The notes below the pieces were generated by a model. The model searched no databases, was not told the DNA's origin, and saw only the letters and a program-made list of their open reading frames with translations. A DNA stretch of 55,853 nucleotides, taken from contig JAJYUR010000001.1 of assembly GCA_021792395.1 (NCBI GenBank), positions 5,742-61,594 of the forward strand. Reading direction: 5' to 3'. This document shows positions 1 through 55,853 of the stretch, in pieces. The translations under genes and the position numbers were made by a program. This stretch comes from Microcaldota archaeon (GTDB lineage Archaea; Micrarchaeota; Micrarchaeia; Micrarchaeales; Micrarchaeaceae). Position 1 is the stretch's first letter, and the number at the start of each line of letters is the position of its first letter.

Positions 1-447
1 GTATTCGATTACATAGAAAACCTCCAGGACTGGAACGAAAGATTGGTTGCAATGAACATAATAATAAAATCAACGTACGGCACTGCATTCGGTATGATGT
101 TTTACAAGGTGTTCTATTTTGTAATGCCTGAATATATGAGGTCGTTCGGGAAGGCGTTCGATTATCAGGGCGAAGAGATAGAATGGGGTTTTGAAGAGGC
201 GAAGCGCATAATATCCGAGAAGTGCATAAACGAAGGAAGGCTTATTGAAATGTCAGAAAGGATACTTACGCTGATTTCAAAAACGATAAATTCTGAAATG
301 CTCTTTGCCGACGAGGCAGGCATCACCAGAGAGGCGGAACTGCTAAAGAAAGTGGCACTCGCATATCCATTGCACATATATTCTGATTTAGGCATCAATA
401 TCGATATTGAGGGGGAACTCAAAAAAATATATAAGGAGTCGGAATGA
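1..447 (+). CDS. Hypothetical protein, 5'-truncated by window edge
   Basis: Open frame continues upstream of the first Met (VFDYIENLQDWNERLVAMNI...) to position 1; stop at 445-447. No family recognised. Confidence 0.6.
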   Translation, partial: VFDYIENLQDWNERLVAMNIIIKSTYGTAFGMMFYKVFYFVMPEYMRSFGKAFDYQGEEIEWGFEEAKRIISEKCINEGRLIEMSERILTLISKTINSEMLFADEAGITREAELLKKVALAYPLHIYSDLGINIDIEGELKKIYKESE

Positions 448-578
448 ATGTATCTAACTCTGCTAACAGCAATATGAAATGCGTCGCATCGTGCAATACT
501 GCGGAAGTTATAAATATCCTGCAAATCAATAGATAGGAAGTGCACATACCTTATGTTAACAACAAGCGAGTGATATAA

Positions 579-878
579 ATGGCTGAAAATACACAAAATC
601 AGGAAAAAGCAGGCGAGAATATAGTATATATAGGCAAAAAGCCAACTATGAACTACGTTTTGGCAGTAGTAACCCAATTCAACAACGGCATGACGGAAGT
701 CGTATTGAAGGCCAGGGGAAATGCGATCTCAAAGGCGGTAGATGTAAAAGAGATAGTCACGAATAAGTTTATGCCAGATCTTAAACTGAAGAATATATCT
801 ACTTCGTCTGAGGAGTTGACCAACGAAGACGGAACAAGATCTAAAGTCAGTGCAATCCAAATCCTTTTGGGCAAATGA
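579..878 (+). CDS. albA: Alba-family DNA/RNA-binding chromatin protein
   Basis: 99 aa; [17 protein letters not shown]...[20 protein letters not shown] matches the Alba fold signature. Confidence 0.93.
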
Positions 879-895
879 TGACGATATGTCATCAT
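875..895 (+). terminator. Perfect 8-bp hairpin overlapping the alba stop codon, followed by T-rich tract
   Basis: ATGATGAC-gatat-GTCATCAT, then cttatccttttacttgatttttta. Confidence 0.5.
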
Positions 896-1005
896 CTTAT
901 CCTTTTACTTGATTTTTTATGCAGATAAATCAATAAATAAATATATTCGCTTTGAAATGATAATGCTGCATTCAATATCCTGCTTAATGATTATATGCTG
1001 CACAG

Positions 1006-2304
1006 GTGTTCATATTGTTGAGGACGCATTTTATAGAAGAGCTCAATGCGAGCATGGATGGAAAAGAGGTTACACTGTCAGGCTGGGTGCATGAGGTAAG
1101 AGAACTTGGTAAGATGACATTCCTTCTGCTAAGGGACATTACAGGTATAGTTCAGGTCATTGGAAAGAAAGGCGCTATAGAAGACTCGTTGATGGCCCAG
1201 ATGTCACTGCCGAAGGAAAGCGTAGTGCGCATTGCAGGCACATTAAGGGCCAATCCTGAGGCGAAGAGAGGTTTTGAGATAGCGATAAGGGAGATAGAAA
1301 ACCTTAACCCTATATCAGCTAAAATACCGTTTGAAGTTACGGGGAAGGTACCTGTAGAAATGGATGTGCGCCTAAATTATAGATATATAGACCTGAGAAG
1401 GCAGCAGACTGAAGCTATATTCAAGATAGAATCTACAATACTGTCATCATTCAGGGATATGCTTTTAGGCAGGCATTTTCTTGAGATACGCACTCCATCG
1501 ATAGTTGCAGAAGCGACTGAAGGAGGATCTGAACTGTTTTCGGTCCAATACTTCGAGTCTAAGGCATTTCTCGCCCAATCGCCGCAGCTTTATAAACAAC
1601 TGGCAGTTATAGGAGGATTGGACAGGGTATTTACAATAACCCCTGTATTCCGCGCCGAAAAATCAAACGACGTATACCACCTCAACGAGGTGACACAGAT
1701 GGATATAGAAATGGCATTTGCCGACCATCAGGATGTTATAAGCATACTTATCGAAGCGGTCACAGGCATTATTAAAGAGGTCAAAGCTAAAAATGCCAAG
1801 GACCTTGAAATACTTAACGTAAACCTGGAATTGCCTGAGACAAAGGTCGTAACGTATACTGAAGTCGTGGAAGCCATGAAAGCAAAATCATCTGGCATAA
1901 AATTCGGCGACGATTTCACTCGCGAGGACGAAAAAATGATAAATGAGCTATATGGGGATGCAGTAGTAGTTACTGAATACCCAGGTTCCGTAAGGGCGTT
2001 CTATTCTATGCCAAACGACAAAAATCCGGAACTCTCGAATAGCTTTGATTTCATATACAAAGGCATGGAGATATCGAGCGGCGCACAGAGAATTCACCTT
2101 CCTGAATTGCTCATAGAAGCGATAAAAAAGAAGGGCATGGATCCTAAATCGTTCGATTTTTACATCAACGCGTTTAGGTGCGGCGCACCTCCCCATGCAG
2201 GCTGGAGCATTGGCTTAGAACGATTAGCAATGAAGATTACCGGAATGGATAATATAAGGGAATGTGCGCTGTTCCCCAGGGACAGGAAAAGGCTTACGCC
2301 TTGA
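1006..2304 (+). CDS. aspS: Aspartyl-tRNA synthetase (archaeal type, class II)
   Basis: 432 aa; OB-fold N-term (VTLSGWVHEVRELGKMTFLLLRD), FLEIRTPSIVAEATEGGSELF, C-term GWSIGLERLAMKITGMDNIRECALFPRDRKRLTP. Exact start (GTG/TTG) uncertain. Confidence 0.95.
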   Translation: MFILLRTHFIEELNASMDGKEVTLSGWVHEVRELGKMTFLLLRDITGIVQVIGKKGAIEDSLMAQMSLPKESVVRIAGTLRANPEAKRGFEIAIREIENLNPISAKIPFEVTGKVPVEMDVRLNYRYIDLRRQQTEAIFKIESTILSSFRDMLLGRHFLEIRTPSIVAEATEGGSELFSVQYFESKAFLAQSPQLYKQLAVIGGLDRVFTITPVFRAEKSNDVYHLNEVTQMDIEMAFADHQDVISILIEAVTGIIKEVKAKNAKDLEILNVNLELPETKVVTYTEVVEAMKAKSSGIKFGDDFTREDEKMINELYGDAVVVTEYPGSVRAFYSMPNDKNPELSNSFDFIYKGMEISSGAQRIHLPELLIEAIKKKGMDPKSFDFYINAFRCGAPPHAGWSIGLERLAMKITGMDNIRECALFPRDRKRLTP

Positions 2305-2324
2305 ATGCCTGATTTTGCATGTGC

Positions 2325-2714
2325 TTATGCACTTTCAAAAAATTGCTCTATGCGGCGATTTATTTTCATAGCGTTTGACTTTGTCACAGTGTAGTTCTTC
2401 TTTGCCTTAGACATCTCCTCTAGTTTTATGAAATACCAGCCCTTTCCGCTCATCCTCCATGCTATAAACGTGCTTGTGCCTGTATTTGCCTCCCAACCCT
2501 TTAGGACTTCAAACTTACCAATTTCTATAGCAAGTCCAGACTTATCCCAAGCCTTGCATTCAAAAGCCAGCCCCTTCCCGTTCTTGAATACCAATATATC
2601 AGGGCTCAATGAATTTACACCGCTGCCCGCAGACCGCATTACGGAATACCCTTTGCCGTAAAACGTATTGATGAGCTCCCTCTCGCTCCTGGCGCCTTTT
2701 ATATACCTGTGCAA
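2325..2714 (-). CDS. hjc: Holliday junction resolvase Hjc
   Basis: 129 aa; KGARSERELINTFYGKGYSVMRSAGSG...PDILVFKNGKGLAFECKA nuclease core. Confidence 0.93.
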   Translation of the reverse strand: MHRYIKGARSERELINTFYGKGYSVMRSAGSGVNSLSPDILVFKNGKGLAFECKAWDKSGLAIEIGKFEVLKGWEANTGTSTFIAWRMSGKGWYFIKLEEMSKAKKNYTVTKSNAMKINRRIEQFFESA

Positions 2715-2824
2715 TAAACCACAAAGCGTATTGGCATTTAAAATTAATATAGCTTATTGTGTATTTGAGAGAAAAGATTTGCGAAATGGTGCAGGATTTC
2801 ATGGGCGCTTTGCTATTGACGCCC

Positions 2825-4747
2825 CTATGCTTCTTTCATCTCGAACCTGCTCAGCGTCCTCCTGCGCCTGCTCGAAAATGGCCTGAATTCGTTGCCATTG
2901 CCGGTATAGAATTTTGAGAAAAATTCCACGTAGATAAGCCTTGCACCTTGTATACCTGGCTCGAATATCGCTATCACAAATGTGAAAAGCTGCCCTATTA
3001 TAAGTATGAGCGTGCCGACTATGCCCAGCAGCGGGCCATGAGCCCACCCTCTTATGAAAACGAAATCTATAACCCCTGCTAATATTACCGATGCGAGGAG
3101 TATGCCGACCAGCCTGGTGTATGACAGTATATGGCTTACAAGCGACGGTATCTCCATAAGCGATTCGAAGCCTTCGAATGCTAGGACGGATACTATGCCG
3201 CCCACAATTAGCACATACGATACAGCTACAGGTATGTTGCTAAATCCAAGTGGAGACCTGTGCAGCACTGCAAGGCCGAATATTACTATGCCTATTGCTG
3301 CCGAAAGCCAGCCAAGCCTGCCGAACGCTTTCTTCCTCTGCCCTATTGCCATTTTATTGAAAAAACCTAGGATGAACCCGGAAGCAACCATCGCTACGCC
3401 TATCCATCCTGATATGACCAGCAGTTTTGAAAGGTTCACCTCCACATTGAAGAGCGCAACGTATGGAAGCTGGAACCCGAAGTATTCGTTGAACACAATG
3501 CCCAATGCTATTGCTATTATAGACCCTGGTATTATTGCCTTGGCTATCGTAACCATGCCGTTAGGGCTTATTATAGTGCCGATGAACTTGCTAATCTGCT
3601 TTGGTATGCGGCTTCTCTTTGGCGGATGCTTCATCCTCCTTATAAGCCACAGCGCACCGAGCAGCATAACGATGCCATACCCTGCATCACCTACCATGAG
3701 TCCGAAGAATATCGGGAATATAAACGCAAACATTACCGTAGGGTCTATCTCATCGCTCCTTGGCAGGGAATAGAACCTTATGAAAAATTCATAAAGCTTA
3801 GTCTTCACAGGATTGTCGAATTTTGTCGGAGGCAGAGATTTTGTCTCAACGGTATCAAGTATATAATGCTCTTTTGTTACATTTGCCAGGCTTTTTTCAA
3901 GGCCTTTCATGTTTGCTTCAGGCACCCATCCGTCTACAGTTATCACCGATCTGCTTATCCCCAACCTAGAGGTTATATCCAACTTTTCTGTTTCCAAATC
4001 GAACTGTTCTCTTATTGCGCTCACTATCCCATAGTACTCATCAGATATCGCATCCAACTCATCATTAAGCGATGACTTCCGCACCTCAAGCTTTTTGATT
4101 TCAGCGTTTAGCCTTGACCTCTCTTCCGTCAAGCTGCCTTTGAATTCCGGCAGCACCTCCAGTTTTATCTTATAACCTTCTGAAAATTTGCCGAACTTGT
4201 TCTGGTCCTGCTTTGATATAGATATTATTGCAGAGCTTTTGCCTTTTGAAATTATGCAGTCAACATTTTTTTCTGCGATTTCCAAGAACTCATCAAGCTT
4301 CTGGCCGTACGCAAGGAATGACATTGTCATGCTGGAATTCAATATTGACAGATCCCTATCAAAATGCCCAATCATGCGTATTGTGCCCAGCCTGTCATTC
4401 AGATCCTTGAGCTTAGATGACAATGTCTCTATATCCCTGCTTATTGCAGATACCCTCTCATCTATTTTTATGGAATCCGCCTTAGAAAAAAGATCGCTTA
4501 GGCTTTCGAAAAGGTAGCGTTTTTTTGATTCTTTTTGATGCATCATGCCTTCCAGGCTGCGAAATCTTTGGGCATATGTGCCTACCTCTCCGTATTTTAT
4601 GGCATGGCTCCCCAGAAGCACGAATACATCTTCCGGTACCTGCTCTACCTGCATTACACCCAAGTCATGGAGCGCTGAAAGCGCAGGCTCGTAATACACC
4701 CTGTCTAGTATGAGCCTTATCCTTGACATCCTTGCAGGTTTGAACAT
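2825..4747 (-). CDS. atpI: A-type ATP synthase subunit I (a subunit)
   Basis: 640 aa; soluble coiled-coil N-term plus multi-TM C-term with FPIFFGLMVGDAGYGIVMLLGALWL. Confidence 0.95.
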   Translation of the reverse strand: MFKPARMSRIRLILDRVYYEPALSALHDLGVMQVEQVPEDVFVLLGSHAIKYGEVGTYAQRFRSLEGMMHQKESKKRYLFESLSDLFSKADSIKIDERVSAISRDIETLSSKLKDLNDRLGTIRMIGHFDRDLSILNSSMTMSFLAYGQKLDEFLEIAEKNVDCIISKGKSSAIISISKQDQNKFGKFSEGYKIKLEVLPEFKGSLTEERSRLNAEIKKLEVRKSSLNDELDAISDEYYGIVSAIREQFDLETEKLDITSRLGISRSVITVDGWVPEANMKGLEKSLANVTKEHYILDTVETKSLPPTKFDNPVKTKLYEFFIRFYSLPRSDEIDPTVMFAFIFPIFFGLMVGDAGYGIVMLLGALWLIRRMKHPPKRSRIPKQISKFIGTIISPNGMVTIAKAIIPGSIIAIALGIVFNEYFGFQLPYVALFNVEVNLSKLLVISGWIGVAMVASGFILGFFNKMAIGQRKKAFGRLGWLSAAIGIVIFGLAVLHRSPLGFSNIPVAVSYVLIVGGIVSVLAFEGFESLMEIPSLVSHILSYTRLVGILLASVILAGVIDFVFIRGWAHGPLLGIVGTLILIIGQLFTFVIAIFEPGIQGARLIYVEFFSKFYTGNGNEFRPFSSRRRRTLSRFEMKEA

Positions 4748-5065
4748 TCACACACCGAATTCCTCGTTTATCACATCAGAGAACATATTCATTATATCTT
4801 CATCGCTTGGTTTTTTCAGGACCTTTATTTCAGCGATCTTAGATTCATAAACTTCATTTGCACGCTTTGATGCATCCGCTTCTGCGGCTGCAATTTCTTT
4901 TTGATACGCAAGATCTGCACGTTCTATACCAGCCTTCAAGTCGTTTTCGGCTTTTGCATGTGCCTCTATGAGCTTTGCCCTTGCCTCTTCCTCTGCATCT
5001 TTTATCTCTTTTTCAGAATCAATCTCTGCCTGTTTTATCTTTTCTAAAATACTTATATCGCTCAT
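4748..5065 (-). CDS. atpH: A-type ATP synthase subunit H (peripheral-stalk coiled coil)
   Basis: 105 aa Ala/Glu/Lys-rich coiled coil directly upstream of subunit I. Confidence 0.8.
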   Translation of the reverse strand: MSDISILEKIKQAEIDSEKEIKDAEEEARAKLIEAHAKAENDLKAGIERADLAYQKEIAAAEADASKRANEVYESKIAEIKVLKKPSDEDIMNMFSDVINEEFGV

Positions 5066-5238
5066 TTCAACACCACAATGATAAAGAACAGGAATGCCAT
5101 AGTAGCAACGACATTGAACGCCAGAAATGCCAGTTTTATCGCCCTGAACTTCCTTAGTACCTTAGCGTCGCTAACCTTAGGCATGGGCGCTGCATCACCC
5201 TTCTTTACCCAATAATTCTTATAGTTATACGTTTTCAT
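5062..5238 (-). CDS. Small single-TM protein between ATPase subunits D and H
   Basis: Not in ORF track; manual translation [58 protein letters not shown] (58 aa). Overlaps the atpD 3' end; stop and atpH start overlap as ATGA. Confidence 0.7.
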   Translation of the reverse strand: MKTYNYKNYWVKKGDAAPMPKVSDAKVLRKFRAIKLAFLAFNVVATMAFLFFIIVVLK

Positions 5239-5851
5239 TCAACTTGCCCTTTATAAACTTTAATGAAACTATCTGGTCTCTTTCCAGATCTTCCAGGCGC
5301 TGCTTTATGTATGATACCTTTGATTTTAAATTTGGTATTGCCACGTTTTCTATAGCATTTGAGCGCCTGTTAAGCTTTTCTATTTCGTGCAGTAGCTTAC
5401 GCAGTGAATTCTCCTTTTCAGCTATCTCTATGAGCATCTTGAACAATTCCTGATAGCTTCGCTTAGCGTCTTCTATGGACGTAGGCACGCTGATGAGTTC
5501 GTACCCAATAGGCATCGCAGCGTATCCGTTTAGGCTTATGTTAGGTATCTTTACGCCCATGACGTTTTTTGCAGACACCTTGGCAGATATGTCACCCTGC
5601 TCTGCGGCTATCCTTTCCAGGTTGATCCTTCCGGATACCATCTCCGCAAGCTTGATGCTTTCTATTGATCGTGATACCATTGCATATAGATTTCCACGCA
5701 GAGCCTTTATCTGCCTGGCGAGGTCGAAGAATTCCAGCACCAGACTAGAGCGTTTCATCTTGAGCAGATTCAGGCCTTTCGAGGCAACCCTTATCCTGCC
5801 CTTGGTCTTTATGAGCTCTATCCTCGTAGTCTTGAGGTTACTTTGCGCCAT
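5225..5851 (-). CDS. atpD: A-type ATP synthase subunit D
   Basis: 208 aa; [35 protein letters not shown] typical of V/A-type subunit D. Confidence 0.95.
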
Positions 5852-7226
5852 TATTCCACTTGCCGTATTTTTTAATGTACTCGTCTTTTATGCGCTTTAT
5901 CTCCCTTTCGTCAAGCGGGGCGAAGAGATCCCAGCCCATGTCAAGCGTTTTTTCTATGCTTCTATCTTCATAATAATCCTGTTTCACGAAGTTGCTCTCG
6001 AACGAATCCGCAAATTTCAGAAACTTCTTGTCGTTTGCGCTGAGCGCTTCTTCTCCGACAATCTCCGTAAGGCTGCGTAGGTCCTTCCCCCTTGAGTATG
6101 CTGCATAAAGCTGGTCTGCTACCCCTCTATGGTCTTCCCTGGTGCTTTTCTTGCCTATGCCCTGGTTCATCAGCCTTGACAGCGATAAAAGAACATCGAT
6201 ATTTGGATAGACTCCGCGCCTGTATAATTCCCTGCTGAGCACTATTTGGCCTTCTGTTATATAACCAGTAAGATCAGGTATTGGATGAGTAATGTCGTCG
6301 CCTGGCATTGTAAGTATGGGTATCTGCGTTATTGACCCGCGTCTGCTTTTTATTTTTCCCGCGCGCTCGTATATTGTAGAAAGATCCGTATACATGTATC
6401 CAGGATATCCTCTTCTTCCAGGGACCTCTTCCCTTGCTGCGGAAACTTCTCTCAGCGCCTCGCAGTAGTTCGTCATATCTGTAAGTATTACCAGCACATG
6501 CATATTTTCCTTGTATGCCAGATATTCTGCAGTTGTAAGCGCAAGCCTAGGTAGGATTATTCTTTCCATGGATGGTTCAGATGACAGATTGAGAAACATC
6601 ACGGCACGCTCAAGTGCACCAGTCTCTTCGAACTCTTTCTTGAAAAAGTTTGCCTCTTCGCTGTTTATGCCTATGCCTCCGAATACAACGCTAAAACCTT
6701 CGCTTTCGCCCAATATCTTCGCCTGCCTAGCTATCTGTGCGGCTATGCGGTTGTGCGGAAGCCCAGAGCCTGAGAATATTGGCAGCTTTTGCCCCCTAAC
6801 TAGAGTATTCATCCCGTCAATGGTGGATATCCCTGTCTGTATGAATTCCGATGGCTCCTCCCTTGCATATGGGTTGATTGAGCTGCCATTTATATCTAGT
6901 GATTCGTTGCTGTATATGGGAGGGCTCCTGTCCCTTGGGCGGCCCATGCCATCGAATATCCTGCCAAGCATATCCGTGCTCACATTTATATGCGCAGTGT
7001 TGCCCAGGAATTTGACCTTAGTATTACCCAGGTTCATGCCTCTTGTCTCTCCGAATGACTGCACTATTGCCAAACCATCCCTGCTGTCAAGGACCTGTCC
7101 GGTGACGGACCTGCCGTCTTCCAGTTTTACCTCGACCAATTCGTTGTATCCAGCATCCTTTACACCTTCTACGAATAGGAGCACGTTTGTGACTTTATTT
7201 ATCGTTTTATAATATATGTCATTCAT
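5838..7226 (-). CDS. atpB: A-type ATP synthase subunit B
   Basis: 462 aa; [60 protein letters not shown]. Confidence 0.98.
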
Positions 7227-7237
7227 TCAAACACCTT

Positions 7238-9007
7238 TCATTTCTTCTCGGGCTCGATAGCCTTTATTTTAGAGATGGATGATATTATCTCATTATAATA
7301 CGGCTCTATCGATTCTTCCTTCACGAATTTCATCTTTGCTATCTTTTGCCTTACCTCTAGGTCGGCCATCTGTTCCATCGCCACCCCTTTGATGAGCGCT
7401 ATTTCCTCCTCGTCACCTAATGCAAGGATAGACTTTAGCATCATATACTGCTTGCGTATTGATGTGTATGCGTCTACTTCGTCGAAAGCGCTTTGCTGCA
7501 GGTAATCCTCTCTTATGCTTTTCGCTATGTCCAGTATCAGCTTATCTGCTTCTGGCAGTGCATCATATCCGACGAGCTGCACTATTTCGTTTATTTCGGC
7601 CTCTTTCTGCAGCGTACCCATAGCCTTCTGGTAGAGTTCCGGCCATTCTTCTGCGACATTCTTCAGGTACCATGGCCTTAAATCGTCTATATATAGTGAA
7701 TAGCTGTTCAACCAGTTTATTGAAGGAAAGTGTCTGCTGTTCGCCAGCGAGGCATCTAGGGCCCAGAACACTCTCGTCACTCTGAGCGTATTTTGCGACA
7801 CAGGTTCTGATATGTCTCCCCCCGGGGGAGAGACTGCACCTATTGCAGTTACCGACCCAGTGCCGCCGCTCATGACATTTACCCTGCCCGCGCGCTCGTA
7901 GAATTCTGCGATTTTCCTTCCTAGATATGCAGGATATCCCTCTTCTCCAGGCATTTCCTCCAGTCTTCCAGATATCTCCCTAAGCGCCTCTGCCCATCTG
8001 GATGTGCTGTCAGCCATAAGGGCGACATTGTACCCCATGTCCCTATAATATTCTGCCAGCGTTATCCCAGTATATATGCTAGCTTCCCTGGCTGCTACAG
8101 GCATGTTGGATGTATTGGCAATAAGTATTGTCCTTTGCATCAGAGGCTTCCCTGATTTTGGATCATTAAGCTCAGGAAATGTGGATAGTATCTCTGTCAT
8201 CTCGTTGCCGCGTTCCCCGCATCCTACGTATATGACTATGTCGCTATCGCTCCATTTGGACAGCTGGTGCTGTATTACGGTCTTGCCCGATCCAAATGGC
8301 CCAGGAACCGCGCTTGTGCCCCCCTTTGCCACTGGAAACAATGTGTCTATGACTCTCTGTCCAGTTATTAGAGGTATGTCAGGAGGTAGTTTATCAACTA
8401 CAGGGCGTGGCATCCTTACGGGCCAATACTGCAGCATAGTGATGTCTACGCTTTTCTTTTGGCTGTCGGTAATCGACGCTATTTTCTCCTTTATAGTATA
8501 ATCGCCCTCCTTCAGTCCCTTTATGACGCCAGCTACCCCATACGGCACCATTACCTTGTGTTTTATTATCTCAGTCTCTTCGACCTCGCCAATGATTGCA
8601 CCAGATGTTACCTCATCGCCATCTTTTACCGATGGGATGAAATGCCATTTCCTCGCAGTATCAAGCGATTCTACCTCGATTCCTCGGGCTATGAAATCTC
8701 CGCTTTTTGACATTATCTTGTCAAGCGGACGCTGTATGCCATCATATATGGAACCTATCAGCCCCGGACCTAGCATCACAGAAAGCTGCCTGTGCGTGTT
8801 TTCTACTGGCTCGCCTGGTTTTATGCCGCTGGTATCCTCGTAAACCTGTATTATGGCCTGCGCCTTGTCCAACTTTATTATTTCTCCTATTAAGCCTGAA
8901 CTGCCGACCTTGACAACATCATACATCTTTGGGTTGTCCAGGCCATTAGCTATTACAACCGGGCCAGAAACCCTGAATATTTTGCCTTCCATGATATCAC
9001 TTAACAT
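7238..9007 (-). CDS. atpA: A-type ATP synthase catalytic subunit A
   Basis: 589 aa; P-loop [35 protein letters not shown]; no intein insertion seen. Confidence 0.98.
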
Positions 9008-9341
9008 TTTGAATATTGACCCCTAAAATCCTTTTTGCAAGAGCCTCTACAGATTCGGCTTTGCCATCATCGCCTTCAACAGGTATAAATACAACTATGG
9101 GCTTGAGCATTGTTTCAAAACGCCTCAATGCAGAAGTTGTAAGTGCATCACGTATCGAATTTGAAGCGATCACAAGGCTGTATTGCGCAGAGTCTGCAAT
9201 CTCAGCAAGCCTGCCTGCACCCTCTTCATCAGACGATATGAAAACATCCTTTATCCCTACAAGCTTGAAGCCCAATGCAACTTCTCTTTCTGCAATAACA
9301 GCTATCTTTTCGAGTTCCATGCGTTCACACCATACTTTCAT
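8997..9341 (-). CDS. atpF: A-type ATP synthase subunit F
   Basis: 114 aa; [29 protein letters not shown]; start may be the internal Met at about 9320. Confidence 0.92.
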
Positions 9342-9369
9342 ACCCTGCTTTCACTTTCATATTGTGCCT

Positions 9370-10425
9370 TCATATTATATAATCTAATATTTTCATATGG
9401 CTGAACCTCTCGTTGCTCAGCCCGTAATAGTTTTTAAGCCATGCATTCCTCAGTTCATCGCGCTCTATTTCTGCACGCATCATGAATGCCAGCAGGAATC
9501 CCAACGAGAAGCCCGATCGCCTGAATATCCCTAGGTATTTTTTATATAGCTCCTTTTTCAGCGCAACCTCTATATAGCTAAGGAATGGGTCCTTCCTATA
9601 CAGGTCAAACGCATAATCTATCTTAAATGGGGAATAATCCTTTATTTCGTATATATCCTTTTCCGCCAGTTCTGATAGCGTGCCTTCAGGAATGTTGCCG
9701 CCTTTTATGAAGTATGATTTTACATCCTTATAGTGCATAACAGAAGCTTTTATGCTGCTCATTAAGTTCCTTATGTCTATGCTGTCGCGCATGTAGTTTA
9801 GGACCTGGCCCTCTGGACTGTTATGCATCCTGTATGCCTCGATGAGCCTGTCATAATACAGCAAGTCCAATGATAGTATCATCCCTGATATGTCATTGTC
9901 TTTCTTTACATCGTCCATTGATTTCATGAGCGTGACGCCGTATCCGTACTTTACCAGATTCTTCACCACGCCCTCTATGTCACTCTGCTCGAGTATATTT
10001 TTGTAGTCTTCTTTTGTTATTATAGCTCCTAGAAGGCCAGCAGGGACTCCTCTTCCTATCACCAAGAACGCCTCGGTTTGTTCAACCCTGTATCCGAGCT
10101 TTTTTGATGATATTATGAGCTTTATGTTTTCTATATCGAACCTGCTTATGTAGGCGTTTACAAATGGTAGTGCACTGCTCGGCACAGCAAACAGCACGTT
10201 TTGCATAGACGACATCATATGTGCATTTATTACTGCTTCTATCAGGTCAGTGCCTTTGTAAAACCCAGATAGGCCATCTATCTCCTTTGAGTAGTTAGTC
10301 GCAGATAGCTGTTTGACAAATTCATCTCCTTTCTTCTGCGATAGCTGGTCTATAAAACCGCTATCAAGAAATGCAGTGCCTAGAACCCTTAGCTGTCCGT
10401 ATTTGCCGATATAAGCAGTGTCCAT
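9370..10425 (-). CDS. atpC: A-type ATP synthase subunit C
   Basis: 351 aa between E and F; YIGKYGQLRVLGTAFLDSGFIDQL; subunit C/d-like helical protein. Confidence 0.88.
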   Translation of the reverse strand: MDTAYIGKYGQLRVLGTAFLDSGFIDQLSQKKGDEFVKQLSATNYSKEIDGLSGFYKGTDLIEAVINAHMMSSMQNVLFAVPSSALPFVNAYISRFDIENIKLIISSKKLGYRVEQTEAFLVIGRGVPAGLLGAIITKEDYKNILEQSDIEGVVKNLVKYGYGVTLMKSMDDVKKDNDISGMILSLDLLYYDRLIEAYRMHNSPEGQVLNYMRDSIDIRNLMSSIKASVMHYKDVKSYFIKGGNIPEGTLSELAEKDIYEIKDYSPFKIDYAFDLYRKDPFLSYIEVALKKELYKKYLGIFRRSGFSLGFLLAFMMRAEIERDELRNAWLKNYYGLSNERFSHMKILDYII

Positions 10426-10427
10426 GA

Positions 10428-10997
10428 TTACTCCTTTATGAACCCCAAGACTTTGTTTGCTATATCATTCTTGGAGTTTTCTATTATGCTCTTTAGCGTA
10501 TAGTCCACTTCGCGCTTGCCGTCTTTTGATATGGCTTTCAATCCTCCTACGAACTCGCTACCGGCATCTGCTATAGCAAACTTTTGCTTGCCTTTGCTTA
10601 TGAGTTTGGCATCCTCCTTGCCTATGATTACAGTGCAATCGCTCCCCAACTCCTTCATAGCTACGGAAGCCAGCTTTGCAATCAATTTTTCATACTGGCT
10701 CGTTTTCATATATTTCGGATAATTTTCCATTATCACATTGAGTGCCGATTCTATTGCCGCATTTACTTCGCCGTTGTATGCACTTTTGGCTTTGATTGCA
10801 GCCTTCGACATTTCCCTGTTCATGATCTGTTCACGCTCAAGCTTCGCTTTCGCTTTAAGATTTTTTGAATGCTCGCTGACTTCTACAGAGGCTTTCGAGA
10901 GTATCTTAGCAACCTCGTCATCTGAATTGCCTGATATCTCGCGTAGCCTGTCTGCCTTTTGTTTTTTTATGCTTTCAAGTATCTCTTCGAAACCCAT
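10428..10997 (-). CDS. atpE: A-type ATP synthase subunit E
   Basis: 189 aa coiled-coil stalk protein in operon context. Confidence 0.88.
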   Translation of the reverse strand: MGFEEILESIKKQKADRLREISGNSDDEVAKILSKASVEVSEHSKNLKAKAKLEREQIMNREMSKAAIKAKSAYNGEVNAAIESALNVIMENYPKYMKTSQYEKLIAKLASVAMKELGSDCTVIIGKEDAKLISKGKQKFAIADAGSEFVGGLKAISKDGKREVDYTLKSIIENSKNDIANKVLGFIKE

Positions 10998-11017
10998 CGT
11001 TTACCGCCTTTTGAGGA

Positions 11018-11242
11018 CTAAAGTATCTGCAAAAGCAGTATGAGCCCAAGTACGAAACCTATTATCCAAAGCGTTTCAGGTATGACGAAGAAGAACAGCA
11101 CCTGCCCGAATTTTTCTGGTTTCTCTGCTATTATGCCCATACCTGCTGCTCCAATGCCCTGCTGGGCCATGCCAGTGCCAATAAGTCCGCCTGCAATCGC
11201 TATTGAAGCTGCAACTGCATATAAAGGATCTGCTACTACCAT
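11018..11242 (-). CDS. atpK: A-type ATP synthase subunit K (proteolipid c-ring)
   Basis: 74 aa two-helix hairpin; Gly-rich AIAGGLIGTGMAQQGIGAAGMG and carboxylate helix FFFVIPETLWIIGFVLGLIL. Confidence 0.95.
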   Translation of the reverse strand: MVVADPLYAVAASIAIAGGLIGTGMAQQGIGAAGMGIIAEKPEKFGQVLFFFVIPETLWIIGFVLGLILLLQIL

Positions 11243-11344
11243 TTTTACACCAATCTTATCGATTTATTTTAGGAATCACAATATTATATATACAATAGGT
11301 TTTTATAGCCTATTTATAACAGATTTCAGAATGCATCCATGCAT

Positions 11345-12601
11345 TTAGGCAGCGTGACCGGCATATTTATATGCAAGGAATACGCCAGCTGTGGAAAGCA
11401 CATTGGTGAATAGTATAACCATGAATATTTCATCTAGAAACCCAGGTATCACTATGCCTGCAGCCAGGGGCAGTGTCGCAACAATCGAAGGCGAAAGGCC
11501 CCTGGCAATGTTATAATATACCAATTTCTGCTGCTGTGCGCTGTCCACGCTATTATCAGACATGAACGACTTTAGCGTGGGGGCGAAGAAGAAGCGCACA
11601 AGCATTATTATAAATGATAACAGAAGAGCAAGGACAAGGGCAGAAACGGTCGCATTGCTGATGCTAAACAGCAAGCCTATATAAACAAAGAAGAAGGTGC
11701 TCGTGAACAGCGTTATCTCCTTCTGGTAGCTCCTTATATGCTCTACATCCTCAGGCATGGAAAAGTATTTCTCCCAACTGGTTGGCTCATGGGTTATGCT
11801 GCTTATACGCCTTATCGAGCCTATTGATGTAAACAGTATGCCGAACACGAATACTGCTATGAGACCGCTCATGCCCATTATTTGTGATAAGCCATACGTG
11901 GCCAGGACCATGGATATGGTAAGCATCCAGCTGTATGCCCTGCTGTAATTTTTGTACCTGCTCAATACGAAAAGCCAGAACAGTGCAGAGACTGCACCTA
12001 CGATTATGGAACCAAATATGGCGCTTATCACCAACCCGACCACATCCGCTACAGTAATATTGGTTGTAATAATTATGCTGAGAAGTATCACAGGTATTAT
12101 CAACTCTAGCGTATCTGATGATACACTCTCGAACAGCAGCGTAGTCTTGAGTTCGTCAGGCGCTCTTATCACTTTCATAAGCGTAGGCACGATTATGCTG
12201 CTTGGCCCTGAGAGCGCAAAACCGAACATGAACGCTTCGAGAAGTGTCCAGTGCAATGCCAAAAACGCTATTACGGAAAGTATTACCCCAGTAGTTACCC
12301 CGACGCCAAGCATGAACGCAGACGCCTTTGCGAATACTTTTTTAAGGTTCAGCGGATTCAGGTTGATTCCGACGTCGAAAAGTATGAATGCTATTGCTAT
12401 CGCACTTATGTATGGCGATAGGTCTGCGATGACGCTGCCTGGGCTGCTGTCAACCATGTGAAAAATAGGGCCGATTATCAAGCCTATCAGCATTAAGGGC
12501 AGTATGCTGGTTATTTTTATCTTGTCGAAAAGCGAATTCAGTATGAACCCCAGAAACGCGACGGCTGCAATGAATATGAATACGAGATTAACGTTTATCA
12601 T
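11345..12601 (-). CDS. Cation:proton antiporter (CPA2/KefB-like)
   Basis: 418 aa, ~12 TM; LLFDVGINLNP...GFALSGPSSIIVPTLMK; GLIAVFVFGILF. Confidence 0.85.
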   Translation of the reverse strand: MINVNLVFIFIAAVAFLGFILNSLFDKIKITSILPLMLIGLIIGPIFHMVDSSPGSVIADLSPYISAIAIAFILFDVGINLNPLNLKKVFAKASAFMLGVGVTTGVILSVIAFLALHWTLLEAFMFGFALSGPSSIIVPTLMKVIRAPDELKTTLLFESVSSDTLELIIPVILLSIIITTNITVADVVGLVISAIFGSIIVGAVSALFWLFVLSRYKNYSRAYSWMLTISMVLATYGLSQIMGMSGLIAVFVFGILFTSIGSIRRISSITHEPTSWEKYFSMPEDVEHIRSYQKEITLFTSTFFFVYIGLLFSISNATVSALVLALLLSFIIMLVRFFFAPTLKSFMSDNSVDSAQQQKLVYYNIARGLSPSIVATLPLAAGIVIPGFLDEIFMVILFTNVLSTAGVFLAYKYAGHAA

Positions 12602-12602
12602 T

Positions 12603-14192
12603 TCATCTTCCCTGTTTCAGCTTCGTTTGCCCTCTAGCCGATTTGCCCGCATAACTATAAATTCCTTTGTTAAGTTTTTCGTTTATGGTTTTGACCAGCT
12701 CCACCATCCTTTTTTCCCTGATTCTCGATATCATCAGGTATGCCTCATCCTTTGTATCTCGCGTAACTAGTATTATGACCTCTCCGAACTTTAATCTTCC
12801 GGCCCTGCCTTTGCGTTGTATGTTTCTTATCTCGCTAGGTATAGGTTCGTAAAATATCACGGCGTCGACTGCAGGAATGTCAAGGCCCTCTTCGCCTATT
12901 GATGATGCAACAAGAACCTTGAATTTGCCGTCCCTGAAGTCTTTTATGGTTTCAGACTGCTGGGATTGGGTTACACCATCCTTCTTCCCCATAAATGTGC
13001 GTGCGTCTATGCCCTTCGAACCCAGCACCTTCGCTATGCCCCTTATCGTAGACCTGTACTGGACGAATATTATGACGCTCTTGTCCCTTAGGCGGCTGTT
13101 CAGCAATTCGATGGTCTTCTCCAGTTTAGGATGTTCAATGCCTTTGCCTATTGCATCCCTTGCCAGTTTCAGAGAATTTGTCACAGCTTGATTTTTCAGT
13201 ATGTTCTCTACGCTTCTGCTCTTTTTTTCCTTTTCCTGCAGTGCCTCGAAATAGCTGACAAACGAGTATATACCCTCAGTAGTTATTAGGTCATATGCGT
13301 GCATTAAATGCAGCAGGTATACGTAATTGAAAAGTGCGTTGAACTTGTAGTTTCGCGCTTCCAGTTTGTCTATGTTAGCACCTATCAGAAGCAGCTGCTT
13401 TTTTGACATGTTTTCAAATTTTCTGAAAGGACTTAGACCGGTGCTGTAAAGCTTTCCTAGATGCAGATCTATGACAGGTTTAAGCATTGCGGCGATGGCA
13501 TTTATGCTGTCATCCTTGTAGACGTATATGGTCTCTATGCTCTTGCCCATGACATATGGTTGGACATCGTTATCAGATGAACTCCTTATCTCTATATTCT
13601 CTATCCCTAAAGTCTCTATCAATGTGTTGATTTTTTTGGTATCGCTTCCTGGCGATGCGGTCATGCCCAAAACCTGCACGCCATTGGCCTTGCATTCGTT
13701 TGCAACATATGTATATGCATACCGCCCAACCGCTTTATGACATTCGTCGAATACAACTATGCCGAAGCCCTTCAGCGAAAGCCTGCCTTTCGAAAGATCA
13801 TTGGCTACCGTCTGCGGAGTCGCCACCAATACGCGTGCTGCATCTTCCAACTCAGAACGATTTGAACCCTTGATGGCCCCAGTTAGCAGAAGTATCTTAT
13901 CTGTACTTACGTTGAGAAACTTTGCAATTGAATCGAAGTGCTGTTCGCTCAATGGCTTTGTAGGTGCAAGTATTAGGGCTTTTCTTCCGTCGTACAGCGA
14001 ACGTGCAATGGCGAATAGAGCTATAACAGTCTTGCCCAAACCAGTAGGGAGCACGACTAGCGTGTTCTTGCCGCCGAATATGCTTTTTGCTATATCAATC
14101 TGGTATCTCCTTGGTTCTATTACGCCGGGCTTCAGAATCCTGTCGTATGGGCTTATCTCACCCAGTGGTTCATCCATTATATAGCTTTTCAT
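12603..14192 (-). CDS. SF2 helicase, Hef/FANCM-like, helicase portion only
   Basis: 529 aa; PTGLGKTVIALFAIA, VVFDECHKAVG, GMTASPGSDTKKI, QRKGRAGR; ends without an ERCC4/XPF nuclease domain. Confidence 0.88.
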   Translation of the reverse strand: MKSYIMDEPLGEISPYDRILKPGVIEPRRYQIDIAKSIFGGKNTLVVLPTGLGKTVIALFAIARSLYDGRKALILAPTKPLSEQHFDSIAKFLNVSTDKILLLTGAIKGSNRSELEDAARVLVATPQTVANDLSKGRLSLKGFGIVVFDECHKAVGRYAYTYVANECKANGVQVLGMTASPGSDTKKINTLIETLGIENIEIRSSSDNDVQPYVMGKSIETIYVYKDDSINAIAAMLKPVIDLHLGKLYSTGLSPFRKFENMSKKQLLLIGANIDKLEARNYKFNALFNYVYLLHLMHAYDLITTEGIYSFVSYFEALQEKEKKSRSVENILKNQAVTNSLKLARDAIGKGIEHPKLEKTIELLNSRLRDKSVIIFVQYRSTIRGIAKVLGSKGIDARTFMGKKDGVTQSQQSETIKDFRDGKFKVLVASSIGEEGLDIPAVDAVIFYEPIPSEIRNIQRKGRAGRLKFGEVIILVTRDTKDEAYLMISRIREKRMVELVKTINEKLNKGIYSYAGKSARGQTKLKQGR

Positions 14193-14249
14193 ATATAGCT
14201 TAATAAGATTTATTTTTTATTGCAAAACAGGCTTATGAAGAATCAAGAG

Positions 14250-14261
14250 ATTTTTATATTT
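14250..14261 (+). promoter_or_regulatory. TATA box for tRNA-Phe
   Basis: atttttatattt centred about 30 nt upstream of the tRNA 5' end. Confidence 0.55.
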
Positions 14262-14285
14262 ATTGCAAGAGATTATATCTGCTGC

Positions 14286-14357
14286 GCCGCTGTAGCTCAG
14301 TGGGAGAGCGTTCGGCTGAAGACCGAAATGTCGTCGGTTCAAATCCGACCAGCGGCA
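14286..14357 (+). tRNA. tRNA-Phe (anticodon GAA)
   Basis: GCCGCTG/CAGCGGC acceptor, TTCGG-CTGAAGA-CCGAA anticodon arm, GTCGGTTCAAATCCGAC T-arm; CCA not fully encoded. Confidence 0.96.
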
Positions 14358-14389
14358 CCTTATTTCAGCTTTCAGGTATTTTTAATGAA

Positions 14390-15400
14390 TTATATGTCTT
14401 CCAGGAAGGATTTTGGCATGTGGCTCTCTTCATCAACCACCCGCGCCATGCTCGCATAACGCACGATGTGCTCGTAACCTAACCCGCCTTCATCCACCAA
14501 TGAATTGAAACGCTTGGAAGCTTTGCCATTTATGTGCTTTTCCAAACGGTAGTAGGTATCAGAGAGCGCCCTTAGAAGCCTTTTGTCTTCGCAGCTGTCT
14601 ATTTTTTCGATATCTACATTATCGCGATCTGTAAGCATGCCTGCCCTTAAGAGTTCCTTCTTCATCTTCAACCATGCAGTTATGAAATCGTATCGTATTA
14701 GGTGCATCTCCAATTCCCCCATGTGGGTGTTTGCATTGTTAATACTGCTTTCAAAATTAACATATTCTGCATCGTCCAGCGAACGTGAGCATTGTGCTGT
14801 ATTGTACATATTATCAAGATTCTCGCTCCTGGCTAGGTGGCTTAGGATATTTGGTGATCTTAGAAAATTAGATCTGGTTATCACTACTGAGTTTATTGGT
14901 TTCTGCTTCGTAGCCATGATGTTTTTCATATCTCGAATTATATGAATTGCCTCGTTGGCTGCAGCCGCATCCATAGCCCTTCTTTGGACCGCCATATACC
15001 ATAGCATATCTGCCCCTATATCGCCGTAACCTTCCATTAAGTATAATTCATATGCCGCTAGGGATTTGTTCAGCGCTATGCGGTATGCCGAATTGCTCAT
15101 GTCCTTTACTTCAACTCCCTCAATGCCTTTCATCGAAGCTGCAATTTCATACATTTTGCGCTCGTATCCTGTTTTTTCGTTGCGAACATTCGCACAGTTA
15201 TAGATTATGAGATGTCTGCCTTCACTGGCAGAACTTGAAATAACCTTGTTGAGTGTCAATGTCAAATACTCTGGCGATGACACGCTGTATGGCATGCCAT
15301 TAAATGTTGCTATGCTAAAAATATATGCGCGGCCCTTTTCTGTGGCTTTTCCATCATCTGCGGTTTGGATACGGGATTTTCTGATTTGCATTTGAATCAC
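14390..15400 (-). CDS. Hypothetical protein
   Basis: 336 aa ORF bounded by tRNA and divergent gene; no family recognised. Confidence 0.65.
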   Translation of the reverse strand: MIQMQIRKSRIQTADDGKATEKGRAYIFSIATFNGMPYSVSSPEYLTLTLNKVISSSASEGRHLIIYNCANVRNEKTGYERKMYEIAASMKGIEGVEVKDMSNSAYRIALNKSLAAYELYLMEGYGDIGADMLWYMAVQRRAMDAAAANEAIHIIRDMKNIMATKQKPINSVVITRSNFLRSPNILSHLARSENLDNMYNTAQCSRSLDDAEYVNFESSINNANTHMGELEMHLIRYDFITAWLKMKKELLRAGMLTDRDNVDIEKIDSCEDKRLLRALSDTYYRLEKHINGKASKRFNSLVDEGGLGYEHIVRYASMARVVDEESHMPKSFLEDI

Positions 15401-15506
15401 AGATATTGAATTATTTTTACATCACCATTGCATATATTATATATTTATAAGTGTTTGAGTTATGTTAGGTGTACAGATGCATCCGCATGGATGATATGCG
15501 GCATTC

Positions 15507-16286
15507 TTGATTGCTTTGTCGCTTTGGGGCGCAGCCATGGATTATGAAAGGGATTTTTTAGACATGTATGCAGACACTTCTTTAGGTAAGATACATTATC
15601 TTTATCATAGCGGAGCGGGTGAAAAGATAATATTCCTTCATGGATTTGGAATGGATACGCGCGTATGGTCCAGGCTTGTAGAACACCTTCCTGACAATCT
15701 GGATGTCACGCTGATTGATTTATTAGGCTATGGCTCATCCGAAGCCCCAGACATTGATTATACCGTAAGCGTACAATTCCAAATGCTTAGGGAGTTCATA
15801 GCTTTGAAGAATACTGGCGATAGCTATATTTTTGGTCATTCATATGGCGGATGGATAGCTGCATATTTTGCAGCGCAGCCATATACCTGCAGGGGCATCA
15901 TACTTGAGGACGCCGCAGGCATGAAGGATTATTTTGACTCGATAATAGATATGGGCATGGCAAATGCTTACAAGGAAATGCAGATAAAAACTGCGATGAA
16001 GCTTAATTCAAATAGGGAGCACGTGATAAGAAGCACGGTCAATTCAGACTTTGTAGAAGATCAGTTAACGCCCGAATTGTTAGGTAGGATAGATAAAAGG
16101 GTGCTTATAATATGGGGAAGCGAAGATGATATTATAGAAAAAAAATTTGCAGTTATGCTCAATAAGAGCATACGCAACAGCCGGCTTGAATTTGTAGATG
16201 GCGCAAAACACAATCCTCATTATTCTGATCCGGAAAAGGTTGCATTGCTCATACTGGATTTCATAGGAGCCAGCCAAACAGGGTAG
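15507..16286 (+). CDS. Alpha/beta hydrolase
   Basis: FLHGFGMDTRVW, nucleophile elbow GHSYGGW, C-term His region DGAKHNPHYSDPE. Start probably 15537. Confidence 0.88.
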   Translation: MIALSLWGAAMDYERDFLDMYADTSLGKIHYLYHSGAGEKIIFLHGFGMDTRVWSRLVEHLPDNLDVTLIDLLGYGSSEAPDIDYTVSVQFQMLREFIALKNTGDSYIFGHSYGGWIAAYFAAQPYTCRGIILEDAAGMKDYFDSIIDMGMANAYKEMQIKTAMKLNSNREHVIRSTVNSDFVEDQLTPELLGRIDKRVLIIWGSEDDIIEKKFAVMLNKSIRNSRLEFVDGAKHNPHYSDPEKVALLILDFIGASQTG

Positions 16287-16389
16287 GTTTTGGTGTACAA
16301 TGCCATATATTACATAAACGCTTTTATTCTCCAAACGAATAAATCTCTTTTTAGGCATATAATATCACATATTTTGTGTTTGTGATAGC

Positions 16390-17124
16390 ATGCCAGATAA
16401 TTCATACCCTATTGAAAAAAGGCTTTATGAGCTTTCGGAAAGCTTTAGCGGGACCCCAGAAGTACAGATAGTGCGAATGAAGCCGGTGAATCAGAAACCG
16501 ATGAATTTCGACCCGGGCATGTTTGCCATGATATCGGGTGTGGAAAAGGACACCGGCAAGCTACTTGTCGCAAGGGCATTCTCGATAGCGTCCGAACCCA
16601 ATTCGCAGGATCTTGAATTTTTCGTTGTTAAGGAGCATGGAGGGCACGCATCATACCTCACAATTTCAAAGCCTGGAGACAGGTATTATGTTGTAGGCCC
16701 ACATGGGCAATTCAAGTATGTGCCCCAAGAGGACAGCAAGGTGCTCTTTGTTGCCGGCGGAACCGGACTTGCGCCATTCATGTCGATGATAAGGCACATA
16801 AAAAATACAAATGCAAAAATTGATGCAATGCTATTATACAGTGTTAAATTCCCCACCGAAATAATCTGCAGGGAAGAGCTTGAAAGGACATGCGCAGATT
16901 TGGGCATGCCTCTTGCCGTAACTGTCACACGCCCACAGGATGGGGATCAATGGAAGGGCGAGACTGGGCACATCGATGGAAGCATGATAAGCAGGCATGC
17001 ACCTGATGTGAAGGACAGAACGACTTATATATGCGGGCCGCTGGCTTTCGTAAAGGCAGTAAAAGACGCGCTTGCAGGTTTGGATGTGGCAAACGAAAAG
17101 ATAAAGGCAGACGTTTGGGGCTGA
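16390..17124 (+). CDS. Ferredoxin-NADP+ reductase-like FAD/NAD(P)-binding oxidoreductase
   Basis: 244 aa; RAFSIASEP (FAD), VLFVAGGTGLAPFMSMIRHI (NAD(P)), YICGPLAFVKAVKDAL. Confidence 0.9.
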   Translation: MPDNSYPIEKRLYELSESFSGTPEVQIVRMKPVNQKPMNFDPGMFAMISGVEKDTGKLLVARAFSIASEPNSQDLEFFVVKEHGGHASYLTISKPGDRYYVVGPHGQFKYVPQEDSKVLFVAGGTGLAPFMSMIRHIKNTNAKIDAMLLYSVKFPTEIICREELERTCADLGMPLAVTVTRPQDGDQWKGETGHIDGSMISRHAPDVKDRTTYICGPLAFVKAVKDALAGLDVANEKIKADVWG

Positions 17125-17142
17125 ATTGCATTTGCCCTTTTG

Positions 17143-17835
17143 TCATATCTTATTCAGCCTGCTCTCCACTTCATCGAGTGAAAGCTTTGTGGTAAGCAGA
17201 GGTATCTTTTCTATCTGAGCTATCTTGATAGCCAATTTGTCTATATTTGTTATGTTGTGTATTATTACGACCTTTGGTTTTATCGGAGCAACCCTTATCA
17301 CCACCATAGGCGACCTGCCGGTTGATACGTGCTCAAATATGAATGCGCGCTCAGTCGTTGAGCCGAAGAGCATAGGATATTCTGACGGCGAAAGCTCCAA
17401 TATCACTCTGAGGCTGTCAAGTTTTGTGTAACCAAACAGCTTTACGGAATCCAGATAGTTTGGACTTGCCACTACTTTACCTTCTATTATTCGATTTAGG
17501 TCAACCCCGCTTATTGGTGCAACAAAATCATGTATCATATATGCAGGAGATTCTGTTTTCTTTTCTCCAGAAAACTTTTCTAGGCTTTGCTTTATGCCGC
17601 CGCCTTTTGATTCATCTATCGCAAAAAGCGCTTCTACAAATCTCCTTATTACACCAACACCTGGACTCATCCTCCTATTGCTTTCGTAATCGCTTATCGT
17701 AGATGCAGATATTTTTATTACCTTTGCTAATTCCACCTGAGTAATCCCGAAAAGTTCGCGCCATTTTTTCATTACGCTTCCAGGGCTATCAGAAAGAGTT
17801 ATTTCGCCTGCTATTTTCTCTTGCATTTCGTCCAT
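17143..17835 (-). CDS. XRE-type HTH transcriptional regulator with archaeal C-terminal domain
   Basis: 230 aa; WRELFGITQVELAKVIKISASTISDYESNRRMSPGVGVIRRFVEAL. Confidence 0.88.
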   Translation of the reverse strand: MDEMQEKIAGEITLSDSPGSVMKKWRELFGITQVELAKVIKISASTISDYESNRRMSPGVGVIRRFVEALFAIDESKGGGIKQSLEKFSGEKKTESPAYMIHDFVAPISGVDLNRIIEGKVVASPNYLDSVKLFGYTKLDSLRVILELSPSEYPMLFGSTTERAFIFEHVSTGRSPMVVIRVAPIKPKVVIIHNITNIDKLAIKIAQIEKIPLLTTKLSLDEVESRLNKI

Positions 17836-17839
17836 TTTA

Positions 17840-18640
17840 TCATGCTTTCCTCCTTTTTGAGGCGCTTGGTTTTTTGAGGCGCTGTGCCTTTGGGTGCAAG
17901 CCCGTTTTTTGCTTGCCTGAATCGATGCCCTTATATAGCTGGTCTATCGCTTCATCTGAAGGTGTGCCGCTTGATAATCCAGCAACTGCAGATTTTGAGA
18001 CTGAAGGCGATCTTTTTATAATGCCGTATACCAAAAGCACCAGGCCAGATATGAACAGCAACAGGGCGACGATGCTCATTATGCCCATGCCGCTGGCGCT
18101 GCCGGTTATGCTTGATATCGATGAAGACGGCAGATATACGTATGTGGCGTTTATGGCAGTATTTAATGAACTGCTGCCGTTTGCATTGTCTATTACTAAT
18201 TTATAGCTGCCAATTGGCAATTCGCCTGAACTTATCTTTGAGGAATTCGACTGATACACCAAGGCATTGTTTGGTTCGGTTGGAATGGAGACATTCATCG
18301 TATTATTGTATGCCAGCATTAAGCCTTTTCCCTCGAACAGAATTGCGCCGCTCAACCCTGATTTAGGCCCTGCACCTGAAATCCACGACGAAAAAGAGCT
18401 CGCATTGAATAGAAATACCTGTGCAGGAGAATGCATGCCCAGACCCATCAACATAGGGTATGCCGTAGTTGAATTTATGTCAATGTAATACAATGAATTA
18501 GAATTTACTGTTATATTCTTGTATACTAAGTCCCCATAGAGCTTTGAGAATGTAGATGATGTAGAACTGGCTATTATGCTGAATAGTATTACTGATAGTG
18601 CTATCAGCAGCAACCCAGAATAGACCAAACGCTTTTGCAT
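17840..18640 (-). CDS. Hypothetical membrane protein, N- and C-terminal TM segments
   Basis: 266 aa; hydrophobic N-term, Ser/Asn-rich ectodomain, C-terminal TM and basic tail. Confidence 0.7.
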   Translation of the reverse strand: MQKRLVYSGLLLIALSVILFSIIASSTSSTFSKLYGDLVYKNITVNSNSLYYIDINSTTAYPMLMGLGMHSPAQVFLFNASSFSSWISGAGPKSGLSGAILFEGKGLMLAYNNTMNVSIPTEPNNALVYQSNSSKISSGELPIGSYKLVIDNANGSSSLNTAINATYVYLPSSSISSITGSASGMGIMSIVALLLFISGLVLLVYGIIKRSPSVSKSAVAGLSSGTPSDEAIDQLYKGIDSGKQKTGLHPKAQRLKKPSASKRRKA

Positions 18641-18740
18641 TATATCGATACCCTTCTAATCAGAAAATTATACAGCATACTCTTGCCCGTAAACGGTGTG
18701 AGCAGCCGACTGAAAACTAATGATAATATAGAACAAAAAG

Positions 18741-18750
18741 GTATATAAAT
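18741..18750 (+). promoter_or_regulatory. Candidate TATA box upstream of structured intergenic region
   Basis: gtatataaat centred about 27 nt before the first hairpin (18774). Confidence 0.5.
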
Positions 18751-18772
18751 GCAACTAGCAAAATTATATTTT

Positions 18773-19022
18773 ACGGCGGATCACGCCGAAATCTGCGCTT
18801 ATGGATATGGCGCAAAACAGCAGATTTCAATTTGGGCAATTATCCATTAGCTGATAAGATGCTAACTGAAAACTAGGCATGAAACCCATTGATCTGATGT
18901 AAAAATGTGATTCTTCTGCTTCTCAGAGGTTCGTTTTCATTCTACTGCTGAAACGTGTGGAATTTCCAGGTCGCTTTGTTAAATGCGCATCCCGTAGAGT
19001 AGCGGATAGCAAAGGCTAAAAA
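18773..19022 (+). ncRNA. Candidate structured non-coding RNA, family unknown
   Basis: Hairpins CGGCG-gatca-CGCCG (18774-18788), AAATCTGC/GCAGATTT (18789-18796/18820-18827), TTAGC-N9-GCTAA (18847-18865); no listed ORF over the interval. 3' end approximate. Confidence 0.5.
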
Positions 19023-19051
19023 ACAGATTATACAATATAATATGTGGTATT

Positions 19052-19795
19052 ATGAATGATAAAATTGAGAAGATTAAAACCGGCATAGCGGGTTTGGATG
19101 ATATGCTATATGGCGGACTTCCGTTCAAAAGCCAGGTAATAGTTGCAGGGGGACCGGGAGCTGGGAAGACTCTTCTTTCGTTTGAGTATCTTTATCGCAA
19201 TGCAAAGGCGGGCGTACCCTCAACGTTCATAGCATTGGAGGAGAGTTCGGAAGCAATTATCAAGAACGCAAAAGAAGTGTTCACGGCGTTCACGGACATC
19301 GACGACTTGATTGAAAGCAATATGCTTACCATAGATGGACGGGAACCTTCTATAAAGTTAAGGGAGCAGAGCGACTCGGACGCGTATTCGTTTGGGAGCA
19401 TGGTATCTGATATCGAAAACGTCATAACGGACAATAAGTCCAAATGTATAGCTGTCGATTCCATATCGCTGCTCAGGCTCATGATGGGCAACGACGTAAG
19501 CTACAGGAGATCCTTGCTGGCTCTGACGTCTAATCTTAGAAGGCTTAATGTGACCTCTTTATTGACAGTAGAAATCCCTTCTTCTGACAGGGACAAACTG
19601 CGCTTTGAGCCAGAATTCTTCATATTCGATGGCATAGTAGTGCTATACCAGAACAGAGAAGTTGATAAAAGGACCCTAACGGCCGAGATAGTCAAGATGA
19701 GAGGGTCTAACCACAGTAACATGCTTGCACCTTACGAGATAACCGATTCGGGCTTCAAGATATACACGCTTACACAGGACGGAGAGATGCAATGA
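19052..19795 (+). CDS. RecA-superfamily KaiC-like ATPase
   Basis: 247 aa; GGLPFKSQVIVAGGPGAGKTLLSFEYLYRNA; KCIAVDSISLLRL. Confidence 0.9.
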   Translation: MNDKIEKIKTGIAGLDDMLYGGLPFKSQVIVAGGPGAGKTLLSFEYLYRNAKAGVPSTFIALEESSEAIIKNAKEVFTAFTDIDDLIESNMLTIDGREPSIKLREQSDSDAYSFGSMVSDIENVITDNKSKCIAVDSISLLRLMMGNDVSYRRSLLALTSNLRRLNVTSLLTVEIPSSDRDKLRFEPEFFIFDGIVVLYQNREVDKRTLTAEIVKMRGSNHSNMLAPYEITDSGFKIYTLTQDGEMQ

Positions 19796-19796
19796 T

Positions 19797-20840
19797 ATGG
19801 AACGACAATCGAAAAACAGCAATATACTGGGTAACGCAGATGATCCGCCAAAAAGCAAAGCCGAAGTTAAAGATAGGGAAAGACAAAAAATGGTCGTGCT
19901 TGCAGGATTCGTAATCGTACTTGTCGCATTGGCAGGAATAGTTGCCCTTGGATCGCTGAGGCACCAAACGCCAGTTTCACAATGTGAAGGCATAATTTTT
20001 GCGCAGTCAAAATACACCTGCCTGTCAAATTTGGCTTTGGCTACAGAAAACCTCTCCATATGCAGGGATATACCAGGCAGCTATAGTTATGGGTGCTTAT
20101 CTGGCATAGCAGCGGGGGAATCTAACTCATTGGTATGCAATTATATAAACAGCTCTTCTACCAGCTATTCTGGATGCATATCGCAATTTGAAACTTCGAA
20201 GTACAACGCAAGCATATGCAAAAATGTGGAAAATTCTTCCGTAACGTCGTCATGTTTCTACACATTTGCGGATCTTGGGAATTTTTCAAATCTGTCTTAT
20301 TGCAAATATATAAACAACACACAACTCAGCAATGAATGCACAGACCGATTTTATTATATAAATGCAATAACCGCACATAACCAGAATTATTGCGGCGCAT
20401 TGCCTAATTCAAGCACCAATGGCATACCGATAAGCGAACTGCTGGGATTGAATGCCAGCAGTATACTGGGCATACATTTACCGCAGAATGCATCCAACTA
20501 TAGTTTAAGTTCATATGAATTCTTGAATATTTCAGACCAAGGGCTATGCTATCTCAATCTTGCTGGGATAACTAAAAACGCCTCGCTATGCAGCTTTGTA
20601 CAGGGAAGCTTGAATTCCTTATGCCTTGCCTCAACTAAAAGCACGCAGAACAAACCTCTCAGTTACAGCCAGATACTCACAGTATGCGGCGCATTGCCCA
20701 GCAGTTACAGTAACATCTGCATTAATCAGGAACTGATAAGCCAGGCCTCGGAATATGACAATTCTACGTACTGTAGATACACAACCAACGCAACTGAAAA
20801 TTCCGCATGCCTTTCGAGCATAAATTCAAGCAGCAGTTAG
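19797..20840 (+). CDS. Membrane-anchored, Asn-rich, Cys-repeat surface protein
   Basis: 347 aa; one N-terminal TM (VVLAGFVIVLVALAGIVAL) then about seven to eight Cx(n)C units. Confidence 0.7.
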   Translation: MERQSKNSNILGNADDPPKSKAEVKDRERQKMVVLAGFVIVLVALAGIVALGSLRHQTPVSQCEGIIFAQSKYTCLSNLALATENLSICRDIPGSYSYGCLSGIAAGESNSLVCNYINSSSTSYSGCISQFETSKYNASICKNVENSSVTSSCFYTFADLGNFSNLSYCKYINNTQLSNECTDRFYYINAITAHNQNYCGALPNSSTNGIPISELLGLNASSILGIHLPQNASNYSLSSYEFLNISDQGLCYLNLAGITKNASLCSFVQGSLNSLCLASTKSTQNKPLSYSQILTVCGALPSSYSNICINQELISQASEYDNSTYCRYTTNATENSACLSSINSSSS

Positions 20841-20846
20841 GCGATA

Positions 20847-22247
20847 GTGATGGAGGGCATTGTGACATCTATAAGGATAGGCAACAGGAGTGAAGATTTC
20901 AGGTATAATGTAATCTGGCAGGGTAAGGCGGCACAGATACGCAGCACTGTGCCCTTGGACCTGTATGACATGATAGAGATAGATGACAATTCAGAGATGC
21001 CGTATATCAATGCTAAACAGCCGCATGGCAGGGCTTCAGAGGCTGAATGCAACGAGATTATAAGTAACTTTTCAAAAGCCATAGAGGTGCATCGGAACAA
21101 GCCGCATAGCGTCGGCAAAGAAATAGATGAATTTATATTGGCAGGTAAGGATGCCATTGAATCTTATGCGCTTATGCTGCTCGAAGCATATGTATCAGGG
21201 GCTCCAATAATAATAAGATTTCACAATGACGGGGATGGATCGACCGGGGCCATTGCCCTGTATAGGGCGTTCAATTCCGTAAGGGGGAAATTTTTTGAAA
21301 ATGAAAATGCAAACGTGTATTGGACCATGAATAAAAGCATAGCCTACAGCGAAGATTCGCTTTTCGTAGATGAATCCATATTCAATTCTTACAAGTCTGT
21401 TAGGAAACCGCTTATACTCATTACGGATTTTGGAACGACTTATGAAAGCGAGAGTGCAATCAAAAAGGCATCCAAAAGGTATTCAATCATCTGGATTGAC
21501 CATCATCCAATCTATGATGGCTTCCCGTATGCAGGGTTTGATTTTTACATAAATCCATGGACGTTGGGAATGAATTCGAACATCTGTGCAGGTGTGATTA
21601 CGGCATCTATAGCGGAAAAATTTGCACCGGAATTGGATTTTACATTACTCAAAAAGGCCGCATTGGATAGTGACCATAGCAAATATTACGTTTATGCCGA
21701 AAATGCGCACGCCCTTGCGCTCGTGCTGGATTCTTTGACCGCCAATGACAGGATAGGGTACCAGGAAAAAAGGATAACGCCAAAATATTTGGAGGCAACG
21801 ATTGCAGATCCAGAAAGTTTTGCGCACGTGCTAAACAGCGCATCGGCGCAGATAGCCGAATCCTTAGATATAGGAGTAAAAAACGCAAAGAGGCATGTCA
21901 CGAAAAGCGGCATAGCTGCGTATGTTTTAGATTACAAAGCAGTGGCTGACAGGCGATTTGAATACATAAAGCAGGGCAGGTATACGACAAAACTTCAGGA
22001 CAAACTTGAGGAGACCAATGGATTTAGGACTATCACCATAGTATATTATAAGAATTACATATCCGTGCGGGTCAATAAGGGCATATCTAATTCCATAAAC
22101 CTGCTTGGTATCATAGCAAAACTCAAGGAAAACACCGCATACATACAAAACGGGGGAGGGCACAGTGAGGCTGCAAGCATAAAGGTGGACTATGATGAAA
22201 CCAGCAGCGTGATGCATTTGCTTTTGGACGAGCTTATTGCGATTTGA
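20847..22247 (+). CDS. DHH-family phosphoesterase (RecJ-like)
   Basis: 466 aa; HNDGDGSTGA, ITDFGTTYES, IDHHPIYDG, C-term NGGGHSEAASI (DHHA1). Confidence 0.9.
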   Translation: MMEGIVTSIRIGNRSEDFRYNVIWQGKAAQIRSTVPLDLYDMIEIDDNSEMPYINAKQPHGRASEAECNEIISNFSKAIEVHRNKPHSVGKEIDEFILAGKDAIESYALMLLEAYVSGAPIIIRFHNDGDGSTGAIALYRAFNSVRGKFFENENANVYWTMNKSIAYSEDSLFVDESIFNSYKSVRKPLILITDFGTTYESESAIKKASKRYSIIWIDHHPIYDGFPYAGFDFYINPWTLGMNSNICAGVITASIAEKFAPELDFTLLKKAALDSDHSKYYVYAENAHALALVLDSLTANDRIGYQEKRITPKYLEATIADPESFAHVLNSASAQIAESLDIGVKNAKRHVTKSGIAAYVLDYKAVADRRFEYIKQGRYTTKLQDKLEETNGFRTITIVYYKNYISVRVNKGISNSINLLGIIAKLKENTAYIQNGGGHSEAASIKVDYDETSSVMHLLLDELIAI

Positions 22248-22382
22248 AGCACCCGGTTCAGGAAACTATAGATAGCCAGCGCTTCGGCATACTTAGAAAT
22301 GTCTTTTAAGGCAGTGCATCAGATGTGGCAGAGTGAAACTGCCTGCCAAAACATGTTATGAAATCGCCAATGCCAGATGCAT

Positions 22383-23621
22383 TCACTTGCTGAATGATGC
22401 CAGCCAATCGACCTCCTTTGCATCCATATCGAATGTCTTTGCAAAGAAGTCGTACACCTCTGATTTTTCTACCCCTTTCGCAGAAGAATCGCGTATTATG
22501 GCGGATACCATCGGCAGATCTTCAGACACTATGCGCGATATGCTTGATTTTAAATGCTTCTGCAATTTTTTGGCTATCTGCACCGCAGAGCCACGCTCTG
22601 CTTTAGAGCCGCTAAGCTCCTTTATGTTCTTCGGGAATTCGTAACGCTTGAAGGTATTAGGATATGTAGATTTGGATAGCGCTACACCGCTCGACATCAG
22701 CACATTCATGTACCTCCAATACGTGTAGTACTGTGCCTTCTGGGCGCGGTTGAAATAGAACGATGCACGCGAAAGCATGGCAAATGCCTTTTCAAGGTCG
22801 GCTAGTTCGCTGTACCTATTCGTTATGTTCTCATTAATCCACTGCATTAGCATATCGTTGGGAAGGTCGCTGCTGGATACTGCTCTCATTGGCGCAGTAA
22901 GCGTGTTTGACATGAATATGCCGTCAAGTACGCTGAATATGTCCTTTTTCCTGTCTCTAAAACCTATAACTTCGAGCGAATCATTCTGTGTGTCAGCCAG
23001 CACCATCATGTCATTTATTGCGCTCCTGGCATCTCCGTTTGACCTTCCGGATATTGCCAATATCATGTCCTTATCTGCGTTGAGCCCCATTTTAGATGAG
23101 ATATCAGATAGTATGGACGTTATCGTAAGTTGATTGAGCTTCTTGAATTGCACAGGCGTGGTTTTATTCCTTAGGAAGGATATGCTTTGGTCCCACATAT
23201 CGTTCGCTATGAATATGATTGGATTCATCGACTTTGAGATCACTTCGGCTATTGCACTTCCTGCTCCACTATCGAACCTTTTGTTCATGTCGTCTATTTC
23301 ATCCAAAAGTATCAGCGTCCTGCCTGCAAACAGCGAACGCGATGTGGCTGCAGACAGCAGTGTTTTCTTTATTGTATCCCTGTCCCTGTAATCACTTGCA
23401 TTCATCTCCACCACATTCCAGCCCTCCTTGTTGGCCAATGCCTTGGCTGCGGATGTTTTTCCTGTACCTGGTGGCCCATAAAGGAGTAGCGGTTTCGGAT
23501 TCGCACCGTTGGAAACAGATCTTGCAAAGTCGAGCATTGCAGATACAGCAGTATCGTTGCCTTTTATCAACCCTATTTCATTTACTCTATAAAAATAGTT
23601 TAACATTCGATGCGCCTGCAA
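22383..23621 (-). CDS. rfcL: Replication factor C large subunit
   Basis: 412 aa; LLYGPPGTGKTSAAKALANKEGWNVVEMNASDYRD, LILLDEIDDM, GDARSAINDM. Confidence 0.92.
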   Translation of the reverse strand: MQAHRMLNYFYRVNEIGLIKGNDTAVSAMLDFARSVSNGANPKPLLLYGPPGTGKTSAAKALANKEGWNVVEMNASDYRDRDTIKKTLLSAATSRSLFAGRTLILLDEIDDMNKRFDSGAGSAIAEVISKSMNPIIFIANDMWDQSISFLRNKTTPVQFKKLNQLTITSILSDISSKMGLNADKDMILAISGRSNGDARSAINDMMVLADTQNDSLEVIGFRDRKKDIFSVLDGIFMSNTLTAPMRAVSSSDLPNDMLMQWINENITNRYSELADLEKAFAMLSRASFYFNRAQKAQYYTYWRYMNVLMSSGVALSKSTYPNTFKRYEFPKNIKELSGSKAERGSAVQIAKKLQKHLKSSISRIVSEDLPMVSAIIRDSSAKGVEKSEVYDFFAKTFDMDAKEVDWLASFSK

Positions 23622-24416
23622 AACCTTTATAAAATATATCCATTTGAATATATAAGTAGCTTTAATATATTAAATGTTTACTATATGCTTGAAGTTTGTG
23701 GTGCTGCAATGGAAAAATTTGAAACTCCCAAAAATTTGGCGCTTATACCTGATGGGAACAGGAGATGGGCTAATAACCATAAGGTAAGTATAATTAAAGG
23801 TTATGATTTAGGCATCAAAAAGTTCATAGACTTTAGCATCTGGCTAAAGGATTTTGGCGGCGAGACACTTACGGTGTGGGCACTGTCTACTGAAAACATA
23901 AGCAACAGAAGCAGGACGGAGCTTAACATCTTGTATAAGCTTTACATAAAAGCAGCAAACGACAAAAAGCTGCTTAAAACGCTGAAGGACAACGGCGTGC
24001 GCATAAATGCTATCGGAAACCTTAATCTTATCCCAGCTGAAGTCAGAAGGGCATTGGGCAGCATTGAGAGGAAGACGAAGGCATACAAAAAGTTCACCAT
24101 AAACATATTGATAGCTTATGGAGGCAGGGAGGAGATTTTGCATGCTGCACGGAAAATGATTTCGCAAAAGATACACAATAAAATAAAGAGGATTGACGAG
24201 GCTGCGCTTCGGGTTTGCCTTAGAACAGGCATGTTGCCTACCCCTGATCTTATAATAAGGACATCCGGTGAGCTAAGGCTCTCTGGATTCATGCCATGGC
24301 AGGCAGGATATTCTGAATTGTATTTTGCTGAAAAATACTGGCCTGACTTCAAAAAGGAAGATCTCATGTTGGCACTTGAAGACTTTTCTAAACGCAATAG
24401 GAGGTACGGGAGATAA
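23610..24416 (+). CDS. uppS: cis-Prenyltransferase (UPP synthase family)
   Basis: NLALIPDGNRRWANNHK, LTVWALSTENISNRSRTEL, DLIIRTSGELRLSGFMPWQAGYSELYF. Start likely 23709. Confidence 0.95.
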   Translation: MRLQNLYKIYPFEYISSFNILNVYYMLEVCGAAMEKFETPKNLALIPDGNRRWANNHKVSIIKGYDLGIKKFIDFSIWLKDFGGETLTVWALSTENISNRSRTELNILYKLYIKAANDKKLLKTLKDNGVRINAIGNLNLIPAEVRRALGSIERKTKAYKKFTINILIAYGGREEILHAARKMISQKIHNKIKRIDEAALRVCLRTGMLPTPDLIIRTSGELRLSGFMPWQAGYSELYFAEKYWPDFKKEDLMLALEDFSKRNRRYGR

Positions 24417-24425
24417 ATTTTAGGT

Positions 24426-26291
24426 TTGCTAAGTGCTCGTATGGCTTACAAAAGTTATGAGGGACCCTTAAAGCACGTCAGTTTATTCTCCAAAAGCTTG
24501 CCGAGCAACAGGATGCTCTTGCTGATACTCATAGTCTTGGGCCTTATTACCGGCATGGCAAGTGCAGCATTGATGGATTATAGCCACCTAGTTCAGGATC
24601 TTTCATATGTAATCAGCAACGGCATATTGACAGGCGTGTTCGGAATACTTATACCTGCAGCATTGGCCGTAGTTACCATCAAGATGCTTAGGAGGTATGT
24701 AACAGCCAGGTATATACTTTTCAGCACTATAATAGCTACGGTATCTTATGCCATCTTTTTCATGCTCGCCGCTGCAGTGTACGCCATAACCCGCAATTAT
24801 TCTTTCCCTGCCATGATAATACTGCTCGGAGATGCCAGCACTTTCGGATGGTGGCTCTTCATAAGCAAGATATTGCTCAATGAAAAGCTTAGGGCGGTGC
24901 CATTCGCACTTATACAGCCTACGCTGAACATACTCTTCCTCATACCTGGGGGAAGGTTTATATTCGCAAAGACATTCCCGTTGAACATATTGCTTATAAA
25001 GCTTTACGCAGGCATATTCGTATTTCTTGTGGTGGTGTACTTTATATTGTACATAATGGACACGCCACTCAGGAAGAGCCTTGGGTTCAGCGGCATAGAC
25101 GCTTTCACCCAGATGCTCCAGAACTGGCTTTTCGATGTCAACATAACTATAAATTCTGGAAGTCTTGGATTGATAGGGACGTCGCGCGATATAGAAGCGC
25201 AGATGCTGGTATTCAAAAGCCCAAAAGGCGCAGTCAAATCAATATTTTTTATACCTGAAATACATTACGGGCCTATGGGCACGATAGGCAGCAGCAATTT
25301 CCCATACATGCTTGAGTATCATGGCATTGCAAAGCATAACGCAAATACTTTCATAATGCACCCTGCAGTGAGCGAGGATAATACTGCGCCGTCTAGTTCC
25401 CAATACGCAAAGGTCGTAAAGGCTTTTGACGAATGCTTCGCCAACCTCAAGCGCGTAGATTGCAGGCAATTTACTTTTACCAAAACAGCCCATAATGATG
25501 CAGCGATAAATATCCTTGGATTCGGACCAGTCGGCTTGGTGACGCTTAGCCGCGCGCCTAGGGTCACTGAAGACATAACGTCAGAAGCCTCTGCACTCTT
25601 CAAAAAAGCTTTGGAAGCAAACATACAGACGCCGATATTGATAGATGCGCACAATTCGCGCTACGAGACGGCTCCGCTTTCAGAATTGGCAGCAGTAAAA
25701 TTTGATTCGCCCATAGCAAAAGACTATCTGCATGCAATAAAGTACACCAATAAGGTATTGCACTCAAGCAAAAGTATACGCTTTGGTGCATCGAGCATGG
25801 ACCTTTACAGCAGCCTGCATGCGCCAAAGGACCTTGCGCCAGGAAATTTGAACGTGGCTATTTTCAAATTCAACGGCTTTAGTTACTGCATCATACATGT
25901 AAATGCGAATAACCTCCTACCAGGGTTCAGGTCCACGGTATTGAACAGGGTGAAGGAGAGGTATGGGATAGACGCAGAAATGTACACTACGGATACCCAT
26001 TATGTAAATTCATTTAGGGACACTGCAAGCAATGTATTCGGAAGCGTGACGAAGGAAAACGCTTTCCTTAAGGTATTGTACGGATGCATTGACGATGCGC
26101 TTGCAAAAACGGAAAATGTCAACCTTTACTACAGCAGGGCAATAATCAAGAATTTCAGAGTATGGGGTACGAATGAGAGGGATAGGATAATAACCGCAGT
26201 AAACTCGATGCTAGCTATCGCAAAATTGCTAGTGCCGATAACAATAATAATCGGTTTCTTTATAGCTGCCTTGGCCATATCGTTAATATGA
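24426..26291 (+). CDS. DUF2070-family archaeal membrane protein
   Basis: 621 aa; N-terminal TM block, soluble domain with FIPEIHYGPMGTIGSSNFPYML and ILIDAHNSRYETAP, two C-terminal TMs. Confidence 0.82.
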   Translation: MLSARMAYKSYEGPLKHVSLFSKSLPSNRMLLLILIVLGLITGMASAALMDYSHLVQDLSYVISNGILTGVFGILIPAALAVVTIKMLRRYVTARYILFSTIIATVSYAIFFMLAAAVYAITRNYSFPAMIILLGDASTFGWWLFISKILLNEKLRAVPFALIQPTLNILFLIPGGRFIFAKTFPLNILLIKLYAGIFVFLVVVYFILYIMDTPLRKSLGFSGIDAFTQMLQNWLFDVNITINSGSLGLIGTSRDIEAQMLVFKSPKGAVKSIFFIPEIHYGPMGTIGSSNFPYMLEYHGIAKHNANTFIMHPAVSEDNTAPSSSQYAKVVKAFDECFANLKRVDCRQFTFTKTAHNDAAINILGFGPVGLVTLSRAPRVTEDITSEASALFKKALEANIQTPILIDAHNSRYETAPLSELAAVKFDSPIAKDYLHAIKYTNKVLHSSKSIRFGASSMDLYSSLHAPKDLAPGNLNVAIFKFNGFSYCIIHVNANNLLPGFRSTVLNRVKERYGIDAEMYTTDTHYVNSFRDTASNVFGSVTKENAFLKVLYGCIDDALAKTENVNLYYSRAIIKNFRVWGTNERDRIITAVNSMLAIAKLLVPITIIIGFFIAALAISLI

Positions 26292-26297
26292 TGGGAT

Positions 26298-27290
26298 TTG
26301 ATACGTGTTGATTGGATGATGAACCTGTTTTCTATTTACGCTTCTGCATTTCTGATTTCTGCCATTGCAATTGTCTTTTATGTTTTTGAATATGTATTGA
26401 AATCAAGGTATTCAAACATTGCATGGAATGCAGGGATTTTGTCAGCAGGGGTGCTCTTATTCTATCTGTTTGCTTCAAAACCAGAATACGCTGTTGCATT
26501 TGCTTTGGTATTAGTTCTATCAATGCTCCAGGTGCACTTCTATGGTTTACGCACCAGACGGTTCATTCCGTCTCTAATCATACTTGAAGCAGTTTTGGCA
26601 GGCTTGATAATCTTTGGATTGATTCCACTGCAGTACTGCCTTGTTGCACTCGCATTTGGAATTTTAGGGCCATTTCTTTATAGGACTATATGGCAGCACA
26701 GGATAGGCAGTAAAAAAATTTACAGCAGCATAGAGATATCACGGGATTTGGTGCAGATCGCAGTTGGAGCGCTCTTGATTATTATATTACTATCAGTAAA
26801 ATTTGAATATGCAATCGCAATCATACTTATACTTGTTATGACGTCGTATTCAATTAACGGAACGCTCTCTACGCTCAAAGGATCAAATATGCTTAGGATA
26901 TTTTCTAAAATAGAAAAACCTGGAGTAATATATGGACAGGGGGCTCTTTTCATAAGCATGGGACTTATATTATTTTTAGGTGCATTCAAGTCCGTTAATC
27001 TGAGCATATTCTTCATAATAACTCTATATTTCGCGGATGCAATTGCAACAATAGTCGGCTTATCGATAAGGTGGCCTAGATTGCCTTATAATAAAAAGAA
27101 ATCGGTTGCAGGAACGCTGGGGTTTTTTGCATGCGCTTCACTCGGCTATTTTTTCATAGGCCCATACGCCTTCGCATTTGCGGCATTACTTGCAGTTTTA
27201 GAGAGCCTGCCGCTTGGCAACAGGCTGGATGACAATATCATACTATCCATCGCATTTATCCTGCTTTCATACATTTTTATAGCCGGCTGA
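26298..27290 (+). CDS. Dolichol kinase / CTP-dependent prenol kinase-like membrane protein
   Basis: 330 aa, multi-TM; FADAIATIVGLSIRWPRLPYNKKKSVAGTLGFFACA. Confidence 0.75.
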   Translation: MIRVDWMMNLFSIYASAFLISAIAIVFYVFEYVLKSRYSNIAWNAGILSAGVLLFYLFASKPEYAVAFALVLVLSMLQVHFYGLRTRRFIPSLIILEAVLAGLIIFGLIPLQYCLVALAFGILGPFLYRTIWQHRIGSKKIYSSIEISRDLVQIAVGALLIIILLSVKFEYAIAIILILVMTSYSINGTLSTLKGSNMLRIFSKIEKPGVIYGQGALFISMGLILFLGAFKSVNLSIFFIITLYFADAIATIVGLSIRWPRLPYNKKKSVAGTLGFFACASLGYFFIGPYAFAFAALLAVLESLPLGNRLDDNIILSIAFILLSYIFIAG

Positions 27291-28124
27291 TTGCATGATC
27301 TTCAGAAGTTCCCGCTCGTTGCTGCTATCATCTCCCTCGCCGTTTTCAGGCGTCTCCATTATAATGCATTTGTCATCTAGATAACCGCTTTTAAAAAGAT
27401 TGATGAACCCAGCCTCGCCTATGAAACCCTTTCCGATATGCCAATGCCTGTCCAAGCCGCTGCCCAGGCCGAATTTTGCATCATTTAGGTGTATCAGGCA
27501 TACCTTGTTCAAGCCCATGCTGTGCTCTATCTCTTCGAACATGCTTTTTACGCCCTTTTCTGTGCGCATATCGTAGCCTGCAGCGAACGCGTGGCATGTA
27601 TCTATGCAAATCCCTATATTTTTGGAGTTTATACCAGATATTATCTCTGCCATTTCGTTGAAGCTCGATCCCATGCTATTAGTATACCCAGAGGAATTTT
27701 CGAAGAGCATTTTGACCGATCCTGCCATGCGCATGGCCCTTTTTGAGAATTCAACTATGCGCTCAATGCCTGCATCTCTTCCGGAACCTACATTAGACCC
27801 CATATGCACGACGATGCTTTTTATCCCAAGAGCCTTGCAATTTTCCATGTTGCTGATTAGCAGCTCTATGCTCTTTTCCCATATATCCTGCTTCGGCGAA
27901 GCCGGATTACAAAGATATGGTGCATGCGCAAAGGGTATGGAATTGAATTCCTTTGAATATTTGAAAAACTTTTTTCCTTCAGATTCGTCTACGCGGTTTG
28001 CTTTCCATGACCTGGCATTTGCCGTGAATATTTGGAATGCTCCATATCCTTTTTCGCCGGCGTGCATGGCTGCATTTGATATCGAACCAGATATGGACAT
28101 ATGGAAGCCGTATCTTATTGCCAT
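27267..28124 (-). CDS. nfo: Endonuclease IV (AP endonuclease)
   Basis: 285 aa; GFHMSISGSISNA, FAHAPYLCNPASP, IGICIDTCHAFAAGYD, HLNDAKFGLGSGLDRHWHIGKGFIG. Confidence 0.95.
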   Translation of the reverse strand: MAIRYGFHMSISGSISNAAMHAGEKGYGAFQIFTANARSWKANRVDESEGKKFFKYSKEFNSIPFAHAPYLCNPASPKQDIWEKSIELLISNMENCKALGIKSIVVHMGSNVGSGRDAGIERIVEFSKRAMRMAGSVKMLFENSSGYTNSMGSSFNEMAEIISGINSKNIGICIDTCHAFAAGYDMRTEKGVKSMFEEIEHSMGLNKVCLIHLNDAKFGLGSGLDRHWHIGKGFIGEAGFINLFKSGYLDDKCIIMETPENGEGDDSSNERELLKIMQSAGYKNV

Positions 28125-28234
28125 TGTTTATTGCACCTATGCTTTATAACCATATAATGTGCGCAAGAATACCGCTATTCAAGGAACTTAAATTCATTTA
28201 AAAACCTTTTCATTTAATTATTATCTACTTTTAA

Positions 28235-28579
28235 ATGTGGGGTGCTTTTTTGGTCAAACAACGCGGTTTCAGTTTATATGATATAGAGGATTATTTAAAA
28301 GAAGCAGGTGCAGAAAGGATAAACGAGGGCGCAGTTCTGACGTTCGAACAGGACTTGGAGGATACTGTGAAAAATTTGGTAAGCGAAGCGAAACTGTATG
28401 CAGATTATGCAGGTAGAAAAAGCCTGATAACCCATTCCGACATAACTCTTATAAACCACAAACCAATAAGCGGACTGCATGGCAATGCGTTCTATGGAAG
28501 CCATAAGATTAAGAGGGTGCGAAGGAAGACAACCACGCGCCTTAATGCCAAAAAGATAAGGATTAGATCGCGTTATTAA
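28235..28579 (+). CDS. Histone-fold protein with basic C-terminal tail
   Basis: 114 aa; IEDYLKEAGAERINEGAVLTFEQDLEDTVKNLVSEAKLYADYAGRKSLITHSDITLI aligns with the archaeal histone fold; tail KIKRVRRKTTTRLNAKKIRIRSRY. Confidence 0.82.
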   Translation: MWGAFLVKQRGFSLYDIEDYLKEAGAERINEGAVLTFEQDLEDTVKNLVSEAKLYADYAGRKSLITHSDITLINHKPISGLHGNAFYGSHKIKRVRRKTTTRLNAKKIRIRSRY

Positions 28580-29637
28580 AGCAGCGCCATGGCCTTTAAC
28601 CCGAATGCTAAGGCTACGAATCCTATTTCAATTATCCACATGTAAAGCGATACCTCCCATTCCTTGCATCTCTTTATGTTCATTATTATGTGCGTCCAGC
28701 TGTATATCTTTTTGCCGTATGGAGGCAGGAACGTACCATCCTTCTGGATTTTTCCAAGATCAGTAACCTTGAATTTTTTTCTTGCATGCAGTATGAACTC
28801 TATTATCCATGGCATGAATATTATTAGCCCGAACGATTCCATGTTGCCTATTACCATTGCACCTACAATGGCAGCACCCACCCCGTATGTAAAACTATCC
28901 CCTGGGAGCACCTTTGCAGGATATAAGTTGAAAAGGAAAAACCCGAAAATCGATGCGGACAATACTGCGGATATCAGTGCGCCGGCATATGTGCCGACGG
29001 GCATGGATATGCTGTATAGCAGCATCGCAAGGCTAGCTATTAATCCGGTGCCAGTGGCTATGCCATCGAATCCGCCCAGTAGATTGAATGCGTTAGCGGC
29101 AAATATTACCGCAAGCGGCAGTATGATTAATGGATATAGTATGCCGAACGACACATTGCCTATGAATGGCAGGCGTATCACAGAAACGCCAGCGTTGACG
29201 GCAACGAGAGGTATTGCACCTATCAGCGTAAGCAGCGGCTTTTGCCATTGCTTTAGGCCCTTCCTGGTGTCCATCATATCGGTAGACTTTACCATTTTTG
29301 CCTTGACATTTATATCATCAAGAAATCCGACAAGCGATATTAGCACTACTGCCAATATGGTAGCGAAAAGGTATACAAGCGAGGCATTTGGGAGGTAGAA
29401 TGGATGCGCAGGGGATGGAAATCTTGTCCCGAATATGTATGTAAATATCCCTATGGCAAAACCGAATGCCACAGCAAGCCCTCCGCTGCTCGGCAATGTC
29501 GGCTTATTCTTTTTGTTGTGGTCAGGAGATGTAACCCCTGACTCAAGCATGTAGCTTTTTATGAAAAGCGTCGCTATTATAGTTATTGCAAATGCAGCCA
29601 ATGATGGTATTATTATAGTAAGGTAGGTGTGATACAT
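28576..29637 (-). CDS. UDP-GlcNAc-1-phosphate transferase-like (GPT/MraY superfamily)
   Basis: 353 aa, multi-TM; LVGFLDDI, ANAFNLLGGFDGIATG, YPAKVLPGDSFTYGVGA. Confidence 0.88.
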   Translation of the reverse strand: MYHTYLTIIIPSLAAFAITIIATLFIKSYMLESGVTSPDHNKKNKPTLPSSGGLAVAFGFAIGIFTYIFGTRFPSPAHPFYLPNASLVYLFATILAVVLISLVGFLDDINVKAKMVKSTDMMDTRKGLKQWQKPLLTLIGAIPLVAVNAGVSVIRLPFIGNVSFGILYPLIILPLAVIFAANAFNLLGGFDGIATGTGLIASLAMLLYSISMPVGTYAGALISAVLSASIFGFFLFNLYPAKVLPGDSFTYGVGAAIVGAMVIGNMESFGLIIFMPWIIEFILHARKKFKVTDLGKIQKDGTFLPPYGKKIYSWTHIIMNIKRCKEWEVSLYMWIIEIGFVALAFGLKAMALL

Positions 29638-29703
29638 GGGACCAACCCATAATGTATTAAATTAGTATATCTTAAACAATAATCTATTATAAATAGTGTT
29701 TAT

Positions 29704-30159
29704 ATGAAAAGGTGCATAGTCGCTGGAAGCATAATATTCAACGCGCCGAAAGACGAGGTATTGCTGATAAAGCACAAGAAGCTGGGCGTATGGCTGCCGC
29801 CGGGAGGTCATGTAGAAGCGGGCGAATTCCCCTACGAAGCAGCAGTAAGGGAGGCAAAGGAAGAAACTGGATTGGACATAGAGCTTCTCGGAAGCAGGGC
29901 TTTTGACTATTCGAACGACGAAGCCGCAACGTTGGTAAAGCCTTTCGCCACAATATATGAAAATGTACCTTATAAAGATGAAAGACACATTCATTTTGAC
30001 ATGGTTTACCTTGCAACTTCAAAATCTGGAGAGATATCGTTGAATCGCGACGAGTCAGACGGAATAAGATGGTTTAGTTACAATGATGTAAAAAACATAA
30101 ACACATTTGAAAACGTAAGGGTGTGCCTTATGTCGGCAATGAAAGAACAAACAGTATAA
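29704..30159 (+). CDS. Nudix hydrolase
   Basis: 151 aa; Nudix box GGHVEAGEFPYEAAVREAKEETGLDI. Confidence 0.95.
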   Translation: MKRCIVAGSIIFNAPKDEVLLIKHKKLGVWLPPGGHVEAGEFPYEAAVREAKEETGLDIELLGSRAFDYSNDEAATLVKPFATIYENVPYKDERHIHFDMVYLATSKSGEISLNRDESDGIRWFSYNDVKNINTFENVRVCLMSAMKEQTV

Positions 30160-30168
30160 GCGGGTAAA

Positions 30169-30242
30169 GCCCTTGTAGTATAACTTGGACAGAACGCGGG
30201 CTTGCGGAGCCTGTGATCCGGGTTCAAATCCCGGCAAGGGCG
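30169..30242 (+). tRNA. tRNA-Arg (anticodon GCG)
   Basis: GCCCTTG/CAAGGGC acceptor, CGGGC-TTGCGGA-GCCTG anticodon arm, CCGGGTTCAAATCCCGG T-arm; starts 10 nt after the Nudix stop. Confidence 0.94.
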
Positions 30243-30405
30243 CTTCTTATTTTCCTTGATGCCTGACAAATTAGGATTTGGTCTTCCAAACCATTCAAAA
30301 CTGTACATTTGTACTTTTTATATCATGCATTTTGCGTTTATATAGTGTCGTAGGATGCGAAAAGCTTTAAAAAGCTTCTCTTGGCTTTATAATCAGTGAT
30401 ATAAA

Positions 30406-30783
30406 ATGGCAAAGAAAAAAATCAATGGTGCAGCATTTGCACTAGAATTCATTGGAAGCCTTTTCTTCCTTTTCTTAGTGTATGCGATGTCTGCAAACTT
30501 TTTTTCAGGCAGTAGCATATTTAGTGGATTTGGAGGGTTCTGGTTGCCGATATTCGTAGGAATAGGAACTATATCAGCCATAGCCTTGTTCTTGTTCAGC
30601 TTTACATACCTGACTGATCACCCATTGATGCATGAGCAGAAATGCAAAATGGGGGGCATGGGACTTTCAGTAGCCGCAGGAATCTCTTTCGTGGCATTGA
30701 CCCTTGGTTCTACAGGATACTTCCTTGTAGCAATAATAGGTTTTGTGATTGCTGCAATAGGGGCATTTGTAGGGTATAGCTGA
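30406..30783 (+). CDS. Small multi-TM membrane protein
   Basis: 125 aa, about four hydrophobic helices. Confidence 0.7.
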   Translation: MAKKKINGAAFALEFIGSLFFLFLVYAMSANFFSGSSIFSGFGGFWLPIFVGIGTISAIALFLFSFTYLTDHPLMHEQKCKMGGMGLSVAAGISFVALTLGSTGYFLVAIIGFVIAAIGAFVGYS

Positions 30784-30792
30784 TTCCTTTTT

Positions 30793-30820
30793 GGCGCCCG
30801 ATTGGCGGGCGCCTATTTTT
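30793..30820 (+). terminator. Hairpin plus T-tract terminator-like element
   Basis: GGCGCCCG-attgg-CGGGCGCC then TATTTTT, 10 nt after the upstream stop. Confidence 0.75.
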
Positions 30821-30897
30821 ACTATGATTATACCTTTTAATGGCATTTTTTTAAACCTGCGATAGGTTTAAATATTTGGCAAACACCTAATTATTTT

Positions 30898-31881
30898 ATG
30901 ACTGGAATAAATATTCAAAAGGGAAGCAATAACCAAATTAGCCAGAAAAGCAACAGCTTTCTTTTTGATGGCGAAAAGGTTATAACGACCATGGATGAAG
31001 TCGTATTTTATAATAGGGCAGCTCGCATGGGCAAAAGTATGCATAATGCGCATGAGCGGGGTAAGGCACATTATGAAAATAAATATAATCCTAGTCAAAG
31101 CAGCGGGAGTGAATATAACCCTAAAATCTTAGCTTATGTCGGAAACGAAGTGAAGCGTGAGGGCACCTTAATAATCACAGATAAAAGGCTCATAATGAGC
31201 AAATCGGGAACTGATTTTAGCAGCCAAAATTTGATCATGAGCATGAGCTATGACCCAGAAACGATTAAAAAAGAAATAGAATATATCAGCATAAACAACA
31301 GGGAGGCCTTGAGGCAACTTAAGGAGAATAGCGACTTAAAATCGTTCTTGAAAGGAAAAAACCTTCCGTTTGCTACAAAATTTGGATTTATACCAAGCGT
31401 ATCAGCTATAAACGAAATAGAAATTGGTAAGGTTTTCAAAAGTATGAACGTTAAATATTCGGTCGTAGACCTTTATACAATAGAAAGAAAACACCATTTA
31501 AGATTGGAACCCGATGAGTATTACTTGCCGAATACTAAGCCATTGCCGCCATTACCTCCGAATGCAACAAAAGAGCAGATTAAGGATAGGAAAAGGGAGG
31601 AAAAAAAGCAGAAGAAAGACGTAAAGTCGTTAGAGAAATACAAAAAATTGCTCAGAAAAAATCAGGGAGATACTATAGCAAGGAAGGGCGCTTCTATTAT
31701 GATAGACAAGAATAAGATTATTGTCCCAAAACAGGTATTAAATTTTATACTGCCTGAAAAAAACCAGAAATCGGCAATAGTAGAGGAAGTAGCTAAAAGG
31801 ATAAACTCTGGAAAGGAGTACCTGAATAACAATAAGCAGGTAGAGCAGGATTATATATCTCTAAGGATGATGCGCAAGTAA
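30898..31881 (+). CDS. Hypothetical protein, possible GRAM/PH-like N-terminal segment and Lys-rich middle
   Basis: 327 aa; EGTLIITDKRLIMSK resembles short GRAM/PH-like strands; KREEKKQKKDVKSLEKYKKLLRK. Confidence 0.6.
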   Translation: MTGINIQKGSNNQISQKSNSFLFDGEKVITTMDEVVFYNRAARMGKSMHNAHERGKAHYENKYNPSQSSGSEYNPKILAYVGNEVKREGTLIITDKRLIMSKSGTDFSSQNLIMSMSYDPETIKKEIEYISINNREALRQLKENSDLKSFLKGKNLPFATKFGFIPSVSAINEIEIGKVFKSMNVKYSVVDLYTIERKHHLRLEPDEYYLPNTKPLPPLPPNATKEQIKDRKREEKKQKKDVKSLEKYKKLLRKNQGDTIARKGASIMIDKNKIIVPKQVLNFILPEKNQKSAIVEEVAKRINSGKEYLNNNKQVEQDYISLRMMRK

Positions 31882-31931
31882 ACTGCTATACAGTGTATGT
31901 GGATTTGATAATCCTGCATGTTTGGCTGAAG

Positions 31932-31968
31932 ACCCCAATTCCAGATAGATGTCTTCTTATTTTGGGGT
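31932..31968. terminator. Hairpin between convergent genes
   Basis: ACCCCAA (31932-31938) / TTGGGGT (31962-31968), flanked by T-rich sequence on the + strand. Confidence 0.4.
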
Positions 31969-32010
31969 TTCTTCTCCCATTTTTTCTTTAATTTTATCAG
32001 TATGAATTCT

Positions 32011-33468
32011 TCATCCTTTAGTTACCCCCAGAGGGACCAGCCTTGCAACGATGTTGGAAATCTTTGCGCCTGCTATGCTCTTGACCACTTCGTCGACATC
32101 CTTGTATGCCCATTCAGCTTCCTCGCTTATGAGCTTTGTACTCCTTACCCTTACCTCTATTTTTTTTGTCTTTAGGTCTCCGAGCGTCTTCGACGCAGGT
32201 ATGTCCCGTATAGCTTGATGCCTTGACATGAGCCTTCCAGATCCGTGGCAGGAAGAACCGAAGGTTTCATCCATTGCTTCAGTCCTGCCTGCAAGGACAT
32301 AGCTTGCTGTGCCCATGCTCCCAGGTATTATCACAGGCTGCCCAAAATCGCGGTATATCTTTGGAAGCTCTGGACTTCCAGGACCGAATGCCCTGGTGGC
32401 GCCCTTCCTATGGACGTAGAGCTTCATCCTCTTGCCATTTACGTTGTGCTCCTCCAATTTAGCTATATTGTGCGCAACATCGTATACGATTTCCATGCCC
32501 AGCGAATCTGCGCTCTTACCAAACGCCTCTTCGAAGCTTTTCCTTATCGAATTCGTCATTATCTGCCTGTTTACGAACGCGAAATTGACCGCGGAGCGCA
32601 TCGCAGCCAGATAGTCATCAGCCTCCTTGCTGCCGATGTCGGCATAGCTCAATTCCGGGTCTGCAAGCTTTATGTTGTGCGATACCTGATATTCGCCCAA
32701 TACCCTAAGATAATCGCTGCATACCTGGTGGCCGTAGCCTCGAGAGCCGCTGTGAACCATTACTACAATCTGATTTTCCTGCAACCCGAATGCAGAGGCA
32801 AGCTTTTCATCCAATACCTTATTTACTTTTTGGACTTCTAGAAAATGATTGCCCGCGCCTAATGTGCCAAGCTGCTGCACGCCCCTGCTCTTTGCCATCT
32901 TGCTGACCTTGTCAGGATCGGCGCCCTTTATGCACCCATATTCCTCTATCCGTTCTGCATCGTCATTGAAACCGAAACCTTTGCCTATTATGTAGCCGAC
33001 GCCTTCAGTCGCAACCTTTTCAAGATCTGCATTTGTAAACCCAAGTTTTATCTTGCTGCCCACGCCACTTGGGACATTATTGAAGAGCCTGTCCATGAGT
33101 ATCTTTAGTTTCGGGGCAAGTTCCGTAGCGTCTAGATTTGTTTTAATTAGCCTTACCCCGCAATTAATATCGAAGCCTATTGCACCTGGTGATATTATGC
33201 CATTGTTTGCATCAAAAGCAGCAACCCCTCCCACTGGGAATCCATATCCCTCATGGCCATCTGGCATCACAAGCATCGCATTTACTATCGATGGCAGGGT
33301 TGTTGCATTGACTGCCTGCATGAGTGTCCTGTCCTTCTTCATGTTGTTTGCTATGTTCTCGTTTGCATAAACATGAACAGGCACGTTCATGCCCTTAGAT
33401 TCGTCCTTTTCCACTTCCCACAGAAATTCACTGAGCTTTTTTAGATTAACATTATTTGAATCCATCAT
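32011..33468 (-). CDS. rtcB: RNA-splicing ligase RtcB
   Basis: 485 aa; MPDGHEGYGFPVGGVAAFD, GVRLIKTN, GTLGAGNHFLEVQ, HSGSRGYGHQVC, SCHGSGRLMSR; no intein. Confidence 0.97.
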   Translation of the reverse strand: MMDSNNVNLKKLSEFLWEVEKDESKGMNVPVHVYANENIANNMKKDRTLMQAVNATTLPSIVNAMLVMPDGHEGYGFPVGGVAAFDANNGIISPGAIGFDINCGVRLIKTNLDATELAPKLKILMDRLFNNVPSGVGSKIKLGFTNADLEKVATEGVGYIIGKGFGFNDDAERIEEYGCIKGADPDKVSKMAKSRGVQQLGTLGAGNHFLEVQKVNKVLDEKLASAFGLQENQIVVMVHSGSRGYGHQVCSDYLRVLGEYQVSHNIKLADPELSYADIGSKEADDYLAAMRSAVNFAFVNRQIMTNSIRKSFEEAFGKSADSLGMEIVYDVAHNIAKLEEHNVNGKRMKLYVHRKGATRAFGPGSPELPKIYRDFGQPVIIPGSMGTASYVLAGRTEAMDETFGSSCHGSGRLMSRHQAIRDIPASKTLGDLKTKKIEVRVRSTKLISEEAEWAYKDVDEVVKSIAGAKISNIVARLVPLGVTKG

Positions 33469-33551
33469 AATCAGCCATTGCGTATTAAAAGCAAACGCTC
33501 AAATATAAATATTTAATAGGGAAGATAGATTAAATATCTAATGGTGAATTC

Positions 33552-34613
33552 TTGGCTATAATAAAGCTTGCAGGCTTGGGCAAAGCAGCATTGGAAAGCA
33601 ATTTCAAAAAGCTTGACAAGCCGTATAAATTGAACTTCGCCATCACGTACTGGTGCCAGTCCAGATGCCTGACATGCAATATATGGCAGTTCAAGCCAAA
33701 GGGCGAGCTTACCATTGACGAAATAAGGACATTTGCAAAGAAAAACACTTCTTTTAAATGGATAGAGCTTACAGGTGGCGAGCCTTTCCTCAGGCCTGAC
33801 ATAGTTGAGATAGCAAAAACATTTTACGAAAACTCTAGGGGATTATACATATTGACAATGCCCACTAATTCGCTATGCAGCCACGATCTTATAATAAGGC
33901 GCATAAAGGAGATGCTCGATATCGGCATACCTAGAATAGCAATTACGATAAGCCTTGATGGATATAGGGAGCTGCACGACAAGATACGCGGCATACCTGG
34001 GAATTATGACAGGGCGATAACCACATTCAAGAGGCTGCATGACTTGCAGAAGGATTACAAGAATCTTTACTTCGTGTTCGGCTACACAATGAGCGGCTAT
34101 AACGAAGGGCAGTTTCAGAGGACGTTCGATGCAGTCAAGAACGATATACCTTATATAAAATATAAAGATTTTCATATGAACCTTGGGCAGATATCTTCTA
34201 ATTATTACGGCAATTCAAACCTTGACATGCTGGCAAAAAGGAAGAGCGTTGCGGATGAGCTTGAGAATATTATTGGTAAGAGGGAGCGAGACTTTGGGGT
34301 TATACCCAGAATAGAGCATACCTTCCTTAAGAAACTGGTTGAATATGTTAGGACGGACAGCATGCCCATGAAAAGCAAGAGCCTTGATGCATCGCTATTT
34401 TTGGACAGCTTTGGCAACATATTTCCATCCATAATGTGGGATCAAAAGGTAGGCAACGTGCGGGATATTGACTATGATTTAGGAAGGGTGTGGCACAGCG
34501 AACTCGCCAATAGCATAAGGGATGCCATAGACAGCGGCAAGGAGCCAAAACAGTGGACCTCGTGCGAGGCTTATCAGTCTATAACAGGCAATATGACCAG
34601 CTTGATAAAATAG
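33552..34613 (+). CDS. Radical SAM protein
   Basis: 353 aa; ITYWCQSRCLTCNIW (CxxxCxxC), IELTGGEPFLRPD, ITISLDGYRELHDKIRG. Confidence 0.92.
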   Translation: MAIIKLAGLGKAALESNFKKLDKPYKLNFAITYWCQSRCLTCNIWQFKPKGELTIDEIRTFAKKNTSFKWIELTGGEPFLRPDIVEIAKTFYENSRGLYILTMPTNSLCSHDLIIRRIKEMLDIGIPRIAITISLDGYRELHDKIRGIPGNYDRAITTFKRLHDLQKDYKNLYFVFGYTMSGYNEGQFQRTFDAVKNDIPYIKYKDFHMNLGQISSNYYGNSNLDMLAKRKSVADELENIIGKRERDFGVIPRIEHTFLKKLVEYVRTDSMPMKSKSLDASLFLDSFGNIFPSIMWDQKVGNVRDIDYDLGRVWHSELANSIRDAIDSGKEPKQWTSCEAYQSITGNMTSLIK

Positions 34614-34617
34614 GAGG

Positions 34618-37023
34618 TCAGTCGAGCCCGAATCTCCTGAATAGGCGTGTCTTCACCATATCTATCAAGAACATGAATGCTATAGCTACGCCTATTATCG
34701 ATATTATTGCATAGCCGCTTATGCTCTTCATGAGCAATCCCGACGCTGCAAACGCTATGCCTATGCCCATGCCCAAAACTGATGATAATAAAAGCGGTGT
34801 GCTGGGTCTTGAATCCCAGAACCTTACTTTAGATCGTATGTTGTAAACCGTCAGGTTATCGCCAATGTTGAACATTAGGAATGCGGCTGTTTGGAATTCA
34901 GGGACTGTAAATTTGAATATGCCGAGCCCTAATGGCACCAGCACCAACGCTTCTACCATCAATATAATTCCCATTATTGCCGAGCTTATTATTATGGGGC
35001 GAATCTTCCAGGCGTTGGGTTTCTTAGAATACATTTCATTATCGGTTGAGAGGGCTATGTTAACTATATCGTTGGTAAATATCAGCAGTATAAGCAGGAA
35101 GGGCGTTATCGGTATAAACTTGAAAAGCACGAATACTATAGCTATAAAGCCTATAATTTGAAAAACCTTGACTACTTTTACCATAGCATATGTAGCCATG
35201 CGCTGGAATATCCTTCTGCTTTCCTTTACTGCATCGACTATAACTTCTATGCCGTTTTTTGTAAGGACCAGTGATGCTGCGCTCTTCGCTACGTCCGTAG
35301 CACTTGACACAGCTATCCCAACCTCTGCCTGCTTCAATGCAGGGGCGTCGTTAACGCCGTCGCCAGTCATGCCCACTATGTGCCCGCTTTTCTGCAGCGC
35401 TTTTACTATAGTATACTTGTCTTCAGGGTATACATCTGCAAACCCGCCTGCTTTTATTATGCGCTTTGAGAGCATGCTCTCGTTTTTGTTATCCTTTGCG
35501 CGTATGTCTATTATATCGCCGTGAAGATCCACTTCACGTGCTATCTCATTGGCAACGGCAATATTATCGCCGGTAATCATCTTGGCCGATACCCCAAGTG
35601 CATTTAATTCATCTATAAGCTGCTTCGCGTCCTGGCGAGGTATGTCGTAAAGGGCCAAAAGCCCGATAAACGTCCATTTGCTTTGTGGAGATTTCCTAAT
35701 TGCTATTGCAAGAGTCCTAAAGCCTTCAGAAGCAAATTTCTCGACCTTCGCCTGCAATTTGGAGTGCAGTCCCTTGTCCATCGCACACATGCCCATAATC
35801 ACATGTGCAGCTCCTTTAGTTACATAATAGCGCTTTTTACCAGAGATTACAAGGGCTTCAGTCCTTTTTGATGAAGGGTCGAATGGCATGAAATTAAGCT
35901 GTCTTCCGGTTTTTATCCCTATCGGCTTAACGTAATTTATTATCGCATTGTCTATCGGATCGTTGTCATCGGCCCTTGACGCCTCGGATGCAAATTCCAA
36001 TACTTCGTTGTTCTTGTATTTCAACGAGAATATCTCCTTTACAGATATCTCATTCTTCGTTATGGTTCCGGTCTTATCCATGCATATGACGTTCATGTTA
36101 GAGGTATCTTCTATTGCCTCAAGCTTAGTTACCAGCACCGACTTCTTTGCAAGCTTTTCCGTCCCAAGTGCCATGGAAACGGTAAACGCAGCTGAAAGGG
36201 CAACTGGCACAGATGCAATGAACATAACAAGCAGGAACGGGAGCAGTATAGCAATGCTCTCATGAACCTCTAGGATGCCATAGGCAAACATTATGGCTAT
36301 TACAATGATATCACCAATTACTAGGTATTTGACTATGTCCATTATTGCAGCTTCTAGATGCGATTTAGGCTTGGCGTTCTCAACGAGCCTTGCTGTCCTT
36401 CCGTAGAATGTATTATATCCTGTGCCTATCACTATCCCTATACCTTCCCCTTTTTTAACCGTTGACCCGCTGTACGCCAATTCGCCTTGCTGCTTCTGTA
36501 CTGGAAGTGCCTCTCCGGTAAGTATTGATTCGTCTACCTGCAGCATATCCGCATCAATCAGCTTCAAGTCGGCCGGCATTATCTCGCCAAGCTTGAAGTG
36601 CACAATGTCCCCGGGCACGATTAAGCGCGACTGCAGCTGCATCATCTTCCCCGCGCGCTTTACTGTTGATATCTTCGCAAGCATCTCCTTTAGTGCATCT
36701 ACAGAGCGGTCTGCACGGTATTCCTCAAAAAATCCGATCAGTGCATTGAATACAAGCAATATCAATATGATATAAAAATCATCATAGTGCTTTAGTACAA
36801 GCGATATGGCAATTATTGCCCAAAGGAGGAGTTGAACTGAACCATAGAACTTTTTTATGAAAAGCAGGTAGTAATTTCTTTGTTTTCCGATTATCTCGTT
36901 GTATCCATACTTTTCAAGCCTTTTTGATGCTTCCTGTTCTGACAGCCCATTTTTTCCAGAAGAAAGCTTTTCTATCGTTTCATCGATACTGTAGTCCTTG
37001 AATGTGTCGTCCATATACTTCAA
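34618..37023 (-). CDS. P-type ATPase, H+-ATPase (P3A)-like
   Basis: 801 aa; VICMDKTGTITKNEI, MITGDNIAVANEIAREV, GMTGDGVNDAPALKQAEVGIAV. Confidence 0.94.
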   Translation of the reverse strand: MKYMDDTFKDYSIDETIEKLSSGKNGLSEQEASKRLEKYGYNEIIGKQRNYYLLFIKKFYGSVQLLLWAIIAISLVLKHYDDFYIILILLVFNALIGFFEEYRADRSVDALKEMLAKISTVKRAGKMMQLQSRLIVPGDIVHFKLGEIMPADLKLIDADMLQVDESILTGEALPVQKQQGELAYSGSTVKKGEGIGIVIGTGYNTFYGRTARLVENAKPKSHLEAAIMDIVKYLVIGDIIVIAIMFAYGILEVHESIAILLPFLLVMFIASVPVALSAAFTVSMALGTEKLAKKSVLVTKLEAIEDTSNMNVICMDKTGTITKNEISVKEIFSLKYKNNEVLEFASEASRADDNDPIDNAIINYVKPIGIKTGRQLNFMPFDPSSKRTEALVISGKKRYYVTKGAAHVIMGMCAMDKGLHSKLQAKVEKFASEGFRTLAIAIRKSPQSKWTFIGLLALYDIPRQDAKQLIDELNALGVSAKMITGDNIAVANEIAREVDLHGDIIDIRAKDNKNESMLSKRIIKAGGFADVYPEDKYTIVKALQKSGHIVGMTGDGVNDAPALKQAEVGIAVSSATDVAKSAASLVLTKNGIEVIVDAVKESRRIFQRMATYAMVKVVKVFQIIGFIAIVFVLFKFIPITPFLLILLIFTNDIVNIALSTDNEMYSKKPNAWKIRPIIISSAIMGIILMVEALVLVPLGLGIFKFTVPEFQTAAFLMFNIGDNLTVYNIRSKVRFWDSRPSTPLLLSSVLGMGIGIAFAASGLLMKSISGYAIISIIGVAIAFMFLIDMVKTRLFRRFGLD

Positions 37024-37055
37024 TTACTTAATCAACATATAAAAAGACAAACCCA

Positions 37056-38423
37056 TCATGCAGACCGGCTCTTTCCGAATGTTCTTACCTTGCTGCGCTT
37101 AGGTATTCTTATACTGACCCTAGAGAACATCTCTTTGTATAGCGAATGCCTCATTACATAATATATTGAACTGGCTGCAATTATGCCGAATGCTATGGCG
37201 AGGCCATACAGCCTTATGTATGCCAATATAAGCAATATGCTTGCTACGCCCAGTACAGGTATGGCGCCAAAGTATCTTCTTCTCCTTAAAGGAGCAGGTG
37301 CACTTCCGGCGCCTTCTTGCACCTCTTTTGGAAGATTGCGCCATAGATTGAATGCAGCTATGTTTATTATCAGGTATGATACCAGTATAGAGGCATTAGC
37401 AGCTTCAACTATGTTCCCAAAAGAGACAAAAAGTATAAACACTATGCCCAAAAGCGATGATATGATTATTGAATTTATAGGTGTGGAAAACCGGTCTAAT
37501 CTTGAAAGCATTTTAGGAAGCTCTAAGTCCCTACCCATTGCATAGAAGACGCGAGACGTCCCCAATATGCCGGTAAGCATGACTCCTGCAGTTGCCACGA
37601 TGCCACCTATAGCTATTATCAAATCAAGTATATTGTTGTGTATCGATGCTATTGCAGTAGATAATGGAGCCGCAGATGTGGCAAGACTGGCATATGGAAC
37701 AAGACCCAGAGCCACTATTGCTACCGCTATGTACAATACTGTCGATATAATTATTGATATTATTATTGCCTTAGGTATTGTCTTCTCTGGATCGACCACC
37801 TCATCGCTTATGGTAGTTACCCTTGAGAATCCAGTAAAAGCAAAAAATATTAACGCCGCCCCGGTAAGCAGACCACTTGTACCGTATGGGAGCACATATG
37901 CAAAATTTGATGGCTTGAAATAAAACATACCTATGATAACAAATGTTATAAGGATGAATATATTTATTATGACCAGCCCAGTTATGGTCTTTGCAGAGTT
38001 CTTTACCCCGAATATGTTGATTAGCATGAATATAAGTATGGAAGTTATGGCGAAATATGGCAAAGGTATCGATGCATGGGTTAAGACGTTTATATAGCTT
38101 CCCAGGCTGAGCGAGACTGCAGCTATTGCTATTATGTTGCCGAACGTCCATGCCAATCCAGCTATTACGCCGGCAGATGGCATCAATGCCACCCTGGCGT
38201 ATTCGTATGTGCCTCCCTCTTTTGCCACATGACTGGCAATTTCTGAGAAGCTCAGACCAGTGAAAATCGCCACTATAGCCGATATAATAATCGAAATTAT
38301 TATAGCAGGACCTGCAGCACCTATTGCGATGCCTATTATTACAAATATGCCTGCACCTATGATGGCGCCGAGGTTTATCATTATAGCATCGGTCAACGTT
38401 ATTGCGCGCTTGAGTTCATACAT
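37056..38423 (-). CDS. APC-family amino acid permease
   Basis: 455 aa; NLGAIIGAGIFVIIGIAIGAAGPA, FFAFTGFSRVTTISDEVVDPEKTIPKAI. Confidence 0.93.
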   Translation of the reverse strand: MYELKRAITLTDAIMINLGAIIGAGIFVIIGIAIGAAGPAIIISIIISAIVAIFTGLSFSEIASHVAKEGGTYEYARVALMPSAGVIAGLAWTFGNIIAIAAVSLSLGSYINVLTHASIPLPYFAITSILIFMLINIFGVKNSAKTITGLVIINIFILITFVIIGMFYFKPSNFAYVLPYGTSGLLTGAALIFFAFTGFSRVTTISDEVVDPEKTIPKAIIISIIISTVLYIAVAIVALGLVPYASLATSAAPLSTAIASIHNNILDLIIAIGGIVATAGVMLTGILGTSRVFYAMGRDLELPKMLSRLDRFSTPINSIIISSLLGIVFILFVSFGNIVEAANASILVSYLIINIAAFNLWRNLPKEVQEGAGSAPAPLRRRRYFGAIPVLGVASILLILAYIRLYGLAIAFGIIAASSIYYVMRHSLYKEMFSRVSIRIPKRSKVRTFGKSRSA

Positions 38424-38431
38424 TTTTACAA

Positions 38432-38767
38432 CTACCCTATTTTAGCGCCCTTGACTTGCTCTGCACTGCCATCAACCGACAGCAGCTGCACGCCATTTTC
38501 GGTCAATGCACCCATGACCAAAACCTCTGATATGAAATTGGCAATCTGCATAGGCTTCAGATTCACCACCGCGATGACCTTTCTACCGATTAGTTCGTCT
38601 ACGCCGTAATTCAATATCTGCGCAGAAGAATTTTTAATGCCTATCGGCTCGCCGAAATCTATGCTTAGCTTGTATGCAGGTTTTCTGGCTTCATGAAATT
38701 CGTTTGCCTCCACTATCATGCCTACGCGCATATCGAGTTTCTGAAAATCTTCTATTGAAATGTACAA
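38432..38767 (-). CDS. Stand-alone tRNA-binding (EMAP/MetG C-terminal-like) protein
   Basis: 111 aa; DFQKLDMRVGMIVEANEFHEARKPAYKLSIDFG...VNLKPMQIANFISEVLVMGA. Confidence 0.92.
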   Translation of the reverse strand: MYISIEDFQKLDMRVGMIVEANEFHEARKPAYKLSIDFGEPIGIKNSSAQILNYGVDELIGRKVIAVVNLKPMQIANFISEVLVMGALTENGVQLLSVDGSAEQVKGAKIG

Positions 38768-38872
38768 TGGCTCACCGGTATATAAATTTGAAAAGAAACC
38801 TTTTATATATTATAACATAATGATTTACTTGCACTGACCAACGCATTCTGCGTTTTTAATCGAGGAAATACC

Positions 38873-39388
38873 ATGCAAGAACTTTACATACCAATGGAAA
38901 GGCTCGCCATATTGAAAGAGAGAACGAATATGTTGGCAGGGCTGGAAAAATCGCTTAGATGCAAGATCAACATAGACATACATGGAGGGATAGGCATAGA
39001 AGGCGAAGCATTTGAAGAATACCTGGCGCGAAACGTGCTTTACGCGTTCGGGCGCGGCTTCGACATTAAATCAGCAGAGCTTCTGCTGGACGAAAATTAT
39101 TACTTTTCCCATATTAACATAACGGATTACGCCAACAGCAAAAACAGGATAAAGATTATCAAGGCTAGACTCATAGGCAGCGAGGGGAGGGCAAAAAAGT
39201 ACATAGAAACGGTTAGCTCTGCCAAGGTTAGCATTTATGGCGATACGGTAAGTTTCATAGGCAGTATGGAGCAGATTAAGGAGGCTACAGCCGCAGTAAA
39301 AACCATAATAGAGGGCGGCTCGCACAAACTCGCATACAGGAGAATGGAGGCAACCCACAGAAAAAATAAAACAGATATTTTTGCGTGA
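38873..39388 (+). CDS. KH-domain RNA-binding protein (archaeal Dim2/Pno1-like)
   Basis: 171 aa; two KH-like segments incl. IKIIKARLIGSEGRAKKYIETVSSAKVSIYGDTVSFIGSMEQIKEATAAV. Confidence 0.88.
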   Translation: MQELYIPMERLAILKERTNMLAGLEKSLRCKINIDIHGGIGIEGEAFEEYLARNVLYAFGRGFDIKSAELLLDENYYFSHINITDYANSKNRIKIIKARLIGSEGRAKKYIETVSSAKVSIYGDTVSFIGSMEQIKEATAAVKTIIEGGSHKLAYRRMEATHRKNKTDIFA

Positions 39389-41000
39389 TCCTATGGCAGA
39401 GGCGAAAAAAGCGGACGAGATGTTCAAGGAGTTCAAGGAACATTCTATCTCCGAATTTTTCAAAAAGAACAAGCAGATGCTGGGATATGCAGGGATGGTC
39501 AGATCGCTTGTTACAGTGATTCACGAATACGTGACGAATTCCCTTGATGCATGCGAAGAGGCAGGAATACTCCCGTTTATAAACATACGCATAAGCAATA
39601 TAGGCGAAAATAAATACAGCGTTGCTGTTTCGGATAATGGACCTGGGATACCGAAAAAATATATAGGCAAAGCCCTGGCTACCATCCTTGCCGGAACAAA
39701 ATTCCACAGATATATGCAGCAAAGGGGCCAGCAGGGCATTGGGGCATCTGGATGCACGTTATTCTCACAGATGACCACAGGAAAGCAGATAAAGGTCAAA
39801 TCGGTAACAGGGAATGCGGAGAGGTATTCGTGCAGCATATCGATAGACACGGTGCAGAACAAGCCGGTAATCTCGGATTATAAGGATATCGAAGAGAGCA
39901 GCACAGGGCTTAGCATAGAAGCAGAGTTTGCAACTGTAAAATATGAGAATAGCGACCATGGTGTATATGAATACCTTAAAAGGACCGCGCTAGCCAATCC
40001 GCACACGGAGATAAGGTTTGTTGATCCTGATAATAAGGAGTACACGTTTATACGCGCGGTTGATGAAATCCCAAAAAGGCCAAAGCCTACAAAGCCTCAT
40101 CCGCTCGGAATATCCGTTAACGATCTTATAGAATTCGCACACAAATCCGAAAGCAGGAAGATTTCTGGATTTCTCGAAGATACTTTTGCAAGGGTAAGCA
40201 GTGCAAAGGTGAATGAGCTGGGTGCACTTACTGGATTGGACATGAAAAAAGACCCGCGAAAACTCGAATGGGACGATGCAGAACGAATGGTCAAAGGTTT
40301 CAAGCAGGTCAAATGGGTAGCTCCAGAGACCAGCATCATAAGCCCGATCGGCGAGGACCAGATTAGGGTTGCCATGAAGAACATATTGAATCCAGATTTC
40401 ATAAATGTTGTAGAGAGGAAGCCGTCGGTTTTCTACGGGGGGATACCGTTTGTAGTAGAAGCGGCAATATCATTCGGGGGCAATTCTGGCAAGAAACTAG
40501 GCGATGAAGAGTATTCTGGCAGCATTCTAAGGTTTGCAAACCGGGTGCCGCTGCTTTTTGACAGCGGAAGCTGTGCCATAACGCAGGCTGTACGCAGCAT
40601 ACAGTGGAAAAGGTATGGGATAGACATAGAAAACCAGCCAGTCAGCGTATTCGTCAATGTCTCTTCAGTATACATTCCATATTCGGGGGTGGGCAAGGAG
40701 GCGATTGCAAGCACAGATGAGATAATAGATGAAATAAAGCTTGCCCTCATGGATGCAGCTAGGGGAATGCAGCGATACATACGCGGGAAACAGCAATTCA
40801 ACGTAGAGACCAATAAATACAAGACAATAATGCGTTATGCTAAAAGGCTTTCAAAGGACCTTAATGAACTGACCAGTGAAGAAGAAACATCGATAGAGAA
40901 AAGCATCTCAACGCTGGTGGCAAGGCATTATCCGAAAGCCACGGAAAAGGGCGAAACAGACGGACAGCCAGAGGAGGAGGCAGACCAATCAGGCAAATAG
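39381..41000 (+). CDS. top6B: DNA topoisomerase VI subunit B
   Basis: 539 aa; GHKL motifs EYVTNSLDACEEAG, VSDNGPGIPKKYIGKALATILAGTKFH, RGQQGIGASG. Confidence 0.96.
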   Translation: MRDPMAEAKKADEMFKEFKEHSISEFFKKNKQMLGYAGMVRSLVTVIHEYVTNSLDACEEAGILPFINIRISNIGENKYSVAVSDNGPGIPKKYIGKALATILAGTKFHRYMQQRGQQGIGASGCTLFSQMTTGKQIKVKSVTGNAERYSCSISIDTVQNKPVISDYKDIEESSTGLSIEAEFATVKYENSDHGVYEYLKRTALANPHTEIRFVDPDNKEYTFIRAVDEIPKRPKPTKPHPLGISVNDLIEFAHKSESRKISGFLEDTFARVSSAKVNELGALTGLDMKKDPRKLEWDDAERMVKGFKQVKWVAPETSIISPIGEDQIRVAMKNILNPDFINVVERKPSVFYGGIPFVVEAAISFGGNSGKKLGDEEYSGSILRFANRVPLLFDSGSCAITQAVRSIQWKRYGIDIENQPVSVFVNVSSVYIPYSGVGKEAIASTDEIIDEIKLALMDAARGMQRYIRGKQQFNVETNKYKTIMRYAKRLSKDLNELTSEEETSIEKSISTLVARHYPKATEKGETDGQPEEEADQSGK

Positions 41001-41047
41001 GCATTGCGGCTTTGTACTTTGCATGGCGCTACTGCATTTTACGCTCA

Positions 41048-43405
41048 TTATACCCTTATGTCATCAGGGTTGTCTACGTTTATGAGCCTTATCATTCCAG
41101 CAGATATATAGAGTTTCAACTGCTCCACATCTGGGGAGACATTGCTGTAAAGCGAATCCTTGAATTCTTCCAATCGGTCTTCGTTAATGAATGCGATGTA
41201 GGTTATGGAATTTGAATATACCGGTATGTTCTTGAATCGGCTCGTAGGCGAGAATATAACGATGTATATCTTTTCCCCATGCGACGCTATAGTCATGTCT
41301 GCCACGGTGCTCGAATCAAGATCGCTGAATATCAGTGCATGCGAAACGAAATAAAGCCTCAGTTTCTTGAAAACAGCGAGGTACTCTATATCATGCTTGC
41401 TCGCGTCTATCCATGCCTTAGGCGCGTATAGGTCATCTATCGATGCCAATTCATTTTTTTCAACCAGCTGGCTCAGTATGACATCCACATTATTATATGT
41501 AAGGTTAATCGGCATATTGTTCTTCCTAAGATTCGTTGCAATCGCCATCCTCACCTCGTTTTTTGAGAGGGGCATATACTTCCAATGATAATATGAGTTG
41601 AGCTTGTCAAAGACGCCTATTACTTCGTTGGGCTTTAGCTTTATCGGTATCTTATCCTGCCTTGGCAGATTAGGCACGTCTATATAAAATTCGTCCCTGT
41701 TCGGCGCCCTCACCAGCGTAACCATCATCAATACTATTATTGCAACTACCGCAAGCTCTATGTATTGGCTGCTTATTTTTATGGCGGTCGATGGGCGCAC
41801 AAATACGTATGTAAAGTTCTTTGAAAGCATTGATATTGAGAATGTAGCATTGCCGTTTATCTTTGGCGATCCCGATGGCAGCGCATAATACAGCGTACCG
41901 TTGCTTATCACGCCCGAACTTTTGTATAGCCCATTTACTGATATTGAATAGTTCACGCCAGATATGGGCATGCCACCAGATGAGACGGCTATCCTATATA
42001 CGTTTGACGAAAAGTTTGCATTTGACATGGAAAGTTTTACGCTAGGCACTTGAAAAAGCGCCGCCGCATACTGCATATTTGAGAAGCTTTCCAGCCTTGC
42101 AATGTATTTCCCAGGGGGAAGCTGCAGTGTCAGGTATTTTAAAAAGGTGAAGTTGCCATATGCTGAAAAGAATTGCAGAGGCAGTGTCTCAATCATGCTC
42201 ATGTTGGCAGTATATATACTGAGATGCGGCTGTATGCTTATAGGTATAGACGACCTTGTAAATACTTCAAGCGTAGCCGGAGTAGACTGGCCAGGAATGA
42301 TATCCGAAGGAATCGATATTGACCCGTTTATGGAATAATCAGGAACATACAGATAATACTTGTATATGCTAGCATTGGTAAGATTATACGTCATATTGTT
42401 GTATAATGCAACACGCAGGTAACCTGAATTGAGCTTAGGCAACGACGTTGAATTGTACGCAAATTCTGTTTTATTCAATATTATGCCTATGTTTCCTGAT
42501 CTTTTTTGGTAATAGCCAACAGGTATTAACTGAGTGTCAGAAGCATATTTAGGTATCCAAAATTCCTGGGCGGCTGCCTTCGCTATGTCGCTGCCAGCTT
42601 CTGCCGGGCTTCTCCATGAATTAAGATAGTTTGAAAATGCTATTATTGAACCGTTGAAAATGTTTGCGTAAGAAGCAGTGCCGTATGTTCCCCCTGAAGT
42701 GAAACCAAATGTGGCATTGCTAAAATAAAACGTGCTTGTTTTAGGAAGCGATGTTGAAAAGGTAGAGAGGAATGGAAGGTTGTTCGAATTTGGTACAACA
42801 ACACCGCCCGGAAGAACAAGTCTTGAAAAGCTCTGTCCGACATAGATTATGCTTGTGCCGCGATTCAGCAAGTACTGCAGTATTGTTTCATTTGTGCCGT
42901 TTATGTACTCAAACATGTAAGATGGCATTAGTCCGTTGATTATTATGAGCAGCGAGTCATTATTTATTGATTGCAGGTCAGACTTTGAGAGTACTCCTAT
43001 CGATGACTCTGAATTTACTACGCCGTAAGATACTAGATCGTTTTCTATTGCGCTGGCTGCGGCAAACGAATTACCACAGTTGAAGCAGTCATTTGAATAA
43101 TTCAGCATATACACATTAGAGGGCGGCAGGGACGCTAGCAGCGATACGTTTAAAATCGCATATGGGACATTTGCAGCGTCGTAGAAGAGCAGCGAATACG
43201 GGAATACTGAGCTGTTCTGGTTATAGAATAGCATGTTCTGGGATATCATAGATGAATATAGGGCAGTAGTCACATTATGCTCGGCAGGAATAGGTGAAGG
43301 GCTTGATGATATATGGCGCAGCATAACTGCAAGATATCCGAATATTCCGATTAGCACTATGACCATTATCAGTGCCAATGCCAATATTTTTTTGAAGTTG
43401 ACCAC
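41048..43405 (-). CDS. Large membrane protein: N-terminal TM, extracellular region, second TM, soluble cytoplasmic C-term
   Basis: 785 aa; Asn/Ser-rich ectodomain; TM at YIELAVVAIIVLMMVTLVRAP; terminal gene of the T4SS-like block. GTG start. Confidence 0.7.
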   Translation of the reverse strand: MVNFKKILALALIMVIVLIGIFGYLAVMLRHISSSPSPIPAEHNVTTALYSSMISQNMLFYNQNSSVFPYSLLFYDAANVPYAILNVSLLASLPPSNVYMLNYSNDCFNCGNSFAAASAIENDLVSYGVVNSESSIGVLSKSDLQSINNDSLLIIINGLMPSYMFEYINGTNETILQYLLNRGTSIIYVGQSFSRLVLPGGVVVPNSNNLPFLSTFSTSLPKTSTFYFSNATFGFTSGGTYGTASYANIFNGSIIAFSNYLNSWRSPAEAGSDIAKAAAQEFWIPKYASDTQLIPVGYYQKRSGNIGIILNKTEFAYNSTSLPKLNSGYLRVALYNNMTYNLTNASIYKYYLYVPDYSINGSISIPSDIIPGQSTPATLEVFTRSSIPISIQPHLSIYTANMSMIETLPLQFFSAYGNFTFLKYLTLQLPPGKYIARLESFSNMQYAAALFQVPSVKLSMSNANFSSNVYRIAVSSGGMPISGVNYSISVNGLYKSSGVISNGTLYYALPSGSPKINGNATFSISMLSKNFTYVFVRPSTAIKISSQYIELAVVAIIVLMMVTLVRAPNRDEFYIDVPNLPRQDKIPIKLKPNEVIGVFDKLNSYYHWKYMPLSKNEVRMAIATNLRKNNMPINLTYNNVDVILSQLVEKNELASIDDLYAPKAWIDASKHDIEYLAVFKKLRLYFVSHALIFSDLDSSTVADMTIASHGEKIYIVIFSPTSRFKNIPVYSNSITYIAFINEDRLEEFKDSLYSNVSPDVEQLKLYISAGMIRLINVDNPDDIRV

Positions 43406-43420
43406 TTACAGTGCACCGCA

Positions 43421-43555
43421 TCAATCTTTGTTTTTCCCGGCAAATACCCTGGCAAATAGCTTGGTCAGCATGTTCTGCCCGCCTCTGACATGCTTTAGCA
43501 CGGTATATATGCGGATGTATTTTACTCTCTTGTTTATTCTCACATTGTATATCAT
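43421..43555 (-). CDS. Possible small basic protein (44 aa)
   Basis: Manual translation MIYNVRINKRVKYIRIYTVLKHVRGGQNMLTKLFARVFAGKNKD; starts 4 nt after the stop of the upstream gene. Confidence 0.4.
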   Translation of the reverse strand: MIYNVRINKRVKYIRIYTVLKHVRGGQNMLTKLFARVFAGKNKD

Positions 43556-43559
43556 GCAG

Positions 43560-44288
43560 CTAACCCTTAAGCTCTATATAACTCATGGAAACCATCTTGT
43601 TCAGCATCTGCTCGACTCTAGGTATGGTTATTCTGTAGGTCTTTGCGAACTCAGCCAGGTCTATTGTATTGTTATGGGAATCTATCCATTCCTCAATCAT
43701 GACCATAAGGGATTCGTCGGAATACGTCTCAAGCTGCTTTAGCCTCTCTGTAAGTTCGTTATTCTGCGCACTGAGCTCCGTAGCTTGGGCAGTAAGGTTC
43801 TTGTTTGACGATGCAAGCTCTATGTTCAGCCTCTTGAGCTCCCTGTATTCATTGAATAATGAATCATAATTATTGAATAGCGCACTGTAGCTTTGCGATA
43901 GCGAGCCCATCAATTCATCTATCGATGAGTCTACATATTGGTATAATGACACGGGGTCAGGGGAGTAAAGGTCAGCCACAAGCGACAATACAGATAGTAG
44001 GTTCTTGACAACGTAGATGCGCCTCATCTTTTCGCTCGTGTCCAACGCTATTGAGTATTTGACTTCTATTGAGCCTGCATTAAATGTTATTATAAAGAAT
44101 AGGAATGGATTCTTTTGTATGTCCCTGCTTTCCACAGTAAGCAATACGAGGCTGTCGGGATTTATTTTTATGGAGAACATCTGCAGCGTGGAGAACCTGT
44201 TTGCCATTGCGGAAAAATCCCCCAGCAACGTCCCTTTTATGGAAAATTCTGAAATCTTTGGTTCTACAGTTCCTACATTTTCAACCAT
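43560..44288 (-). CDS. Coiled-coil protein with C-terminal winged-helix-like segment
   Basis: 242 aa; YRELKRLNIELASSNKNLTAQATELSAQNNELTERLKQLE coiled coil; IDLAEFAKTYRITIPRVEQMLNKMVSMSYIELKG. Confidence 0.65.
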   Translation of the reverse strand: MVENVGTVEPKISEFSIKGTLLGDFSAMANRFSTLQMFSIKINPDSLVLLTVESRDIQKNPFLFFIITFNAGSIEVKYSIALDTSEKMRRIYVVKNLLSVLSLVADLYSPDPVSLYQYVDSSIDELMGSLSQSYSALFNNYDSLFNEYRELKRLNIELASSNKNLTAQATELSAQNNELTERLKQLETYSDESLMVMIEEWIDSHNNTIDLAEFAKTYRITIPRVEQMLNKMVSMSYIELKG

Positions 44289-44370
44289 TTTATCACAATT
44301 GCAGACATGCGCGTTCCAATGCGCATAGCATATTTATTAGGGCAGTTAATTATAAAAGCGTTGAACTGTG

Positions 44371-44757
44371 CTACTTGGCCGCAGCATCGTATTCATGGGG
44401 CAGAGCAAGTGGGGGCATATAGCTCAGCAAAGACATGAAATACAAGAACAGCGTTATTATGACGCCTACGAATATGCCCGTCAGGTTTCCCCGCGAGGTT
44501 ATGGCCAGCATTACAGTAAATATTATTCCAAGCGCGACATACCCGACCTGCTTTCTGATGAAAGATGAGCGCGCCTTGTAGTATTTTTTATAATCGTCTT
44601 TGCAAACCACTAGGGTATAATGCTTCTCGTTTTTGGTCACGTTGCGCTTGAACCATCTTATGCTGTTTATGATATAATCTGCCTTAACAGGTATGCCATT
44701 CTTCTCCTGCCCGCATAGGATGCACCTATAATCTTTGTTCATGTATGCCACTCTCAA
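44371..44757 (-). CDS. Small protein with N-terminal CxxC zinc-ribbon-like motif and two C-terminal TMs
   Basis: 128 aa; CILCGQEKNGIP ... VVCKDD; TM pair. ATGA overlap with upstream gene. Confidence 0.65.
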   Translation of the reverse strand: MRVAYMNKDYRCILCGQEKNGIPVKADYIINSIRWFKRNVTKNEKHYTLVVCKDDYKKYYKARSSFIRKQVGYVALGIIFTVMLAITSRGNLTGIFVGVIITLFLYFMSLLSYMPPLALPHEYDAAAK

Positions 44758-45068
44758 TCGAAGTCTATGATCGCTTCGTATATGCGCCCTGATTCCGATG
44801 CCAGTTTCTGCTCGTCCGCCATGTTGAGAGAGTTGTTTATACTTACATCATCCATCCCGAGCCTCCTTAATATGTTTGATATTGTAGACTTTTGTATGTC
44901 TGATTTCTCAAGCAGGGATATAAACGTGACTATATTTATGTGCCTGTGCGCCTTCTCCATGTCGGAGAACAGCCTTTCCACGTTCTTCTCGTCGACCTTG
45001 TATGCTATCAGTATGCGCCTTAATTCAGGCCTCGTTATTGAATATGATCCGATGTTTTTAGCTGCCAT
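44754..45068 (-). CDS. Small soluble helical protein of T4SS-like block
   Basis: 104 aa ORF tightly packed between ATPase and zinc/TM genes. Confidence 0.6.
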   Translation of the reverse strand: MAAKNIGSYSITRPELRRILIAYKVDEKNVERLFSDMEKAHRHINIVTFISLLEKSDIQKSTISNILRRLGMDDVSINNSLNMADEQKLASESGRIYEAIIDFD

Positions 45069-45069
45069 T

Positions 45070-46584
45070 TCAACTACCTGACGCGGATATTATCCTGGCT
45101 ATCAGTGTGTCCTCTATGCTTATGCTTTTCAGGAACGTTACCAGGTCATTGTTGTTCACTCCGTTCTCTTTCATCAACCTTATAAAATCAAGCATTTTCA
45201 TCGAGCGCTTCTGTGCATCGAGCTGGGCGAATATTGCATTTATTACCTCTGAGGTCACGTTATATTCTATGAACTTGTTCTTTAGTTCATCGCCTTCGAA
45301 TTGGTAGTCGCGCTGCATTATGCCTGCTGAAAGCTCGCTCTGAGTCAGTATATCAGCCATATCCAACGTATATACATAAAGCGGCTCCTCACCTTTGATG
45401 CGCCCGAGTATGAATATCTCTGGAAAATGCTGCGCAGTCTGGAACGCCATATTCACAGCTGCCTGGCCTACCCCGAACTTGCTTATCTCAGACCTTATGA
45501 ACTCGGAGAAGTTCATAGACCCCTGCAGGTAATTCATGAATTTCTCGAACTTTATCCTGAGCATGAACGTGGTGCCCACGTTAGAGAATATAGCCTCGTT
45601 TATATCAGTGGGGTTCTGCGATGCGACTATCAGGCCGAATTGGTATTTTCTTCCTTCCCTGACTATCATTATGGCGTCGCTCTTCTCGTCGCTTGCCACC
45701 TTCCACGCCTCATCCAGCACTACCATCGTCTTTATGCCTTTCGATTCGCTCCAACCCTCTACGCGCATCCTCTCCTTTAGGGTCTGCAATATGAAAAGGG
45801 CTGCAAGGGCGCGGAACCTTTCGTCAGGCAATCCTGACAGGTCTATGTCCACCATTCCTGATTCTGCAATCTTTGACAGGTTCAGTGTGCTTTTCCTGGC
45901 AAAATAGTCCTCGCCTTCGCGCGCAAACTGCCTCAGCCTGTATATTGCATTTTCCAGTTCTGCAGGATATTCATATGTGCCTTCCTGGAGATGCTCCTCG
46001 AGAAGAGATATGGCGTCTTTTATGGTAGGCGCATCTACGTTGTCCGGGGCGCGCTCGGAAAGATTGAACCCCCCGTTGACATACGCCTGTTCAAGTGCTT
46101 CTTCCGTCAGCCTTTTCTGCTCCGGATACATACCTATGTCGGTCAGTATGTCAAATGCAGTGAGTATCTGCTTGACCCTGTCCAATGGCTTCATGCCTGA
46201 AAGGTCCATGATGTTTATGTAGTCTCCCTTGCCGAGCGATACTATGGTGCCACCGCTCTGCTTTACCCATGCCTTGTATTCAGCAGCCCAATCTATTATA
46301 ACCGCATTGGTGCCCCAGACGTAGTTGGCTCGTATCAGAAACGTTTTTACGAAATAGCTTTTGCCTGCGCCTGTTATTCCGACAACAGCTATGTGCGGGT
46401 TTGTGACATTGGCGAATGTCCAGCTGAAAGGCACCTTGAATATCTTCGTATTGCCTATGTATATGCCTTGGAAAGGATCGTTTATCAGCACATTTGACGG
46501 AGGCTCGGGAGGCCTAGAAAGGAAGGCCCTCTTTGCGATCTCGTTGCTCATTATGTGCTGTAATTTCAACAATGTCATATTCAA
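45070..46584 (-). CDS. VirB4/TraC/HerA-type conjugation ATPase
   Basis: 504 aa; VVGITGAGKSYFVKTFLI (Walker A), TMVVLDEAWKVA (Walker B), IVASQNPTDINEAIFSNVGTTFMLRI. Confidence 0.92.
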   Translation of the reverse strand: MNMTLLKLQHIMSNEIAKRAFLSRPPEPPSNVLINDPFQGIYIGNTKIFKVPFSWTFANVTNPHIAVVGITGAGKSYFVKTFLIRANYVWGTNAVIIDWAAEYKAWVKQSGGTIVSLGKGDYINIMDLSGMKPLDRVKQILTAFDILTDIGMYPEQKRLTEEALEQAYVNGGFNLSERAPDNVDAPTIKDAISLLEEHLQEGTYEYPAELENAIYRLRQFAREGEDYFARKSTLNLSKIAESGMVDIDLSGLPDERFRALAALFILQTLKERMRVEGWSESKGIKTMVVLDEAWKVASDEKSDAIMIVREGRKYQFGLIVASQNPTDINEAIFSNVGTTFMLRIKFEKFMNYLQGSMNFSEFIRSEISKFGVGQAAVNMAFQTAQHFPEIFILGRIKGEEPLYVYTLDMADILTQSELSAGIMQRDYQFEGDELKNKFIEYNVTSEVINAIFAQLDAQKRSMKMLDFIRLMKENGVNNNDLVTFLKSISIEDTLIARIISASGS

Positions 46585-46619
46585 ACCCTAATTCATTAAT
46601 TCATTAATATAATCGATCA

Positions 46620-47450
46620 TCAACTCTGCTGATTGAACTGCGAAGCTTCTTCTGCAAACGATACTGGCAATGCGAAATTAAACTGGAACAGCGTGTAAAG
46701 TTCCCTGCCTACTATCCTTCGCAACTCAAGGTCAAATGCGCTGAATGATACCTGCAGCCGCTTCACCTGCTCTTCCAATGCATCAAACGCAGCTTTCTCG
46801 CTGACACCTATTGCCGTGGTTTCTATATACATAAGCGTAGCTATTGGCTTTTCGCCTTTTGAGATGCGATCTATCTTTGCCTGCACAACATTCATCTTCC
46901 TCTGTATGTCGGTTATAGTGACCTCGTTGGCATTGCCCTGCAGCGCGCGGGACATCTCGAATTCCTGGTAGGAACGCTTGCCTTCGAGTTCATCCCTTAC
47001 GGTCTGTATGTCCATGCCTGACGATATCACATGAAACTTGTATGGGAAGTCGATGTTCATCACAAGACGCTCATATGATTCAGGGGCGAGAATCAGGCGC
47101 TCCTCATCCTCTTCCGGGGCGCTCTCCTCCTTGAATAGGTAGCCAAATATGTTTGCCGTTATATATCCGGTGGCATAGAAGAGCCCGCTTACATTTTTCA
47201 CCACTGCATCCTGCTTCTTAGTTATATAATAATTATTGGCTGGCTGGAATGTGATGCCAAGCATCGATGTAATCCCTGGTATTATGATGGAATCTGCCCA
47301 GTTTAAGGCAAGTATCATCACTACGCCGAAAACCAGTATAAGCACGGCAATGATGGAGTAGAACCCTTTGCCGAATGACGACAGCATGGAAAACGCTATG
47401 AGCATTAGCATAAGCGAAAATATCAGAAATATTGCTCCTTCTTCATCCAT
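46620..47450 (-). CDS. TM-hairpin membrane protein of T4SS-like block
   Basis: 276 aa; two or three N-terminal TMs then soluble alpha/beta region. Confidence 0.65.
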   Translation of the reverse strand: MDEEGAIFLIFSLMLMLIAFSMLSSFGKGFYSIIAVLILVFGVVMILALNWADSIIIPGITSMLGITFQPANNYYITKKQDAVVKNVSGLFYATGYITANIFGYLFKEESAPEEDEERLILAPESYERLVMNIDFPYKFHVISSGMDIQTVRDELEGKRSYQEFEMSRALQGNANEVTITDIQRKMNVVQAKIDRISKGEKPIATLMYIETTAIGVSEKAAFDALEEQVKRLQVSFSAFDLELRRIVGRELYTLFQFNFALPVSFAEEASQFNQQS

Positions 47451-48286
47451 TATATGACCTCTTCCTCAAGATTCTTATTTATCTGCTCCGTAACTGTAGA
47501 GAAGGGTATTAGCGAATCCGGCTCTATGAACTTTTTAAGCTGCATGCCGGTTATTATGCTAGGTGTAATCCCGAATATAGAGCCTATGCCTGACATCAGC
47601 TCCCTTGCCTTTTGCTGGGCTACGCTGACAGCCTCGTATTCCTTGCTGCCTATGCCTGACACCGATGCATAGCTTATAAGCTCAAATGAGAGATCCTTGC
47701 TTATGCTATCCAGAAGGTTCCTCCACATTGCAGTCTTGCCCTTCACCCTTTCAATGGCATCCTTCGATGCATCGGGTTTCTGCTCCAGTTCGGCTTCCTC
47801 ATTTTCTGATAAATTTATAGCATCACGCAATTGCTGTATGTATGAATCCTTGTTCATGACATACATCTGGCTTGTAAACCTGACAGGATCGCGCGCTATC
47901 CCTACAAGCCTGCTCACCTGCCTTGAAAATTCGAGCTTCTGCTCGTCTGGCATCTCAGTAGCTGATAGATACAGAGGTATAGATATGTAGACCGTTGCAA
48001 TGTAATCCTCCTTGCTCCTGTGCAGTATCGAATCGGCAGAAGTAGCCATCCAATATGCGTCCTCCTTGCTTAGTATTATGTGCCTGCTCCTCTGCTTGAA
48101 TATAGGCACCAGCAGATAAGCATAGTATCGCGATGAGAATGCAAGTATGTCTACCATCACCGCCAGGAGAAGCAGTATGAGCTTTCCGAAATATGGCATT
48201 ATAGATACAGGAAGTGCGATGCTTATGATGAGAAGTATTGCAGATATCATAAGGAGCCCAAGGAAATTAATGATTTTATTAGCCAT
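47450..48286 (-). CDS. TM-hairpin membrane protein, possible PrgI/VirB3 + VirB4-N-like module
   Basis: 278 aa; two N-terminal TMs, then soluble region with SRQVSRLVGIARDPVRFTSQMYVM and GITPSIITGMQLKKFIEPDSLIPFSTVTEQIN. Confidence 0.6.
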   Translation of the reverse strand: MANKIINFLGLLMISAILLIISIALPVSIMPYFGKLILLLLAVMVDILAFSSRYYAYLLVPIFKQRSRHIILSKEDAYWMATSADSILHRSKEDYIATVYISIPLYLSATEMPDEQKLEFSRQVSRLVGIARDPVRFTSQMYVMNKDSYIQQLRDAINLSENEEAELEQKPDASKDAIERVKGKTAMWRNLLDSISKDLSFELISYASVSGIGSKEYEAVSVAQQKARELMSGIGSIFGITPSIITGMQLKKFIEPDSLIPFSTVTEQINKNLEEEVI

Positions 48287-48344
48287 CCAAATCTCTCATA
48301 TAACTGCATTCATACTTATTGGTATAAAACCTTTTATTTGTTTC

Positions 48345-49535
48345 CTATATGAATCCTCCCCTTATCCTTCCGCCCATCTGCGCAGCTCCGCCGATAAAGT
48401 TGGCAACTTGCACTACGAATGCGTATGTGACAGAAATTATCAATGCAGGATAGAACAATATCAGGAGCCAAAAGCTCTGCATCGACGTATTTATTTCGCT
48501 AAGGACCCCTATGGCAGGGTTTGACGGATTGATTGAGCTGAGCTGCACGCTGGATGTATTGAACCTGTTTAGCAGCAGCGATTCCGCGCTGAGCTGCGAC
48601 ATCAATTGAGGTGCAGTGAAGTAATACGCCACTGAAAACATTATAGGCATGACGAAGTAGAACCCCAATGCAAGCGCTATCATCATCCCTCCCAATGCCC
48701 TTGTTGGTATCATCACCCTGAAGATGACCCCAGGTATCAGGAATACAGGGATAGCTGCCACAGCAAAAAACAGTATCAGGTAGTATTCCGCATAGAGCGC
48801 GAAAATGCCGTCGGCAATGTAGGATGCCAGCACCTGCGCAGGCTCCATGAATAAGAGGAATATTATTTCCTGGGCGCTTTCAATCAGGCTCGTAAGGACC
48901 TTAGTATTTGTGACTGGCGTCGTTATTGATACGCTTATGCTTTTTATGAACGCGTCTGTCATGTAGACGTTGAAGAGCGATGTATAAATATTTTCAGCGG
49001 AGCTTATCGTGCTCGTTATGAGGTGCAGGGATGTCGCAAATGGATTTATAGGACCCACGAATACGGCAGGCACAATGCCGAACATGACCGCGCTTATGTA
49101 CACAAAAAGGCCTATTATCAGCGCGCTTGCAAGGACTTCGTATATTTCGCCGATTCCGAAATTCCTCATCTTTTGGTTTCTCAATGCTGTGCCCACCATG
49201 AATATCATGGATGCGATGAAGAAAGCCAGCAGCAGCACTATAAGAGCCAGGGGCAGATAGTTTAACCACGCGCTGTATACCTGCTCGTTTATGGGGCAGT
49301 ACCATGATTCATTCTTCTCTATGCTATTGGACAGGGCTGACGGCACCAGCGCACATTGCGAGGAGACTGTCGGCGGTGTTGAAGCGCCTCCACCTCCGCC
49401 AGGAATCCTCAATAATACCGGAGTTATAGCGTGCGCTGCAGTTGAAGCATTAGCCGCATGCACCAGCACAATCACCAGCATGGCTGCAGCTGCAAATAAA
49501 AGCACGTTCCTCGCTATTTTTTTTATGCGGATCAT
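48345..49535 (-). CDS. VirB6-like polytopic membrane protein, paralog 1
   Basis: 396 aa; signal-like N-term; shared motif GVIFRVMIPTRALGGMMIALALGFYFVMPIMFSVAYYF. Confidence 0.7.
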   Translation of the reverse strand: MIRIKKIARNVLLFAAAAMLVIVLVHAANASTAAHAITPVLLRIPGGGGGASTPPTVSSQCALVPSALSNSIEKNESWYCPINEQVYSAWLNYLPLALIVLLLAFFIASMIFMVGTALRNQKMRNFGIGEIYEVLASALIIGLFVYISAVMFGIVPAVFVGPINPFATSLHLITSTISSAENIYTSLFNVYMTDAFIKSISVSITTPVTNTKVLTSLIESAQEIIFLLFMEPAQVLASYIADGIFALYAEYYLILFFAVAAIPVFLIPGVIFRVMIPTRALGGMMIALALGFYFVMPIMFSVAYYFTAPQLMSQLSAESLLLNRFNTSSVQLSSINPSNPAIGVLSEINTSMQSFWLLILFYPALIISVTYAFVVQVANFIGGAAQMGGRIRGGFI

Positions 49536-49542
49536 GCGAACA

Positions 49543-52074
49543 CTATATCATTCCGCCCATCATGGACATGAAGTTTATCCTTTCTCCTATTGCTTTTGAA
49601 AAGTCAGCTATAAAAGCGTCTAATATTATGAAATTTATAAAAGGCACGAATGTGAGCCCTGCGACCAGGTAGCCTATGCCCTCTATCATAGGCAGCAGCA
49701 ACGAATAAATTACCTCGCCTGTTGCTGCCCCTGGCGTTATGGATCCCATCAGTAGCGTCGTTAAATTGCCTGATGAGAGCAGGGATAGAAAACCTTGGGA
49801 CTGCATCTGGACATTTATAAAGCCGTATGTTATGCTTGTAAGCAGTGGAAACACTATGCCGAGCCCTAGACCCAATGCTATCAGAATGCCCCCGAACGAC
49901 CTTGTAAATCCCAATACCCTTATCAGCAATCCTATGCTGATAAATACCACTAGGAAAAAGAATGACCCCGATATCAGTATCAGTTGTATGTTGTTTAGCA
50001 TGAGCATGAACAGTATCGCGGAAAATGCTACTGAAAGCCCAGCTTCCAGGCTTTTCGGGAATATGGATTCTATGCCTGCGCTGACCGAGATGCCCATCTG
50101 TCCTGGAACGTGTGCAACGACCTTGATGCCTGGAAGGAATCCGATCACGTATCCCAAATAAAATAAACTGCCAAAATAGCTGAATGCAGTGTTGCTGAAT
50201 GTGCCAACATCGCAAGCCGACATGTTGAAAAGTGTATTTATATCTGTAGCGGAGCAGGTGCTGGGCACCAAGCCTGCGCTGCTGTATGCTGCCTGCGGGT
50301 TCATGAAGAACACGCCTATTACAGATATGAATGCTATGAACAGCACCACTGAAAAGACCGCTTCGTATATCTGGATGCGCGCCCAGTTCTTTGCATTAGA
50401 GCTGCTTATGACGCTCGCAAGCATATATACTATGGCTGCTATCAGTATCACTATAAGCGTGAATATGAATGCAATGGAGAGCCATGTCTCCGGAGCCCCC
50501 AAAAGGCTCTGGTATGCTTTAGGGAGCACGTTTATTGACGCCTCTGCAGATGTGGCAGAGAGCGGAGGGGATGCGCTGTCGGTCACCTTTACGCTATAAT
50601 AGTACAGCCCGAAGGATGTGGAAGACGAAGTGACAAATATGTATTCCGAAGATTCCGCTCCAGTTATGGGAATTTGCGACCCGGAGGTATCGTTGTACCA
50701 TTGGTATGTGTATGGCGGCGTGCCTCCAGTTGCCGATGCTTTGAGCGTTACGCTGCTCCCTTGTGAAATCGCGGTTCCAGATGGCGCTATCGTAGGTGTT
50801 GGAAGTCCATTGACTGTTATAGATATAGGTTTTGAAGTTGATGTAACCGGCGATGATGCAGAATCGGCTACGACTACGTAATAACTGAAGGTGCCCTTAC
50901 CGTTTGCAGTTTCGGTGTATGTCGAAGATGACGATATTTGAATGGGTATATCAGTACCGCTTGTAGAATTATACCATTCATATGTGTATGGCGGCGTGCC
51001 TCCAGATACTGAAGCCGCAAGCGTTATTGTCTGTCCATCATCATATGCCGTGCTTGAAGAGGATATGCTTGGAGAGGATAGGACAGGATTTACGGTTATG
51101 TGCGACGGCCCGATATCCGTTGTCTGGCCCAAGCTGTCAGTCACACTGGCGCAATAGTATGCCGATGCTGCCGGCGATACATATATTGAATTTGCAGTAG
51201 TTGATATGCCCGAATAGGATGCAATAACATTTGTATCGGATGAGCAGCTGGATGATGTACCTGAATAATATGTTATTTCATAATCTGGGATTCCGCCGCC
51301 CCACGATGCCTGCAGTTCTGCGTTTTGGCCTGCATCCAACGTAGCTTTAGACGGCGAAAGAGTTCCAGATATGCTGCTGGCTACGGTATACTGACCTGTG
51401 GAAGACTGTGCGGTTTTGCCTGAGCCGTCTGTCGCTTTAACGTAATAGGAGAACGTGCCTGTAGCAGACGCAGTTGCAGAATATGTTGATGCGGTCTGCC
51501 CAGAAATGGCTGCCGGCGTTCCGGTTGTGTCGTTGTACCATTGATAACTATATGGCGGATTGCCGTTAGAGACGGATGCAGCTATCGATATAGTTTGGCC
51601 TATGCTATATGTATCGGATGTCGGGGATATAGATACGGAAAATGAAGGAGGTGGAGGTGGTGGAGGGGTTGATGTGCAGAACGATTTACCTCCTTTTTGA
51701 ATTCTTCCATTGCTGCCTACGCTACATATCACTATAGTGGAAGCTTCAGGGCAACTGGATGGACATGAACCTACGCATTCGGTAGTGCCGCATTCTGAAA
51801 CAACGCTTCCGCAGCCGCATGTAGGAAGAAACGCAACATCACTTAGATTGCGCATCGCGCTGCCTGTATCATAATTTGAATAGCTTGCCGATACAGATGA
51901 TCTGGCGAAATTAGGAAGGGCGAAGGCGGGATGATAGGTTAATGGAGTTGAGCCTGCCTGAATGGGTGCATGCGAAAGATATGACATATGCAGTATGGAG
52001 AATAGCATAAACAGTAGGAACAGCGCCGCACTGGCAGACTTTTTCATATTCTTTGCGTTCTTTCTTGTTAACAT
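49543..52074 (-). CDS. Surface protein: Cys-rich segment, four Ig/PKD-like repeats, VirB6-like membrane domain (paralog 2)
   Basis: 843 aa; PPPPPPP linker; repeats with GGTPPYTYQWYN; membrane motif GLLIRVLGFTRSFGGILIALGLGLGIVFPLLTSITYGF. Confidence 0.75.
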   Translation of the reverse strand: MLTRKNAKNMKKSASAALFLLFMLFSILHMSYLSHAPIQAGSTPLTYHPAFALPNFARSSVSASYSNYDTGSAMRNLSDVAFLPTCGCGSVVSECGTTECVGSCPSSCPEASTIVICSVGSNGRIQKGGKSFCTSTPPPPPPPSFSVSISPTSDTYSIGQTISIAASVSNGNPPYSYQWYNDTTGTPAAISGQTASTYSATASATGTFSYYVKATDGSGKTAQSSTGQYTVASSISGTLSPSKATLDAGQNAELQASWGGGIPDYEITYYSGTSSSCSSDTNVIASYSGISTTANSIYVSPAASAYYCASVTDSLGQTTDIGPSHITVNPVLSSPSISSSSTAYDDGQTITLAASVSGGTPPYTYEWYNSTSGTDIPIQISSSSTYTETANGKGTFSYYVVVADSASSPVTSTSKPISITVNGLPTPTIAPSGTAISQGSSVTLKASATGGTPPYTYQWYNDTSGSQIPITGAESSEYIFVTSSSTSFGLYYYSVKVTDSASPPLSATSAEASINVLPKAYQSLLGAPETWLSIAFIFTLIVILIAAIVYMLASVISSSNAKNWARIQIYEAVFSVVLFIAFISVIGVFFMNPQAAYSSAGLVPSTCSATDINTLFNMSACDVGTFSNTAFSYFGSLFYLGYVIGFLPGIKVVAHVPGQMGISVSAGIESIFPKSLEAGLSVAFSAILFMLMLNNIQLILISGSFFFLVVFISIGLLIRVLGFTRSFGGILIALGLGLGIVFPLLTSITYGFINVQMQSQGFLSLLSSGNLTTLLMGSITPGAATGEVIYSLLLPMIEGIGYLVAGLTFVPFINFIILDAFIADFSKAIGERINFMSMMGGMI
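50527..51645 (-). repeat. Four tandem Ig/PKD-like domain repeats within the 843-aa protein
   Basis: (S/G)NGNPPYSYQWYND, GGGIPDYEITYYS, GGTPPYTYEWYNS, GGTPPYTYQWYND at ~90-aa spacing; matching DNA tatgtgtatggcggcgtgcctccag at two copies. Confidence 0.8.
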
Positions 52075-52078
52075 GTTT

Positions 52079-53179
52079 TCACACGACCTTGTTCAGCATC
52101 CTACTCGACGTAAGGCTCGACGCGCCAAGGAAGCTGCCTATAGTTTCACTGAAGTCGAATGCGATTATAAGCGATATCGCCACAGCAACCAATGTGAATA
52201 TGGCTGGCGTTATTATATACTCTATGAAATTACTAAGTATCTGCGCCGGAAGTATATCGACAATACTTGCAAAAGTGGATAGGGAGTTCAAAGGATTCAA
52301 TGAAAACGCGGCGCTGCCACCTGACATGATTGCACTTAAAGAGCTAGTGACGCCTGCCGATGTAGATGTTGGGATTGCAACCATATTGGCAGCCAGCAAG
52401 AAGTGCAGGAGCAATGGAAATAGTATGTAGAAGCTTATGAATAGCCCAAGGAACGAGCCGCCCGCCGCCCTCGTCCACGGCATTGTCCTAAGTACTATGC
52501 CTATGAAGAAGAATAGCGGAAAGACCCCATATATTACATAAAGCACGACAATCATCCCAACCATCAGGCCTATGAATCCAGTGCCTACGTTAATTACGAA
52601 TGTTAACACTCTTGATATCACACTAAGGCCGGAGAAGGGGCTTACGCCGAAACCGAAAAAGTTTGGCTCTATTTTTATGTTTATAGATGCAACTAGAGAA
52701 ATGACCTCCTGCTGTACGCCGAAAATTATCAGTGGGCCTACCAGATTCAATGAACTTGCATAAAGCCCTTCACATGCCGAAGAGAACGTCTGCGAGCTTA
52801 TTGGATGATTTGCAGCAGGGAAGAACGCGCTTGGCCCTGATATAGTATTGGAAACAGAAAACGTGCCCAGGAATATGAGCACTATAAGCAATGTTACTGC
52901 TATCTCGCCTATCTCTACTCGGCTGAACCTTGCAAGCTTGTCCAGTTTGAAGGCGTATGACAACGCATATGTTATGCCGGTTATTATGAACATTGTCAGT
53001 ATTATCAGCAGCGCTATGCTTATCATTGCGCCTCCGCCGTCAAAATTTGCAGATACTTGAGAATTGAACGTGCATACAGGCACTGTAGATGCCCCTGCAG
53101 GCGCTGCAAGCTGCAAGAACACCAGTGCTGCAGCTATCAACAAGATGGCCTTGCCTCTTATGATTCTAGCATGCATCAT
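52079..53179 (-). CDS. VirB6-like polytopic membrane protein, paralog 3
   Basis: 366 aa; GIVLRTMPWTRAAGGSFLGLFISFYILFPLLLHF. Confidence 0.7.
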   Translation of the reverse strand: MMHARIIRGKAILLIAAALVFLQLAAPAGASTVPVCTFNSQVSANFDGGGAMISIALLIILTMFIITGITYALSYAFKLDKLARFSRVEIGEIAVTLLIVLIFLGTFSVSNTISGPSAFFPAANHPISSQTFSSACEGLYASSLNLVGPLIIFGVQQEVISLVASINIKIEPNFFGFGVSPFSGLSVISRVLTFVINVGTGFIGLMVGMIVVLYVIYGVFPLFFFIGIVLRTMPWTRAAGGSFLGLFISFYILFPLLLHFLLAANMVAIPTSTSAGVTSSLSAIMSGGSAAFSLNPLNSLSTFASIVDILPAQILSNFIEYIITPAIFTLVAVAISLIIAFDFSETIGSFLGASSLTSSRMLNKVV

Positions 53180-54654
53180 ACCAACCTCGAAAGACCTGCT
53201 AATTGCGTGTCACCGCCCAGCAGTCCGGAAAGTCCTATTATGCCCGTAAGGACTATCAGTATATTAATTATGGGCAGAAAGTATGCCGATACCGATATAA
53301 CGCCGTATTCATCCATGAGAGTGTAAAGGGTATCTGCTGCCGCAGCTGGCGAACAGTATGACGGCAGATAGAATGATTTTATTGGATCGGTTGATATCAC
53401 AGATGATGCAGCGACATTAATCATTGAGGCTATGCTGCTGAACGGTATGAACAGGTAGGCTATGTCCTCAGCTTCAGCCTGTATTAAATTTCCACCTGCA
53501 GGCCAGCATCCGTACGCCTTGCCTGCATATTTTATTTGAGGCATGTCGTAGAAATTGACCACATAGGGATCATAGCTCGATGATATCGAATTGTAAACAG
53601 ATGAAGGGATATATGTTGTGTTCTCGCTTAGCAGCGAATTAAAGCCGTATGCTGACGCTATGCTTATGGTAGAGCTCGAGCTTGCGGTAAGCGCGGAACC
53701 TATGCCGTTGCCTAACGATAGGTATTCTATTGCAAAAACGGACGGATAAAACAGTATAACGCCTATGGCTATAGCTATGAAAAGCCCCCCTATCTTGCGC
53801 GTGAATACAGTCGCCCTGAATATGATGCCTATGAACAGCAGGTATGGCCATACGTAAATGAACATGGCAATGAAATTGAGCTGGACTATGAATGATTCAA
53901 ACGCAAGGTTGAGCACTGAGCCCAATGCTGCAAGCGTCTTGTATATCATGCTTATTCCGCTGTATGGGGTGAAAGAAACGGTGAGAAAGAATAGATTAGG
54001 CAATGGAATAGGACCCAAGCACTGCACAAAATCAGGGTTGCCGCAGTACCTTATCGTTGGAGACACTGTTTCCAGGAATCCGAGGAATGCATCGTATACG
54101 AAGAAGCTGTTCATGTTGTTTGCGGTCTGGTTAGTCATGTTTGCTACTATTACTCCTGACGCCGCCAGGGGATAGTCGACCATCTCCGTCAAAGATGAAG
54201 GGGAGTTTACAAGGCTGCACAGTCCAGGGAAAGCAGCTGAAGATGAACTGCTCTGGACCAACAGCGATGCGGAATGCGAAGTCACCGAATGCGAAGGATT
54301 CAGTATGCCCAGCTGCGAATGTGCAGCTATGCTGTTGCACAGCGAGTATATGGATGAGCTGCTCATGAGCGACGTTGAATTCAGCCCGTTGTAGAATATG
54401 ACGCCGAAGGTTGTTATGACGAATATGATTATGCTTATCAGGACTATAGTGCCGACGAACTGGTAGAATTCGTTCTTTGCCGCTTCCCTTGCACCTGGGT
54501 TCTGCAGCAGTGTGGCAGCCATATACCAAACACCTATTATCACAGAATCGAAAAGCAGGGCCATGAATGCCAAAGGTATCAGGTCTGACTTCACGTTGCT
54601 GAAGGACGGCAACTGAAGTATTATTCTCCCAATGCTCAATATGTCAAACATCAT
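53176..54654 (-). CDS. VirB6-like polytopic membrane protein, paralog 4
   Basis: GIIFRATVFTRKIGGLFIAIAIGVILFYPSVFAIEYL; start moved from 54738 to ATG at 54654 (MMFDILSIG), after a GAGGT ribosome-binding-like site, removing overlap with the upstream gene. Confidence 0.7.
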   Translation of the reverse strand: MMFDILSIGRIILQLPSFSNVKSDLIPLAFMALLFDSVIIGVWYMAATLLQNPGAREAAKNEFYQFVGTIVLISIIIFVITTFGVIFYNGLNSTSLMSSSSIYSLCNSIAAHSQLGILNPSHSVTSHSASLLVQSSSSSAAFPGLCSLVNSPSSLTEMVDYPLAASGVIVANMTNQTANNMNSFFVYDAFLGFLETVSPTIRYCGNPDFVQCLGPIPLPNLFFLTVSFTPYSGISMIYKTLAALGSVLNLAFESFIVQLNFIAMFIYVWPYLLFIGIIFRATVFTRKIGGLFIAIAIGVILFYPSVFAIEYLSLGNGIGSALTASSSSTISIASAYGFNSLLSENTTYIPSSVYNSISSSYDPYVVNFYDMPQIKYAGKAYGCWPAGGNLIQAEAEDIAYLFIPFSSIASMINVAASSVISTDPIKSFYLPSYCSPAAAADTLYTLMDEYGVISVSAYFLPIINILIVLTGIIGLSGLLGGDTQLAGLSRLV

Positions 54655-54661
54655 ACCAACC

Positions 54662-55804
54662 TCATATGCTGCCCCAGAATGACCCTGCGCCTTCCACGCC
54701 TGAATTGAGCCCTTTCGCCAGACCCATTGCGAACCCAATCGTTACCGTTATGTCTATGCCGAACATGAATATTGCAGTGAATATGAATTGCGATATCTCA
54801 GTTATCGAAGATTGTGCGCTGCTTATCACGTATGATGGGTCGAACTGCGCGCCCAAATCGCTGAAATACGTACTGCCTATGAGTGAGCTTATTGCCGGAG
54901 TAGTAATGCCATCGAACGTTACGCCTTGGCTCGATACCGAATTGAAGAAGGATGATGGCAGATTGTTCAGCGAATATGCAGTGCTTATACAGCCTGTACA
55001 TCCGTACAGAGGATTGTTTCCGCTGAATATCCAGTGTATCGCATATGCATTGAAGGCTATCATCAGCGGATATACAAGATATGCTGCAATGGCTATCGCC
55101 AGGAATGCATTGGCGGTCGTGCGCAGTCCAGAACCGGTAAGCGATATCGAGCGCAGGACTAGCGCTATGGGCAATACGACTACAAAAGCTGTAAATTCTA
55201 TGAGCGGCAGCGATATGTACTGCAGGAATAATGCACCGATAGCCATTATGGTGAATGGCGCAAATAGATCAAAATATACATCCGAAAGGCTGCCATACGC
55301 GGCACCGAAATCCTGCCCGATGACAATGTCTACGCCCACGACCGATGCATTGCCAAGATGGGCCAATGGAGATACTTCTCCGATGTCAGTAAGCACCCTG
55401 GCGTCTATAGCATACGTCACTGATGTGCTGTATATGTTACCGAGGAGCTTAAGCCCTGTATTCATTGCCAGATTCCCTATGTAGAAATCAGCATACTGGA
55501 ATGGCGACAGGGACGTACCAACAAGCGTTTGGCTTAGCGAAGATGTTATATTGCACGTAAGCTGCGACATCCCCAAGAGTATCAGTATTATGACTATGCT
55601 GAGCATCAGCTGGGTCATGTCCACCTTCAATAGGCTAGACACCTTCGATTTTGTTGCGCCAGGGAAGAACCTGCTGAGCATGTACAGGAATGCAAGGATA
55701 GAAAATGATGCAGCTATGACCAGGTAGTTTATGCTGAGCCAGCTATTTACGTATGTCGACCCGCCAAACAATGCGCACCCGTTTATGATCAAAACAAACA
55801 CCAA
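54662..55804 (-). CDS. VirB6-like polytopic membrane protein, divergent paralog 5
   Basis: 380 aa; LVLRSISLTGSGLRTTANAFLAIAIAAYLVYPLMIAFNAY. Confidence 0.65.
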   Translation of the reverse strand: MVFVLIINGCALFGGSTYVNSWLSINYLVIAASFSILAFLYMLSRFFPGATKSKVSSLLKVDMTQLMLSIVIILILLGMSQLTCNITSSLSQTLVGTSLSPFQYADFYIGNLAMNTGLKLLGNIYSTSVTYAIDARVLTDIGEVSPLAHLGNASVVGVDIVIGQDFGAAYGSLSDVYFDLFAPFTIMAIGALFLQYISLPLIEFTAFVVVLPIALVLRSISLTGSGLRTTANAFLAIAIAAYLVYPLMIAFNAYAIHWIFSGNNPLYGCTGCISTAYSLNNLPSSFFNSVSSQGVTFDGITTPAISSLIGSTYFSDLGAQFDPSYVISSAQSSITEISQFIFTAIFMFGIDITVTIGFAMGLAKGLNSGVEGAGSFWGSI

Positions 55805-55853
55805 TCATTTGCTATATTATTCATGCAACTTTAAATTTACCTATTCCAAGGCG

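Follow-up and report, generated by a model that had tools for sequence, protein, structure and literature searches.

In archaea, domesticated conjugation machines are known from the crenarchaeal Ced and Ted systems. Ced of Sulfolobales and Desulfurococcales (CedA, CedA1, CedA2, CedB, CedD, CedE) is chromosomal and combines a VirB2-like pilin, the VirB6-like CedA with its paralogue CedE and a VirB4/HerA-type ATPase, without a known relaxase (PMC9905601, PMC11868833), and functions in DNA import (PMC11868833). The likewise chromosomal Ted system of Thermoproteales (TedA, TedB, TedC) comprises a signal-peptide pilin, a VirB6-like channel and a VirB4-like ATPase (PMC9905601). Epibiotic Patescibacteria, such as Southlakia epibionticum, carry a chromosomal T4SS with pilins and without coupling protein and relaxase (PMC12102498, PMC10633639), for which a role in secretion or exchange at the host interface has been proposed. 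In plasmid conjugation of Gram-positive bacteria and haloarchaea (PrgI/TrsC - TrsD - VirB4/TrsE) a small hairpin protein, a protein of ~200-350 aa and the ATPase are encoded consecutively, and the rvh T4SS of Rickettsia, a reduced host-dependent cell, has five highly diverged VirB6 paralogues with variable flanking domains (PMC2653234).

The window analysed here, the whole stretch of 55,853 nucleotides from a Micrarchaeota genome, contains the larger part of a ~19-kb gene block that can be compared with these systems. Micrarchaeota are tiny archaea, and their cultured members live on other archaea. The evidence from pilins, pore proteins and ATPase leads us to a conjugation-like apparatus of the VirB2/VirB4/VirB6 type that is chromosomal and nearly phylum-wide; it resembles Ced and Ted in kind but is not Ced. 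While Ced has one or two pore paralogues, six are present here, and the TM-NTD-ATPase fusions CedB and CedD are replaced by the separate proteins O6, O7 and O8. O9-O12 are extra conserved components, and the pilins carry a Cys pair and what looks like a cleavable signal. The profile scores stay below the Ced cut-offs (CedD 71 bits versus 600, CedB 67.5 versus 700, CedA 31.6 versus 330). Ted differs in gene content and in pore paralogue number, and no adjoining ParA, Rad50 or HerA genes were recognised here. The Patescibacteria system has a bacterial MPF_FATA VirB4 and partners, and evidence for common descent does not extend below the superfamily level. The O6-O7-O8 order resembles that of the Gram-positive and haloarchaeal machines, but these are plasmid-borne, their ATPase has its own N-terminal domain, and the likeness of O7 is weak. 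In contrast to the locus studied here, the Rickettsia system is didermal bacterial, with VirD4 and outer-membrane parts.

Extent and conservation of the gene block

The earlier note on this DNA had described a continuous minus-strand block of about 12 genes with ATGA-type overlaps. Indeed, 12 same-strand ORFs fill positions 41048-55804, and several neighbours are spaced by -4, 4, 7, -1, 1 and -4 nt. The window ends at a scaffold gap of 100 N, and the operon goes on past position 55804 with O0 (421 aa), Om1 (254 aa, another polytopic protein) and, directly upstream, two pilin genes (PilA/PilB), which the note had suggested looking for. The block adjoins topoVI-B and KRR1, a position that is fixed in most of the order.

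A synteny search across Micrarchaeota recovered this gene set in unchanged order in dozens of genomes, and therefore the block is not a product of chance. Proteins of the system are present in 88 of the 96 near-complete Micrarchaeota genomes sampled, and the gene order is kept across families. The whole block occurs in distant families (L219, L220, L227, L228); in another one (L258) the pilins adjoin O7-O8-O10-O11-O12. The system is also present in the cultured species Ca. Micrarchaeum A_DKE and ARM-1, in the latter as a rearranged block with parts persisting at separate loci. The search for candidate loci gave 303, of which the 80 best are nearly all labelled Micrarchaeota. Elsewhere in the genome lies a second compact copy, which is widespread, consists of pilin, pore, O7-like hairpin protein and ATPase and repeats the pilin-pore-O7-O8 order (L037); its marker, the ATPase family, was found in 26 of 41 genomes.

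The note saw neither relaxase nor VirD4 in the window, and for the families PF03432 and PF02534 this extends to the whole genome. The relaxase family PF03432, the MOB class covered by the search, is absent from all 41 genomes including that of the window, while VirD4 of the PF02534 type, the coupling-protein family covered, is absent from the window's genome and marginal in 2 of the 41. VirB8, VirB1 or a coupling protein were not recognisable. The chromosomal conservation across the phylum, together with the lack of PF02534 and PF03432 in the genome, lends good support to the domestication that had been proposed.

Pilins and VirB6/CedA-like paralogues

The pilin genes lie directly upstream in the block, as they do in 16 of 18 relatives. 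Pfam TrbC/VIRB2 (PF04956) matches 13 of 22 members of the pilin family (best 9.7e-8) and T4SS_pilin (PF18895) matches 11 of 22. Among PDB sequences, R388 TrwL is recovered at E=0.011, a value at which claudin-like chains score alike. The proteins have two hydrophobic helices after a leader with an apparent cleavable signal, and in the main system a conserved Cys pair. By these sequence matches they represent VirB2/TrbC-type conjugative pilins. HMM-HMM comparison also revealed a likeness between pilins and the N-termini of pore proteins, with O1 reaching 88% against the pilin family; a similar relationship between CedA1 and the N-terminus of CedA has been reported (PMC9905601).

All five polytopic proteins that had been grouped in the window, and the sixth copy O0 outside of it, belong to one paralogous VirB6/CedA-like family with mutual HMM-HMM probabilities of 96-99.7%; Om1, O10 and O11 reach about 7% or below against it. 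All genes of the window described here and below are on the minus strand. O1 (54662..55804, 380 aa) has ~7 TM helices and matches O0 and O2-O5 at 96-99%. For O2 (53176..54654, ~492 aa) the start was corrected from 54738 to probably 54654, which yields 492 aa, matching the near-identical genome L059. O4 (49543..52074, 843 aa) carries N-terminal extracellular Ig-like repeats (Pfam Ig_3, 5.9e-17), its orthologues having mostly 348-497 aa. The best-conserved paralogue, O5 (48345..49535, 396 aa), reaches an HMM-HMM probability of 99.7% with the pore encoded in the second, compact copy. Among orthologues the pore paralogues range to more than 900 aa, whereas the lengths of O6-O12 are fixed.

O3 (52079..53179, 366 aa) is the only match of the CedA profile in the genome (NCBIfam Ced_CedA, E=5e-4, and 5e-7 in the genome search). 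The profile detects 6 of 52 O3 orthologues (best 2.6e-7), and its matches in this genome and in most relatives having one fall within this gene block, although the best match of 31.6 bits does not reach the curated equivalog cut-off of 330 bits. A structure search, as proposed in the note, covered models of O3 and O7. With the AF2 model of O3 (pLDDT 79), Foldseek ranked R388 VirB6 first of 350,542 chains, albeit non-significantly (E=0.33, TM 0.27-0.33), while O7 had no fold match in the PDB. HMM-HMM comparison of the pore family with one pLS20-type VirB6 was negative. An unrelated known system, to which the membrane proteins might have belonged instead, was not recovered.

The ATPase and its putative partners

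O8 (45070..46584, 504 aa) is a VirB4/CedB/HerA-type ATPase according to profiles, motifs and tree, as the note had claimed. It has the Walker A motif GITGAGKS and a Walker B motif of the DEAW type (VVLDEAWK), Pfam-type matches to the DUF87/AAA_10/TraG P-loop, and CedD (71 bits), CedB (67.5) and VirB4 (61) as best NCBIfam profiles. Scores against HerA families, including the PADLOC HerA models, are almost equal (54-66 bits). In the tree, O8 and the ATPase of the second system form one clade (SH-aLRT 99), which lies on the VirB4 side of the fork from the HerA-like family of the genome, with a support of 89 that is not decisive. The HerA-like gene of the genome belongs to that separate family at another locus and may or may not pair with NurA. 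O8 does not group with this family and does not adjoin it; a grouping with repair HerA beside NurA, which would have spoken against the original claim, was not seen. Between families O8 has a median identity of 65%. It lacks the VirB4 N-terminal domain, and a TM scan detected no TM helix. Viral contigs searched with the ATPase alignment gave no relative of O8, and no plasmid relative exceeds 27% identity.

O9 (44754..45068), a helical protein of 104 aa kept in place next to the ATPase, resembles the C-terminal tail of O8; residues 426-497 of O8 match the O9 gene with 19% identity. In four genomes the ATPase gene seemed to contain an insertion of 250 nt, but this was rejected, since tblastn had joined O8 to O9 and both genomes that were checked have an intact ORF.

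As the note had stated, two proteins consist of a TM hairpin and a cytoplasmic domain. O6 (47450..48286, 278 aa) is a paralogue of O7 (HMM-HMM 98.5%), and O7 (46620..47450, 276 aa), with a cytoplasmic alpha/beta domain, is a core component present in 251 of 301 Micrarchaeota genomes. In HMM-HMM comparison O7 shows a weak resemblance to the N-terminal domains of VirB4 (34%) and to proteins in the TrsD position (43%), unrelated comparisons being mostly below 6%; with the second system's 763-aa ATPase family it gave background. Foldseek with its AF2 model (pLDDT 80) found no fold match in the PDB, including VirB4 N-terminal domains. O7 is thus a candidate counterpart of VirB3/VirB4-N-terminal parts, and such a role for O6 and O7 together is weakly supported by these comparisons. 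Sequence searches with O6, O7, O11 and O12 against PDB and Pfam gave nothing useful.

Three further genes keep their place in the block. O10 (44371..44757, 128 aa) has a CxxC-type N-terminus and a TM hairpin. The system marker O11 (43560..44288, 242 aa), which 88 of the 96 near-complete genomes encode, contains an N-terminal domain, a coiled coil and a C-terminal winged-helix-like region. The large ectodomain protein recognised in the note is O12 (41048..43405, 785 aa), with an N-terminal TM helix, an extended outer region, another TM helix near residue 549-567 and a conserved cytoplasmic domain. O12 has no Pfam relative and no natural PDB relative; the designed TIM barrels that it matched are probably spurious hits.

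Proposed working and rival readings

With VirB2-type pilins, CedA-related pores and a CedD/CedB/VirB4-related ATPase, the locus gives good support to the archaeal T4SS or Ced-like machine that had been suspected, and we are largely confident that it encodes a conjugation-like apparatus that is fixed in the chromosome of Micrarchaeota and forms a pilus. We propose that the VirB2/TedC-like pilins would lose their signal peptide, insert into the membrane and assemble into a thin pilus. The six specialised paralogues O0-O5 may assemble into a hetero-oligomer that serves as membrane pore and as base of the pilus, and their variable outer loops would make contact. O6 and O7 could anchor a ring-forming O8, together with O9, to the pore and replace VirB3 and the VirB4 N-terminal domain, as their position and weak similarity suggest. 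O11 with its winged-helix-like end and the membrane-spanning O12 might link the motor to the substrate in the cytoplasm and to contacts outside the cell. Since a VirD4 coupling protein and a PF03432 relaxase were not found, as in Ced and Ted, ssDNA without relaxosome is the most likely substrate. Its predicted movement is most likely inward, a Ced-like import from kin or host, to which, given this explanation, we assign slightly less than an even chance; macromolecular exchange with the host cell takes up most of the rest.

A possible, though distinctly less probable, reading is that the machine serves the host interface and would export proteins to, or take up macromolecules from, a Thermoplasmatales host instead of importing DNA. 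The variable outer inserts of the pores, such as the Ig repeats of O4, on an otherwise fixed set O6-O12 would suit such a role, as would cryo-EM views of ARMAN cells, in which pili and synapse-like openings of ~30 nm connect with the host (PMC4110969). The lack of coupling protein and relaxase points in the same direction, and in Southlakia it led others to question whether the essential T4SS transports DNA (PMC10633639), but the closest archaeal relatives of known function, Ced, import DNA (PMC11868833). With similarly limited probability, the machine might underlie the Micrarchaeota-host 'synapse', as a domesticated, near phylum-wide conduit of the VirB type whose hetero-oligomeric pore of six paralogues has contact loops that vary between species and would draw DNA or other macromolecules from the host; it might then be a separately arisen archaeal counterpart of the Patescibacteria epibiont T4SS.

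That the locus is a mobile conjugative element still transferring itself among Micrarchaeota appears improbable. Its components are those of conjugation machines and a second copy is frequent, but the fixed place beside topoVI-B/KRR1, the ATPase identity between families, the markers in nearly all near-complete genomes, the missing PF03432 relaxase and the negative or distant viral and plasmid comparisons argue against it. We regard as very unlikely a HerA-type DNA end-processing or anti-phage complex tethered to the membrane by chance: although O8 scores well with HerA models, the block showed neither a recognisable NurA nor any known partner of HerA, and the HerA-like gene of the genome is separate. 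The PADLOC matches of O8 are all of the generic HerA/DndH-type ATPase kind, which we rejected as a defence identity, and O5, O6, O7, O12 and the pilin have none. The least credible option is a type IV pilus/archaellum-like or S-layer secretion system. The surface domains and the small, hydrophobic proteins resembling pilins would fit, and Micrarchaeon Mia14 has two type IV pilus loci (PMC5498576), but O8 is of the VirB4/HerA type, with no PilB/TadA-type Pfam match, and the pilins, whose leader is followed by two hydrophobic helices, match TrbC/VIRB2 and not class III prepilins.

A conjugation-like apparatus may explain how Micrarchaeota connect to hosts or take up DNA. In the open-access literature covered we found no paper tying Micrarchaeota to VirB, T4SS or Ced, and no genes assigned to the ARMAN pili or synapse-like openings. 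This near phylum-wide machine, by its sequence relatives akin to bacterial DNA-transfer machines, thus appears undescribed so far. With it, domesticated conjugation machines reach an archaeal phylum beyond those of Ced and Ted, in a different architecture, and the parallel with the relaxase-less T4SS of Patescibacteria suggests that tiny epibionts of two unrelated groups retained the same kind of machine. In Ca. Micrarchaeum A_DKE and ARM-1 the block provides a named gene set in cultured species, open to localisation and testing.

Extent and conservation of the block

The window belongs to a Micrarchaeota genome of 0.83 Mb (G000:C14:5742-61594). A near-identical genome (L059, 99% identity at the ATPase) bears the GenBank label 'Marsarchaeota', and the ATPase is 80% identical to that of Ca. 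Micrarchaeum A_DKE and 66% to that of ARM-1, both with complete chromosomes. The continuous minus-strand block of about 12 genes described in the earlier note corresponds to twelve ORFs, O1 to O12, which run from 55804 to 41048 mostly with few-base overlaps or gaps. Next after O12 come genes for topoisomerase VI-B and KRR1, in convergent orientation. That note had also advised a look beyond 55804 for pilin genes, and these are indeed present. Past a 100-N scaffold gap at the window end (55853; contig position just beyond), which lies between O0 and O1, the same strand continues (L036 3771-7293, equal to C14 61770-65292) with the polytopic O0 (421 aa), the polytopic Om1 (254 aa, L036 5065-5829) and two genes for small pilins, PilA (136 aa) and PilB (207 aa, L036 6670-7293). 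The full block is PilB-PilA-Om1-O0-O1-...-O12 and spans about 19 kb. The flanks of the gap look duplicated. Om1 is of no known family; its place between the pilins and O0 is conserved in the order, whereas family f15 (L227, L228) has it on the far side of the pilins.

Among the 60 nearest genomes, 56 have an orthologue of the ATPase O8, and the remaining four are 74-77% complete. The proposed synteny search across Micrarchaeota recovered the O1-O12 order beside topoVI-B/KRR1 in most sufficiently long contigs; pore genes next to O6 were undetected in a minority of relatives (e.g. L096, L108, L113, L116). Family f15 of the class keeps the block whole, from the pilins to O12, with different neighbours (L219, L220, L227, L228), while other families hold O7-O8-O10-O11-O12 as a unit; their pore genes form runs at other places, and a genome can have as many as 14 profile matches. 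In L258 the pilins directly precede O7-O8, and in ARM-1 the set is split across separate loci with its parts kept. O7 was found in 251 of 301 genomes and in 88 of the 96 near-complete ones, counts that may also include the second system of these genomes; O11 is present in 88 of the 96, and the eight lacking it all belong to families f23-f27. For most of the class the apparatus is part of the core equipment and not a passing element. In other families a single-TM protein of 1,000-1,450 aa comes next after O12 (L219, L220, L222, L225) and is a candidate for a large surface protein of the system.

Motor and hairpin proteins

O8 is a compact ATPase of the VirB4/HerA superfamily without the N-terminal domain. 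Its top NCBIfam profiles are CedD (71 bits), CedB (67.5) and VirB4 (61), followed by HerA (54). Its Walker B motif reads DEAW, as in several of the plasmid VirB4 proteins compared, against DEAQ in the majority of genomic HerA-like proteins. In agreement with the VirB4-type grouping expected earlier, the tree joins O8 to the second-system ATPase in a single clade (SH-aLRT 99) and places this clade with VirB4 proteins, across a fork of support 89 from the HerA-like family. With a median identity of 75% within and 65% between families, against 27-46% between families for other parts, O8 is the most conserved part of the block. O9 (44754-45068) resembles the C-terminal tail of O8 and looks like a duplicate of it.

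O6 and O7 are paralogues (98.5%, HMM-HMM), each with a TM hairpin and a cytoplasmic domain (O7 model pLDDT 80). In plasmids of Gram-positives and haloarchaea two genes stand before that of the ATPase, the first for a small protein (PrgI/VirB3-like in the annotated cases) and the second for one of 200-350 aa (TrsD position), a layout like O6-O7-O8. By HMM-HMM over 120-130 columns, O7 scored 34% against VirB4 N-terminal domains and 43% against the TrsD-position set, most unrelated comparisons staying below 6%, but Foldseek with the O7 model gave no useful match. That O6 and O7 would be VirB3/VirB4-N counterparts is therefore taken as a working idea. TrsD-position proteins before VirB4 were seen in plasmids of Geobacillus, Paenibacillus and Haladaptatus (L262, L268, L273), and such proteins may share the VirB4 N-terminal fold.

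Pore proteins and pilins

Judged by HMM-HMM comparison, O0 to O5 are one family (96-99.7% in all fifteen pairs), to which Om1 is unrelated; Om1, O10 and O11 score about 7% or less against them. O3 is the single match of the NCBI CedA profile in the whole genome (E=5e-7), and the profile matches 6 of 52 O3 orthologues (best 2.6e-7). The curated cut-off, 330 bits, is far higher than any of these scores, so O3 would be a distant relative of CedA and not CedA itself. When the AlphaFold2 model of O3 (pLDDT 79, pTM 0.72) was compared with 350,542 PDB chains, Foldseek ranked VirB6/TrwI of R388 first, with an insignificant E of 0.33, and R388 T4SS stalk entries also at ranks 7 and 24 (E 1.4 and 2.9, likewise insignificant). 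With TM-scores of about 0.2-0.35 to the R388 chains, the modelled likeness to VirB6 is suggestive only.

While the lengths of O6-O12 are nearly fixed across relatives, those of the pore paralogues differ greatly, with O0 reaching 911 aa, O2 975 and O5 1237. O4 (49543-52074) carries Ig-like repeats in the window's species and a close twin, which most other O4 orthologues lack, and other species have large inserts in other pore paralogues, suggesting that the outer loops change rapidly. The extra length of O4 is probably extracellular, because it comes after the N-terminal hydrophobic helix and before the polytopic part. In Rickettsia, VirB6 proteins have multiplied and diverged (PMC2653234).

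PilA and PilB begin with a hydrophobic stretch, after which many members show an apparent signal-peptidase site, and continue with two hydrophobic helices joined via a short polar loop. Of the 22 pilin-family members compared, 20 belong to the main system and two to the second; Pfam TrbC/VIRB2 matched 13 of the 22 (best 9.7e-8) and T4SS_pilin 11 (best 1.6e-5). The family scores 88% against O1 (HMM-HMM); for CedA1/CedA, too, the pilin has been reported to be homologous to the N-terminus of the VirB6-like protein (PMC9905601). Main-system pilins share a Cys pair, one before the first helix and one near the C-terminus, absent from both second-system pilins (n=2). Because both Cys would lie on the outer face, a disulfide is likely. 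Of the 18 relatives retrieved, 16 have a pilin gene upstream of the block, and the family is present in all 12 genomes tested across the class. In PilB the pilin core is followed by a Ser/Thr-rich linker and a Cys-rich C-terminal tail; it is possibly an adhesive tip pilin.

Shared core and possible job

The same genome carries a second, compact T4SS-like set (C41; L037 8879-16543) with a pilin-like protein that matches T4SS_pilin at E=0.003, a single pore protein (99.7% to an O5 alignment that excluded it), a single protein like O7 (99.9%), an O8-like ATPase, an O11-like protein (41%) and a 763-aa ATPase, whose family occurs in 26 of 41 genomes and had no match in plasmids. The overlap of both systems defines a core of pilin, pore, hairpin protein and motor, to which O11 possibly also belongs.

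As noted earlier for the window, relaxase and VirD4 were not found: among coupling proteins the search covered VirD4 (PF02534), with no match in the whole genome, and among relaxases the class of Pfam PF03432, with none in 41 genomes. The picture is similar in Ced/Ted (PMC9905601) and in the Southlakia T4SS, which is essential (PMC10633639). A VirB2-type pilin, a CedA-related pore and a CedB/CedD/VirB4-related motor, chromosomally fixed, support a domesticated conjugation-like conduit, which we consider probable from these sequence relationships. The literature searched on Micrarchaeota, mainly open-access journal papers, does not mention such a system, and it is provisionally regarded as undescribed.

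Since the nearest archaeal relatives import DNA, DNA import would by analogy be the first choice for its job. A serious alternative is exchange with a host: Micrarchaeota in culture depend on being bound to one, the outer parts differ from species to species, and cryo-EM has revealed pili and ~30-nm synapse-like openings from ARMAN cells to Thermoplasmatales (PMC4110969).

Follow-up and report, generated by a model that had tools for sequence, protein, structure and literature searches.

The VirB6-like genes at the end of the window, the 55,853-nucleotide stretch of micrarchaeal DNA analysed here, belong to a tandem array of six homologous genes whose number and order were the same in every complete array that we sampled across Micrarchaeota. 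We consider it probable that this array encodes the heteromeric six-paralog VirB6 base of a chromosomal, vertically inherited (domesticated) T4SS-like machine of the Ced/Ted kind, with DNA as its likely cargo. What is new here is that the arrays have six members, that this number is constant, that the gene order is inherited and that the block was duplicated whole; our literature search, with subscription journals and preprints mostly outside it, found such VirB6 arrays described neither in Micrarchaeota nor in other archaea. The in-depth searches covered one phylum, Micrarchaeota.

The original prediction described five adjacent paralogs. All five open reading frames (ORFs) are present on the minus strand, and they are indeed adjacent and homologous, but the count is six, as a further paralog, f, lies past an assembly gap at the window edge (Table 1). 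This run of N (L005:9596-9695) begins right after the last base of the window, 55853, and since the same 108 bp flank it on both sides as an exact repeat, its flanks probably represent overlapping sequence, which would make the gap an artefact of scaffolding. Each of the five window paralogs has 6-8 hydrophobic segments according to a simple hydropathy script. The ORF of paralog b overlaps that of a by 77 nt, and the true start of b may be further in. The extracellular parts of the paralogs vary strongly in length. Judged by ortholog lengths, the Ig-like extension of paralog d is found in the window's genus and orthologs elsewhere are shorter; the extension suggests a contact role, and recalls the giant Ig-like VirB4 fusion in nanohaloarchaea (PMC10266531). 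Elsewhere, other paralogs carry large unannotated insertions, and forms of 750-1,140 aa occur.

Table 1. The VirB6-like array, its motifs and the genes of the adjoining operon (positions in the window, except for paralog f).
Feature	Position	Strand	Evidence or remark
VirB6-like paralog a	54662-55804	-	Array position 2; motif variant without TRxxGG; ORF and profile match to the other five families (probability 96.2-99.0)
Motif variant in a	55109-55153	-	RSISLTGSGLRTTAN
VirB6-like paralog b	53176-54738	-	Array position 3; motif RATVFTRKIGG; ORF and family profile match
RxxxxTRxxGG motif in b	53785-53817	-	RATVFTRKIGG
VirB6-like paralog c	52079-53179	-	Array position 4; weak CedA (NF041796) match
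RxxxxTRxxGG motif in c	52457-52489	-	In the model, break between two helices, probably cytoplasm-facing
VirB6-like paralog d	49543-52074	-	Array position 5; N-terminal Ig-like repeats; ORF and family profile match
Ig-like repeat region within d	50515-51612	-	Residues ~155-520; Ig_3, SprB and other Ig-like Pfam matches
RxxxxTRxxGG motif in d	49888-49920	-	
VirB6-like paralog e	48345-49535	-	Array position 6; motif RVMIPTRALGG; ORF and family profile match
RxxxxTRxxGG motif in e	48687-48719	-	RVMIPTRALGG
Sixth VirB6-like paralog, f	L005:9771-11036	-	Immediately past the N gap at the window's end
Paralog of 46620-47450: N-terminal hydrophobic hairpin and soluble domain	47450-48286	-	HHalign to the 46620-47450 family 97.4, E 1e-11; kept beside VirB4 in the order
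N-terminal TM hairpin and VirB4 N-terminal-domain-like domain	46620-47450	-	AlphaFold pLDDT 80.8
VirB4/CedB/CedD/HerA-like ATPase	45070-46584	-	Pfam DUF87, AAA_10, TraG
Small conserved operon gene	44754-45068	-	Syntenic in the order
Small protein, N-terminal cysteines and two hydrophobic segments	44371-44757	-	Conserved in the operon
Soluble coiled-coil protein	43560-44288	-	ZapB-like coiled-coil match just below cut-off; syntenic in the operon
Membrane-anchored protein, 785 aa	41048-43405	-	At the operon's end; conserved in many relatives

Ortholog families for the six positions were built from the loci of about 40 relatives and compared as profiles, all against all. Every one of the 15 pairs proved homologous (HHalign probability 96.2-99.7, E <= 2.3e-9), as against a maximum of 47 and medians <= 0.5 for reversed or locally shuffled partners, and the unrelated membrane-protein family Y254 scored <= 3.2 with the six. 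The predicted paralogy therefore holds for every pair. Single-sequence comparison connects only part of the paralog pairs, and the relationship is therefore old.

The near-identical motif that had been noticed in four proteins was located as RxxxxTRxxGG in b, c, d and e. Among 848 ORFs longer than 150 aa in the order-level loci, RxxxxxRxxGG occurs in 170, and because 166 of these carriers fall in families f, b, c, d and e, the motif is beyond chance. It is missing from family a, both in the order-level loci (0/36) and in the phylum-wide arrays (0/58), the sole family for which this is so. Together with the pentameric state of R388 VirB6 and DotA (PMC9259494, PMC12857230), this absence would suit an arrangement in which the TRxxGG paralogs f, b, c, d and e form a heteropentamer and a is an accessory protein or plug outside the ring. 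We regard such an arrangement as unlikely, since a shares the core and is present in every complete array; moreover, an alignment of 18 cores shows two arginines and a proline that never vary in any of the six families; a has them too, with four residues inserted between the motif arginines. Nor is the division into five and one clean, because position f outside the window's order often departs from the exact GG motif (present in only 3 of 22 sequences). Over 36 arrays, the motif R, R and P are 98-100% conserved across all six positions, a glycine 92% and a glutamate of the first inter-helix loop 88%. The positive-inside rule and the paralog c model would put the motif where a helix is interrupted, facing the cytoplasm; pairing of the conserved glutamate with the arginines is conceivable, either where subunits touch or at the ATPase.

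In a tree of 224 cores, the sequences cluster by array position, with 12 changes of position label compared with a mean of 147.8 and a minimum of 136 in 200 label shuffles; the locus label gave no grouping. Between 12 and 26 changes remain when the motif region is left out or used by itself, and in five column bootstraps. Single deep clades hold less well than this overall position signal; for instance, the clade that unites all 36 a sequences in the main tree (support 0.917) falls apart in column bootstraps. In families with two arrays, a concatenated tree recovers two kinds of six-gene array, each broadly tracking genome relationships. Taken together, the position tree and the concatenated tree indicate that the six paralogs are older than the lineage splits, and that the whole block was duplicated later and kept entire. 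Duplication as the origin of the array is thus borne out by profile homology, fixed order and copying of the block. The description of paralog a as degenerate was mistaken: in the main tree the 36 position-2 sequences fall in one clade, a retains the two arginines and the proline, and it is an ancient family in its own right. An array of five paralogs, one of them decayed, is ruled out by the sixth gene, the tree by position and the conserved residues.

Across Micrarchaeota, all 58 complete arrays consisted of exactly six genes, co-directional and in an unchanged order, in a sample that was picked for long flanks and includes several arrays from the same genera or genome, so that these are not 58 independent events; overlap of genes in this count was judged on the core domain. 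Four shorter arrays (L109, L110, L132 and L165) are truncated where the contig or the retrieved stretch stops, and a single VirB6-like gene stands at eight loci of the same collection. In the window's order, Micrarchaeales, the locus runs pilin, Y254, f, a, b, c, d, e, 47450, 46620, VirB4 and four more genes, and complete or near-complete genomes have six VirB6-like genes, or six plus one single gene; one genome of the order, G026, has its six-gene array apart from VirB4. Whole-genome searches of ten genomes outside the order, in which clusters were counted by hand from ORF positions and 20 loci were inspected, again gave clusters of six. Nine of these genomes have two complete clusters, the tenth has one complete cluster and one apparently broken by contig ends, and six of the ten have an extra single VirB6-like gene. 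Two complete six-gene arrays are found in most families examined outside the order; in some families of the phylum there is a single VirB6-like gene alone, or none was detected. The counts behind this last result scored up to 12 candidates per genome (in all but one genome) in a class-wide search and up to 18 in another; as one gene may give split matches, their totals for genomes with two arrays are approximate, and the cluster numbers given above come from the hand-counted clusters, the inspected loci and the collected arrays.

Further arrangements were seen in the same material. Genome G051, of the order Micrarchaeales, has at least 18 VirB6-like matches, possibly more than two arrays. A second kind of six-gene array (L191, L193, L194, L197, L199 and L201) is followed by a protein of 1,150-1,640 aa; in L191, L193, L197 and L201, whose proteins were inspected, it is rich in cysteines and begins with a lipoprotein-like signal, and the two of these proteins tested had no Pfam match. 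On contig C41 of the same genome as the window, a second T4SS-like locus (L006:6879-14543) has one VirB6-like gene alongside genes for a pilin-like protein, a 46620-like protein and two ATPases, one of them VirB4-like. Lone VirB6 genes of the L006 type group in a separate clade (7/8).

The strong differences in extracellular length, the Ig-like extension in one genus and the forms of 750-1,140 aa would also suit a set of alternative subunits, in which every paralog would form a separate homomeric channel and the cell would alternate between these, for instance per partner or as surface variants. This we find distinctly improbable, as the genes are close-set, partly overlapping and in one direction, no member was gained or lost in the 58 arrays and block duplication retained six, whereas switchable variants tend to vary in number. 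That all six were kept after block duplication speaks for a joint requirement, with the member of one block no stand-in for that of the other. The constancy of six could nevertheless stem from inheritance and essentiality without one shared ring.

The relation of the array proteins to named families is remote. None of the 18 core sequences matched PF04610 (VirB6/TrbL) at E <= 1, a Pfam search with the alignment of these cores (A1) found no T4SS family, and PDB sequence searches with A1 and a second alignment (A2) returned no relevant chain. CedA (NF041796) was the sole NCBIfam family matched by A2 members (6/38 at E <= 0.01, best 2.6e-7), the matching members being c-type and single-type sequences, and it was matched by 2 of the 18 A1 members as well, so that both alignments point to a remote sequence relationship with the CedA family, the named family closest in sequence. 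Paralog c of the window itself matched CedA at 5.3e-4 with 19.6 bits, which does not reach the family cut-off of 330, and a CedA search in its own genome gave 5.1e-7. An AlphaFold model was made of c, the sole array paralog modelled (pLDDT 75.3), and its first-ranked PDB fold match, R388 TrwI/VirB6, was non-significant (E 0.15, prob 0.84, TM 0.28-0.34); TrwI chains stood at ranks 1, 4 and 18 with E 0.15-1.2, prob 0.84, 0.72 and 0.28 and TM 0.26-0.34. Within the order, these polytopic membrane proteins are encoded together with pilin-like, VirB4 N-terminal-domain-like and VirB4-like genes. The earlier label VirB6-like is therefore favoured by the weak CedA matches (6/38), the top-ranked though non-significant TrwI fold match and gene context, and weakened by the lack of a PF04610 match and by the low TM-score of the fold match; that the proteins are true VirB6/CedA relatives is supported, not proven. 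The remote resemblances to CedA, TrwI and VirB4, none of them proof alone, make a T4SS reading likely when taken together with the operon.

The array sits beside VirB4 in the window's order and in family f7. The ATPase (45070-46584) matched the NCBIfam families CedD (7.6e-20) and CedB (9.1e-19), both below cut-offs, and the VirB4/HerA-like ATPase typical of Ced and Ted is thus present. As this protein starts at the nucleotide-binding core and has no VirB4 N-terminal domain, the VirB4 N-terminal part seems to be encoded as separate proteins. For the model of the 46620-47450 protein, five of the six top PDB matches were R388 TrwK/VirB4 chains (best prob 0.97, rmsd 4.7, E 0.08-0.24), and the 47450-48286 protein is probably VirB4 N-terminal-domain-like too; these data support, short of proof, the assignment of both as VirB4 N-terminal domains. 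Past the sixth paralog lie the membrane protein Y254 and then two small hairpin proteins resembling VirB2 pilins. The pilin-like family is conserved upstream, and its hairpin matched family a with a probability of 86 and the other families with 0.3-44, weak for most; the match to family a echoes the CedA-CedA1 relationship (PMC9905601). Elsewhere in the phylum, f7 excepted, arrays outside the order usually stand apart from VirB4, and a partnership with VirB4 is therefore assumed there.

Conjugation-like parts near the window's end could in principle belong to an integrated mobile conjugative element, and potential conjugative elements have been described in the micrarchaeon Mia14 (PMC5498576). 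We hold this to be very improbable. The VirB4-like ATPase was found at graded similarity in 56 of 60 relatives, including all 39 of high quality, and the operon keeps one gene order within Micrarchaeales; the array tree tracks genome relationships, and the neighbours are chromosomal housekeeping genes. Distribution, synteny and the concatenated tree thus disfavour a mobile-element origin. Almost all relatives identified through the VirB4-like gene carry a Micrarchaeota label, Micrarchaeum sp. A_DKE and a Mancarchaeum among them. Four loci (L037, L042, L065 and L087) were deposited as Marsarchaeota, though their nearest relatives are Micrarchaeota.

Among known systems, Ced and Ted are reduced archaeal relatives of T4SSs, and Ced transfers DNA between cells (PMC9905601, PMC11868833). 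Both Ced (Sulfolobales: CedA/CedE, CedA1, CedB/CedD) and Ted (Thermoproteales: TedA, TedC, TedB) are, like the Micrarchaeota system, chromosomal and archaeal, and combine a VirB6-like membrane protein with a VirB4/HerA-like ATPase; they also have a VirB2-like pilin, to which the small hairpin proteins of the Micrarchaeota locus may correspond. In Ced, too, the ATPase N-terminal domains are shared out between proteins, CedB and CedD (PMC11868833), but in Micrarchaeota the VirB4 N-terminal-domain-like parts are proteins apart from the ATPase; and where one CedA or TedA is described, plus one CedE paralog in Saccharolobus, each Micrarchaeota array has six such genes, and there are up to two arrays. 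The nearest known analogue is the rvh T4SS of Rickettsiales, with four to five tandem virB6 genes beside virB4 (PMC2653234, PMC7648143), an arrangement also seen in the window's order and in family f7. It is likewise kept in symbionts and pathogens with reduced genomes, and some of its VirB6 proteins have large extra domains. The rvh system is, however, bacterial, spans two membranes and differs in copy number (4-5) between families, whereas complete Micrarchaeota arrays always have six genes, duplicated as a unit. Its VirB6 proteins match PF04610 and the Micrarchaeota paralogs do not, so the resemblance is one of gene arrangement, not of membership. The T4SS of Patescibacteria is also lineage-wide, of monoderm type and found in small epibiotic cells; in the part of that report available to us, VirB6 homologs are given for part of the classes and a six-gene array was not seen (PMC12102498).

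These comparisons bear on how the base might be built. In R388, a VirB6 pentamer is the base for proposed VirB2 pilin assembly, above a hexamer of VirB4 dimers (PMC9259494), and known VirB6 assemblies are homopentamers (PMC9259494, PMC12857230). R388 VirB6/TrwI, the top-ranked if low-scoring fold match of paralog c, forms a membrane-embedded base, as the array proteins are proposed to do, but is the product of one gene, whereas Micrarchaeota have six different genes. In the machine that we propose, six ancient VirB6/CedA paralogs, older than the sampled Micrarchaeota lineage splits, would form one heteromeric membrane base, and all six would be kept because each holds its own place in it. The VirB4-like ATPase would dock via the two separate N-terminal-domain proteins with their membrane hairpins, and would drive VirB2-like pilins and/or cargo through the base. 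More tentatively, the VirB6 layer may be an asymmetric heterohexamer with six fixed positions on a six-fold VirB4 motor, which would leave no five-to-six mismatch, and many of these archaea may carry two such machines. Of the hetero-oligomeric channel in the original prediction, a single channel is probable, given the fixed number and order and the block duplication; physical co-assembly of all six in one ring, like DNA as cargo and the direction of transport, is what we infer.

The cargo would most likely be DNA, passing between the micrarchaeon and either its host or its kin, because the nearest named relatives are Ced proteins. Transfer to or from a host archaeon is consistent with the DPANN lifestyle. 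That lifestyle, and the fusion of Ig-like adhesion domains to one component, would also suit a machine for symbiosis or parasitism that carries proteins or other molecules into the host cell or out of it, with no DNA exchange, as would the nanohaloarchaeal giant Ig-like protein fused to a VirB4-like ATPase, for which effector delivery has been proposed (PMC10266531). A VirD4-type coupling protein was absent in 20 of 21 relatives, with one borderline match among the 21 genomes, which is in keeping with a cargo other than DNA. This absence is not decisive, since the Ced/Ted component lists (PMC9905601) are also without VirD4, and the nearest named matches, CedA, CedB and CedD, are DNA-import proteins; we therefore rate a cargo other than DNA as possible, if somewhat doubtful.

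The way in which a VirB6 pentamer is matched to a hexameric VirB4 is still an open point in the mechanics of conjugation. A lineage with six fixed VirB6 subunits, duplicated as a unit, makes both subunit placement and a six-fold ring testable. Our findings also suggest that a transfer machine is widespread and vertically inherited in a symbiotic phylum with hardly any cultures, and make that machine a candidate route of exchange with host archaea.

Follow-up and report, generated by a model that had tools for sequence, protein, structure and literature searches.

Organization of the operon and architecture of gene D

The window, that is, the whole stretch of 55,853 nucleotides that was analysed, belongs to contig C14 of a 0.83-Mb genome and carries on its minus strand, to which all the window coordinates given below for genes and domains refer, an operon with the order P2 and P1 (pilins), Y, Z, A, B, C, D, E, F, G, H, I, J, K and L. 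Six CedA/VirB6-like paralogues stand in tandem in this operon, which runs past the end of the window; Z, the sixth paralogue, was located together with Y and the two pilins at L008:3771-7293. Genes A (54662..55804; 380 aa) and B (53176..54654; 492 aa) were recognised as paralogues by profile comparison, as was C (52079..53179; 366 aa), which also matches Ced_CedA below the cut-off, and E (48345..49535; 396 aa) by hhalign with controls. Between A and Z there is a gap of 100 N with an exact 108-nt repeat on either side (window 55746-55853; L008:3488-3803), and for this reason the gap looks like an unmerged assembly overlap. Downstream of E, synteny and hhalign identified two operon membrane proteins, F (47450..48286) and G (46620..47450), which are homologous to each other (97.1%) and gave no significant Pfam or NCBIfam match. 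They are followed by gene H (45070..46584), encoding an ATPase of the HerA/VirB4 clade, and by genes I, J, K and L (41048..45068), assigned by synteny to the downstream part of the operon. The 785-aa protein encoded at 41048-43405 had no Pfam match.

Gene D (49543..52074; 843 aa) was classified by Pfam and profile comparison as a CedA/VirB6-like pore subunit with an N-terminal surface ectodomain. The earlier note had described in this ORF a signal-like N-terminus, a Cys-dense stretch, a poly-Pro linker and four repeats, and all of them were located in the sequence. From the N-terminus, the protein has a signal-like or anchor segment (aa 1-36; 51967..52074) whose hydrophobic part lies at about aa 16-33 in the hydropathy profile, the Cys-rich stretch (aa 86-133; 51676..51819), the poly-Pro linker (aa 137-143; 51646..51666), repeat 1 (aa 143-232; 51379..51648), repeat 2 (aa 233-328; 51091..51378), repeat 3 (aa 329-423; 50806..51090), repeat 4 (aa 424-517; 50524..50805) and the membrane domain (aa 527-843; 49543..50496). 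The locus nearest to gene D was L041, with 82% identity. An assembly chimera was rejected as unlikely because another genome of the genus has the same fused ORF (838 aa, 82-83% identical). Both genomes of the genus that carry this arm have four Ig repeats, and the search for D in a further one, G002 (74% complete), gave no match.

Membrane domain, Ced/T4SS-like machine and conservation across the order

The earlier note had also claimed that the membrane domain of D is the same as that of its neighbours. Comparison of the profiles of the six families Z, A, B, C, D and E (28-35 sequences each) gave hhalign probabilities of 95.9-99.7% against each other (98.3% for D against C), whereas the controls, consisting of four other operon membrane families (Y, F, G and L) and of reversed profiles, reached at most 2.3 and 2.0%, respectively, and this bears out the claim. 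Gene C matched the NCBIfam model Ced_CedA (NF041796) with an E-value of 5.3e-4 and 19.6 bits, under the curated cut-off of 330, and gene D itself gave no match to this model. Over 41 genomes the model had no match above the cut-off and 19 genomes with matches at E <= 0.1; it does detect the controls Sulfolobus acidocaldarius and Bacillus subtilis. Through its homology to the CedA-matching paralogue C, D can be placed as a putative member of the CedA/VirB6 superfamily.

The six pore paralogues have a common predicted plan, with a signal or anchor segment (absent in A), an exoplasmic N-terminal segment, a helix, a short basic loop, a helix, a large exoplasmic loop, a helix, a short loop with the motif R..TR..GG, a helix, a second exoplasmic loop, a helix and a cytoplasmic C-terminus. 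The hydropathy and charge profile of D agrees with an N-out, C-in orientation, a five-helix core and a large second exoplasmic loop, all of this being a hydropathy-based prediction, and its N-terminus would lie outside the cell as read only from hydropathy. In 35 aligned orthologues the Cys pair C607/C621, which sits in the first large exoplasmic loop of D, is invariant, and the R..TR..GG motif falls in a cytoplasmic loop. The AlphaFold model of the membrane domain had a pLDDT of 43.8, and the sequence search of this domain against the PDB gave no match.

With respect to the remaining components, the nearest NCBIfam models of gene H were CedD (7.6e-20), CedB (9.1e-19) and VirB4_plasma (4.8e-17), all under their equivalog cut-offs, and the Pfam families DUF87 and AAA_10 were above gathering; we take the product of H as a VirB4/CedB-like ATPase. 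When the operon pilins were compared with Pfam TrbC, 13 of 20 members matched at E <= 0.1 (best 9.7e-8), and P1 of this genome gave 0.02, below the cut-off; no PDB pilin match was obtained for them. We regard them as putative VirB2-like pilins. Among the pore families, the profile of the pilins is similar to the N-terminal half of A (76%), of Z (51%) and of C (31%), and shows no resemblance to B (0.2%), D (7.8%) or E (1.4%); a relation of the same kind has been reported between CedA and CedA1 (PMC9905601). Pilin P2 (L008:6670-7293; 207 aa) contains a linker rich in Ser and Thr and, at its C-terminus, a Cys module. The two hallmarks of a conjugative T4SS of a mobile element were searched for by their Pfam models, and neither the PF03432 relaxase (0 of 31 genomes) nor the PF02534 coupling protein (in this genome, the one examined) was found. 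On account of the pore homology, the VirB2-like pilins, the ATPase nearest to CedD and CedB and this absence of relaxase and coupling protein, the machine appears to be most like Ced, that is, a chromosomal Ced/type IV secretion-like system scoring below the curated cut-offs. A defence system was also considered and discarded, as the PADLOC matches (HerA, DndH and mad8) fell on the ATPase, with nothing for D or C, and were taken to reflect the HerA-type ATPase clade in general. Contig C41 of the same genome has another Ced-like cluster, of minimal size (L009:7285-14543). Besides a HerA-like ATPase and a larger P-loop protein, it encodes a CedA-like protein of 338 aa devoid of ectodomain.

At E <= 1e-10, the profile of the D membrane domain matched 181 of the 245 genomes of the phylum. 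All the matches with E < 1e-56 belonged to the order of this archaeon (families f1 and f2), the weaker ones being found in other families. We took 110 operon regions. Of these, 106 belong to the same order, and the remaining four (L214-L217), from another family, were excluded before counts. The D gene was obtained from 107 genomes of the order, including that of the window. The order Z-A-B-C-D-E was identical wherever the contigs reach, and F-G-H follow E in most loci of the order. In eight loci (L068, L145, L147, L148, L150, L165, L169 and L179) F was not found beside E though the contig continues, and in L068 this position is occupied by K and L in reversed order.

The Ig ectodomain and its distribution among machine subunits

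The four repeats of D (about 90 aa each, aa 143-517) are 25-51% mutually identical. Several Pfam models were above gathering, namely Ig_3 (5.9e-17; 62.4 bits against a gathering threshold of 30), SprB (1.6e-13), Ig_7 (2.6e-11) and K319L-like PKD (2.9e-8). Since the plain PKD model scored only 0.076, the designation Ig/PKD-like given previously was kept in its Ig part and PKD was dropped as the main label. The AlphaFold model of the ectodomain (aa 41-524; mean pLDDT 66.9) showed beta-sandwiches for repeats 1, 3 and 4 (pLDDT about 70-92), the three that are also supported by Pfam, and a weak model for repeat 2 (about 50), which favours the folded repeats of the earlier description over disordered ones. 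The Cys stretch falls within the first 96 residues of the model, which were unresolved (pLDDT < 50). A Foldseek search of the ectodomain against the PDB gave 263 matches at E <= 0.001, with multi-Ig arrays such as Dscam and Robo1 on top (best E-value 1.1e-9) and the S-layer proteins 9g93 and 8cka among them.

Selection was estimated by dN/dS between the two genomes of the genus, a single pair analysed by a simple counting method. The values were 0.11, 0.29, 0.24 and 0.05 for Ig repeats 1 to 4; the membrane domain gave 0.16 and the Cys stretch, whose alignment is gapped, 0.48. With values of 0.05 to 0.29, the Ig domains of D are under purifying selection, which is strongest beside the membrane, the far end changing fastest. 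The fast Cys stretch would fit a recognition tip and, equally well, a loose linker; its fold is of low confidence and phmmer detected no relative of it outside the genus, the sister genome giving the only match. Another contig of the same genome (C35) encodes a 984-aa pilin-like surface protein with DUF2341 and Ig_3 (L010:205-3159). Its Ig domain is 49% identical to repeat 1 of D, and this protein is a possible source of the Ig module of D.

The D-type arm is absent in 99 of the 107 D orthologues, in which the extension is below 90 aa, and in the present version it was found in the two genomes of this genus only. Since so many orthologues have none, the machine must work without it, and a role of the ectodomain as a core machine part was ruled out. 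Of the view of the earlier note, in which the transfer machine carries its own adhesin or target-recognition module, the analysis supports that D belongs to a transfer-type machine, the Ced/T4SS-like operon, and has an extracellular Ig ectodomain maintained by purifying selection. The module is specific to the genus, and elsewhere different modules sit on different subunits, including pilins.

A pore subunit was considered decorated when it was at least 90 aa above the median of its family, and a pilin when it was at least 60 aa above it. For the six pore families, subunits cut by a contig end were excluded from the counts per subunit, and some long pilins are cut at the locus edge. For Z of L079, E of L070 and of L075, and C of L083, the long N-termini were taken to be out-of-frame start artefacts and were trimmed before counting; likewise, the stop-to-stop lengths of D in G023 (495) and G017 (454) became 354 and 365, respectively, after start trimming. 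Decorated complete subunits amounted to 5/88 for Z, 3/91 for A, 5/95 for B, 4/102 for C, 8/107 for D and 10/104 for E, which is 35 of 587, in 28 genomes; another 19 of the 587, at +60 to +90 aa, count as neither decorated nor plain. Nine of 93 pilins were decorated at +60 aa and, with pilins counted, at least one decorated subunit was present in 34 of the 107 genomes, some of which have two or three together.

Concerning the nature of these additions, seven of the 35 decorated pore subunits matched the D Ig-repeat profile and 17 had a Cys-rich stretch, defined as six Cys within 60 aa; 21 had either of them and the other 14 elongated subunits had neither. Among the 533 plain subunits there was none with D-type Ig and one with a Cys stretch. 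The signal-like segment did not discriminate, being present in 35/35 decorated and 533/533 plain subunits. The locus L162, of the same family, has large Ig arms on A, C and D (818, 1045 and 887 aa), with Pfam Big_3_5 matches of 1.4e-30, 2.3e-9 and 1.5e-31, respectively, and an E protein of 1237 aa contains Ig_3. In the Pfam scan of 10 proteins, four were without any match at E <= 0.01. The Cys module is common to non-orthologous subunits, as that of E in L063 resembles those of A in L058 (about 1e-11) and D in L059 (2e-4), and the Cys module of pilin P2 of this genome weakly resembles that of D in L059, which belongs to another genus (1.5e-3). On the operon tree, the fewest changes were 4 for Z, 3 for A and 4 for each of B, C, D and E, giving at least 23 gains or losses of modules across the six pore families, on trees built from genes of the same operon in which 15 of 106 rows fill less than half of the columns and for which a 33-row bootstrap had not settled. 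When insertions of 35 aa or more were placed with MAFFT in the first 35 genomes, all 34 of them lay either in the exoplasmic segment at the N-terminus or in an exoplasmic loop, and none in a cytoplasmic loop; some of the 34 are inside the poorly aligned signal segment or where it ends. The large mid-protein insertions of B and C sit in the second exoplasmic loop.

Proposed role of the arm and comparison with known systems

On the computed basis of the fusion, the homology, the synteny, the purifying selection, the Ig fold and the recurrent acquisition of other modules by sister subunits, the explanation that we consider probable is that the arm of D, on the pore of a chromosomal T4SS/Ced-like machine, binds the surface of a partner cell and docks pore and pilus there. 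The absence of the arm in most orthologues, the low-confidence Cys stretch with its single match in the sister genome and the 14 elongated subunits with neither module speak against it. D would be one of six CedA/VirB6-like pore paralogues with its N-terminus outside the cell, and the arm, which follows the signal segment and precedes the first transmembrane helix, would present four Ig domains and a Cys-rich tip. This arm may bind the surface of the partner cell, and such binding would dock pore and pilus at the contact site ahead of transfer. Adhesion or target recognition by the ectodomain, as the earlier note had suggested, would be the best reading; in addition to adhesion, we infer a host as the partner, docking before transfer and DNA or protein as the substrate. 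The source archaeon is tiny and, by analogy with its relatives, probably host-dependent.

In related archaea the surface domains differ, as do the parts of the machine that bear them, and this suggests a swappable partner recognition. We propose, tentatively, that the order keeps a transfer machine with a six-subunit VirB6/CedA-like pore in which partner specificity would evolve through interchangeable surface modules on any subunit or pilin, in the manner of the tail-fibre domains that phages exchange, D being one such state.

Ig arrays often serve as stalks, and the arm could instead anchor or space the machine in the envelope of its own cell, be it the glycan coat, the S-layer or other surface proteins, with no choice of partner. 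The membrane-proximal Ig4 is the most conserved repeat and S-layer proteins are among the Foldseek matches, in agreement with this alternative. However, relatives with similar envelopes should then carry the arm, yet most orthologues do not have it, and the modules are of several kinds and sit on different subunits, so that we hold such an anchoring role to be unlikely. Recognition of kin was judged quite improbable. In this case the machine would swap DNA within the species, as Ced does with Ups in Sulfolobales, and the nearest named models are indeed CedA, CedB and CedD, with relaxase and coupling protein missing from the genomes searched, as in Ced. Nevertheless, the wide retention of the machine in the tiny genomes of a reportedly host-dependent group suggests a use beyond repair among kin, and for the cultured relative Mia14, which has a Thermoplasmatales host, gene exchange with this host has been reported (PMC5498576). 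Finally, near-neutral accretion, by which abundant promiscuous surface domains would be pasted on exported N-termini and loops with no special role, is consistent with the low frequency of decoration, with the plentiful Ig domains in large ORFs of these genomes and with an exoplasmic placement that is partly expected because about 79% of the non-TM model positions are exoplasmic, but it is very improbable given the purifying selection on the Ig domains of D and the genomes in which two or three subunits are decorated.

The proposed partner binding by the arm of D has several parallels, the closest being the nanohaloarchaeal giants that fuse Ig repeats to VirB4 and the extended VirB6 paralogues of Rickettsiales. 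The parts (Ig arms, VirB6-like pores and Ced-like machines) are already known. The nanohaloarchaeal SPEARE-type giants, which reach about 9,000 aa and combine about 75 Ig domains with a VirB4/TraG-like ATPase, are likewise from DPANN archaea and fuse tandem Ig repeats to a T4SS component, host binding having been proposed for them (PMC10266531). In that case the Ig array is fused to the ATPase, whereas D fuses four Ig domains to a VirB6/CedA-like pore subunit, and the modules of the Micrarchaeota machine switch subunit between lineages. The combination of Ig array, transmembrane segment and VirB4 ATPase in one polypeptide was not found here, as the ATPase H is a separate gene and D had no ATPase match. 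Ced of Sulfolobales and Ted of Thermoproteales share with this machine a CedA-like pore, a VirB2/CedA1-like pilin and a CedB/CedD-like ATPase, but they have one or two pore paralogues instead of six in tandem within about 15 genes, and in the present machine surface domains are borne by pore subunits and pilins and the scores are under curated cut-offs (PMC9905601, PMC11868833).

Host-associated Rickettsiales also have several tandem VirB6 paralogues with long surface-exposed extensions, and by analogy these may be compared with the arms described here, but they are C-terminal repeats of an outer-membrane bacterium, while those of the archaeon are mostly N-terminal Ig or Cys-rich arms (PMC7648143, PMC2653234). 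In Anaplasma the VirB6 extensions are surface-exposed (PMC7648143). Surface adhesive domains aid conjugative transfer in the case of PrgB and of the Ig-like protein RSP, which IncHI conjugation needs (PMC6764697), but both are separate proteins and not an arm fused to the pore as in D (PMC6764697, PMC10588982). In Patescibacteria, which are ultrasmall epibionts, T4SS are very common and virB6 is reportedly essential for growth in one epibiont; in contrast to D, Ig arms are not mentioned in the part of that work consulted (PMC12102498). The secretion section of the Mia14 paper does not mention this machine (PMC5498576).

An Ig arm on an archaeal VirB6/CedA-like pore subunit, within a six-paralogue machine with wandering modules, was not found in the literature searched, most subscription journals and bioRxiv preprints being outside its coverage. 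Nor was any description of a Ced/T4SS-like machine with a six-paralogue pore in Micrarchaeota found in it, with few subscription journals and no bioRxiv covered. The results extend Ced/T4SS-like machines to Micrarchaeota, with an unusual six-paralogue pore, and bear on host recognition and association in ultrasmall DPANN archaea. As the operon is conserved across the order and the arms are lineage-specific, the genome sequence itself points to candidate recognition domains, each of which can be tested singly.

In addition, VirB2-like pilin domains were observed inside very large surface proteins (573-849 aa or more) standing beside ordinary short pilins, at L110:6870-8933, L163:14660-17155, L167:1619-3652, L168:1445-3166, L171:15435-17984 and L174:2-2188. 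These proteins are possible tip adhesin-pilins.
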